NCBI GenBank assembly: GCA_949775045.1
Contig: OX459103.1
Coordinates: forward strand, 11,848,605-11,912,604
Reading direction: 5' to 3'
Source: Metridium senile
Taxonomy: Eukaryota; Cnidaria; Anthozoa; Actiniaria; Metridiidae
DNA length: 64,000 bases
Within the stretch, counting starts at the first letter, position 1, and each line of letters starts with the position of its first letter. Positions 1 to 64,000 of this stretch are shown piece by piece. Below the pieces are notes generated by a model, which saw only the letters and a program-made list of their open reading frames with translations, made no database searches and had not been told where the DNA came from. The position numbers and the translations under genes were made by a program.

Positions 1-453
1 TCCCCTGCGTTGTATATATTACCGGGAACCGCCCGTTTTGTTCACTCTCGTCCAAACCACGGAAAGAGCACTTCGAGACTACCCACCCACCCAGCCCCCG
101 ACATGACGTACACATGGATATACCGCTGCCCACTGCCGTGGACAGCGAGCCTTTTCCGTCCTTCCCATATCTCATTGTGTATTCATGTGTATTGTAGGAA
201 GTGGAAATATACTACTATCCATGTTATCAGTCATTTTACACGAGTTGTTTTCCAAATGACGTCTCAAATTGAATGATCTTGAAAACACTTAATTTACAAC
301 AATATGGGCACTGTTTCGAGCTAAACATGTATACTCACCACAAGTCAATTGCTAAATGAGCAAAATGAGCATTATGAGCAGCATAAATGAGCAAATATGA
401 GCTACTCTGAGCACAGGAACAGCTTGAGCAAAGGAACGAGTTGTTTTTAGTAA
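1..453. other. no gene seen; GAGCA-rich tract at 335-440
   Basis: No supported coding region. The short open frame at 10-276 has no recognisable composition or motif. From about 335 to 440 the plus strand repeats the pentamer GAGCA at irregular spacing (ATGAGCA, TGAGCAC, TTGAGCA). Similar GAGCA/GCTCA words recur at 2001-2060 and in the centre of the large palindrome near 44575-44780, so this may be the edge of a dispersed element. Confidence 0.4.
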
Positions 454-815
454 GCTTTTATGCTGCTGTGCTCAAGCTGCTCCGATGATTCTGAACATCC
501 ATGGTACTGGCAATCTCTAATAGATGAAGCTATTGATGAACACGATGAAGAAAGAAGAGAAATAGTCGAAAAGCTTCAATCTGATGGTGCAACGGAAGAA
601 AATGTCAAACAGGTTGCTTATAATAGAATGCTTCTGATTGTAAGAGAAGAACTAAGTAATATATTGACGGAAAAGTTTTAGTGGATGCACGCAATGAAAA
701 GAGATTTCTATTTTCAAAATTAAGATCATGAAAACCAGAAATGAACTGTTGGACACTGGAGACTATGAGTGTCTTGAAGCAACAAAACTTGCTATTCACC
801 AAAGAAAATTTCATT
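454..815 (+). pseudogene. decayed coding fragment, unknown family
   Basis: An acidic, helical-looking frame runs 460-681 (73 residues) and contains WYWQSLIDEAIDEHDEERRE, followed by a second helical stretch ending in LTEKF and a TAG stop. The reading does not simply end there. The next codons in the same frame read WMHAMKRD, and after a frame change near 720 the sequence reads MKTRNELLDTGDYECLEA and then a basic tail, stopping at about 815. Coding-like sequence that continues past a stop and a frameshift is typical of a dead copy of a repeated or transposon-borne gene. I do not recognise the family with certainty. There is no signal peptide or membrane segment. Confidence 0.4.
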
Positions 816-1371
816 GAATGATTTAACCACTCCACAATATTTAGAATAAAATAGCAAGGAGAAACGGATTCTATGGAGTAATTGTTAAAAAAGTACACAC
901 ATATACATGCTATACCTTAATAATATGTGACGATATAGAAATCGAAATGTTGACAATTCTTAGCTTCAAACAATACATATAAAATAATAGTTTACCATTA
1001 GTAATCATTGCCGTTCGAATATGTTTATGTAACTCTATTATTGACAGTTAACACGTGTCAGTAAAAAACGCTACGATAACATATAACAAACAATGTTAGG
1101 CGTTAAGATTAAGTTTGACAATTTCTATTTTATTTAAAAATGAATTAAAAAAATACGACAAGGGAAAATATGGGACCGTGTTTTTTTTCTTTTGACACTG
1201 AAAAACAAACAAAAGGGGATTGAAAAAATGGAAAATGTATTTAAAGATACATCCCTTCACTGATTTATTTTATTTCATTGTTACTATTTAATTAATTTGT
1301 CTACAAATTAATCTAGTCTTTCATTTATTCATTTATTGATTTAGTTACTTATTTAGTTATTTATCTGATAT
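816..1371. other. AT-rich intergenic, nothing recognised
   Basis: No long frame, RNA gene or inverted repeat was found. The sequence is AT-rich with short T and A runs. Confidence 0.5.
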
Positions 1372-1550
1372 TTCATTCATTCATTCATTCATCCATTCAT
1401 TCATTCATTCATTCATTCATTCATTCATTCATTCATTCATTCATTCATTCATTCATTCATTCATTCATCCATTCATTCATTCATTCATTCATTCATTCAT
1501 TCATTCATTCATTCATTCATCCGTCCATCCATTTATTCATCCATTCATTT
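1372..1550. repeat. (ATTC)n microsatellite
   Basis: About 180 bp of CATT/ATTC tetranucleotide repeat with a few CATC/CGTC interruptions near both ends. Confidence 0.97.
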
Positions 1551-2008
1551 ATAACCTTTGATTTCAACGCACTCGAGTAAGGAAAGCTATAAATAGCTCA
1601 TACTGGTACCCTTTTATTTACGACACTAAAGTCAAACATATATAAATGATGCTATGAACCAAAAGGAGAGAACACTCATATATTACTGATCCATCCCATA
1701 GTAGCATCTGCATTCAAAGAAATGGTCCTTGCAATAACAGCATTCTGCTTTCAACTTTTGTCCTAGACGTAAATGTCATTCCGTATTCTGACAATAGTAT
1801 CCAACACGTGGTGATTTTGCTGCTTTTTCAGGTTTTGTCCTGACCAGGTAAATGGTTAATTCCTTTTCTGCATCCTAAATGACCTCTTTGTTATCATTGA
1901 TAATGATATAATGTTTCTTACAGTTTGAATTCATGATAAATTTCACTCCTGTGTCAGTCATTCTTTCTTGATCAAAGTGAGTTTCTTTTTCTTTGTACTT
2001 ATGAGCAG

Positions 2009-2415
2009 CTATGAGCACTTTCGGTTGAGTTGTCGAATGAGTAGCTCGTTCGAGCAGTTTTGAATTATGAAGTATGGTAACTGTCTACCACCCTTAGCTT
2101 GAGGATACTTGATTTCCTGTAAAATGTTAAGAAGCTCTGCAACAGCTTTAGTACTTTCTTCATCAAAAGGCTGGATGTTAGGAAGATCTACTTTTGACAG
2201 GTCGGCAGTGCTGCATTCTACATCATTGCATATATTGGTAACATCATCCAGTGGGGTTTCAGCAGCAAATGAACTTTGAATATATCCATTTTTTCTTTCG
2301 CATTACTAGGCTCCGAACACAGCACTGGTATAATTGGAGTGCCTTTCTGCTGGTGCTCAATTTCAGTAGTTGTTTGTCGATAGCCTGAGCTGACCTCTTT
2401 AAAGAACTTAAAAAT
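2009..2415 (-). pseudogene. decayed coding fragment, unknown family
   Basis: On the minus strand an open frame of 97 codons without ATG lies at 2302-2009. It is acidic and hydrophilic, including TPLDDVTNICNDVECS and KVDLPNIQPFDEESTKAV. Immediately upstream, in another frame (2415 to about 2285), the reading is equally coding-like (SSGYRQTTTEIEHQQKGTPI) and joins it through one frameshift. No domain is recognised. It lies about 1.2 kb from the decayed fragment at 454-815, and both are near GAGCA-rich DNA, so the two may be pieces of one dead element or captured gene. An exon of a live gene is possible but less likely because of the frame break. Confidence 0.35.
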
Positions 2416-3019
2416 TATTTCCTTTCATCAAAAGTGATAGATTTAGTAACAGATTATTTGCCTTTGACCCGATTTTCATTCTGATTTCGTATAATAATTT
2501 TTGTTTTTCCTCTAACGATTTTAACCTCCATCTGAATTTGATCAGTTTCGGACATATTCAATGTTATATGTTTTCCGCCAATAACCTGGTTGAAATGCAC
2601 GCTTTGCGACTGAAACGAATTAAAACGACACTAGTTACTTTGTTTTTAAATAAGATCCTCTTTTGATATCTATACAATGAAAATACATTTAAAAATGGAT
2701 ACATATCTAATGAGTTGAAATGAAAGTAATACAAACTAACTCACTTTTTTATAATCTACATTGAATAGAAAAGAATTATAAAATTGTTTTTATTTTTATT
2801 TTCAAAAACAAAAAGCTAACAAGAACACAATACATATTCCAAACCATTTTATTTTAGAATTAACAATACATTCTTACTGGTCATCTACTGAAACTATTAT
2901 CACTTCGTACACATTGCGATTAGCATACTGACAACAGCACGTGTCAAGACAACTTTACAGTTATGATCGGAATTTCTTTCACAACCATAACTACGTTTTC
3001 TTTCTTATATTCAGAAAGG
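2416..3019. other. intergenic, nothing recognised
   Basis: AT-rich stretch with no supported gene, RNA or repeat. Confidence 0.5.
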
Positions 3020-3170
3020 GTGCTATAAAATACTGAATATCAATTAGGTGCTATAAAATACTGAATATCAATTAGGTGCTATAAAATACTGAATATCAAT
3101 TATATTAGGTGCTATAAAATACTGAATATCAATTAGGTGCTATAAAATACTGAATATCAATTAGGTGCTA
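3020..3170. repeat. 28-bp tandem repeat, five copies
   Basis: The unit starts GTGCTATAAAATACTGAATA and is repeated five times almost without change. One 5-bp insertion (ATATT) lies between the third and fourth units. Confidence 0.95.
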
Positions 3171-3653
3171 TATAAGGGGACTAATGGAGCTTTTCTCTCA
3201 AGGGAACTGAAATCCTTTGCCATTAAAAACCTTTCTTTTGCCACTTGTACACAGACATGCAAGCCATGAAATCCCTCTATTAAATATAATTTTATTCACA
3301 TCATGATTTCTAAATAAATACAATTGAATATTTAAGACTGATATAAAAGGGAATAGGCTAAATGAAGTAGTTTAAGCTATTAGAAGCCAGGTAACCTATG
3401 TACAAAAGAAATTATCTAAGGTATATAGGATGTTAATTGTGATATTTGATTTGAGTTATGTTCTAGCATAACGTTAACTCATATTTCCACGATAAACATG
3501 ATTTCTGTCTTAAAGAAATTTTGAAGATAAGAATCAGTAAATAGATAGAGTTGTATGAAAAACAAGCGTTGAAATTTAACTGTTAGTGTATTTTATCAGC
3601 TAGTCTTTCGTTGTCGGCTAATCGTTTAGCTTATACCGACTTGAATAACGTTG

Positions 3654-4674
3654 TTAGGACCTTGGCTCAACTCTTTGGAGTGTTATATCTTGATTGATCC
3701 TTGATCTTGGAGCAACCTGTACAAAACGGCTTCTTATGTGAAAAATATTAAAGAATTCAACTCTGAACCTTCTGTTGAACGTGTTGTAAATAAAAGGATT
3801 GATTGCACTACTGAGGGAGGCCACATAGGTCACTAACATCTCTAAAGGTCTTGGTAAGTTGGTATAGACATCGATATGGGTCAAAATACCCGCAGTTATC
3901 CAGCAAACAGCAAATCCCACGACTAACGCTACTAACGACTTAGTAACACGAATTTCCTCGGCTGACAAAACACCGGCAGGGTTGTCATTGCCAGTTTGAC
4001 TATTTTGCAGAGACTGGGAATGTACTTGTACTGTTCGGTGGACCTTATGATAACAGTATATGATGAGACACAAAGGTATGAAGCCCGATGCAAATTGTAT
4101 CACAACCGCGGTGACTTTTTCATTTGTATAGTCAGTAGATGCAGGAAAGTACATACATCTTCCTTGGTAAAACATAAATACAATAGAACCGCTAGATAGT
4201 GATACCACTTCAGCTAAAAATGAAAAAATCCAAATTATCACTATTGAGATTACAGTAGGTTTTGGTTTAAACCATTTGCGGTAGATCTGAGGTCTCACAA
4301 CAAAGAAGAATCGATTGACTGCCACCATTGTCGTTGTCAGAATAGAACCGTACACTAAAGTCATGCTGATAACTCCAAAGGCTTGCCTTCCCTTGAACCC
4401 AATTACATCACGCCCTTTTGCTGCCGAAGCGATGATTATTGGCAGGACGATAGCCGACGCCATGACATCAGAGATAGCAAGAATAATTAAATAATAATTT
4501 GATGTTTTTTTTGCGGAGATTTTTAGATTGATAAAACACCCATAGTACACAGGAATTGCCTACAAAGGCTGTCACTGCTATGAAAATGAATAGACCAGCT
4601 TCCATTATGATTTGTGGCGCTGATCGATCGGCAAGTAGTTCTGCCATTTTCTGGTTATGGACTGCGTTGTACAT
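3654..4674 (-). pseudogene. class A GPCR with one frameshift
   Basis: Two overlapping minus-strand frames make one seven-transmembrane receptor. The first (4674 to about 4510) carries the start ATG and TM1 with the GN motif (VTAFVGNSCVLWVFYQ). The second (about 4510-3654) carries TM2 (LIILAISDVMASAIVLP), the end of TM3 with NRF in place of DRY (AVNRFFFVVRP), TM6 with CW (FAVCWITAGIL) and TM7 with NPxxY (AINPFIYNTFNRRFR), then a basic C-tail. The frames meet in a run of eight A on the coding strand (T8 at 4505-4512). One base fewer would give a normal-sized receptor of about 339 residues. NRF/NRY in TM3 and INPFIYN in TM7 resemble melatonin-receptor, moody or GPR84-like receptors; the ligand cannot be told. 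It could be a sequencing error in the homopolymer rather than a real pseudogene. Confidence 0.85.
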
Positions 4675-4821
4675 TGTGCTTTTTAACTTCTTCGTTCCCT
4701 AAGAAAACAATTCCAATAAAAAGATATTAAAACTAATAAAAGGAATTCTAAATTCCGCATTACAGCTTGATTTTGCTTATTTCACCGAAATACCGCTCTT
4801 AAAAAAATATATATATATCGC

Positions 4822-5092
4822 ATAACGCAGGTATCCTAAATCCAGCATTACCGCAAAAATGTATTCCGTTTACCGCAATATCGCATTAAAAAATGGCCAA
4901 TACCGCAACACCGCAAACCCCAATGTCACCCTCCTTTATGGATCACAATCTTTTGATATAACGCAGGTATCCTAAATCCAGCATTACCGCAAAAATGTAT
5001 TCCGTTTACCGCAATATCGCATTAAAAAATGGCCAATACCGCAACACCGCAAACCCCAATGTCACCCTCCTTTATGGATCACAATCTTTTGA
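4822..5092. repeat. 136-bp tandem duplication
   Basis: The block beginning ATAACGCAGGTATCCTAAAT at 4822 is repeated almost exactly from 4958, ending at about 5092. It is rich in the words TACCGCAA and ACCGCA, which also occur just upstream (4780-4800). Confidence 0.95.
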
Positions 5093-5153
5093 GTCCGATT
5101 CCGAGTCCGAGTCCGAGTCCGAGTCCGAGTCCGAGTCCGAGTCCGAGTCCTGG
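5093..5153. repeat. (GAGTCC)n hexanucleotide array
   Basis: About ten units of GAGTCC, directly abutting the second copy of the 136-bp duplication. Depending on frame it reads Ser-Glu or Ser-Pro repeats, but nothing indicates a gene here. Confidence 0.95.
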
Positions 5154-5445
5154 TTTCGAGGTATGCCTGATCTTTCTCGCTACTGAAATAGTTTATCTGA
5201 TGCTGCCTATTAAAGGACCTATTGACATCTAAATCTTACAATCTAAGGAAGTCGTTCATTAATGACTGGAAGCAATGAGGTGGAACGCACATCAAATTTA
5301 GCTGTGTGTTCAAAATAAATATTTATTATTGGAAGCTATGCGCTGCTAGAATAGGATTTGTTTATACTAATAGTGAAAAAGGAGGATGGTTTTTACTATA
5401 TGTAAAAGAATATAGAATGATCACCTTGAGCAAGGTGATCATTCT

Positions 5446-7363
5446 AAATATAAAATATATAGAAACAAAATTGCCAATCTAACTAGACTTAGCAAAAAGA
5501 TGTATTTTCATTTTTACTTCCAAACAAACATCAGTAATATAAACAAAACATGGCAAGGTATCAATATGTTAATTAGCAACAGCAAAAAGAAACGAAAGTC
5601 AATAACATCACTTAAGGACCCTTCTACAAATACATATGTCTACAAAGAGAACAAAATCGCTAATATTTTAAACAACCATTTTGCTTCTGTTGGCCAAAAC
5701 TTAGCAAATGAAATTCCCGATTTGAATGTTGACTTTAATGATTATTTACGTGATATTAATATAAGTAATTCGTTCTATTTTACACTGGTTATTCATGAAG
5801 AAGTTGAAAATGAAATAATGCTTACACCACCTAACAAATCATATGGATTATATTCCTGTCCTATCAAAATACTAAAAATGTCTAAACAACTCATAAGTGT
5901 TCCGTTAGCTCTTATCTTTAATACATCTATTGAAACTGGTATTTTTCCTAGTAAACTAAAAACATCTAAAATCACTCCCATTTTTAAATCAGACGATGAA
6001 ACCGACCCAAATAACTATAGACCGATATCAATCCTGTCGGTCTTTAATAGAATCTTCGAGAAACTTATGTACAACCGTTTAACCACATTCATAGAATATA
6101 ATAATATTCTAAGCAACTCACAATATAGCAATTCTTGATATCGTAAACACCATTCACGAAAACATGGATAGAAAACTTTTTTCTTGTGCAGTATTTATTG
6201 ATCTGGAAAAAGCCTTCGATTCGGTGAATCACTCAATTTTGATTAAAAAACTTGAATACTATGGGATAAGGGGCTGTATCAATAATTGGTTTAAATCATA
6301 TTTAATGGGTAGAACACAGACTACTGAAATTAATGGTTATATTAGCCCTAAGGACATTAATCCCTTTGGGGTCCCTCAGGGATCAGTTATTGGATCTTTA
6401 TTGTTCCTCATATATATCAATGATATCTCTAATATTACTAGTATACTTAAATTGTTTTTATTTGCTGATGATACCACTTTACTTTTTGCTCACAAAAAAT
6501 CTTAAAACTCTTGAACATACAATGAACAATGAATTAGAAAAATTAAACAATTGTCTGATAGCCAACAAATTAACGCTCAATATAATAAAATCCAACTTTG
6601 TTATTTTTCGACCCTATCAGAAAAAAATCACCACTAATATTAATATTCGTGTTTTTGATAATTCTCAGAATACGTTTGTGTCATTAGAAAATAAAGATTA
6701 TGTTAAATATCTTAGATTGTTAATAGACAGTAATCTATCATGGAAACAGCATATCAATTACATAAGTACTAAAATTAGTAAGTCAATTGGCCTGATTGCT
6801 AAATTAAGACACTACGTCCCCCAAGACACGTTAATTACCTTATTCTGGGCTCTCATCCACCCCTATCTAAGTTATGGTATAGCAATCTGGGGACACACTT
6901 CTAAAACTCAGTTTGAAAAATTTTACGCCTACAAAAACGTACTCTTAGACTGATCTTTTTCAAGGATAGAAAGCAAAGTGCAATTCCCCTTTTTGTGAAA
7001 ACTAATATCCCTCCATTAAATATTATGTATATATCATCCATATCTAACCTCATGCATGACGTTAATAACAAAGCAGCACCTCAAAACCTAACCAATTTAT
7101 TTACCAAAGTTAGTGATGTTCATCATTACCCAACACGGGCCTCAACCTCAAAAAATTTATTCTCTAAGCCTTCTAGGCTAAACACTCAATTAAATTCTTT
7201 TTCAAGACTTGGCGTGAGATTATGGAATTCGATGTAAGTTAATATAAACCACTGGCCTGCCTAGATTAGTGCTCTTACTATTTGCAGGTCGGTGGCATAT
7301 CTATTACTTGTAAAAAAAATGTTACTAAATAAACAAACTTGAACTTGAACTTGATATAGTACT
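5446..7363 (+). mobile_element. 5'-truncated LINE (CR1/L2/Jockey-like), decayed
   Basis: A non-LTR retrotransposon missing its 5' end and endonuclease. Frame 5500-6138 holds the pre-RT region and the start of the reverse transcriptase (TPIFKSDDETDPNNYRPISI). After a deletion and frame change, 6164-6505 carries RT motif A (FIDLEKAFDSVNHSILI), motif B (GVPQGSVIGSLLFLIYINDI) and the catalytic FADD. The frame shifts again near 6500 and continues to 6953 (LNNCLIANKLTLN, YLRLLIDSNLSW) and 6995-7237 (RASTSKNLF). The 3' end is a TTGAAC microsatellite-like tail at 7343-7363, as in CR1/L2-type LINEs. Several stops and frameshifts mean it cannot be active. Confidence 0.9.
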
Positions 7364-8639
7364 CGGTATAAGTTTATACTGATGAATTTGAATACATAGA
7401 AATGAAAGGGAGTGTACATTTCTGTGTAACCCGTCACATTTATTATCTGACTTTAGCCGTTATTGCGATATTGCACCTACTTGGCGGTCTTTTACCAAAC
7501 AAATGCAATTAATATTCAGTGTATAAGCCACCTAACTATACGTTTGTCGAGGTAAATCAGTAAAGGAGAGTCTTACAGATTTGTTTTTGATGATTTTAAT
7601 TCCCACGACTATGTATAACCATTTAGCGTTAATTTCTGATATCAGTAAAATTTGTTGAAAATCATGTGTTAAAACTGGTTTTTCAGTTGTCAAATTTCGA
7701 TGGAACATGAACTTTACTTTTTCTTCGACATATTAGTGCAAATTTGATGCTGATCGACCTTGATGATCGGGAACAGTGTAAAATTTAATATTTTGTTTAC
7801 AGATTCTACACGTCAAAAAAATGAATTCAACATTTCGTATTTCGTGTATTTACTCTAGTTACAAAGCCTTGATTTCTATTATACTTCAGAATGTATTTGT
7901 CGTTTACTTGTTAGACATATTTCTACCATAAAAGTTAGGCTAGCTCTTAACGTATTAGTATAATTATAGAAGAAACTTTGTTAAGTTATTTTCGACAAGC
8001 GAATACTCATTTCCATATGTTATAGCTTGGTGCAAAAAAATATTTTTGTTATTACAGAGTAATTCATGTTTAGAATGAATTTTGCATCAATATACTTGTA
8101 TATCATTTTATTACAAAAAAGTACCCATTTCAAATTGTCGGGAAAATCGAAAATCATTCCTTTCATTATTGAAAAGACCCTGAAAAGAACAATTTGGAGT
8201 GTTTGAAGATCGAAAAGATCGAAGCAATATTGAATGTAATAGATTATGAAACAATTCCAATGTTTGATCAAAGCTTCCAAACAGATGTTCAAATCGTTCA
8301 AAGCGAACAAGTTACGCATCGCAAAAATATCTAAAATGATTTTTTTTCCTTGAAACATTCTCTTAAACTCCGGATAAAACTGATATCTTTTAAGCTCTAT
8401 TTTCATTATTAAGAAGTAAGTTCTAACTTTGCACTGTTTTTTTCTCCGGTATTGTTTAACGCACTTTGGGATTGTAAGAACACTCAAGACGTGTTGAGAA
8501 TCACTCCACTTTGCATTGTACTTCTCTTTTAAAATGACTTCACTTTAGTACTAGTGTTTATTGCTAAACTGAAATTCGAATCTAAATAAATGTAAAATGT
8601 ACTTTGGTAAATATTTTACAAATATTTTTAAACTTACCT
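7364..8639. other. no supported gene; weak minus-strand ORF 8020-8487
   Basis: The stretch is AT-rich. A 155-codon minus-strand frame (8487-8020) is longer than expected by chance, but it is rich in Ile, Phe, Lys and Tyr, has no recognisable domain and no visible splice context, so I do not call it a gene. A segment at 8497-8540 resembles 16296-16340 (GAGAAGCACTTCACTTTGC-like), suggesting a small dispersed repeat. Confidence 0.3.
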
Positions 8640-8942
8640 ATTACAGCATAACGCGCCTTACCGTGGCCACCCAATTACAGTTTTGTACAGGTTAGCTAAA
8701 TGTTCAAAAGTTTCTCTTTTCAAGATCAAATTATTTGCCACACCTTTTCAAATTTAAACATCCTGGGAGGTTTTTCAGACATTTATAAACTTCACTTTTG
8801 TCTACGCTTTGAACAATTCAAAGTGATTATTGTTCGACACTCGGCGTGTCTTTTATATTAAGGTCAAATTCTCGCTTTCTGATTGGTTAGCTTGTACAAA
8901 ACTTTAATTAGTTGGCCACGGTAAGGTGCGTCGCACTGTAAT
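8640..8942. mobile_element. MITE, TIR ends in CCTTACCGTGGCCA
   Basis: Inverted ends of about 30 bp: left 8640-8673 (ATTACAG..GCGCCTTACCGTGGCCA) and right 8912-8942, its imperfect reverse complement. No coding capacity; non-autonomous DNA transposon. Confidence 0.7.
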
Positions 8943-9407
8943 CGTTTTTCACTAAATGCTTGCGGCGTTTTTGTTCGGGGTATTATTCAGATTGCAAGTT
9001 CCATAGAAATATTTGAACTGCACACCTGCGAGATTTATTTGATATTTTCATCCAATAGCCAAATTTGCGTGCGCAAATGACTAGCTTATTACAGATATCG
9101 ATAACATTAAAATGTAAATAGTTAAACGAAGTATTCCATAAATTATGTTCAGTGAGAAAATGCAAACAGGAATAAACTGTCAGACATAAATTATGTGTTT
9201 GCTTGCTTTAAGTTTTTATCTAAGCATTTGTTAGCATTTTGCGCATATAATTTAGCCTTTTTTATAAAGATACTTTATACTTGTTCGCAAATTTTCACCT
9301 TGCATTGTCATTCAACGATCGTTGGGAGCCGATCGTTCAATGTGTTTTATGTTTAGTTCACTAAACCAGACAAGCGACTTTAAAAATATCTCGTATCAAA
9401 GATATGT

Positions 9408-9562
9408 CTATAGTTCTGTTGCAATTTCAACCTGTTTAAAAAAAAAAAAAAAAAAAGATCTCGCGCGCTAATCAAAGTCTTTTGTTACTTCTTACCTACA
9501 ATACCATATATGGTAATTATATAATGGCATTGTTTTCAGAATTGCATACAGTGTCTTTGATA
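9408..9562 (+). repeat. dispersed repeat, copy 1 (second at 31775-31900)
   Basis: The segment from TGTTGCAATTTCAACCTGTT through CAATACCATATATGGTAA to TTTGATAC matches 31775-31900 with scattered differences; the copy here has a long A-run insertion at 9438-9456. Family unknown. Confidence 0.65.
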
Positions 9563-10150
9563 CAAAATGTTTAAACATTTACCTTCTTAAAGTTCAATTT
9601 CCGTTGTAACAGAGATGTCACGTTACATTGTCACGTTTACCCATGTTGCGCATGCGCTCATTATATTTGGGAACACGATTAGAAACGCTGTTACACAGAC
9701 GTTTCCTCCTCGTATCTTCCCGTCGGGGTAGGGTTGGGGGCGGCTGTACACAGGCTACACAGAATTACAAATTATTAGCAGCTGATATGCCGATAATGTG
9801 TTTCAATAATTGTTGTCGTGGAGTATGTTTGTTGCTTACCGAAGTTTTCTAATATAGAAATGGTATTTTAGATATATTTATTGAAAGAGAATGTTACTTA
9901 TTAAAGACGTTAGCTTCATTTGAAGTTGTATTGATTTTGCATAAGAAACCTTGATCATACAAAAGTTTGAGATATGGAATAAAAATTGGGTTCACCGTGT
10001 TGGTTTTGAGATAAACTCTGTTGAATATGTACCATTTTAACGAAAATGCTGCGCGCTTTTTAATATATACCCAATAATTTCAAATAATCGCAACAATAAA
10101 AGGAAAAATTGTCGCTTTAAAGAACGTACGTCTACTATCGTATATTAGTA
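9563..10150. other. intergenic, nothing recognised
   Basis: No supported gene. The short frame at 9628-9852 has no recognisable features. Confidence 0.4.
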
Positions 10151-10410
10151 TACACCTATCTCAATTAACGTTGTCCATCTGGAATGGTTGATCTGAGACC
10201 GATAGGAATTGTGGGAGCTCATTAAATTCCAAATACATTGTTTTAATCACACTTGAATGGTGCTGAATTACAGATAACAGTATTTCAGAAGTAAACATTA
10301 ATATTCGAGCGTGATAATAATAGTGCATATGCAGTTTAACGAGCTCCCACAATTCCTATCGGTCTCAGATCAACCATTCCAGATGGACAACGTTAATTGA
10401 AATAGGTGTA
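10151..10410. mobile_element. MITE family A, copy 1 (best preserved)
   Basis: A 260-bp element with inverted ends of about 75 bp. It begins TACACCTATCTCAATTAACG and ends with the reverse complement, GTTAATTGAAATAGGTGTA. Inside each end lies the word GGTCTCAGATCAACCATT or its complement and AGCTCCCACAATTCCTAT. The outermost TA may be the duplicated target. Diverged relatives lie at 26246-26490 and 32061-32308. Confidence 0.85.
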
Positions 10411-12069
10411 TATAGCACAAGAATGTGCAGTATCTGTTTTCACTTTTGATGTTGATTTTTCCACTTTCATATGTTTTATTGAACTTTATGATATCTTAAT
10501 TTTAAGATGAAAAAAATGGGGTTCATCGTATTCGTTTCCTAGATATTTCGGTACAAATTTGCTCGCCATCTTGTCTTTCTTCTATTATTAAAATATCCAG
10601 GCGTCCTCGCCGCGCGCAGAAAGATTGCAACGACACAATATCCGCTAACGTCCTTAACTGACGTTTTGGACCTTTTAAAATTCTTCTTCGAGAAAAACAA
10701 CAACACAAGTTTAGGTGTGTTTTAATCAAAGACATGCTTTACTCCATTGACATGCTTTACTCCAGGAAGACATTGTTTTTAATATTCAAGATGCAGGTGA
10801 TTTTACGCATGCACTTCCTGCTAGTATAAGCCAATCAGAAGCATTTTTGTCGTATGATTTGACATTAAAAAAGTCTATGGAACTTGGACAAAAAAATCTG
10901 CCGCTCTATGCCTAAATGACCGTAATCGTTTATTAAAACCTATAATGTTAGGTGTTGTTTTAAAAAAAGCAGCAGTCTAATGACTCTGCAGGATGGTCGA
11001 TCAGAAAGGAGGAAAACAACGAATAATTTCAAAATTTGAATCCGGCTAATTGTGATCGCAGTCGCTTACGGGAGACGGTCATTCAGACAGGGGCAACTGT
11101 ATGAACAAAACTTTTCAATATTTTAATTGAATGATCAGACGAACGGATGTATATTGTGGTTGCATGTTTTAACCCGCTTTTTTATTGAGATTTTCCACAT
11201 GCACACTGTTATATATTCGCATACATGATAGTATAGGGAAAATTCATCAACATACAAGATAGACAAGCTAAGAAGTTACTTATAACATATATAATTAAAC
11301 AAAGCACTAAAATCTTAATTGCAATATCTCAATATGATATTGAATTTACACTTCCATATTATTTTAATTATCTGGCCATACAGCCTGTAGATGTTAAATA
11401 TTTGCACTTGTGCGAACGCTCCTGTCACTTGTTTTATTCGTATTAACCGTAGAGTAGAGTTTGAATTAGAAGAGTATTTCAATAGTAACTTACTAGCTAG
11501 TAGATATTTCTTAACGTGGTTACAGTGGAAGATATATACCCAAATTTAACCTAATTTAAATTTGTAAATGAGTTCCAACAAACTATAGGTCATATCTTTT
11601 CTTTTTGATACATTTTTTTTCAAATTTCAATTATAACTAGCATACATTACATAAATAAGATATACAGTAAACAACATACAATTTTGACAATTACGAATAT
11701 AAATTTAGGGAAAAACAAATTTACAAAAATAGTCATAATAAATGTATATCAGCTGTATACGTAAACCAAGAATATATAATTTTGTATACATACGTATATT
11801 AACTGTACATAAACAAAATAATTTTGTTCCATTTTTCATAATGGAAAGAAAATTTCTTTTTGTTTTTTGCTATCCTAAGTTCAATATCATAAATATATTT
11901 AACCTTATGTACAAAAAGCGAAACAGAAGTACATAATTGTTTCTGACTACATTTGTATATGAAATACTTTGCTAATGATAAAATATGGTTTATGAAGACC
12001 TTATCATCACATTGTTTATAAATATCAACTTATATCCCCTATGAATATATCATAGGCTGTCAACCAACT
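10411..12069. other. intergenic, nothing recognised
   Basis: AT-rich. Short frames (for example 10523-10735 and 11742-11936) show no domain or splice context. Confidence 0.4.
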
Positions 12070-12690
12070 AACTAATTATTTCCCCAAAAAATCAATTTTC
12101 TCGCATTCAAATAATAAATGCTCTAAAGTTTCTGCTTGAACGTCGCAGAAATTCGAAAGAAAAGAGATGGGATTCGAGTTTTCCAATTTTATATAGGTTA
12201 TATATCTGCATTGAGTAGTTATTCATCATTAAGGAGTGTTGCAAAGTATGTGTATTGTGTTACGTAGTCCGCAAACATATAAATGAGTTTCCTTAGGTGC
12301 AGGAGCAAGTTGTTCATGTGGATGATAATAGAAGAGGACCAAGTATTGAGCCCTGAGGAACGCAACATAGTATAGGTGTTTTCGCAGAATATCGTCTTTC
12401 GATTATAATTTGAAGGTGTCTGTTATCGAGGTAATATTGGACTACAATAGTGCTTTGTTTTTTAGACCATACAAGTTTAGATTCTTTAAAAGGACGGTAT
12501 ATGGTCAAGGATATGGTCATCTCCAGTGTCGACGGTTTTTCGTAGATCGACCATTGCCAGACCACAGATATTGCCATTGTCCACACGTTGTCCATATTCT
12601 TTTGGAGTTTGAGTAATTGGCCTCCTTTTTGCATGACTTAGGTTTAACCCCTTTAGGCTGAATCCCACGTGGAACATCATTACCGGTTAG
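12070..12690 (-). mobile_element. LINE relic: RT and zf-RVT remnants
   Basis: On the minus strand a degraded reverse transcriptase can be followed across frames. Motif A is seen as MVDLRKTVDTGDDHILD (12600-12500), then CCVPQGSILGPLL (about 12380-12330). A FADY in place of FADD follows at about 12290-12270, and a zinc-knuckle-like end at 12180-12075 (FCDVQAETLEHLLFECEKI), as found at the C-terminus of many LINE ORF2 proteins. Large internal deletions and frame changes show it is dead. Confidence 0.75.
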
Positions 12691-13731
12691 CAGATCAATA
12701 TCCGCGTCGATTTCGATTATTACAATACCATGATATTGATATCAACTATTTACGTCGTCTCGGCGTGGTATCTCCTCCTTCGACACTGGACGTTTTCTTC
12801 TTGAAAATACAGTTTCAGTTCAACAGTTGTTCTCCTCGGTGTCTGTAGCTATTACGCTGACTACTTTGTTTTTAATCGGTACATGTTCACAGTCCATATT
12901 CAGTTATTTGGAGTCCATTAATCAAACGAGTCTAATAATGCTTTCGTTTAGATGGTGTCACTCCTTGCAGTTCTTACTTAAACTGGAATTATCGCTAGCC
13001 TGTTGGCATTGTACGGGCCCAAGTTGCACTACACAGGCCTTCGGCTACGTTGATGTTAAATTTCTTCTAAGAAGAATAGTTTTCTTTAGTAGTGGTGTTG
13101 CTTGTACTTCAGTTTTCTCAGTTTCATTGCTTGTAGTTGTAACGTTGTTTCGTGAATGTTTACAATAAGTATTTAGGGACCAACCAACCATTAGAAAAGT
13201 GGGGGGTGGGGAGTTTCAAAGAATAATTTTTTTTTTATCTTCAATATTCAAAATATATTTTTTTTAAGACTTTGTGGCTGGAAATATATATTTTCTTCTG
13301 TTGGTTGATAACACACACACACACACACATCACTTTACTAATGGTCGGTCCCTTAATGTTACAGAGACTAGCTTTACAAATGTTTCCTTAGGGCAGCGTT
13401 TATCTGAATGTCCAGTTTGTAGACAACTGTCATAAGCCTTTCTCGCGGCCAAACGTGTGCATTTCTTCGCCATATTTTTCTTTGAACATTTAACAATGCG
13501 TCAACCAGTGATTCCCTTCAAACATGTTGTACTTCGGCTTTAATTTAGTTTGTTCTGTTCTGTTCGCGTTTGAGACGTACGGATGCACATAGGTAGAATA
13601 TATATTAATTGTGAATTTGATTATTCATGCCTTTTAATGGCAGGGGACGAATTTACTGCACGATACCAAACCACCAGTGTAAGAAAGAGATTCAAATTGA
13701 TAAAACTGTGCACAGCATTAAAACAACAGGT
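12691..13731. other. no supported gene; short (CA)n at 13311-13328
   Basis: The 113-codon frame at 12827-13168 begins with a hydrophobic stretch but has no family resemblance and no splice support, so it is left uncalled. A short CA run lies at about 13311-13328. Confidence 0.35.
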
Positions 13732-14676
13732 TCAATGTCTAACTAGTTTCCTAACCAACGCTATTGTAGCAGTACGAATCTCTTTGATACGCAAACAGTA
13801 AATGAAAGGGTTCAAAGCACCATTCAACATCATAATAGTATCAGCAGGAGTCAGTACAAAGCTAACCAGCTCGTTCCAATCTTGAAGCACTACTATCATC
13901 ACCAAGCCAGCAATATGGCCAATGTTACATAACACAAACGCTGCCAATACATAATACATGGTATTGACAGACCGTTTATATTTAGGCATATCCAGGGATG
14001 ATCTCTGGGCGTGAATTTGAATTGTATGACGTCGCACTACAATCATGATTTTAACCATGAGAAAAACATTTGATATCATTATTACAAGATAAATAAATAA
14101 ATCTATAAGAGGAATGTAGTACATGTTTTCTTGAAGATTTCGTAAGTATGTTGCTACTCCACTGCTAACCCAGACTATTAGCAGACTAATACAGCAACGT
14201 TTGGTTGTGACGATCTCATTGTATCGAAGGTGTAATCTAACTGCAAGATATCTGTCTGCTGTAATAAGAGTCAAATTACCAAATGAAACCATAGATAACA
14301 TCGTAAAGCTGAAGAAATTAACCTCATCACTCAGCATTGTCAGCTCTGGGCTACCATACCAGTAGCTATACAAGTGAACGCTGAAGAAGGGTTCAGCAAT
14401 GATAGCAACAGCTGCGTCAGAGATTGCCAGCCCCAGAAGTAGAATGTTCCTGGGCGTCCACAGTGACTTTGTTAAAGCGAATGTTGCAATGACCAATGCG
14501 TTTAAACAAAAAGCTACTACCGCAATAAAGGCATTGACTATAGCCATCGAAATGAACAGGTCCCTAAGTGCCAGGTTAGGAGGAGGTTCAGTGAAGCCTT
14601 TTTGCTGTAAAACATTTTCACTGGTGTTTGTATTGTTTGTGTAGTTACAAAGTGCGCTGTTACAAGGTAGCATCAT
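13732..14676 (-). CDS. class A GPCR, intact, single exon (MECA-like)
   Basis: An intact 314-residue rhodopsin-like receptor. The N-terminus carries likely N-glycosylation sites (NYTNNTNTSE). TM1 is AFCLNALVIATF, TM2 has the LAxxD motif (LLLGLAISDAAVAIIAEP), TM3 ends in a canonical DRY (ITADRYLAVRLHLRY), TM6 lacks CWxP (AAFVLCNIGHIAG) and TM7 has NPFIY (GALNPFIYCLRIKEIR). The second extracellular loop is short and has no cysteine, and no TM3 cysteine is evident, so the usual loop disulfide appears missing. That, with the small size, recalls the melanocortin/adenosine (MECA) group expanded in cnidarians. This is an inference; the ligand is unknown. The start ATG follows an upstream stop-rich region and a tandem ATGATG. 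It is unrelated in sequence detail to the receptor at 3654-4674. Confidence 0.93.
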   Translation of the reverse strand: MMLPCNSALCNYTNNTNTSENVLQQKGFTEPPPNLALRDLFISMAIVNAFIAVVAFCLNALVIATFALTKSLWTPRNILLLGLAISDAAVAIIAEPFFSVHLYSYWYGSPELTMLSDEVNFFSFTMLSMVSFGNLTLITADRYLAVRLHLRYNEIVTTKRCCISLLIVWVSSGVATYLRNLQENMYYIPLIDLFIYLVIMISNVFLMVKIMIVVRRHTIQIHAQRSSLDMPKYKRSVNTMYYVLAAFVLCNIGHIAGLVMIVVLQDWNELVSFVLTPADTIMMLNGALNPFIYCLRIKEIRTATIALVRKLVRH

Positions 14677-16256
14677 AGTGTAATCTTTATATCAATATCG
14701 TTTGACTTAATACTGACCAGCTTTCTTGTTTAGTTACACTAATTCTAATGAAAAAAGTGAAAGGAAAATGAAAGTGGCTTACGAACCAGAGGGTCCACGG
14801 CTGAATCTGTTGTTGTCGTATGTCCTGGAAGAAATCTTCAACTTTAAATAGGCTTTTGAAGATCCAATGATGCCTTTGACACAGCAGTATTAAAAGGACT
14901 TACCAGTGTGAGCAACCGATGCCTATCAGACAGTGTTACAAATCTTCGTCTGACAATCTTGCCAAAATCTCTCCAATGGTATTACCTTTCTGACGATCTT
15001 ACTAGAGTTTGTCTAAATATCTTGATAATGTCTGTCTGACGGTTTAACCAGTGTTTTACCACAGACTGACTGTCTGACAAATCTGGCAAATGATGCTCGA
15101 TAATTCACACAAGCGTCTGTTAAAGTCTCGTCAGGCTCTGTAAGCTAAGGTGTTCAGCAAGCACTGTATCTCTGGCAGCTTGGTGGTGTTTTCTACTCTA
15201 GCTAGTTACTGGGCAACAGCTCGTGCGTCGATCCTTCCAAACCGTCTTGAGACAGTCTTTTCGCAGTCTAAACAATGATCTTCCCAGTTTCTTAGCGAAA
15301 TTCTCAACTTCCAAATGTAAGTGTAAGTTGTTCTGCCGTTTGCAAATTAATCGCAAAACTTTACTGAATGCTAGGCACCTGAACGTCTGATTTAAATAGT
15401 CTCAATGGATAATACATGCTGGTTATTTAATGGAAAAAAAGTGAATCAATAAATGTGCAAAGTAAACAACAGTTTTGCCATTTATAAACGCTATCGTTTA
15501 ACACACATACACACTGAGGTCTTAATGGATTTAATGGACGCACACGTCTTGTATGTCCTTTATAAGGATGGGAGTGTAAATTAAAAAACAGGATTGACTT
15601 GTGTTCCAACAATTGTTAATTCGTTAAGGCATCATGCTATGCAATGTGGGTGATGCCTTAATTATTCAGCAACATATATATTATGCGAGTAAGATTCATA
15701 GACTTTGAATCGGTAGCACAACACGGTGTAGGAGTCAAATCACTTCATTAAAAATCTTCCCACCTTCTCGATTAAATAAACTATTACCACGTTGTTATGG
15801 GAGTAGGCATCTTCATGTTTTCCAAAGTGGAGTAAAAGCTAATTATAGAAGCCAAATTGATCAGAGAATCAAAATGATCAATTCTTATGAATACCTGCAA
15901 GACATCTGCCTTCTTTAAGAGTTTAATCAACCATTTGACAATCGATCACGCTTTTTTCTCTTTAAATATAATTAGCGATGAATATCGGTGAATAATAAGC
16001 GAGGCAAAGTCGATTTTATTATCCAACGATATTTACCGAGAATCACTATCTTTTAAATTCACTACACAAATAGGTCATTATTCCAAAACATTTAAATGTA
16101 ACTGCATTTTAACTCTTAAGGAAGAAATCACCAATTCCAAGTTGTTGAAACGTGTGCTTTTCATATCACTTAGCATGCAGCATGCGATCAAATAAGACAA
16201 TTTGTATTTTATGAAAGAAGTGGAAAGCTTGCTTGATGTGCTGTGTTCAGTTATAA
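14677..16256. other. intergenic upstream of GPCR, degenerate TCTGAC repeats
   Basis: No gene. Between about 14920 and 15080 the words TCTGAC, ATCTT and CCA recur at irregular spacing, suggesting a much-decayed tandem repeat. Confidence 0.4.
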
Positions 16257-16362
16257 AGCACTTCAGTGGGAATTGTCAGAACCCTCTAGAGTACTGAGAA
16301 GCACTTCACTTTGCTTAGTGCTTCTCTTTTAAAATTCTTTTTCTGACAACTCCCGCGTGCTT
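16257..16362. mobile_element. small hairpin element
   Basis: Inverted arms AGCACTTCAGTGGGAATTGT / ACAACTCCCGCGTGCT enclose an inner hairpin (GAGAAGCACTT..AGTGCTTCTC at 16296-16328). Probably a short MITE fragment; the inner part resembles 8497-8540. Confidence 0.45.
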
Positions 16363-18737
16363 TTTAAGTGCATGCACACAGCACGCTTGCGCGTTCTTTG
16401 TTTCTACAGTATTAACTTTCAACCTCGTTCCCCGGGCCCTCTCCCCTCGCTTTTGGGTGGTGCGGGAAATGGCGCCCAAATATTATTATTGTAAAATTAT
16501 TTCAATACTGTTTCTAAAAGCAAACCATTCGACCTTTCCTGTTCGCATAATAGAAAATAAAGCAATAGATTACGGCTGAGGTCGGAAAATAAAGTGCTTT
16601 ATTATTATTATTCTATCTACTTAAGGTGACTTCTATTTAATTGATTCTACATATAAAAGTCTCTCAAAATTGAAAAATTAAAACAATAAAAGAGATTTTG
16701 ATGTTGGCAAAAAGCATTTTTCTTTCTCGTCTTTATAGCATTTACAAAAGGACAATTCAGACGAAAATGTCAGTTCAATTTTGGAACTTTTGGAACTGAA
16801 ATCTATATCTACAATTTTCAGTTTATTTTTCGATATGTTGTGTAAATCATTTCAAGAAATCAAGTTTTGATCAAGTAACCGAGCTCGTTTTTTTGGATGG
16901 GAAAGAGGACTGGGGCGGTCGTTTAAATTATCACTATATTTATGTTGATTCTTCATGTTCCTCCTCCTCTTTAACAACAACTGTAACATCAAGAGAGGAA
17001 GCCCAACAATAACACTGGAACAGCAAGTACTACAGAACATTAGCATGGACACTGATGCATTCAATAAACACTCATTAAAAAGAACCTTTGACATGGATAT
17101 GGTTGGCTGAAGCCCTAACCAAGAAGATATAGACTAAAGATGATGATGATGATGATATTTATTTTAAATACAGAATGCGAATGAAATTGAAATTTTCATA
17201 AAAGTTGTAATTATGCAATTTTTGAAACATGCCCAAAGTTGTCCGCTTTGCAAAACAGATAAGTCAACTTAAATTTTTTTTTTCCAAATGATTAAAGCGA
17301 AAGGTCAATCGCTGGATGTGATTATGAAGAAGGGATTCGAAGTTCTCGTTTAATCAACACGTGCAATTTTCTATAGTCATCTATCAGCTTACCGAGTTGT
17401 AGAACTTCAACCCCGTTTAAAGTGTTTTAGTTAATGCAAGACTTATGATAATAACGATGTCTTAACTATTCTTTGCATTGGATAATTGTAGTAACTTAAC
17501 TTAGTATAATATAAATCACTTCAAGTAGTAAGCTGATGCATTCATTCATTTGCGAAGAAATAACTCTATTCAGAGGGCCACTTTCCGAAAGAGAAAACAT
17601 GTCTAAGAGGAATATAAAAAACGTAAAAAAGGACAAACATCGATAACAGCGGTGCCTAACTACATGCAATGACAAAAATGACAAAAGTTTATTCAGTACC
17701 TTAGATATATATACATAATTTACAATTTTTGTTATTAAACAGAAGATAAGGTACAGGCCACCTATAATAACCATTGCTGGCTAACCAAGATAGATAGCTT
17801 ACATAAGTAATTTTATATATATTATGGTCAATGTGTTTTTAGTTAGCATAGTATTATAGAATATAAAAAACGAGACGAAAAAAAGATAACATTAAATAGA
17901 AATAACATAAATAGAAACGGGATCAAGTATGAATTTTGAATATACATATATAATGTACAATGATCGATCTGTACCATACATATATGATTATGATAACTAA
18001 GCTAATATAGTGAAAGATTGTGTTGATTTGTAATAAAAGATACATCAGTAAACATAAGTTCTTATCCTATCACAACTGATTTGATCCTTAAATTTGGTTC
18101 TGCTTAATTAATTTTTTTGTAGGTTCACACATGCTGATCTAAAAAATATCATTCTGTTTAATAAATCCCCCCAACTGATTTTAAAGCTTCCAAATTTTTA
18201 TATTTCGCCCCAAATAAATTAGTTAATTTAAACACAAGCTTAATTAATAAACAAAAAATGTTATAAACAATTAACTGACATCTATTCATTTTAAATGTTT
18301 TTCGCTTTTGCCAAGAGCTGGAAAACGACAATTGTGTTACCGATCCGCAAATATATTTTTTGTTTTTGAGTTTGTAGTCTGGTGATACTTTGAAACTAAA
18401 TTAAAATGATATTTTCTTTTTTATCGTAGTTGATTTGTTGATAGCATAGAAAGATATTAACAAAAAAAAAACGATAAGAGTTTAATTCAGACGGCCATAA
18501 GTCCGTTCGCAACTGAGTAAATACCAAATAATAATAAAAAGAATAAAAAATAAAAGATTATAGACACGAGAGTTTTACTGGAAAATAGTTTACTGAAAAA
18601 TCGTTTAGCTGCAAAGAACAATCCTGCCAACAGTATGTGAATCGAACTGTATCGTTTGTTGTTGATGACATGCAAAGATATGTTTTCATTATACAAACAA
18701 CAGTATTGTAATACTAGCAAAATAAAAAGAACAAAAC
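16363..18737. other. intergenic, nothing supported
   Basis: No domain-bearing frame. A (GAT)n run at 17138-17157 follows a minus-strand frame at 16852-17094 that I cannot assign. Hydrophobic minus-strand frames at 17496-17774 and 18487-18720 look like AT-rich chance frames. Confidence 0.35.
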
Positions 18738-20219
18738 ATGTTTAAAGGGCCACGGATATTATATTGTTATAATGCTATAGTGTATAAGATAGAAAAAAAT
18801 ATAAATATATATATATATATATCCAAAAACATCGACAATAAGAAAAAATACAGCTTCATCTGCTTTGACATCGTAGAATTTTACCCGTCTATAAGCGAAC
18901 AACTCCTGAACAAAGCACTAGACTTCGCACCAGCCTACGACAGCATAACACCTGACGAAAGGAACATTATTATCCATGCGAAGAATTCACTTCTAACCAA
19001 CAAACAACAACAATGGCAGAAAAAAAGCGCCAGCACCTTCGACGTAACAATGGGGAGCTTCGACGGAGTGGAGACATGTGAACTTGTGGGAAGTTTTCTG
19101 TTATCACAACTACAACCCAAATTTGGTAACAAAATAGGGCTATACCGAGACGATGGCCTAGCACTTACTGACAGCACTCCAAGAACAGCGGAAAATATCA
19201 AGAAAGAGATCTGCCGTATATTTAAAGACAACGGCCTTAACATCACCATCGAGGCGAACAAACAAGTAGTGAATTTCTTAGATGTCACCTTTAACCTTAC
19301 TGGAAGTACTTACAGCCCATACACTAAGCCCAGCAGTACCATACAGTATATACACCGAGACAGCAACCACCCACCTAACATTATAGAAAACATACCAGCA
19401 GGAATCAACAGACGACTTTCGTCCATATCATCGGATCAACAATCGTTTGACACCGCTGCACCCCCATACCAGAAAGCACTCAATGATAGTGGATACAGCT
19501 ACAAATTAGAATTCCAACCACCTCAGACAAGCAAACGGAGAAATAGACCAAGACATGGTATCATTCGGTATAACCCCCCATTTAGCAAGAGCGTCAGCAA
19601 TAATACCGGCAAAAGATTCCTTTTACCTGTCAACAAATGCTTTCCAATTGGACACACCCTGCGAAAGATCTTCAACAGTAACCCTATTAAAATCAGTTAC
19701 AGTTGTATGAACAGTGCAAAACAAATAATCGACAACGAAAACAAGAAAAAGCTGAACTCACACAATGCCAGCCCAATCGAAAAAACAAAACCATGCAATT
19801 GCCGGAACAAAGAGAATTGTCCCCTGATGGGTGAATGCCTACAGTCGGGTGTGATATACCAGGCCAAAGTAATACGAAAAGACAACGACACACACGAGAC
19901 CTACGTCGGGTTAACCGAAAACAACTTCAAAACACGATACAGGAATCACACAGCCTCATTCCGCAACGCGTCATCCAGAAATTCTACTGAACTAAGCAAA
20001 CACGTATGGACACTCAAGGACAATAGCATCGACTACACAATCACGTGGCGCATAATGGCACGCGCCAAAGCTTACAGCAGCGCAACCAAGCGTTGTAACC
20101 TTTGTTTACTGGAAAAATACATAATTATCTGCAAACCACACCATTGCAGCCTTAACAAAAGGAATGAACTCATTTCATCGTGCAGACACAGGAATAAGGA
20201 ACTTCAGCGTTATAACTAA
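18738..20219 (+). CDS. Penelope-like RT with C-terminal GIY-YIG, 5' truncated
   Basis: A long frame encoding the palm of a reverse transcriptase and a GIY-YIG endonuclease. Real homology starts after the TA microsatellite at about 18823. Motif A is FICFDIVEFYPSIS, motif C is the catalytic YRDDG (about 19141-19155), and the thumb region contains VNFLDVTFNL. A cysteine-rich linker (CNCRNKENCPLMGEC) precedes the endonuclease (VIYQAKV..ETYVGL, then FKTRYRNHTASFRN). The RT N-terminus (fingers) is missing, so this copy is probably dead although the frame is open. The last ~590 bp are almost identical to 30194-30786, implying recent activity. A mutated hammerhead motif follows at 20281. Confidence 0.88.
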   Translation: MFKGPRILYCYNAIVYKIEKNINIYIYISKNIDNKKKYSFICFDIVEFYPSISEQLLNKALDFAPAYDSITPDERNIIIHAKNSLLTNKQQQWQKKSASTFDVTMGSFDGVETCELVGSFLLSQLQPKFGNKIGLYRDDGLALTDSTPRTAENIKKEICRIFKDNGLNITIEANKQVVNFLDVTFNLTGSTYSPYTKPSSTIQYIHRDSNHPPNIIENIPAGINRRLSSISSDQQSFDTAAPPYQKALNDSGYSYKLEFQPPQTSKRRNRPRHGIIRYNPPFSKSVSNNTGKRFLLPVNKCFPIGHTLRKIFNSNPIKISYSCMNSAKQIIDNENKKKLNSHNASPIEKTKPCNCRNKENCPLMGECLQSGVIYQAKVIRKDNDTHETYVGLTENNFKTRYRNHTASFRNASSRNSTELSKHVWTLKDNSIDYTITWRIMARAKAYSSATKRCNLCLLEKYIIICKPHHCSLNKRNELISSCRHRNKELQRYN

Positions 20220-20280
20220 AAAATCATATGTAAATTCAGTAAATCCAGTATATTCTGTACAGTTTTAATCAGTCAATTAA

Positions 20281-20332
20281 AACTCCTGATGAGTGAGACC
20301 GTAAGGTCTTACAAAACAGCGTTGTAGAGAAA
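20281..20332 (+). ncRNA. hammerhead ribozyme motif, core mutated
   Basis: Stem I strand CTC, conserved CTGATGA (20286-20292), stem II GTGAGACC-GTAA-GGTCTTAC (20293-20312, one G-U pair), then AAAA where the core needs GAAA. The short stem III/cleavage region (GTA) and GAG follow. The G-to-A change in the second core box should abolish cleavage. Hammerheads are known from Penelope-like elements, and this one lies 60 bp downstream of the GIY-YIG frame. Confidence 0.75.
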
Positions 20333-20540
20333 CCGTCATCGTCATTACTCTCTAACTCTTTCTACTACTATTCCCGCTCTACTATTGAGTATTGGGCACT
20401 CTACACTGGACAAATCGACCAACTATATATATATATTGAAAACTGACCCTAGAATAACTATTATAGCTACTACGGCCAACACCCTAAACAAAGAATCCGA
20501 AATTTGATAATTGATCATTCTTTGTTTTGTTTTTGCAGTA

Positions 20541-20586
20541 AAAAATAGATAATAAATCAATAAATCAATAAATCAATAAATCAATA

Positions 20587-20627
<41 letters not shown>

Positions 20628-20670
20628 GTAAGTAAGTAGGTAAGTAAGTAAGTAAGTAAGTAAGTAAGTG

Positions 20671-20717
<47 letters not shown>

Positions 20718-20756
20718 GAGTAAATAAATAGATAAATAGAGAGATAGATAAATAGA

Positions 20757-20819
<63 letters not shown>

Positions 20820-20825
20820 AAATAT
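20541..20825. repeat. compound tetranucleotide microsatellite
   Basis: Successive arrays of AATC, TAAG and TAAA units run up to the left edge of the Penelope element at 20829. Open frames across it (YLLT repeats) are artefacts. Confidence 0.97.
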
Positions 20826-20828
20826 TTC

Positions 20829-22552
20829 TTATTTATACATTTGATTATATAATTTGATAAAAAGTTTACTTTATACATATTTAATTTAAGAAATAATGTA
20901 TAAAACGACGACCTTTCGATGCTCCCAGAACATCATTATTTTTTGAATGATTGGTTCAACCGTGCATATGATCTTAACCTCCGAAGGGATCAGCTTGCTA
21001 GTCTTTTGGAAATTCCTACAACAAACCAATTGTTCCAGTTTAACGGCTGCTTTTACGAACAAATAGATGGCGTTGCCATGGGGTCTCCGCTAGGCCCTTT
21101 AATGGCTATCTTGAAGAAAAGCTTGTGTCGGATGGATTGCTTCCAACGTTCTATGGACGATATGTAGATGACACTCTAGTAATTATGCCAAGCGTTATAA
21201 TAGCAGATAATTTTTTGAAAACACTGAACGACTTACATCCAAGTTTATCCTTTACAATGGAACTTGCGCATAATGATCGAATTTCATTTATTGGCATGGG
21301 GATCTTGAAAAAGGGATCGCGCTTAGAGACAGAAGTGTATAGAAAACCTACTAATACAGTTTAATAATACACCCTATGCAAAAAGGCAATTCCTTACTTA
21401 ATCAGTATTAGAAGACACCATTGCTTTTATTAGAAAAAGCACATTGAAATAAGTGATATTCCAAAATTTCAATGTAGTAACATAAACGTTAATGTACTGA
21501 TGAAAAGTTACAGCTTTTTGAATTTACAAAGATTTGGCTTAAACTTTGCGCTTGGGCCTCTGTGATTCAATTTATGACAACAGAATTCTACAAAATTACT
21601 AATTTCGACATGCTCTTTCTTGTAAGGGAAAAGTGTTATTGAAATATTTTATTGTTCATGGTGTTTCGTGTTTCGTGTTGCTCGTTCCCAGTCCCTTGCT
21701 CTTTTTGCATAGGGTGTATTGCATTTCCATAGTCATGTTGACAAGCGATATAAAGAATGTTTGATTAAGACCATGGTTCATCGAGCAAAGGCATTATCAT
21801 CAACGCCTTAAGGCCTAGAGCAAGAATGTGACAATCTGCGCACCATTTTCAAACGGTTGGACTATCCTAAGGGATTAGTTGATTCTACTGTTAATAGAAG
21901 CCTTCAAAGTGAACAAAAAGTAACATCAACTTACAACGAGAAAACAATAAGGTTAAGTATCCCATTAAAAGACCAAAGAGCAACTAATGCTGTGAAAAAA
22001 CAACTGTGTTCACTTGGGAATAACATTGGCTTGAATATACAACGTGTCTTTACAAGCATGAAATTGGAACAAGTACTGAAGCATAACGTTGTGAGTCAAC
22101 GCAACGTCGTGTATTACTACAAATGTGATCTGTGCGAAGCAGATTATGTTGGATTTACAACTAGACACTTGCACTAAAGAGTAGCTGAACACAAAGCTCC
22201 AACTTCGTCAATTGGAAGACACGCCCAAGAGCATGGAACTGTGAAAGAAAGCCAATTCAAAGTGCTGAAAAGATGCAAAGGAAAATTCGATTGTCTTGTT
22301 AATTGAGATGCTTCTTATAAAGCATCTAAAACCTAGTTTAAACAAACAATCGGACTCAATACGAGCAAAAACTTTTGTTTAATTAACTTTCATTGTTTCG
22401 TTATTATTATATATTCATATTTTCTAGCATTTATTTTTTGACTTGATAATGATGTTCTGGGAGCATCGAAACGTCGTTTTATATATTATTTCTTAAATAT
22501 GTTTAAAGTAAACTTTTTATCGCTGAATTTTATAATCAAATGTATAAATAAA
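20829..22552 (+). mobile_element. Penelope element, decayed, with inverted ends
   Basis: Frames 20919-21167 and 21125-21364 encode a Penelope-type RT (FNGCFYEQIDGVAMGSPLGP, YVDDTLVIMP, ETEVYRKPTNT), and 21857-22177 encodes the linker and start of a GIY-YIG domain (YYYKCDLCEADYVGFTTRHL), which runs on past a stop. The 5' part is missing, and there are frameshifts and stops. The element is bounded by inverted repeats of about 110 bp (20829-20937 and 22445-22552) that include GATGCTCCCAGAACATCATT. Both outer sides are TAAA/CAAT microsatellites. It is a different family from the RT at 18738. Confidence 0.85.
21367..21720. mobile_element. MITE inside the Penelope element
   Basis: About 354 bp with 20-bp inverted ends: AATACACCCTATGCAAAAAG on the left and its reverse complement on the right. 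It splits the RT-to-endonuclease linker of the Penelope copy, so it inserted later. No clear target duplication was seen. Confidence 0.75.
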
Positions 22553-22705
22553 TCAAATAATAAATATACAGATCAATCAATCAATCAAAAACAAACAAAC
22601 AAACAAACAAATAAATAAATAAATAAATATATAAAAAATAAATGAATAAAAAATAAATGAATGAATGAATGAATGAATAAATAAATAGATAAATAAATAC
22701 GAATA
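22553..22705. repeat. CAAT/CAAA/AATA microsatellites
   Basis: Runs of ATCA, CAAA, TAAA and GAAT tetranucleotides directly right of the Penelope inverted repeat. Confidence 0.9.
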
Positions 22706-24400
22706 AAAGAACTTCTAGTTATACATTTGATTAATTAGTAAAACAAACTGAAATTGGAGGGCCATTCCCTCGAGGCCTCCTAAACTGAAAGAGCTAGCGC
22801 AGAAATTACAAGAAAGATGATTTCTTGTCAAATCCAATTACAACTTATTAACATAGGCCTAAGGGATAGATATCACCCGTATTTAATAGAAAAAGTATGG
22901 GAGAGACTCTCCAATTGAAGCTCGGCGTGAACCGTCAATTTAGTAGAAATTATCAAATTCATAAAAATCAATGCATTCTGCGCATGTTTCGCAAATTTCG
23001 CGCCCGTAGAATATTATTTTGTTTTGTTTAATTTTGTGATCAAAGAGAGGCTATCTTATTAATGTTTCTACACTTTGCTTGACCGTTCTTCGTGTTGGTT
23101 ATTTTTAACATAGATCTATGTTTCATAAGCTTTCAAATACTATAATCTAGCCCTATGTGTTATGGTGTTATTTTGCTCGAGTAAATTTGAGTTCTTTGCA
23201 TAACAACCACGACCTAACAGCCATTGTTGTTTAAGTAACCAAGCAGTATCTTTATCTTACTACAAACTACGTAAAGACCTGAAATACTCTTAGAATCAAA
23301 CTGTTTTTAATTATCAACCAAGAATTTAGACGCGCCGGCCTGCCTCGGATCGCGACTAAAATTTAGCTATAAGGCTAAAAACTGAAAAAGTATTCACTCT
23401 AAGGCTTGACGACCAACGACTTCAAAACGATCGTGTCGACTTATCTTCCGAATCGGTTCTATTGTTAGTTTCGTGTAAATTTCGACAATCGTTCAGGTTT
23501 TGATGTTAGATTCCCAAGAGTCCATAAAGGGACGGCGCTTAGAGAAAGCTGCGAATTCAAGTTCAACTTCAAAATGGCTGGAACATGAATTTTAATTAAG
23601 ACACGGATAATTATCTAGGTAGCATACGTGAAAGCCACAACTTCCTCAGAGACAAACTTAATTCACTTGAGCTCATTACTGAATTTAGAAGTAACTTAAA
23701 AAGAAGCCGTTTGAACATGTGAAGTTTCCTTTGATTCTTTTCGAAAAAATGATTATCAAAGATGCTATAACTAGCTTTTACATACAAAAAATGTCTAAAA
23801 TTTACCCAACATTTACCTAAAAAAAGCCACAACTTCCAGTTAATGGATTTAAAAGCAAAAAACATCATTGTTTAAGATAACGTTTTGACTACCATAAGCT
23901 GAATGAACAAATCAAGATTTATTTATACTTTATGAGTTACAAGCGATTAAGTAACCAGTATTGAAGGCATTTTGGCCATTTTTTTGTGATTTCACGCTTT
24001 AGATATGAACTTCGCGCGCTAATGACCGTGTCGGCGGCATCAGTAATTAGATTAACAGTTTTCAATGTCCACTCATTCTGCCCAATGCATTGATATTAAT
24101 TTATTATACACCTGCTAGCTGTTTCAATAACCATTGTCGCAGCTTTTAGCTACCTACATTAATCCAAGAACGAAATGAATGCTGGTTGTGTGCTACTAAT
24201 GGATTGAAATCAGACGTGTTTCCTAAAGAATACAAACTAATTACAAAATGTAAGCATCAGTTCACATGCTTGTTACTGTATTACAATCAATGTTGTTGAT
24301 AACTAAACTGTATATATAGGAATAAATTAAATGGTGCTAAGCCCTCATTTGATCACCTGCACTACAAACATCTAACAATTGTAAACCTCGTTCAGCTTAT
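22706..24400. other. intergenic, nothing supported
   Basis: No gene, RNA or clear repeat. The 85-codon minus frame at 23611-23868 has no recognisable feature. Confidence 0.4.
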
Positions 24401-24663
24401 CTACAATCATGTGCAAAATACCTTGGGACATTAAATGGTTTTGACATGAAAAAAATTTCAATATCATTTTTCCGTTTCCCCCTCTCCCCCGTTTCAATGT
24501 TGAATTGTGGGAATGTGAAACGGTTGTCATTTGAAAGACCAATTAACATTGCTTAGGGGGTGGAGGGGTTTTGCACATCAAATTGATAGATTTTGCATAT
24601 GTTTTTAAACGCAAACAAAAACGCCCATGAAAAAATGTCCCAACAATTTTGCACATGATTGTA
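24401..24663. mobile_element. MITE family B, copy 1
   Basis: Inverted ends of about 33 bp: CTACAATCATGTGCAAAATA on the left, and the imperfect reverse complement ending TTTTGCACATGATTGTAG on the right. A diverged copy lies at about 61990-62240. Confidence 0.75.
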
Positions 24664-25563
24664 GACTGCAATAATACCATTGGGGGGATGTTTGGAACAG
24701 TTTGCACAATATTATCTTGAATTAGAGGGCCAGGACTTGATTCATGCCAACTGAAATAAACAATTTTCGTCCAGAAATACAATAGTTCTCATATTCAGTA
24801 GAACGTTTTATTCAATAAATTCATTTGGTGTCATTACAAATAAACTTCGTCCTTGTTTCACCACAATAAGATTTACTGTTGAAAAAACTACTAGTTTTTT
24901 TATAATGGCTACCAACGTATTTACTAAATTTTTTGTTGAATTCAGCTATCTAAGGCTTTGGAAAATGTTTTAAGTTGGGAATTAACTTTCTTTTGGAGCA
25001 TTTAAGTTTTATTTGCGATAACAACGTCCCGAATACAGAAGTCTTAAATATGGACAGAAAATCGCAAATAGTCGCACATGCACTACTTCAAACAATCATA
25101 ACTTTTGAACATCTGGATTTTACAAATTGCTCAAATGAAACACCAATCTTTTCATCTGCTATAAGTGGAACTTCTCACTAAGTCCCAAAATTTAGAAATC
25201 AGGCGTTAAAATAATTTTTAGACTATTTGAATAAGCGATTAGTAGTGGTCATTATAATAAAGATAACACCTTAAAATCTATGTGTAGGCACAAATTACTT
25301 TTTAATTTACAAATTACAAAAGATTTTACGGCGCTACGAAATATGGCTTATTTTCAGTTTTTGAAGTGACGCGACTAGACAAGAACTGCCAAAATATTAG
25401 AAGGCTTCCAGCACAACAATAAAATCATTTCTAACCAAATTAAATGAGTTTTAGTTACTAAATAGAACTATAAGATTGGTAACAATTTTGATTTTTTTTC
25501 ATGACTTGATGTTAACATATAGACTTTATACATCTATTCCAATAACCGCAGAGTGCTCTTAGT
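24664..25563. other. intergenic, nothing supported
   Basis: No supported feature. Confidence 0.4.
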
Positions 25564-25832
25564 TATGCACCTATCAATGTCTTGCCCTAACAGGGGGAGT
25601 GCGGGCAAAGTCGGGCTATTGAACATAAACTTTGCCCGAACCTGGTGCTGCTCGATGTTTTTTGACAATACAATACAATATTTTCTTGGACCACAACAGT
25701 AAATAAATGAGTAAGTATATGAATTTGACGTCCCTAGGATACGGGCTATTGACAAAGAGATATGAAAAATGTCAATAGCTCCTGGGTATTCCCGAACTCC
25801 CCCCGTTGGAGCAAGACATTGATAGGTGCATT
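25564..25832. mobile_element. MITE with TIR ATGCACCTATCAATGTCTTG
   Basis: Inverted ends of about 37 bp at 25564-25602 and 25795-25832 enclose a 269-bp element without coding capacity. Confidence 0.8.
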
Positions 25833-26245
25833 AAAAATTGTTTAGCGCGTCATTTTACAATAAAGATAGACAAAGTATATATCATTTTAGAGCTTACATA
25901 ACAGAAAACAAGAATGTGGATATTATATTAAGAACAATTATATATGTAACCAATGCCCCACATAAAAAAACTCAAAATTTGAGCTATTTTAAAAAAAGTA
26001 TAAGTCCAAAAGTTATTATTATTTCGCCGTCATTTTTGCATTATGTCAATCAGCACATACATGTGTTCAAAACCGTGTCCTGTTACAAAATTAGTGTTTA
26101 TAACAAACGATACACAATCTTATTCTCTGTTATATCAGCTTTGAAATGATGTATAGTGTGTCTATTATTATTGAAAAATGACGCGGTAAACACATGTTTA
26201 ACTGAGAGCATGTGAAAGCACCCCGCGAAAGTGGGCCGTATCCTT

Positions 26246-26490
26246 AAAGTTGGTTATTTGGAAATGGTTGATCTGAGACAGATAGGAATTATGGGAGCTC
26301 ATTAAAATTAGAAATGCTTTATCATGCTCACGCTGGAATGTTAATTTTAAAATAGTGCTTTCTTTAATTCATCACCATTCCAAGTGTGATTCAGTAATAC
26401 AATGCATTTGGAGTTTAATGAACTCCTACAATTCCTACCGTTCTTTAGACCAACCATTTCGGATGATAAAGCTTAATTGAAATAGGTGTA
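26246..26490. mobile_element. MITE family A, copy 2 (diverged)
   Basis: Shares with 10151-10410 the words AATGGTTGATCTGAGAC, ATAGGAATT, GGGAGCTCATTAAA and the right end TTAATTGAAATAGGTGTA; the left terminus is eroded. It lies just downstream of the collagen stop codon. Confidence 0.75.
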
Positions 26491-26500
26491 ATCTATCCTT

Positions 26501-33167
<6,667 letters not shown>

Positions 33168-33842
33168 CTTAACTTTCCTTCTTGCATTAAAACGTACGGT
33201 TTAGACGCAGGAAACTACAAATAGAGTCAAACTCGATCTGTGGGACCTCAGACTTTCACCTTTTATGCAGTTGCTTTCACTTCCTCGTTAGCTGAAGTTG
33301 CTAGAAATTTAAGCCAAACTATCCCGTAGTGACGGCGTTTAGCTATAAAACTGCTTATAATAGACACCTATACGGAGATCGATATTGGTTGCGTTGCCAA
33401 AAATGATTAGGGTTAGCAAGGAAAAACATCCGTACGTACAGCCCGTACCAAAAAATATCAATCACTGTTGAATTTGAAATGCGTAAAAGAACTGATTGGG
33501 ATATAAAACCCTACAAATCATAAACCAATTAACATGCAATAATATTTTCTCCTTCGTTTTTTTCCTTCGGGGTAATCATGCAAACTGAATGTGACAAAAA
33601 AGAAAATTAAAAAAACATATCACGCAAACACAATGTGACAGAAAATAAAATAAAAAAAAAACATGTCATGCACCGCTGTTTGACTGGAAAACATATCTTG
33701 CTTGCTCGTCAGTGTGAAAAAAAATATCTTGCACAAAAATTATTTCAACCACGCAGGCTAAAGTTATAAAAAAAAATTAAATACATTTGTATTGTATCTT
33801 TCAGTTTGTTAAAGCTTGTATGACCAGTGATAATTGAAGGCT

Positions 33843-34083
33843 TGTCGCTTGTATCTCGCTCCCAGGAAAAAAATACCCCTAGGAACGTAGTCTGTTGGAG
33901 CTTGTTCCGGAAGTCAAAATTCAAACTTATTTAACGACTTTCTTTGAATGGTTATTTTGATTTTCATTGGTCGACCTAATAAGGTCGACCAATCAGGAAA
34001 GAGCTGAATTTTGACTTCCGGAACAAGCTCCAACAGAGTACGTTCCCAGGGGTATTTATTCTGGGAGCGAGAAACGAGCGACA
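33843..34083. mobile_element. MITE with ~75-bp inverted ends
   Basis: Left end TGTCGCTTGTATCTCGCTCC and onward to GGAGCTTGTTCCGGAAGTCA; the right end is the reverse complement (TGACTTCCGGAACAAGCTCC to the end). A small inner hairpin (GGTCGACC / GGTCGACC) sits near the centre. Confidence 0.85.
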
Positions 34084-34249
34084 AAAGATTACCCCTGGGT
34101 TCCCGAGGATGTGCTCGCAGCGATTACATATAAAGGAAGTAGAAAGAGTGCGTTACCAATGTCACGCAGGATACATGATGTTTGGTCCTCGTACCCAATA
34201 TGCTTTAGTAAGTCAGTCATTTCGTTTACTGATCACTCCTTTAATAAAA

Positions 34250-34342
34250 CCATCACACACACAATGAATCAATCAAACAAACAATTAATCAATCTATTAA
34301 TCAGACAATCAATCAATTCATCGCTCAATCAATCAATCAATA
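34250..34342. repeat. AATC-rich microsatellite
   Basis: Imperfect AATC/CAAT tetranucleotide array. Confidence 0.7.
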
Positions 34343-34436
34343 ATACAGTTTCGCGTTATCTAGCACCAATGTATTATTTGGCAAAAGACACATTTGCACA
34401 GGCAGGGACGGCGGAGCTCCCCCCCCCCCTTAACTA

Positions 34437-34600
34437 TGTGTATTGATTGAGAAAATATATTCGTGTATTGTGAGTCTTAACTTTTGTGTATTGAGAAAAT
34501 ATATTCGTGTATTGTGAGTCTTAACTTTTGTGTATTGAGAACATATATTCGTGTACTGTGAGTAACTTTTGTGCATTGAGAAATATGTTTATGCATTTAA
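34437..34600. repeat. ~54-bp tandem repeat, about three copies
   Basis: The unit contains TGTGTATTGAGAAAATATAT, then TCGTGTATTGTGAGTCTTAA. Three copies, the last diverged and shortened. Confidence 0.9.
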
Positions 34601-36895
34601 AAATATACTTCATTTAAAATATATATATTAGTTGTGCACTAAGAAGTAACATTTTATTCATTTATAACATACTTGTGCCCAAAAATATATATTCAAGCAT
34701 TGTGTATATGGGCCACCGTAGTAAGTAGTGTCTTAACAGTTTAATTATACCAACATTCTTAGCTAATTTGTTATGGATACATGCAATATGATAATCCCAT
34801 TTTAGGTTTTTGTCGAGATATACTCCAAGGTATTTAATGCAGTCTTTTTGTTTAAAAAGGTTAAGAGGGCGTCTCAGTAAGAACGGACCACTCGGTCTGG
34901 GATCCAAAAAATGATTTCCTTTATATTTCTACCATCGAAAGTACTATCTATCCTTATTACAAAACTGGACTTAGAATTGTTCTAAATAAAATATTTCGGC
35001 CGCTAGGCGAATTTTCGTACATCGACCCAAAAACCGCCGAAGGACGCTGATTTTCAAGTTCGCAGAGGCCTACTTTCAAAGTCCATTTTCTCGGCTTTTT
35101 CTTGAAATGAAAACTTATTTTTTGGGTCTAAACTATGGTTTGACGTCTCGTCTGACTAGAAAAAGCAAAATATTTCTTTAGGATGTACAAATTACGAAAA
35201 GTTATTTAAATTTATCGAGGCTACATTATGCGTGACACGAAAAGCAAAGATTAACGGGTCTAGAAAATTGCAAATTTCTCAAAAGTGCAACCTATCCCCG
35301 ATATAAAACATCATTCTACCTTGAGATGAGATGCTATTTAGTAGTTCTGTGCAATAAAATTTGTGGCACATTGCGTTTTGAAGAATTTGACGAAGCCCAA
35401 ACTTGTACATTTTTCCAGATATTTCCTTGCGTGACACGACTTGCCGTTGAGTCTAGACAACGTCAATCCTTATAAAAAGTAAAAAATAACAAATAATAGC
35501 TAGAAGTTTATATTCAGGTGTTACTATCCGTCATAATTAGATATTTTAGCTCCATTAAAATTTTACCACAATAATGTTTTTTTTTAATGAACAATTTGCA
35601 TAATTATATGCCGAATTCAAGTTGTCTAACAATATTCACATTTAAACAAAGATTTATATCTAGAAAATCCTCGTCTATTAATCTTGAAACATGATTGTCA
35701 TATTAAGTTGGATAAAACCTGGATGTTTTTTAAATCTTTTATATATTTTAATTGAGTTGCTTTATGAGATTATACAATTGTGCACGATACAAATATGATT
35801 CACCATGATGCATGTTTTTCTCTAAATGTGCTAAATAGCGGTGATGCCATTTTTCTTTTTCTTCTTTTAAAAAAAAAATCAGAGTTGATAGAAAGCGACT
35901 TGATTCTTCTACGAGTAAGAACACGAGTGAACACGAGTGAAAAAATAAAATAAGATAATAAAGAAAAAATGAAAGAAAAAAAATAGAAATGAGAAAATAA
36001 TGGAAATGAAAAAAAAAAGACGAAAACAAACCCCGAAAATAAGCCCAAACAGGCATGAATGTATCAAATGTATGCAAATGCACATTTAAAAAAAGTACAA
36101 TATAATGTCTATCCCGTGAACGGTTCAATGGGATTGAGAAGGTAGGGGGCCTTTCCCCTTCCTTCCCTATCCCCTTCCCCTCCCTTCCCCTCCCCAATCC
36201 CCTCGAACCGTTCACAGACTATATAAAGTCAATTTAATGCATCGAAAATTGATAAGGATTATAATTAACTATATAAAGTTTGAGATCACAATGTTTCCAT
36301 AAAGTATAAATAAACGTGTTACGCCTATTTTAAAAGAATCCATGGGATTGAACAAGAACACATATGACATAATGGTAATATGGCACACCCTGCACCTGAT
36401 TTGTCTTGTATCACAGCCAAAGCCGGATTTTGATTGCATTGCTATTTGATAGCTATATACGTTAAGGTAATTGGCTACTTTTGAACGCCTTTTGGAGTTT
36501 AACAATATTTTCAAAAGTAGCCAGTCACCTTAAACATTTGTTAAACATTGTGATTTCAAATTTTATATAGTTCATTACAAGTAATTCAGTTCAATTTTTG
36601 ATGCATTATATTAACATTATACTGCATTTGTTAACGTCCATTTGCATGGACTGCCGTAATTAATTGTGAAACGATAATTTTTGAATATGAATTCATTAAA
36701 ATCCTATTATTTCTTCTTTTTATTTCTGTTTATTAAACTATAATTCTATTTTTCAAATATTTTAGTAATACCACTAGCTTTGATACATTCATGTCTAGTT
36801 GGGCCTATTTTTTTTGGTTATTTCTTTTTTTCTTTTCTATTTGTCTCATTTTCATTTTCATTTTTTCATATTCATTTATTATTTCATTTCATTTT

Positions 36896-37168
36896 TGCTA
36901 CTCGTGTTCACTCGTTGCTCATGTTTACTCGCGTTCACTCGTGTACACTCGTGCTCACTCGTGTTTACTCATGTTCAATCGTGTTTACTCATGTTCAATC
37001 GTGTTCACTCGTGTTCACTCGTGTTTCCTCGTGTTCCGACTCGTGTTCACTGGTGTTCATTCGTGTTCACTCGTGTACACTCTTGTTTAATCGTGTTCAC
37101 TCTTGTTTACTCGTGTTCACTCGTGTTTACTCGTGTTCACTCGTGTTTACTTGTGTTCTGACTCGTGT
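36896..37168. repeat. ~10-bp minisatellite (TCGTGTTCAC)n
   Basis: About 25 imperfect units of TCGTGTTCAC/TCGTGTTTAC in the right arm of the foldback element. The matching place in the left arm (35915-35942) has only two or three units. Confidence 0.9.
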
Positions 37169-37954
37169 TGAGTTTTAGACGACATCTCCAAATCAACAAT
37201 ATGCAAATATGTATTAGTCATCGACATCCAAGCGAGCACCAAGAACCTGTCGCTATCCACAGCTGATCAATGTGATCAATGTTGACATGTCAAAAGCAAT
37301 GAAAGTCGATTTTCAATGTTACTGTCGATTTTGTTCACGTGAGTATTTGTTTACACCCTTTCGAATTTTTTAAGTGAAAATATTTGTATATAGTCTATGC
37401 ACAAGCAGCCCAACAAGTTGACCTGAGAATCTTAAGATCCAATAAAATTAACATTTTGTTATTCTTAGAGCGCGCGGTTTGGCTTCCTATGTTGATTGGT
37501 TTGACATATCGTCATTACATTCATTTAACTGGACCAACTCTGTAGTTCCTCTCCAGCAGCGTATTTTACAAGCTGATGTATAACTACAAAGACTAAAATC
37601 CATTCTTTCACAAGATAGTTTTACTCACTGCAAACTTGGTGCAACACGATAGTTTTACTCACTGCAAGCTTGGTACAACTAATTAACAAACTGTAAATTT
37701 GTAAATTTCATTTCTGAAGTCATTAATAATTCATGACAAAAGTAGTCTGGCAAAGACAGCCATGTACTGTATTTAATAAATCATTGATAATTTACAAATT
37801 ATTGTATCGAAAGGCTTTATTCTCTTTAGATATTAATTCAGACTTTTAAAACATTAAAAAGTTCACCGCTATTTTGCATATTTAGTATAAAACATGCATC
37901 ATGGTGAATCATATTTGCCTCGTTCTCATAAAACAACTCAGTTAAAATAAATAC

Positions 37955-38613
37955 GCTGGGCTGGCAGTGTACTGAAATCGGCGTTTTTAAGCGTGATTTT
38001 GAATAACTTTTTATAGTTAAGTCGGATCAACTTCAAATTTTATATGTGAAGAGTACACACCAAAAGAAAATATTTCTTCTTTTCACTTTTACAAATGTTA
38101 CGATTTTTGGCGGGAAAATGATGTCACCAATTTTAGTGGGAAATTGAAATAAGGGGGTTATGCAAAATTTTAAAATGCGCATTTGAAAGAACTCATTGAG
38201 ATATGTTCAAAACCAAAGAGATAACAGTCAGAGTCAAATTTAATCAAAATATATGATTTTTTGAAGTTTAGAATTTTTTTCTATTTTACACAAAAATGCA
38301 ATTTTCAAAAAATTATAACTTTAGATTAAATTTGACTTTGACTATTATCTCTTCGGTTTTGAACGTATCTCAATGAGTTCTTTCAAATGCGCATGTTAAA
38401 ATTTTGCATTACCCTCGTTTTAGATTTTCCTCTGAAATTGATGACGTCATTTTCCCGCCAAAAATCGTAACATTTGTAAAAGTGAAAAGAAGAAATTTTT
38501 TCTTTTGGTGTGTACTCTTAACATATACAATTTGAAGTTGATCAGACTTAACTATAAAAAGTTATTCAAAATCACGCTTAAAAACGCCGATTTCAGTACA
38601 CTGCCAGCCCAGC
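37955..38613. mobile_element. nested foldback element
   Basis: A 659-bp inverted repeat beginning GCTGGGCTGGCAGTGTACTG and ending with its complement. The arms (37955 to about 38235 and about 38325 to 38613) are nearly identical, with a spacer of about 90 bp. It lies inside the right arm of the 4.6-kb foldback element and breaks its pairing, so it is younger. Confidence 0.88.
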
Positions 38614-40670
38614 TTGAAAAGATTTAAAAGCCATCCAGGTTTTATCCAACTTAATATAAGAATCATGCTTCATTGATTAATAGATGAAGATTTTCTAAAT
38701 ATAAAACTTAGTTTAAATGTGAATGTTGTTAGACAATTTGACTTAACTTTGACATATAATTATGCAAATTTTTCATTAAAAAAAAAACATTATTGTGGTA
38801 AAATTTAAATGGAGCTAAAATATCTAATGATGACGGATAGTAACACCTGAATATAAACTTCTAGCTATTATTTGTTATTTTTTTATTTTTGTAAGGATTG
38901 ACGTTGTCTAGACTCAACGGCAAGTCGTGTCACGCAAGGAAATATCTGGAAAAATGTACAAGTTTGGGCTTCGTCAAATTCTTCAAAACGCAATGTGCCA
39001 CAAATTTTATTGCACAGAACTACTAAATAGCATCTCATCTCAAGATAGAATGATGTTTTATATCGGGGATAGGTTGCACTTTTGAGAAATTTGCAATTTT
39101 CTAAACCCGTTAATCTTTGCTTTTCGTGTCACGCATAAAGTAGTCTCGATAAATTTAAATAACTTTTCGTAATTTGTACATCCTAAAGAAATATTTTGCT
39201 TTTTCTAGTCAGACGAGACGTCAAACCATAGTTTAGACCCAAAAAATAAGTTTTCATTTCAAGAAAAAGCCGAGAAAATGGACTTTGAAAGTAGGCCTCT
39301 GCGAACTTGAAAATCAGCGTCCTTCGGCGGTTTTTGGGTCGATGTACGAAAATTCGCCTAGCGGCCGAAATATTTTATTTAGAACAATTCTAAGTCCAGT
39401 TTTGTAATAAGGATAGATAGTACTTTCGATGGTAGAAATATAAGGGAAATCGTTTTTTGGATCCCAGACCGAGTGGTCCGTTCTTACTTCGACGCCCTCT
39501 TAATATTCATAGTTATTTTTTTGTTTGTCGAGGTTACGATCATGTAGTTAGTCTTTTTCATATTAATCGACAACTTATTCATTATACAATACTTCATAAT
39601 TAGTTCTAGGTCTTCGTTGATGACTTGTTCAATTATAAGCGGGTTAGTGTGTTAAAAAAAAAATAGTAATGTCATCAGCAAAGATACGAAAGCTTAGTCT
39701 TTTTGATACATTAGGTAAGTCATTGATATATAATAAAAATAGCAATGGTCCTAAAGTGGAGCCTTGTGGAATTCAACAAGTAATTGTTTTATGAGAAGAT
39801 GTTGCTTCATTTATTTTAACAAATTGCTTACGATCTAAGCTAAGCCCCTGATACCGTACTTATGTAGCTTCATTAGTAAGATTTCATGATTAATTATATC
39901 GAAGGCTTTAGAGAAATCTAAAAATATACCACATGTGGTTTCTTTCTTATATATTGATGTATTTAATTTATTTGTAATTTCTAGCACTGCTTGCTCGGTT
40001 GAATGGTTCTTTCTAAACCCAAATTGATGTTCAAATATTATGTTGTGTTGTCTAGAAAATGAATGAGCTGATTGTAGACTAATCTTCAATTCGTGAACTA
40101 AAGTATGCTTTCTTAGATTTTTTATCAGATTGTTTAGCATATTGGAGCTGAGTAAGTTTTATAGGCAGTCATCTTTTAGGGATCATCATGTATGAAGAAA
40201 TGCGTTTTATACATTTTTTTTTTTTTTCTTATTGACTGTAATAGTCCTGGAGTTAACCATGGTTTTCAATTCTAAATTGTTTTGCTTTGTTTTTCGACAT
40301 TTTCTTCATAGGAGCATGCTTATCGATAACTTGTTGTATTTTGTTTTGTAACAATTTGTCCAGCTAATTGTGTTCAGTTCATCAAGATAATGCGTATTAC
40401 TAAAAACTTTATAGTTCCTATAATATGCGTTTAGAATGTGATTTTTTACTCTATTCTGATTTATGATGCAAAATACTGGCAAGTGGTCTGATACATCGGC
40501 CGTCAATATACCTGAGGTTATAGTACTGTTGAAAACATTAGTGTAAATGTGATCAATATCAGAGTTGCCGAATGATCAGTTATTCTGGTGGGCTTTGTTA
40601 TTATAGGATAACAATAGTTAGCATAAAGCATGTTGATATAATCCTCTGTTTGTGGATGTTTATGTAGTAT

Positions 40671-41190
40671 GTAAAAAACGAGCAGCAGTGTTTTATCAAG
40701 GATAAAAACCCGAGCGCAGCGAGGGTTTTTGATCCTTGATAAAACACGTGCTGCGAGTTTTTTATATAGCTTAAAAAACTCCAACACTTATTCAAAACTA
40801 AATTATAAAAGTTTCTTGAAGAAAAGTCCAATTTGGAGACAAAATTTATTTGCAAGGTACAATGCGCATGCTCATATCACACCATGCACCATTAAGCACC
40901 ACATTTGGCATCCCATATTTGAGAAAGGTCGTGTATAATATAGTAGGATATTGATAGCATTGTTTCGGGTGATGCCTCTAGTAAAGGTCAATGATGAGAG
41001 ATTAAAACTGAGACCTTTACAAGTGTCATAGGTACATAAAGACACACGTACCTTTATCATAAAGACACATGTGTTTTTATATAATGTACCTATGGCAGTG
41101 TTTTATGGGGTATAAAGGTCATGCATGTGACCAAATTGGAATGCCCCGATTGGACTGATAGCTTATGAATTATTAATGAGTTTTTTAACT
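40671..41190. mobile_element. MITE inserted in the LINE endonuclease
   Basis: About 520 bp separate two halves of the LINE frame (…ILGDINI… ends near 41195; …HPQTEDYINMLYANY… resumes at 40660). The ends are roughly inverted (GTAAAAAACGAGC / GAGTTTTTTAAC). Inside are a strong hairpin at 40683-40752 (GTTTTATCAAGGATAAAAAC arm) and a second inverted motif around 41025-41080 (CATAGGTACATAAAGACAC). Edges are approximate. Confidence 0.6.
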
Positions 41191-42877
41191 AAGTTTAAAA
41201 AAGTTATGTTTATATCTCCTAGGATATATACTTCATAGTTATTTGTGTTTAGATATCTTATTGTTTCTTCTAGTTTACTAGAAAATTCACTAAAATTTGC
41301 ATTGGGATGTCTATAAATGCATCCGATTATTAGACTCTTTTTTCTGGTAGAGCCATTATTTAGCTCGATCCAACAGGATTCGACCGAGTCTAAATTTAGA
41401 TCAATATCTGGTCTATGGTTTGGACTAAGTGAATTGGACACATTTAGAGCGGCACCGCCAGCCATTGTTGGCGAGTCGTTATGAAAAAACTTATATGAAG
41501 GTATATCAATGTTAGATATTGACTTATCGTTAAGCCGAGTTTCGGTTACAGCTAATACATGCGGATTTGTATTCATAGTAGATAATAGATTATTAAGAGA
41601 ATCGATGTTCTTGGATAAGCTTCTGATATTACAATGCAGAAGTGTTAGATTTTTGTTAGATTCACAGTCAGAAAATGCTTTGTTAAATTTTTCTATCGTA
41701 TAATACGATGAAAAGGGAATTTCAAGCATAATGTCAAAATAACCTATCTTAGGTAGAATTGTGCCATACAGGTCTTCGTAAGCCTCATCATCAGAGCTTT
41801 GATCTAAGTTTGGGATCATTTGGCATCTTGGTAGTTTAAGTTTCTCTGCGTAATTAGTTACTTCGTATAAGTCTCTCATAGTTGTAATTGTATAAACAGG
41901 GCTATTATCGCTTTCCCTTAGTAGTATCTTCCCGTTGACAGTCCAGATGTATTTAAAGTCATTTGTTTTCTTGAACTTTTTCCCCTTGTTTTGGTCAGTG
42001 ATTCGTTGATGTAGATTTTCGGATCCGCGCGGTCTGATCTTCTAGATGTTGCATTAAATGAAGGTAAAGAGTTTGCTGTTTTGCAAATCATCTTTTTCCT
42101 TGCTTTATACACATTTTCTCTTTGATATTTCTTCTTGTAAAATTGACGATAAGTCTATTTTTAGCATTCTTATTGTCAGGTAATGGATGAGATGTAGAAA
42201 TATCTGTATCCTTTATTTCCACATTAAGAATCTGACCGATTTCTTTGACAATTTGGTTTGTTTCTATGTCTTTATCGTTGGTGATTCCTGTTATTTCAAG
42301 ACAATTCCTTCGGATATATTGCTCAATCTCATCGATGGCTTCTTCATTCGAGTCGCTTGTGTATCTTAGGTTTCCAAGTTTAGTATTCTGATCATCAATT
42401 TGGTCTTTGAAATCAATGATTGCTTTCTTTGCTTTTTGAAGTTGATTACAGACTTCATCATATTTCTTTGATAGAAATTCCTGAGAATTGCTATGCATCG
42501 CTCGTTTAAGTCCTTTGTCGCCATTTTAACGGCTTTCCCAATTTGAATTTGTATTTCTTTCTTCAATTCCTCCTTCAATTCGTCCTTCATCTCATCTTTC
42601 AGTTTCTTTAAATCAATGTCGAGTTTACCTGTCATTTTGAATCTTTCTAATATTGAATTCAGTTTAGTTTTATGTAGTAGTTCTAGCGATCTCAATACAC
42701 GTCTTAACACCACGGAGTCATAGTCATTCTAAGAATTATCTTTTTGGGGATTTCTTGAAGATAAAAAGTTAAATAAAACATCATAATGAGAAATAATACT
42801 GAAAAACGAGAAAATTTTTGTAGCATCACTAAGGTTACGAGTGTCTATTTTTATAGATAGGAAATAGCTTAGCCCCC

Positions 42878-42880
42878 CTC

Positions 42881-42914
<34 letters not shown>
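42878..42914. repeat. poly-C tract
   Basis: A run of more than 30 C abuts the left edge of the large palindrome. It is a likely weak point for sequencing or assembly. Confidence 0.95.
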
Positions 42915-42916
<2 letters not shown>

Positions 42917-43298
42917 CCAAAAAAACAAGAGTTCTGCAACATGTGCTCCCGTGGGAGCAGGGGAGTCAAGCCATGGGAGCCATCCCATCGGAGCCACGCT
43001 ATGGGAGCCGGGGTGTATATCACGCTATGGGAGCTGTTCCGTCGGAGCCATGTCATGGGAGCTTCGACAGTGAGCTATTTTAAGTCACACAATCTGATTT
43101 GTAGATTTAATTATTTATTTCATATTACTCATTTTTTTTTTTTCATTTCCTATATTTTAATAATTTCCATTTTTTGCCGATTTCATATATATATATATTT
43201 TTTTCTAATATTCGATTTCATTCTTTAAACTTACGATATTTTACTCGATTTATTTAATTTTATAGATGGTATAAAAGATTTTTCCAAATAAATTGAAG

Positions 43299-43368
43299 TG
43301 CCAACGCTGAGGCTCGAACCCTTGAATGCATGATCCGGAGACCAGATCATTACCATTACGCCACGACA
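43299..43368 (-). repeat. tRNA-like sequence, left palindrome arm
   Basis: A Pol III A-box-like TGGCGTAATGG and B-box-like GGTTCGAGCC lie at tRNA spacing, with a five-base-pair anticodon-type stem (GATCT/GGATC). The acceptor and T stems pair poorly and the base before the anticodon is not T, so it is tRNA-derived rather than a working tRNA. Confidence 0.45.
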
Positions 43369-44092
43369 GAAACGTATTGTTATAACCGAGAAGAAAAAGG
43401 CTTTTATTCAAAGTCTTTTGTTATCATCTTCATTAATTTATTCGAAATGGCGGGTGTGGTATTGTATGTTAATCCTTTAATCCTTTGTTTATCTTAAAAC
43501 CTACTAGATTGTGAAATAATTGAAGCTCGAAAACTTCGATAACTTTCTTTTTTGGTTAATTCTGCAATTGATGATCGCTAAATCAATGTTGTGCGTGAGT
43601 TTTTAGATATATCTTTTACTAGTCCTTCCTGGAATAACAGCTGGTCAAATAAGCTCGATCGATTTGATTAAAATAACTTAGTCAAACCTGGAATTGGTTT
43701 CAGTCGATCTATTTAGTACGTTCTGTGTTATTGCACCATCATCGTGAAACATCTTGTCCAACAAGTCTTAGTCAAATCTATTTTAGTATCATAATAAATT
43801 TGATCGATCTCTTGGTTATAAAAACGGACCGCTTGATCGCTAACAATACAGCAAAGAAGTGTCAAACAGTCAATATAATTTTATTCAAAAATCTCACCAC
43901 AGGGAGCCCAAATATTTCACCACGGGGAGCCCATGGAAATAAATAAACATAGCTTCAAATGTAAATCATGACTTTGGGTGTCCTGATTGTACCTCAGCAG
44001 TTGATTAGAGCTTCTATAGTTCTTCAGATTATTTACTATAGGCATTATAACAATATAATAAGAATATCTGTAAAATAGCCCCATCTGGATTG

Positions 44093-44546
44093 ATATCGTT
44101 AGCCTAGCTATTAGCCTAGCTATTAGCAATTAATAGCCTAGCCTACTGGCTATCGTTAGCCTAGGCTACTGGCTATCGTTGGCCGAGGCTACTGGCTATC
44201 GCTAGCCTAGTCTACTGGCTATCACTAGCCTAGGCCACTGGCTAGCAATAGCCTAGGCTACTGGCTATCGCTAGCCTAGGCTACTGGCTAGCAATAGCCT
44301 AGGCTACTGGCTAGCAATAGCCTAGGCTACTGGCTATCGCTAGCCTAGGCTACTGGCTATCGCTAGCCTAGGCCACTGGCTAGCAATAGCCTAGGCTACT
44401 GGCTATCGCTAGCCTAGGCTACTGGCTATCGCTAGCCTAGGCTACTGGCTATCGCTAGCCTAGGCTACTGGCTAGCAATAGCCTAGGCTACTGGCTATCG
44501 CTAGCCTAGGCTACTGGCTATCGCTAGCCTAGGCTACTGGCTATCG
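44093..44546. repeat. 23-bp satellite array, left arm (18 units)
   Basis: Unit CTAGCCTAGGCTACTGGCTA plus three bases. Each unit contains the 12-bp palindrome TAGCCTAGGCTA. Two unit types alternate (CTATCGCT and CTAGCAAT endings). Confidence 0.95.
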
Positions 44547-44791
44547 CTCACGGCTCATTGATACTGCTCAGCTGCTCAACATACGAGAGGGCCACTTTGC
44601 ATGTTTCTTGCACAACATTTGAAAAGTGGCCCTCTCATATGTTGAGCAACTGAGCAGTATAATTGAGCTGCTCATGAGCAACTCATGCTTGCTCAACATA
44701 TGAGAGGGCCACTTTTCAAATGTTGTGCAAGAAACATGCAAAGTGGCCCTCTCGTATGTTGAGCAGCTGAGCAGTATAAATGAGCCGTGAG

Positions 44792-45305
44792 CGATAGCCA
44801 GTAGCCTAGGCTAGCGATAGCCAGTAGCCTAGGCTATTGCTAGCCAGTAGCCTAGGCTAGCGATAGCCAGTAGCCTAGGCTAGCGATAGCCAGTAGCCTA
44901 GGCTATTGCTAGCCAGTAGCCTAGGCTAGCGATAGCCAGTAGCCTAGGCTAGCGATAGCCAGTAGCCTAGGCTATTGCTAGCCAGTAGCCTAGGCTAGCG
45001 ATAGCCAGTAGCCTAGGCTATTGCTAGCCAGTGGCCTAGGCTAGCGATAGCCAGTAGCCTAGGCTAGCGATAGCCAGTAGCCTAGGCTATTGCTAGCCAG
45101 TAGCCTAGGCTATTGCTAGCCAGTAGCCTAGGCTAGCGATAGCCAGTAGCCTAGGCTATTGCTAGCCAGTGGCCTAGGCTAGTGATAGCCAGTAGACTAG
45201 GCTAGCGATAGCCAGTAGCCTCGGCCAACGATAGCCAGTAGCCTAGGCTAACGATAGCCAGTAGGCTAGGCTATTAATTGCTAATAGCTAGGCTAATAGC
45301 TAGGC
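44792..45305. repeat. 23-bp satellite array, right arm (21 units)
   Basis: Reverse complement of the left array. The outer ten units match the left arm in the order of variants; the centre-proximal part has ten units against seven on the left. Confidence 0.95.
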
Positions 45306-46039
45306 TAACGATATCAATCCAGATGGGGCTATTTTACAGATATTCTTATTATATTGTTATAATGCCTATAGTAAATAATCTGAAGAACTATAGAAGCTCT
45401 AATCAACTGCTGAGGTACAATCAGGACACCCAAAGTCATGATTTACATTTGAAGCTATGTTTATTTATTTCCATGGGCTCCCCGTGGTGAAATATTTGGG
45501 CTCCCTGTGGTGAGATTTTTGAATAAAATTATATTGACTGTTTGACACTTCTTTGCTGTATTGTTAGCGATCAAGCGGTCCGTTTTTATAACCAAGAGAT
45601 CGATCAAATTTATTATGATACTAAAATAGATTTGACTAAGACTTGTTGGACAAGATGTTTCACGATGATGGTGCAATAACACAGAACGTACTAAATAGAT
45701 CGACTGAAACCAATTCCAGGTTTGACTAAGTTATTTTAATCAAATCGATCGAGCTTATTTGACCAGCTGTTATTCCAGGAAGGACTAGTAAAAGATATAT
45801 CTAAAAACTCACGCACAACATTGATTTAGCGATCATCAATTGCAGAATTAACCAAAAAAGAAAGTTATCGAAGTTTTCGAGCTTCAATTATTTCACAATC
45901 TAGTAGGTTTTAAGATAAACAAAGGATTAAAGGATTAACATACAATACCACACCCGCCATTTCGAATAAATTAATGAAGATGATAACAAAAGACTTTGAA
46001 TAAAAGCCTTTTTCTTCTCGGTTATAACAATACGTTTCT

Positions 46040-46109
46040 GTCGTGGCGTAATGGTAATGATCTGGTCTCCGGATCATGCATTCAAGGGTTCGAGCCTCAG
46101 CGTTGGCAC
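46040..46109 (+). repeat. tRNA-like sequence, right palindrome arm
   Basis: Mirror copy of 43299-43368, same A- and B-box-like words, now on the plus strand. Confidence 0.45.
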
Positions 46110-46533
46110 TTCAATTTATTTGGAAAAATCTTTTATACCATCTATAAAATTAAATAAATCGAGTAAAATATCGTAAGTTTAAAGAATGAAATCGAATATT
46201 AGAAAAAAAAATATATATATATGAAATCGGCAAAAAATGGAAATTATTAAAATATAGGAAATGAAAAAAAAAAAATGAGTAATATGAAATAAATAATTAA
46301 ATCTACAAATCAGATTGTGTGACTTAAAATAGCTCACTGTCGAAGCTCCCATGACATGGCTCCGACGGAACAGCTCCCATAGCGTGATATACACCCCGGC
46401 TCCCATAGCGTGGCTCCGATGGGATGGCTCCCATGGCTTGACTCCCCTGCTCCCACGGGAGCACATGTTGCAGAACTCTTGTTTATACCCTACTTGGATC
46501 CGCCCATGATTTTATTAATCACTTTCAGAATGT

Positions 46534-46779
46534 TCTGAGGCTGGTACGCAGGTCTTCGTCCGCAAGCCACACTACTTCAAGCCTGGAAAAGTGCTGTTAA
46601 GATCTGGACATACAGTCACAGTGTATTATAATGATGACCAGGAAGAGGATGTAGTGATCATAGGGCCAGGAACACAGCACTATATAATAGTAGAAGATAG
46701 AGTACCAAGAAGTGAAATCTGTGTTGGTTCACGTACCCGCGTGTTATTGCCTTTAATCCTCGTCATGGGCAACTATTAA
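46534..46779 (+). CDS. exon-like frame, possible Tudor/SH3-like barrel
   Basis: After a plausible acceptor (CACTTTCAG at about 46528) the frame reads GTQVFVRKPHYFKPGKVLLR, then a TVTVYYNDDQEEDVVI stretch, and a second GSRTRV element, ending at a stop at 46777-46779. Two GxxV(F/L)VR-type beta motifs separated by an acidic strand resemble Tudor/SH3-like barrels, such as the tandem units of DUF4537, but this is a weak resemblance. No partner exons were found in the window; the palindrome directly upstream may have disrupted the gene. It may be a gene fragment or a captured exon. Confidence 0.4.
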   Translation, partial: SEAGTQVFVRKPHYFKPGKVLLRSGHTVTVYYNDDQEEDVVIIGPGTQHYIIVEDRVPRSEICVGSRTRVLLPLILVMGNY

Positions 46780-47331
46780 TATGTTTGCAAGTGTTAAATA
46801 TTTCAAAGGGAAGAGATTCGGTGTTAGGATGGGAACCGATATGAGAAATCAGTGGTTGATCTGCAAAAGATACGAACCCTTGAACCACCACGTCTTTATG
46901 GTGAGTGTGTGGGATTATGGTATTAGTACCACATGACAATTCTTGATAATAGTGATAGTAGAGATCATTGATGACAATCTCAAGCATGTTAAGTCCTGGG
47001 TTAAGAGAAATTATGCGGGCTGAAATCGTTTTATTTTTGCTTTGTCATTTTTTTTTATCTCAAATCTAACCACATAAGACGTCTGCAACGCAGGCTAAAT
47101 GTCGACATACTCTTTACATTTCTGGACATCATTTTGGCACGGCTGATGGATTTAAGGTAGGTGGGTCACGTGACCTCTAGCTGAAAAAGGCATATTTGAT
47201 GGATGAGATGATGCATAGATGGATGAATGAGTTGATGAACGAGATATTTTTTTAAATGGACCAGATTTGGAAAAAGGCCTGCTTTATCTGTTAACCCAAT
47301 AAAGATTAATTATTATTATTATAACTAAATC

Positions 47332-47671
47332 CTCGCATCGCATTAGTGACCATTTTACTTGTGTTACCCCTATTAATGTTATTTATTGTATTCAATGTAC
47401 TTTATGCAACCAGCTTTATGTCGGTGAAACTGGTAGACGTCTTGGTGATCGTATCCGCGATCACGTTCGTGATATAGGCACGAACGATAACACTAAGCCA
47501 GTCTCCCGCCATTTTAATTCTGCTAATCATAACATTAATCACATTTCAGCTTTTGGTTTATGTCGTATTACTGAAACTAACAATAACCGTAAATCTAAAG
47601 AAATGCGACTAATTTATTCCTTAGGTACACAGCAACCTTTCGGCATGAATGAACGATTCGCTTTCAATTAA
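47332..47671 (+). pseudogene. GIY-YIG endonuclease fragment of a retroelement
   Basis: An open frame without ATG reads INVIYCIQCTLCNQLYVGET, GRRLGDRIRDHVRDI, SRHFNSANH and ends at TAA (47669-47671). This is the GIY-YIG fold (VIYCIQC..YVGET) with its conserved Arg and His, as at the C-terminus of Penelope-like RTs. No RT is present upstream, so it is a 3' fragment. It differs from the GIY-YIG proteins at 18738 and 30194. Confidence 0.8.
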
Positions 47672-48112
47672 TTTTTCCATTGTTCTTTAACTCCTACATT
47701 TTCTATCGCCTTTTGATTGGTTCATCACTTTTCCCGCTTCTTATTTAAACTCAGTGTCTGTCTTATTCTAACTCTTTTACTCAGACGAAACTCTAAAGCT
47801 GGAAACGTCAGTAAAGTTAAGTCAACATTTTTTACGGTGTTACAAATTTCATTATATTACCTAGTTACAATAAAGCTTTATTGTTGTCACCTCTCTTCCA
47901 TTATAAAATCAGTTAATGGCTTAAAGCCACTAAAGAGTGATATTTTCTATTTCATAACCATAAACTATTGGTTGTTTTATTCACAGATTACGATCGAGCT
48001 GACACTAGGAGAGCGCCCAGTAAAGACCAGAAACGACGATCAAGTAAGAATACCAAATCTCCGTATGACAAGATTGTAGATTACACAGCCCGAAGGAGGG
48101 AGGGAAGGGGCA

Positions 48113-48500
48113 CTTTTTTGTCTAAGGGACGGACCATTAGAAAAACACGGAAGGGGGGGGGGGAGGGGGTGTGGGTGACAATTCCCAAAAAAAATTCGTG
48201 CAGAGGAATATTGTGAGAAAAAAAAATCCTGCATGCAGGGGAATGTTGTGAGGAAAAAAAATCCTGCAGGGAATCAAGACCCCAAAAGAAAGACTTGAAC
48301 CCCCCCCCCCCCCCCCCCCCCAAAAAAATCCTGCAGACATTTGTCTCCGAAAAAAAAAATTTGAACATGTTCAAACCCTATGATAGTCCATGATAGTGCA
48401 TGATAGTCGATGATAGTCAATGATAGTCTATGATAGTGCATGATAGTTGGTGGTCAAACGCACATGATAGTTGGAACTATCATCTACTATCATGAACTAT
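48113..48500. repeat. low-complexity: poly-G/poly-C runs and TGATAGT repeats
   Basis: A G-rich run (48151-48170), two copies of a short AAAAATCCTGCA-type unit, a C run at 48301-48320, then about seven degenerate repeats of CATGATAGT(C/G) at 48380-48470. Open frames here (poly-Gly, Pro) are artefacts. Confidence 0.8.
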
Positions 48501-48587
48501 CATTGCCGTTTGGCCGAGGCTTAAAGAAGGATTTCAAAACTCAGTTATGGCAATAATCTTGAGATCAGTTACAAGGGATTAAAAGAA

Positions 48588-48831
48588 ACACAAGATAAAC
48601 AACTGATCACAGTTATAATCTGCAAATTGGACTCATTTAGAGCATGTATAGTTGTTGTTTTCAATTATTCTGCAGTCTAGGGTGAACGACTGGGAGCTTG
48701 CACTTTTTTACACAAGATAAACAACTGATCACAGTTATAATCTGCAAATTGGACTCATTTAGAGCATGTATAGTTGTTGTTTTCAATTATTCTGCAGTCT
48801 AGGGTGAACGACTGGGAGCTTGCACTTCTGA
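48588..48831. repeat. 122-bp tandem duplication
   Basis: The block starting ACACAAGATAAACAACTGAT is present twice in direct orientation (48588-48709 and 48710-48831), essentially identical. Confidence 0.95.
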
Positions 48832-49497
48832 AGCAGTTCGTTTTGTGGATGGAATTGCGCAGAATTTCTGTGGTTCGCTGAAATGACACTTACAGGTTTG
48901 GTTTAAGGTGGGAAGTTAAATTAATTAATTCATAATGTTGGTTAGTTAAATTAATTAATTCATAAAGTCGGAATTGAACGTGAAAAAGTTTCGCTTCGCA
49001 CCTACAGAGAAGAAAAAATCGCAAAATTTAATTGGCGAAATGTGTATTTAATTTAATATGTTTACCATATTAAATATCTTCATAACGTATATTTATTTTT
49101 GTTTTTCGATTCTGTCTTCTGGGTCATGGAACTACCTAAAAACATCTTCACATCGCGATACTGCCGCCATTGTTTATCTTTTGAAAACCGGCGCTTTTCT
49201 CAAACATGGACTTTCACCAATATGGACTATCACCGGTATCGTAGCCATTGCAGGATTTGTGATAGACCACAGGTTGGTGGACACTTAGTATGGTTATATG
49301 TAGACTACTTTGATTTAATTACGTACTGATCAATGTACTAGATTGCAAATACATATAGGATATTATAAAGTTCTCAAATATTAACAGCGTATATTTATGC
49401 ATTTTACCACTATAAACTGTCTTAAACAGGATCTTGAATCTTTAATTAAAACAAGTTTGGAGTTTTCATTTTTTTTCATAGGATACTTATCGATATT
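48832..49497. other. intergenic, nothing supported
   Basis: No gene called. A 39-bp direct repeat (GGTTAGTTAAATTAATTAAT-containing) lies at about 48900-48965. Confidence 0.4.
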
Positions 49498-50258
49498 TTA
49501 CAGCGATATTCGTTGTATCGCGACCTGCTGTTTGAAAACTTCGGTTTGATTTGGTCTTTTGTGGACCGTCAATCAACTAGGGGGCGGAGTTATATAATGG
49601 TTAGCCGCTGATCATGAGCTATATATAGGACACATGACATTTCCGAGCGAAACTTAGATCGTTGTATAATTTACTAACAAATGAAAATTACTCATTAATA
49701 AACCACAATATAGACCATTAAAAGTTTGTAATGTCTGCTTTATTACCTCATGTGTTGTATTACGCTTTACGAAGTCCGAAACCCCCAATAAATAGACAAA
49801 ACGTTTGAAAACCCCAACGACAACAACCTGCTGGTTGACAATTTAGCTTAGGTACCTAGCCTTTTTAGGCAAAAAGCTTAGCTGCCGAGCCTGGGTCAAA
49901 GTAGATCAACGTTCGTTTGATAACCAGCGGGTTGTTATCGTTGGGGTTTTCAAATGCTTTGTCTATTTATTGGGGTTTTTGGACTTCGCAAAGCGTAATG
50001 CAACACATGAGGTAATAAAGCAGACATTACAAACTTTTATTGGACTTTATTGTGGTTTATTAATGAGTAATTTTCATTTGTTAGTAAATTATACAACGAT
50101 CTGTTTCGCTCGGAAATGTCATGTGTCCTATATATAGCTCATGATCAGCTGCTAACCATTACATAACTCCGCCCCCTAGTTGATTGACGGTCCACAAAAG
50201 ACCACATCAAACCGAAGTTTTCAAACAGCAGGTCGCGATACAACGAATATCGCTGTAA
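49498..50258. mobile_element. foldback element, ~335-bp arms
   Basis: Begins TTTACAGCGATATTCGTTGT and ends with its reverse complement. The arms (49498-49834 and 49923-50258) are nearly identical; the spacer is about 90 bp. No coding capacity. Confidence 0.92.
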
Positions 50259-50359
50259 AGAAACATTTGCAACAAAACACTTCACGATGTGGAACTCATA
50301 CTACTGAAATTATATGGTTTATTCAAACTTCTCTCGAGTAGTGTGTGGATTTTTCCGGG

Positions 50360-50517
50360 TACAGACCCTTTTAATAAGTCCCGAAGTGTTGTGTTTTCCG
50401 CGCTTGACGTCAAATTTATTATTTTCAATTCCTTTCATATTATACAAATTTCAAAAGAATAAATTTGACGTCAAGCGCGGAAAACTCAACACTTCGGGAC
50501 TTATTAAAAGGGTCTAT
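50360..50517. mobile_element. small palindromic MITE
   Basis: Arms of about 60 bp (AGACCCTTTTAATAAGTCCC.. to GCGCTTGACGTCAAATTTAT and complement) around a 36-bp AT-rich loop. Confidence 0.9.
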
Positions 50518-50612
50518 AGGTTCAGGTTTTTATACCTCTTCGCATACCTATCTAAAACGAGGCCGAGTACCCCCAATCCAACCATCTCCCGGGTCAGTAG
50601 CCCCCTATTTAG

Positions 50613-52763
50613 TTATTGGTATTCAAAAAGAGACACGCCATCTCCATCAAGTTCAGTAGAAATCACTTGACCATCATTCAATACTGCTATGTACCAGGGA
50701 CCATTGGTTAGTTTACTTGAGCAACCTACGTAACGACCATCCAATGTAAACTTTTGAATCAAACAAGAACCATGATTACAGACCAGTAGATTATTATCAT
50801 TGTCAATAGCTAGACCCCTGGGATTCTTCAGCTGACCATCAGTGTAGTCCTTCCCACCAATGGTGGTTACGGTAGTGGGTGACTGGTTGTCTTTCATCTC
50901 AATCACATGAACCATTCAGTGGTTATAATCACTGACGTAGAACAATTCATTGTGTATAATTGTACTATGCGGACTTGGTACACTAAACTCATACTTATAG
51001 TCTCCATCTTTTGTAAACAATTGGACACGATTGTTTGAAGTGTCACATACAATGATGTTTGAATCATCATCAATGTGTACTCCACGGGGGTGTTTAAATT
51101 GACCATTGCCATTGCCCTCACAACCAAACGTTCTCACCAGTTTTCCTGTTGTAGTGTTCACTATGCATATTCTATGATTACTATGATCAACAATGACTAA
51201 ATCTGTTTCATTAAGAAACGCTAAGCCATGTGGACTATTCAACTGTCCCTTTCCACTGCCTTGACTACCATATGTCTGTAACAAATCTCCCTGCATGTTG
51301 TATACTCTCACACAGTGCAATGCAACGTCTGCGACAGCAATCTTACTGTTTGTTTTATTCACAGCAATTCCTGTCATAGAACTCGAATTCAAAGCGTTTT
51401 TCAGCTTAGAAAATCCAATCACTTGCTTCATTTTTTGTGGCTTAACAACCATTACTAGTGGACTATTGGATACAGGAATGCCATGTACTTGAATATCTAC
51501 TGTCAACTGACCAGGGAAACGTGGTATAAAGTCCACTGTAACTTCACTATCATCTGTCTTCTTTATTTCTGTTTCTTTCACACCATCTTCTGGAGTAAAC
51601 TGCATTGTTACATTTTCCAAAGATTCGTCAGTGAGTTCTCCTTCTGATGTTTTGAGTTCTAATGTCAGCTTTGCTTTGTTTGTTGTGGCCTCCATATTAG
51701 AAGGCTCAACTTTGATTGAACTTATCGTTGGGTCAGCCTTTTTAAATGACCGGACTAGCCCTAAGCCAGTTTCAACTTGTTTGCAAAGATTTTCATTAGG
51801 TTTGAATTTTATTCCAGAGATGCGGTTTTCAAATGGGTTGTAGGTAAAGTTTTGAGAGCACTGTCGGTCTCTTGTGTCGATCATTTCACTTGCTGTACCG
51901 TTTTGTATGAAGTATTTTATGTACTCTTGTGCTTTTGTCGTGTGACCTATTATACGTAAATTCTTGTCAGCATTCGTTATGCTATTCTGAATTTCATTAA
52001 TAAGTTGTTGTTCGTTGTCAATAAGAGCTTTGACTAACTTTTTGGTTAGTTTCTTTACTTGTTCTTTAGCTTTTTCTCCATCGCGTTTGATAAGGAGAGC
52101 GATTTCTTCTTGTTGTTTCTTTTCCTTTTCGTCAGTACTCATTTTGTCGATTTCTTCAAGGTTTTTAGACAGTAGATCTTTCTCAATGTCAATGAACTCC
52201 TGCAGCGAAGTTGTCTTGTGGTTGCGATGATGGTCTATCCAGCAGTGTCTACAGATTAGCATATCACAGACTTGGCAATGTAATTCCACGTATTGATTGT
52301 CGTGAGTTTTGCAAACACTTTCTCTTTTCAGGATTACCTCGATGTCTTCCTTCTTCAAGTCCAACAAGGAAACGACTTGGTGATTTTGTGTAAATTCTGA
52401 ATGATTAACAAGACATTCTTCGCACAACGATCGATTACAGTGGAGACATTGCCACAATGCTTGCGAATGACTCGCAGAAACTGAACAAATCTTTGGACTT
52501 TCGATAAACGCCAGTACTTGCAAGATTCTGGAATGTACTGGGCTGATCTGTAGGTCTTCGACGTCGTTTAGTTCTTGTAGCACGGTTTGTGATGTACATT
52601 GAGGACACTTGAAGATGTTGACTTCTTCAGTGAGTTGTGCATGGCTCTTGGTGCAAGACTTACAAAACGTATGAAAACATTGTAACAACTTGGGTTCAAT
52701 CAGCGTCTCGTTACACAACGAACATTGGACTTCGTGTTTGAGATTTGCTAGAAATGACTCCAT
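50613..52763 (-). pseudogene. TRIM-NHL protein (TRIM2/3/71-like) with in-frame TGA
   Basis: Single-exon frame of 615 codons (52763-50916), then a TGA (50918-50916), then 100 more codons in the same frame to a stop at 50613. Domains: RING finger (C14, C17, C29, H31, C34, C37, C53, C56), two B-boxes (about 102-133 and 148-190), a Lys/Glu-rich coiled coil (about 190-290), a filamin-type Ig domain (about 345-440) and NHL repeats (about 450 to the end; for example GQLNSPHGLAF, GQFKHPRGVHID and, after the TGA, GQLKNPRGLAID). The TGA falls where other repeats have Arg after Asn-His (VDHSNHRICIV against VSDYNH-TGA-MVHVI), so CGA-to-TGA is the likely change. The family acts as RING E3 ligases and RNA-binding regulators. 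The truncated product would lose the last NHL blades. Readthrough or an allele is possible. Confidence 0.9.
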
Positions 52764-53243
52764 TTAAGCTCTTTTCTTTTTGCAAACGACGATGGTTTAA
52801 AGTGAACTCAGTGTACAGCTTCTGGCCATGGGAAGTCACGAGAGATTGCATCCGGGAACTGACTTGTCAAAGAGGTATGATTGCGTGACTACAAACAACA
52901 TTTATGATAATTGCGTCACGTCTATATAACACAATATCGTTTTCTCCATAAACTCCGTTTATCCATTAATCCGAGACAAATATGACTATTTATAAAATAT
53001 GTAGCTATAGATGGATGTTTAAGAACTACTGAATGATCTGATTTGGAATACAAATAGTAACTTACTTCCTAATCGATTTCACTTCATAGACAGTATACTA
53101 TACACGGCGAATGCAAAGGAAAATAGAACTGATAAATTCTCGCTAAGTAAAGACCTACCGGAAGCCATCAGTATTTATTAGTTAATTGATGACCTGAATC
53201 AATGTCTGTATTATAGAACGTTATATCATGTTCACGATCCGAT
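52764..53243. other. upstream of the TRIM-NHL gene, nothing recognised
   Basis: About 480 bp with no clear element; presumably the promoter side of the minus-strand gene, but no motif can be named. Confidence 0.35.
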
Positions 53244-53558
53244 CATGGGCAGCAGAGTATCGTTCGCATTTGTATTCGCTTGTAATCTCCGTGTATTTAC
53301 AGCTACCAACGGTCGTTTATTTGTTTGCAAGGTATATACCTTCGGGGGCAGTTAAAGAAGTTACCGATTAGTAACCGAGTGACATACGATCGCTTTTAAT
53401 ACCAGATAGACTAACATCACGAGATTGAAATAGGAGCTAGAAATATGACGAAGGTTCAATGGAATAACAAAGTAAACAAAATAAGCGACCGTTGGTAGCT
53501 ATAAATACACGGAGATTACAAGCGAATACAAACACGAACGATACTCTGCTGCCCATGG
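53244..53558. mobile_element. MITE, TIR ATGGGCAGCAGAGTATCGTT
   Basis: Inverted ends of about 72 bp (53244-53318 and 53484-53558), including GTATTCGCTTGTAATCTCCG; the 315-bp element has no coding capacity. Confidence 0.88.
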
Positions 53559-53834
53559 TATGTGAAAACAAATGATATGAGAGTGTCTGTTTGTTCGTTC
53601 GTTTGCTGGTTTGTTTATGTTTCGATTGTTTATTTGTTTGTTTGTTTATGTTAATGTTTGTTTTTATTAATTTGTTTGTTTTTCTAGTTGATTATTTATC
53701 TACTGATAAACTGATTCATCTATTATTTATCTGTTTATTGTTTTTTGTTTGTAATTTATTTGACGGTGTGCTTCATTTATTGGTTTGTATAAAATAATGT
53801 TAATGTTTGTGTAGAAAAGTGAATAATAACGGAA

Positions 53835-54008
53835 TAAAGGAAAACTAGAAAAAAGGATAAATAATAAGAATAAAGGAAAACTAGAAAAAAGGATAAATAA
53901 TAAGAATAAAGGAAAACTAGAAAAAAGGATAAATAATAAGAATAAAGGAAAACTAGAAAAAAGGATAAATAATAAGAATAAAGGAAAACTAGAAAAAAGG
54001 ATAAATAA
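53835..54008. repeat. 36-bp tandem repeat, about five copies
   Basis: Unit TAAAGGAAAACTAGAAAAAA then GGATAAATAATAAGAA, nearly perfect. Confidence 0.96.
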
Positions 54009-54718
54009 CACATAATTCAAAAGGGAATAAATGAATGGATAAGTGTACAAATTATTGTTGGAGCTAATTTGGATATGAATTCGGTTAATTCGAAAAATGC
54101 ATATTCAGTAAATCAATAAAATGCTCTCGAATAATACTAATAATTGAACTAACAAGCAATTCAAACAACTAGTGGATTATTCACAATTTTAGGAAAAATT
54201 AATTAGATTGACAAACTACCGAACGTAAACAAACAAACAGGAAAAAAGAACTGAATCAAAATTAAAACCCAAACCGATTGACACTATAAATGAATAGATA
54301 AATGGTCAAATGAAAAAGAGAGAATTAAAAAAGAAGGAAGGAGTGAAGGTTAGAATGATTGTATTGATAAAAAATAAGTGAATAGCTGAACTGAATGATC
54401 GATTAAATGAATGAATGATGAAATAAAAAGATGAATAAAAGCATTAATAAACGAATGAAAGAATTAACGGAGCAATACTGAACGGATGGATGGATGAATG
54501 GATGGATGAATGGAGGTATTGGTGAAGAATTTAGATAGAGAAGCTATGAGTAATTAATGAAATGGTGAACTCAAATAAGTTAATGATGAAAGATATATTG
54601 ATGGAATAATTGAATGTATCAACACAATATACGAGTGAATTAATGAGTGAATGGGTCGGCGAGTGAGCGAATTTAAATGTATGCAAACGAATGAGTGGGA
54701 AAAAATAAAATAAATTCA
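54009..54718. other. low-complexity AT/GA-rich DNA
   Basis: Loose tetranucleotide character (GAAT, GGAT, AAAT) without a gene; includes a GGATGAAT patch at 54483-54515. Confidence 0.5.
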
Positions 54719-54778
54719 GAAGAAAGAAAGAAACAAACAAAGAAACAAAGAAACAAACAAACAAACAAACAAACAAAC

Positions 54779-54853
<75 letters not shown>

Positions 54854-54871
54854 CAAACAAAGAAACAAAAA

Positions 54872-54967
<96 letters not shown>

Positions 54968-54975
54968 AGAAAGAA
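54719..54975. repeat. (AGAA/ACAA)n microsatellite
   Basis: About 255 bp of AGAA and ACAA tetranucleotides. The long Phe/Ser/Leu or Lys/Glu frames over it are artefacts. Confidence 0.97.
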
Positions 54976-55524
54976 GTTTGAAGGATAGATGGATGGATAG
55001 ACAAACAAAAGAATGATTGAGTGATGGATGAATGGATGGAAGGACTAATGGATGAATGACTTGATGAATAAATATATCATCAGATAACTAAATCAGGTTT
55101 TATAATAAATTTATTTAAAAAAATCTAGTTTCTATGTGTAATCAGTTTTATTTAATAAAAGTTTTTGTATGGATTATAATGCATTAATAACAAACTGCTT
55201 CTTTATTTTTTTGAGAGTGAAAATATAAAATACATGTAATAGTCAACTGAAAAGTAATTATTTGATTTAATTGTGAATTAGTCCCTTTCACAGCTCTAAG
55301 TGCCACTTTACAGTAAAAGGTAGCCATGCATTTGCATAAAAGGCCCTAATTTTTTGCATGCACATTAAAACAGGATTCAATGAAATGTTTAAATATTAAA
55401 ATGGATGGCTATGACTATATAATATTAAAATGTTGAATGCATTTATTTAAAAGTTTACACAGGAAAGTATTTATATCAGTAGAGTGCTATCAAGGCCAAA
55501 AGATTATCTCTGGATTTATTAGCT

Positions 55525-55711
55525 ACAGTACACAGGTAGCCCAAGCACCAAGTCACAAGATATCGGGCAATAATTAATTTTGAATAGAAATATTTCAATA
55601 ACAATTACTTTCTTGCGTTTTGTGTTTGTTTGTTTTGTAATGTCTCAAACTTGTTTTGAAAAAATGTTAATGTCCATCATTTGTGACTCACACTTGGGCT
55701 ACCTGTGCTAT
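55525..55711. mobile_element. short inverted-repeat element
   Basis: Ends GTACACAGGTAGCCCAAGCA and CACTTGGGCTACCTGTGC are inverted over about 25 bp. The word ACAGGTAGCCCAA also occurs at 61434. Weakly supported. Confidence 0.5.
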
Positions 55712-55875
55712 GGTATTTATTGGCACTGTTTTAATATGATAGTTATTTCTCTAAGTGAATGTAACCATACAAAAAAAGTCACACTATTATCCAACAAGTC
55801 ATAGACAAGTAAAAGTATTACAGGAGAAGGACTGGATTGTAGATAATTTTTAATTGAGTAAAAAAATCCTTTTTT

Positions 55876-56608
55876 TATTATAAATCTTTGTTACTACCAT
55901 GTAGGATAAATTTATTTTTATTGTCACCAAGCTTTTACCCTGCGAGCAGAGGTTCCTTTCTCTTACCTAGAACAACGAGAAAAGCAACCTCTGCCGGTAC
56001 CCGATAATTACATCCAAGTTTCTGGATGTAAAACATTATGGGCTATCTAATTATAAACTGGTTTTAAACTGGTTTTTCAACCATGCGATGACAGAAAACA
56101 TCACTTTCCCAAGCTTAACGTTGATGTTTACTTTTGATTTCAATCAGTCGAGGCCAGTACCAACAAGATTTAACATTAACAATCGCTTTAGCTCTACGCA
56201 ACATTAGATATAATCTACTCACTAAACAATGTCGTTCTTATATTTCTTAACTGGAGTTTTTGACGACATTAAACGGAGAGCATTTCGCCATCTTTGCTCA
56301 TTGTACGAAATACGATATTTTAACTTGTCACGCAAAAACCTAATCAGTTGACCTTTGGAAAACGCGCATGCTCAACAGGAATAACAACCGGTTGCCGGCA
56401 GAGGTTTCTTTTCTCGTCGTTCTAGGTAAGAGAAAGGAACCTCTGCTCGCAGGGTACCAAGCTTTCGGACTTAGCGTCCATCTTCAGGGCATTAATGAGC
56501 TTTTACTTCAAAGTAGCTCATTCATGCCGTGAAGACGGACAATAAGTTTGAAAGCTTGGTGACAATAAAATAAATTTATCCTACATGGTAGTAACAAAGA
56601 TTTACAAT
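55876..56608. mobile_element. foldback element carrying a nested MITE
   Basis: Outer inverted arms: 55879-55935 (AAATCTTTGTTACTACCATG ...) and 56549-56608, its reverse complement. An inner hairpin at 56457-56562 contains AAGCTTTCGGACTTAGCGTC. The outer element is split at ACCAAGCTTT by the MITE at 55936-56456. Confidence 0.8.
55936..56456. mobile_element. Mutator-like MITE with 9-bp target duplication
   Basis: A 521-bp element with about 64-bp inverted ends (TACCCTGCGAGCAGAGGTTC ... and complement). It is flanked by the direct repeat CCAAGCTTT at 55927-55935 and 56457-56465. A 9-bp duplication and long inverted ends are characteristic of the Mutator (MULE) superfamily. No transposase. Confidence 0.85.
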
Positions 56609-57790
56609 GACAAACACAACCACATACAAAGGCGTTATAGATTAAACTTTTTTTCTGATGGTTGGATAAAAAATAGCTTATTAAACAGTTTGATGATTGT
56701 GTAATATGGCTGGATATTTTACTCATTCACTAGCATTTTATAGAGCATGTCACTTGTAAAATATCAATTAGACATACAGGTGTACAAGAGTAATATGTTT
56801 CCTGTCAAAACTACTATATATACTAGTTAATACAATAGTTTCTCATGACAAAATGTTGAATATATCCCACAAGTCACTTGTATTTTCTAGCCTGATACAC
56901 ACAAGCCTTTAGACAAGTGTGTATGCAAAGAAAGTACAAGTGACGAGTGATGAGTGGGATATTCACCGTGTGTTAATTATTAGAAAATATTGTATAACTA
57001 TTTTATACTACGTACGTCATATAAGATTAAGAGAGCCTGCAATGTCTCATGGGAAGAAACATTGAATACCACCGAATGTACAACAGCTTTCAAGCATTCT
57101 GATTGGCTGTATTTTATATGATTTGGGATAAATATGGATATGGCATGCATACATTATTAATCTATGTACAAGATATATAAAGTGTGTAAATCAAGAAAAT
57201 TTTCTGTACAATTTCTACCAAGAGATATGTGTAGTTCCTGAAATCATCTAATTTGGGTGAATTAGGGTTTTTAAAAATTCAAATGAAGAAAAATGTTCTC
57301 TCCATTTTGATTTTTTTTTATTTACGAAAAAAAAAAATGTATTTATTATTAAATTACACATTCATGGATTTATTACCAGCGCGGGAGTTATAGAGATTTA
57401 TTTACCTCCGCGTGACGTGCTCTCGACCAATAAGAAAACAAATTTGAATATATGATAAACAATTTTAAACATTTTCTTGAGGGTATAGTTGTGTTTGAAA
57501 TTTTTCTTTTCTTTTCTTTTTTGTCAGCGAATTGGGGCTTAAAAATAATTTATGGGAAGATAGTTTTGCTAAGTAATTGAAAATACTTTGACAAACAGTT
57601 ATAACAGTTTGTGGTGGAAAATTTGATTTTAGTGGGAAGGGGGAGGGGGTTATTATAAGGGAAGTGGAGATAAGGAATATCATTTCTCGGTTGAGAATGA
57701 ACAGAGCATTTTCTTGAACAAAAGCATACAATAGAGGTGATTAAAAAAACACTTTAAAATATAATAGGTAAACACACGATAAGAAGCACT
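56609..57790. other. intergenic, nothing supported
   Basis: No gene. A small hairpin (ACACAAGCCTTTAGACAAGTGTGT) lies at about 56898-56921. Confidence 0.4.
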
Positions 57791-58612
57791 TCACCTCTGT
57801 GATACATGTTTGATATCATCCACCAATTTACGTGAACAACAAAACCCTAAAATCTGTACAACAGGCAAGGCTGCGGCGATCGATGCCATCATGATAAGGT
57901 TACCCTTGACCCATTCTTCTGCTGCTACGACACAGCCTTTCACATAGATCGACTCCTCGGCCTGTTTTTGAGTCTTTTTTATCGCACCAAAACCACACTG
58001 AGAGTTGATTTGATCAGAAATACAACAAGAAAAAGGGACTCCACATTTTTCAACTGATGGCGACGAACAGTTAAAATAGATATTGAGTTCCCAGTCTTTA
58101 TACGACCCACTACCACAACACTGCAACTCTTTCTGGAGAAGATCGATTATGTTTTGGAGATCAGGATCATCACGATATCGCTTGATCATATGATCTACAG
58201 CGCTCTTGACTTGTTCGCGTACTTTGGCAGCGTACACGTAACCCAAGACAGCAGCCGTGATTTCTACAAGAAGCATCATGCCGAGCATAATGGAGTAGAA
58301 ACGAAGAAGACAGATGTTTTCCCTTAAGGACCCCAAACAGCCAGCAAACGAAATAACAAACATCAACACACCAGCACAAGCCAGCAAAACGGCAGGATCT
58401 GCTGTTAGTTGAGTGATTTTCCCATAAAGTTCTTGTTTATTGAGTATTGCGTAGGTAGCTATGGCGATGAGCGAGCAACTCACGATCCAGAACAGAATAT
58501 TGAGAAAGAACAGCATATATTTGATGTAGAAAGTCGATTTACTCGGGTAAGACGGTTCTTGGGGTCGTTCCTCTTGTGGACGAAACGGCTGAACCCTCGT
58601 ATGTCGAGGCAT
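57791..58612 (-). CDS. tetraspanin, TspanC8 type, single exon
   Basis: A 273-residue protein with four membrane segments (about 33-57, 74-97, 104-129 and 237-259) and a large extracellular loop. The loop has the CCG motif (LQCCGSG) and eight cysteines in all (CC, C, C, CC, C, C), with KDWELNIYFNC and CGVPFSCC. That pattern defines the TspanC8 group (TSPAN5, 10, 14, 15, 17 and 33), whose members escort the protease ADAM10 to the surface. One N-glycosylation site (NCSS) sits in the loop. A short cysteine pair (FCCSRK) after TM4 is a likely palmitoylation site. The start ATG is the first in frame and gives the expected N-terminal tail. Absence of introns is notable but fits other genes here. The neighbour WDR76-like gene is head-to-head, 451 bp away. 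Confidence 0.94.
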   Translation of the reverse strand: MPRHTRVQPFRPQEERPQEPSYPSKSTFYIKYMLFFLNILFWIVSCSLIAIATYAILNKQELYGKITQLTADPAVLLACAGVLMFVISFAGCLGSLRENICLLRFYSIMLGMMLLVEITAAVLGYVYAAKVREQVKSAVDHMIKRYRDDPDLQNIIDLLQKELQCCGSGSYKDWELNIYFNCSSPSVEKCGVPFSCCISDQINSQCGFGAIKKTQKQAEESIYVKGCVVAAEEWVKGNLIMMASIAAALPVVQILGFCCSRKLVDDIKHVSQR

Positions 58613-59063
58613 CGCTAGTAAAACCCTTTTTCCTTTCCCTTCGAATAGTTTTAAATCTTTCCAAATGGCTTCTCGTGATATTGTGTTCGACTTGTCAAAT
58701 TAAAATATCTCATTTAGAGACCGGGCTTCCTCTGGTTTCTCTGTGATTTTCCTCGGGGGAGGGGGTAATAAGTCTTAGAAGTTCATTCTAATGAACATAC
58801 ATATTTATGTTGTATTTTGTACAAATAAAGTTAAACCTATTGATTCTGTTGTTTAAAATGAATACCACAAAGCGTACAAAATCAATTTAACTTGATTAAA
58901 ATTTCTAATAAGTAATTTTTTACCCTCCCCACCGTAAACAATTAAGTTAGCGCATGTCAAAGAGCGTCTTGGGACTAGATTGGCGCGAAGATTCAACACT
59001 TGTGTTGTTATGTAATTCCACATTGTTGTTCTAGAAATTACAGTTGCTTGCTCTCTTTTTACG
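58613..59063. promoter_or_regulatory. shared upstream region of two divergent genes
   Basis: The 451 bp between the tetraspanin start (minus) and the WDR76-like start (plus) must hold both 5' leaders and promoters if both starts are right. No TATA box or named motif is claimed. Confidence 0.5.
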
Positions 59064-62000
59064 ATGCCTAAACGCAAAGCAAAGCGCTCTGTTAGCCCAA
59101 ATCCTAAAAAACGAATCAAAAAGGAAGATGTGAGTACAATTTTAACATTGAAATGGCCATTAAATCATGCTAATTTTGCGTTGTTATTTCATACGAACAC
59201 ATTTTCAGTAAACTTGTGTGAACTTGCGGTTTTTCATAGTTTAGCTGTGAATACAGCCAATAAACTTCAAAATGGTTTTAAAACACTATATCTAAGGCAT
59301 GTTAATACCTCAAAAGTATGTTATTCTGGGATATGCTGAAAATTGTTGTAATAACTGCCGTTCTTTTTATTGCAGGAATCAACACCAAAATTGTCGCACG
59401 AGATATCAGACTACGAAAAGAATATTTTGGAAAATATCCGTAGAAACAATGAACTGTTAACCGAGTTGAACATCTTTCAGGTATAGCCTTTGCATGAATA
59501 CCAATAAAAAATAGAAATTGTTCCCATTTTCCACAAACTCACTCAAGTCCCATAGTTCCATATGGTGTTGAGCTCAAATTCCATTCCAATTTCAATTGTT
59601 TTATTAAAGGCCCTCTTGCATCCAAGGTGCATTGCAGCCGTTTGTTTATGTTTTGAAAATATCTATTGTTAAAAGTCGCTCTCTAATTGGTTAGAAAACC
59701 GATCCCGCAATGAGGGCTACTCACAGGTTTTTCCCGTTGTTTGATTCAGGCTGTCAAGTTCGAAGACTTCGAAGTGTTTGTCGTTTCGTGTACTAAAAAA
59801 ATGATATTATGCATGGAATCCGAAACGTTAATGTCCATGGATATTACTGCAGAAGGTCAGGATGACGACGTGAATGCATACGATTCAAAAAATGATTACA
59901 TAAACATCAATACATTCAATATACTGTTTCATTTTGATGGCTTTCTCGAGTGTTGTTTAAAAAACCATTTCACTATGACAAACATATTTCGGATTATAAC
60001 AGCAGTTGAGTTTTCATTCCTTGTATCAACGTTGACACGATGCAGTAGGACTTCCACAAATACACTATCGGCGTTTCTTTTGAAGCCAAGTATGATTTTT
60101 TATCTCCCTGAATAGGTCGAACATAGAGCTTCTGATCCTTTATAGACATTTAGGTCGCCCGGGAAGATGACGGACCTTCCACGACGTCGGGTCGACATTT
60201 ACATCAAATATAAGTATAAAAAAGGCCGATACGACTGAAATATTATCCCAGAAAGCTTTATTAGATATTAACTTATATATACATTTTAAAAGATATGAAA
60301 ATTAACTTTTATAACGAACGATGGAAATAGATATAATTGGATATTACTTTTCTTCACAAATATTGCTATTTTCCGTATGTGAGAAAATCATCGAAGCGCG
60401 CAATGCATCTTGGATGCACCTGGGGCTTTAAAACATTACATTTTTTTTATATGTGATTCCTGTTTGAAATGCCAATTTCCCAACCCCCTCCCCCTGGAAC
60501 CTATCACAGCAACAGAATAATATAACTAGACAGGTGTGATTGAAATTACTCAAAATGTTAACTACATTAGTTGACAAAATGGTGTAGTTTTGTGTCATGT
60601 GCTCAGGTGTCATGTTGGAACAAGGGATCACAACCAAACTGGTCTTCCTGTGGCGATGACAAATGTGAGGGGTGGCGAATGGTAAATCCTAGACATCGAG
60701 ACGTACCTTTTAAATCCAAGACTGAGATTATAGTTTATTAAAATTGAATAAGATTCCAAGACACAAAAAGCAAATGAAAAACAAGACTCCGAGACTAAGC
60801 GTACAAAGGACGAGATTCTGAGACTTGGCCATTTTTTTCTGAGACTTTTACTTTTTGGGGGGTACAATTTGCCACCCCTAATGTGGTTTCAACAGAAAAA
60901 TGCTCATAAAAAGACTCCCTTAGAAAGAGTGATTGGCATAGCTTTTAGGGTTGAAAATAAAACCTCCCCCCCCCCCCCCCCCCGGAAAATACTATAAAAA
61001 ATACATGTGGAATGTAGCTTTTAAAAACCTTTTGACAATCCACAAGATCATGCAAAGAAAATGCAAATCTATTCATCCAAATAGACAAATGTTTAAAAAT
61101 AGTAAAAATAATAAAAACGTTTAATTATCTATTTAATTCATACTAATGCTCAATGTCATGGTAAACTGCTGGTCAAAACAATGCAACAAGTACGATACAA
61201 AGACCAGTTTCTGCCATGCTCCCTTGGAAGAGAGTTTCATTTTCAACATTTTACACAGAAAATCCAATATGCAACAGTGTTTGATTAGATATACTGAATT
61301 GAAATGCGTTTGGTGTATAAGTGAAATACAGATACATGAAAATTGTTGGGTTCAATTCCCACCAAGGGCATATGATATTTTTCTCATGTATCTGTGTTTG
61401 ATATATTTATTTTATATTTTACTTGTGTTTCCACAGGTAGCCCAAACATTGTATAAAAGTAGTAGGAGCATGTTTTTATTGGTTATATGTTAACTTAATG
61501 AATTTGTACTGTAGGTTAGAAATGATCTGCGACTACCAAAAGCGACAAAGAAGAAACCTGTCAAGCCTGTTAAGTGAGTTTTTAATCTCAAAATAGTAGA
61601 AGCATATACAATCTTTGTCAGAAGTAGTTGGCAGGATTTTAGTATTTTATCTCATAGTGACTACTTCATTTATTATAAGTATAAAAAAAATGTAACCCCT
61701 CCCCTCCCCCTCCCCACACATCAATGTTGGTGTGAAATGATAGCGCATTGACAGGTCAACCATATAAGCACCAAACAGAGACTCCCTCCTCAACCTTGCG
61801 AAAGGTGGTGGGAGGAGTAGTAGAATTTCAGCAGTCCTAAAATGACTTTATCACATTCATGCCAACACTTACAGAGTCTTTCTCATGGCAATTTTTGACA
61901 AGAAAATGAGAGGCTCAGGCAATTAACTTTGTTCCACATGCACTAAAATTTTCAATTTATTGATTAATTAAATCAGTTTAATTAATTCCCTGCTACAATC

Positions 62001-63610
62001 AATGTGCAAAATACCTTGAGAAATTATCTGTTTTTTACAGAAAAAAAAGTTATATAAAAATGTGATGTCCCCCCTGCCATCTCCCCAAAATCAATGTTGA
62101 ATTTTTGAAATGTGAAATAGTTCTCATGAGCTATTGCTTTAAGGAGAGGAGGCTGCTAAATTATTATATCATATATAATTATTTTTTAAACTTCAAACAA
62201 GAATGGTCATTAAAATGTTACAATGTCCAAGCAATTTGGAACATCATAATTTGTAGCTATTAAAACCCATGAGCTCATATGACAGAGTTGCTAGGTAACT
62301 GAAGTGCATGAGCAACAAAGAAAACAGTATGGATTGTCAGTCTCATTTACTTGTCAGAAATTGACATGATAGAAACTCTGCTAGCATAAATTTAATGAAT
62401 AATTAACTTGCTATTAGAATGAAGGAAAAAGAAGACATTCATGTACCCAAGAGACAGTCGCTTAGAATTAGAAAATTACAACCTGATGGAGTGACAGCTT
62501 TACCAGATCTACCTGCAGTAACCATGGTTACTCACTGGCAGAAAAAGGTAAACAAATCCTTCAATGGTTAATGATTGAGATATTTGCATACAAGCAATTG
62601 ACACTTTGTAATTATGAAATAGGAGTGATGTATTATTAACTATGAAATAGACCATTTCACAGTTCCCTCCATCACTCTCAGCCTTGATAGTATGTAATAT
62701 ATTCTTTAGAATTTGACTACAGCCCGTGGAATTCAGTAGCTGTTTCAATTGTTTGATAATGATTTATAATGTGTACATTCCTCAAATTACCACTGACTGT
62801 AGTCAAATTCTAAATAATGCATTAAGGGCTGATCGAGGTTAATTGATGAGAATTGTGAAAGGGACTTATAACTTTGCATGCATTTTTCTGCAATTTATTT
62901 CAGTGAGATTTCCCATAATTAAAAGTCAAGTGCTTTGAAATGCAAGGCTACTGATTTTCAATAGAGCAGGAACCCCAGCCCCTTGTCCAGACACTGGGCT
63001 CTCATTCTGCTCCCAAATAACCCAAATAAAAAAGGAGTGGGGCCTTGCCCAGTCTTTGGAGTAACCAGCCCCCTGCTCAAATGTTAAAAATAAATAAAAC
63101 ACACTTTTTTTTCAAACAAAAATAGTTTTTTAATTTATAATTTTTTATTTAAATCCTCACTCATATTTAAAATAGTTGGGTTGCCTGTGATTGCTAGTAT
63201 AATAGTATAACTTTCTGTTCAGCCTAGACATAAAGGTCCAATACCAATGTCTCTTGTGAATGATGTAGAAGAAGAAGACGCTAAAACCTTGCTGTCCACA
63301 TTAGATAACTTCATGAGTAAGGTACAGTATTGTGTTGTGCATCACTGGGTCTTTATTAAGTTGTTTTCACCAGTATCAAATAATACATGTATATCAAATA
63401 AATACATTATAGCTAGTAAAGTATACATAGGTTACCCATAGTCCCCTGCACTACTTGCTTGTAGGCTTTTCACCTCTTGGGTGACAAAGTTTGTTGGAAA
63501 AGGTAGCTGAAATTATTCAAATTGAATGTGCTTGATACTTTTTATCCTATTTTATTAATTTAGTCAACAAAGTCAACATTGCAGCATCATATAAGTTCAG
63601 ATTGTTCAAG
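59064..63610 (+). CDS. WDR76: WDR76-like gene, N-terminal exons (partial)
   Basis: Six coding exons: 59064-59129, 59376-59480, 61515-61573, 62418-62547, 63223-63321, 63564-63610. All junctions are GT-AG and codon phases agree (0, 0, 2, 0, 0). The 168 residues seen begin with a basic, nuclear-signal-like MPKRKAKRSVSPNPKKRIKK. Then come SDYEKNILENIRRNNELLTE, a lysine-rich linker and PKRQSLRIRKLQPDGV, and acidic MSLVNDVEEEDAKTLL. The Tyr-Glu-x3-Leu-x-Asn-Ile motif and the RxSxRhR motif are typical of the N-terminal part of WDR76 (yeast Cmr1), a nuclear DNA-damage and histone-associated WD40 protein. The WD40 propeller would lie beyond the right edge and is not seen, so the assignment rests on the N-terminal motifs alone. 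Introns 2 and 3 hold MITEs. Confidence 0.72.
59606..60431. mobile_element. inverted-repeat element in WDR76 intron 2
   Basis: Ends TTAAAGGCCCTCTTGCATCC and the imperfect reverse complement (GGATGCACCTGGGGCTTTAA) are separated by about 790 bp. A 124-codon frame inside (59741-60115) is not recognisable as a transposase. TTAA/TTA at the ends may be target duplication. Confidence 0.65.
60967..60983. repeat. poly-C tract
   Basis: A run of 17 or so C. Confidence 0.9.
61990..62240. mobile_element. MITE family B, copy 2 (diverged)
   Basis: Starts CTACAATCAATGTGCAAAAT, then ACCTTGAGAAATT, and shares CCCCCT..CC, TTCAATGTTGAATT-like and TGTGAAAT words with 24401-24663. The right end is eroded (AATGTCCAAGCAATTTGG). 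Lies in a WDR76 intron. Confidence 0.65.
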
Positions 63611-63699
63611 GTAAGTCTATAAACATTGGCCTAAACAATATTTTAACTTGATAATGAAGAAATACATGATTTGTGTGGAAAAACATATAAAACGTATAT

Positions 63700-63935
63700 T
63701 TGCAACCATCACTCCCTGTCGGGACTCTTCCGTGAGGTTCGCTCACACTCACTACCACTACATTCAATAACTTACAACACACAAGTACTCTGGTCGTTGA
63801 TTTTTGTGGAGGGAGGAAAACCGGATCACCCGGAGAAAAACCCTTGTGGCATGAGAGATCTAACAACACATCAAACAAACTCTATTCACTTGTGGCCCAA
63901 GGCTCTCACCGCTAGGCCACCCATGCCACCCTGAA
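63700..63935 (-). repeat. SINE-like, tRNA-headed repeat
   Basis: On the minus strand it begins GGTGGCATGGGTGGCCTAGC, then GGTGAGAGCC (A-box-like), and continues to GGGTTTTTCTCCGGGTGATC, then CGGTTTTCCTCCCTCCACA. The last words resemble a core widely seen in marine invertebrate SINEs. No clear B box, so the head may be decayed. Confidence 0.4.
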
Positions 63936-64000
63936 AACATGTGCACATGCTTTGTCCAGTTTTAAAGCATGAAGGGTTGTCAGAACATGGGAGAAGTGTA

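Follow-up and report, generated by a model that had tools for sequence, protein, structure and literature searches.

A near-perfect palindrome in Metridium senile as a probable snapback-type foldback element derived from a Polinton

How does a palindrome of more than 3.5 kb come to lie in an animal genome with two arms that are almost letter for letter the same? Such a structure occupies part of the window analysed here, a 64,000-nucleotide stretch of the Metridium senile assembly (contig OX459103.1; C9:11848605-11912604 in our numbering). We read it as a non-autonomous foldback element of the snapback type, derived from a Polinton/Maverick, that would replicate by snapback and be mobilised by Polintons, and we place the probability of this reading at roughly two-thirds. 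The derivation from a Polinton is well supported in its own right.

The element spans 42923..46494 (3.57 kb, no strand assigned), as defined by self-alignment and by comparison of its terminus with relatives. Self-alignment resolves a left arm of 1727 bp (42923..44649, plus strand), a right arm of 1796 bp (44689..46484, minus strand) that holds three more 23-bp units than the left, and an unpaired spacer of 39 bp (44650..44688). Local alignment sets the arms apart at two substituted positions, 43197/46210 and 44560/44778, and at two indels of 23 and 46 bp, which correspond to one and two units of a 23-bp satellite; no homopolymer differs in length between them. The near-perfect palindrome given in a preliminary description of this locus, with arms of about 1.72 and 1.79 kb that differ in satellite copy number, is therefore confirmed, whereas its 44-bp spacer and its homopolymer differences are not. 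Other palindromes in the window are smaller, and none of those listed matches this one in length and fidelity. Of 15 elements inspected at their centres, L019 and L022 show the same linker there, and L043, L009, L015 and L034 carry a variant or inverted version of it in or close to the middle. The inverted repeats make up nearly the whole element and enclose tandem repeats, an arrangement that defines foldback elements. No stop-to-stop frame longer than 123 amino acids overlaps the palindrome (shorter ones are present), so it is a derivative rather than an autonomous Polinton with its own PolB, integrase, ATPase and capsid genes.

The palindrome belongs to a dispersed family. With one arm (1626 bp) as query, the window's own assembly (389 Mb, 169 contigs) returned at least 113 matches, largely as facing plus/minus pairs a few kilobases apart (40 of 186 candidates scored), and we examined 20 places around such arm pairs together with 15 further stretches. 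Most of the 22 elements compared at their ends, the window copy included, carry the family terminus AGTAGGGTAT. In the window copy this terminus forms the right end as AGTAGGGTATAAACAAGAGTTC (46473..46494, minus strand, located by pattern scan), and the 22-bp pattern matches once in the window and never in 100 shuffles. The edges of the palindrome, taken in the preliminary description as end words, are not the ends of the element: on the right the true terminus at 46494 lies 10 bp beyond the palindrome edge at 46484, and on the left about 10 bp are missing, their place taken by a poly-C run and AACCAAAA. The relatives, and the window copy at its right end, thus have inverted-repeat termini of the AG(T) type, AGTAGGGTAT...ATACCCTACT; strict (AGT)2 is absent. 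A genome scan with the 22-bp pattern AGTAGGGTATWWAYRAGAGYTC found 95 sites (45 forward, 50 reverse), against none for the reversed-pattern control. These sites form 41 forward-to-reverse pairs spanning 2.2-37.6 kb and leave 11 unpaired; one further pairing, 942 kb apart, was taken as chance.

The family's insertions carry the mark of integration. Perfect 6-bp target-site duplications flank 17 of the 22 elements with both ends read, among them the Polinton C9:16545801-16559171. In four C10 copies that have flanks in common, four to five of the six positions agree, and in the window copy, whose left end is lost, only one of six does. Dispersed copies with target-site duplications are again as expected of foldback elements, and the length of 6 bp departs from the 8-10 bp of Mutator-type foldbacks. 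Among the loci compared, no empty insertion site was found for 13 joined flank pairs; a search of viral contigs matched none of four DNA patterns and yielded no relative for any of three proteins.

These copies also decide whether the palindrome could have arisen in assembly, from a mirrored read or a mis-join. The window copy lacks its left terminus and its duplication, and a run of 33 C (42882..42914, plus strand, present in the assembly) stands beside the damaged end, as the preliminary description had noted with suspicion. The window holds two further C runs, 22 and 18 C long, so that such runs are not peculiar to this edge, and the satellite copy number differs between the arms of the window copy itself. 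Most decisively, 14 other compact foldbacks sit between distinct flanks with perfect 6-bp duplications in contigs of about 16-66 Mb, which refutes an artefact for the family and leaves it hardly any probability. Of the alternatives that had been offered alongside, a very young palindrome and a foldback or actively maintained structure, the latter, with other copies ending at the same words, is borne out by the dispersed copies, the common terminus, the 6-bp duplications and the sister arm pairs; the origin of the arms from a Polinton end had gone unnoticed.

That origin became apparent at C9:16545801-16559171, a 13.4-kb element with the family termini, the duplication ACTATC on both sides and 183-bp terminal repeats that are 99.5% identical. 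Its right, polymerase-side end is homologous to the window arm, at 86% across 948 aligned bases, as far as arm position ~930; in the alignment this segment covers 42923..43852 on the plus strand, with its mirror copy at 45555..46494 on the minus strand. Inward of this homology the Polinton enters a gene, of which a 333-amino-acid piece matches DNA_pol_B_2 (29.3 bits, cut-off 25.8) as well as Endonuclease_7 (26.2 bits, cut-off 23.6), and further in, at 16552397, lies an ATPase match (44%). The foldbacks and an element bearing PolB and ATPase thus end in the same terminus, as expected of members of the Polinton group. The left end of this Polinton, the one such element read at both ends, has only the 183-bp repeat in common with the foldbacks; beyond the repeat it matches nothing among the other loci compared. 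Because each arm begins with the Polinton terminal repeat followed by the polymerase-side region, both termini of the palindrome are the same Polinton end. The inverted duplication of one parent end that characterises snapbacks is therefore seen in comparison with one Polinton, and the inner core does not come from that end.

Two further elements carry the polymerase-like gene: C1:21841578-21855697 (95%), whose left end, the one read, carries the arm segment and which also has an ATPase match, and C10:17589911-17602630 (90%). The two Polinton ends grouped as one clade have an AU p of 0.43, so the foldbacks may have one Polinton origin or several. The name of the ATPase rests on relatives, 4 of 6 of those scanned passing the Pox_A32 cut-off; the ATPase pieces of L052 gave Pfam matches below the cut-offs only and weak PHROGs matches. 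A first 262-amino-acid piece of the polymerase gene had no Pfam match better than E 0.05, and the 333-amino-acid piece had no PDB match. In a first genome search with DNA_pol_B_2, with 90 of 226 candidates scored, the 50 matches listed had all fallen outside the AGTAGGG pairs, and direct reading of C9:16545801-16559171 reversed this apparent evidence against Polintons.

Two long terminus pairs were considered as parents and set aside. The arms of the 19.9-kb C3 pair are foldback arms, and what they enclose is a BEL/Pao element along with other sequence. The long copy C1:120742-134600 holds RAG1_imp_bd (27.2 bits, cut-off 23.3) and RING domains between its arms, as would be expected if the parent were a RAG1-N/RING transposon of the Chapaev- or N-RAG-TP-like kind. 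Rather, the RAG1-N/RING and DUF1280 frames belong to a separate nested element that begins CACGGCTG and interrupts one arm, and its insertion junctions refute parentage. Elsewhere the gene is matched 12 more times at 98-100%, 11 times over its full length and once over 295 of 324 amino acids, with none of these matches inside a listed terminus pair, and we regard such a parent as extremely improbable.

From outside to inside, each arm comprises the Polinton terminal repeat, a polymerase-side subterminal region of ~750 bp, a 0.24-kb core, the 23-bp satellite and one or more hairpins of ~116 bp. Across 15 foldbacks, identity to the Polinton end falls from 0.71 at window positions 43813-43872 to 0.57 over the next 60 bp and 0.40-0.47 further in, which places the junction between Polinton and core near 43850. 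The core itself (43860..44085, plus strand, by genome search) has its mirror copy at 45322..45547 on the minus strand (self-alignment and genome search). It is letter-perfect in 14 of 40 scored matches and at least 94% alike in all 40 (63 candidates). Repeat finding places 18.0 satellite copies in the left arm (44134..44548) and 21.0 in the right (44790..45273), both annotated on the plus strand. At the center lies the hairpin unit of ~116 bp (44553..44668, no strand assigned), itself palindromic at 83% and found by palindrome and genome search, with a mirror copy at 44689..44785 (C9:11893293-11893389, no strand assigned, genome search). The unit has at least 208 matches at 33 candidate places in the genome, of which at least five (C11:16770328, C11:16861012, C1:21473331, C3:17785984 and C10:15723234) lie outside any terminus pair, so the hairpin also occurs apart from pairs that have both strict termini. 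Inner arms are variable, since in L034, L042, L043 and one arm of L040 the likeness to the window arm stops at position 633 of the region compared.

The two arms of an element are far more alike than the arms of different elements. Over the region corresponding to window positions 43071-44090, the median difference is 0.20% (mean 0.49%) between the two arms of an element, as against 8.3% (minimum 0.32%) when left arms are compared across elements. Each arm has its own partner as nearest relative in 19 of 21 elements, the exceptions being L024 and L025, both from the C10 set. A second tree, built with support values on the outer ~780 columns, again paired 19 of 21, leaving L025 unpaired and L032/33 unresolved. 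Nine of the 21 have arms 0-0.1% apart over 616-1020 sites and differ more from other elements, and five elements show no arm difference at all. We then asked where the residual differences fall. Sixteen elements show within-arm differences, and the 79 found in 15 of them were classed, L025 with its 8 being set aside. Of the 79, 50 are private, confined to a single arm, and 29 have variants that turn up in other arms as well, those of near copies among them. In comparisons across elements, 1607 of 7105 differences recur nowhere else (Fisher p 2e-14 against 50 of 79; the sites are not independent and the p value is only a guide). This excess of private differences makes it look as though the arms were identical at insertion and mutated afterwards.

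The main rival to snapback copying is gene conversion after insertion. In that account, an ordinary foldback or MITE history, a Polinton end would have been inverted once by recombination, the DNA spread by Polinton integrase, and the arms kept alike by gene conversion with no snapback involved. The 29 differences common to other arms bear the mark of conversion or mixing, and elements with nested inserts or lying in segmental duplications have more arm differences (1.81% in L032/33, 1.40% in L024), although the nested L029/31 stands at only 0.22%. Of the shared variants, 17 of 29 fall in L024 and L032/33, in keeping with conversion, mixing or near copies. Ordinary conversion could thus keep arms alike too. 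By contrast, the nine elements at 0-0.1% would each need near-complete conversion, an outcome that copying one arm from the other yields automatically, and we consider the conversion account unlikely, if the most serious of the alternatives.

Polintons replicate by protein priming, and snapback-like products arise in adenovirus. The snapback reading that we favour would work as follows. A Polinton would supply its protein-primed polymerase and integrase in trans, and either end of the palindrome could serve as a replication origin. The displaced single strand would fold into a hairpin in which one arm templates the other, re-equalising the arms at each replication, and the product would be integrated with a 6-bp target-site duplication. 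The element itself would have begun as a one-end inverted duplication of a Polinton. Copying of arm from arm during linear-DNA replication suggests a simple route to long near-perfect palindromes. Several observations weigh against so direct a history. The window arm and the closest parent end set against it are just 86% alike, and the window copy, its left end lost, offers no duplication. The core was absent from C9:16545801-16559171 and C1:21841578-21855697 among the 40 scored matches (63 candidates), and the foldbacks lose their likeness to the Polinton end beyond arm position ~1000, so that the palindrome is no plain snapback of a known Polinton. Since the core is common to the foldbacks, the copies share core ancestry and are not each a fresh snapback of the Polintons examined; their outer ends may have been swapped later with different Polintons.

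A further step, which we take tentatively and with some doubt, is to see the foldbacks as long-lived satellites of Polintons: palindromic replicons with a core of their own that use the replication and integration, perhaps also packaging, machinery of an endogenous virus-like element of animals, template themselves as hairpins and so enter each insertion site with identical arms. They would then be inherited snapback genomes, and the divergence between arms would date insertions, as with LTRs. Such a family would bear, in a natural case, on whether defective, helper-dependent genomes of virus-like elements can endure in the germline of an animal. If this holds, Polintons have non-autonomous followers, like LTR elements and cut-and-paste transposons.

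Foldback elements and Polintons are each well known; what appears to be new is their combination, a foldback derived from a Polinton. Neither Dada nor IS3EU, two groups of DNA transposons, is known to carry PolB or a packaging ATPase. Their duplications are similar, 6-7 bp in Dada and usually 6 bp in IS3EU, and according to the excerpted accounts Dada targets specific snRNA or tRNA genes (PMC3706591) and IS3EU has TA..TA ends (PMC10045372). Vertebrate Mavericks, as excerpted, measure 12.7-24.6 kb, carry terminal repeats 46-1447 bp long and (AGT)2 or (AG)3 ends, and have 6-bp duplications (PMC8097293). The palindrome family agrees with Polintons/Mavericks in its 6-bp duplication, its AGT...ACT termini and the DNA_pol_B_2 and ATPase matches in a parent with the same ends, whereas the window element is 3.6 kb long, has no frame above 123 amino acids, starts AGTAGG and not AGTAGT, and takes both ends from the same Polinton end. 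The Tetris foldback of Drosophila virilis resembles it in its long inverted arms, internal tandem repeats, non-autonomy and several rearranged forms; the excerpted account gives Tetris duplications of 8-10 bp, assigns it to Mutator and reports no autonomous copy (PMC4079207), in contrast to the 6 bp and the same-ended Polinton found here. Foldback elements are often orphans with no known mobilising parent, Tetris being one case (PMC4079207), whereas this family has a Polinton with the same ends in the same genome. The snapback genomes of adeno-associated virus are the closest analogy seen, being self-complementary, derived from one half of a parent replicon and replicated with helper functions; as excerpted, they belong to a parvovirus and were seen in virus particles (PMC8235507), whereas the palindromes here are chromosomal insertions with their own core and satellite. 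Among the best-ranked open-literature matches listed, the excerpted texts mention no foldback or palindromic derivative of a Polinton.

A transcript across the palindrome would form a very long hairpin, which raises the question of whether the locus, although of transposon origin, is used by the host as a source of small RNAs. The central hairpins and the satellite do give weak matches to microRNA precursors, all 27 of them below the Rfam cut-offs. The dispersed copies with target-site duplications and the five elements with no arm differences rather mark a mobile family, and we assign a host-used hairpin-RNA locus a very small chance. Within its Polinton-derived subterminal part each arm also carries a tRNA-like remnant that shows the Pol III motifs box A and box B (43311..43363, minus strand; mirror copy 46044..46096, plus strand; motif scan). 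The box A/box B pattern, as we take these motifs to be defined, matches exactly twice in the window, once per arm, and in none of 40 random sequences. ARAGORN reported no tRNA in the window and, among 27 loci, one only in L052, a related 4.7-kb element; a very relaxed run gave many low-threshold matches only, and Rfam gave no tRNA match in the window up to E=5. A real tRNA in the arms was therefore rejected, leaving the motifs and a weak similarity to the intact tRNA-Trp of L052 (score 28; 500 shuffles reached at most 22). Outside the element, the left flank contains parts of a LINE-type retrotransposon, with FP-domain and reverse-transcriptase matches. The best named relatives of three searched proteins are all cnidarian, namely a Nematostella tetraspanin (70%), an Actinia receptor (43%) and an Actinostola ATPase-like protein (83%).

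All nine pairs of facing AGTAGGG termini that lie 4576-4902 bp apart in the genome enclose a match to a packaging-ATPase-like protein, and in seven of the nine this match is held by an open frame of 510 amino acids. In the one pair that was read individually (L052, G000:C1:492614-497342), the 2 kb read contain an intact tRNA-Trp and also a ~25-bp satellite. The nine pairs are small Polinton-ended elements and may act as gene-carrying satellites.

One foldback arm, in the long pair on contig C1 (L032/L033), hosts a nested copy of a Chapaev/N-RAG-TP-like transposon (G000:C1:~121902-133016). This transposon, which we also found at L044-L051, starts with CACGGCTG and carries RAG1_imp_bd and RING domains. 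Its gene is present in 13 copies, 12 of them full length, with 98-100% identity, and none of the 13 contains an internal stop. On contig C10, four foldback copies (L024, L025, L027 and L028) share near-identical flanks, occur in both orientations and are spaced about 0.1-1.2 Mb apart; they are segmental duplications or inversions that enclose foldbacks.

The window contains further inverted repeats. The 4.6-kb element at 34861-39503, with 887-bp inverted ends (95.8% identity) and TTAA at its edges, is likewise foldback-like and differs in kind from the foldback at 42923-46494; a further palindrome (37955-38613) adjoins its right arm. Four shorter palindromes have arms that are 80-90% alike (49497-50259, 50360-50518, 10149-10412 and 40668-40768), and the three that start with TA look like MITEs.

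A duplicated segment (19629-20285 and 30196-30854; 97.7% identical) overlaps two related open frames, the longer of which has a weak reverse-transcriptase match, below the cut-off. Tandem duplications lie at 4822-5092 and 48588-48827 (periods of 136 and 122 bp, respectively); in both, the copies are 100% identical, and the duplications are possibly recent or assembly-related. A 33-base poly-C run (42882-42914) occupies the expected site of the foldback's left terminus; poly-C runs of 22 and 18 bases lie at 48300-48321 and 60966-60983.
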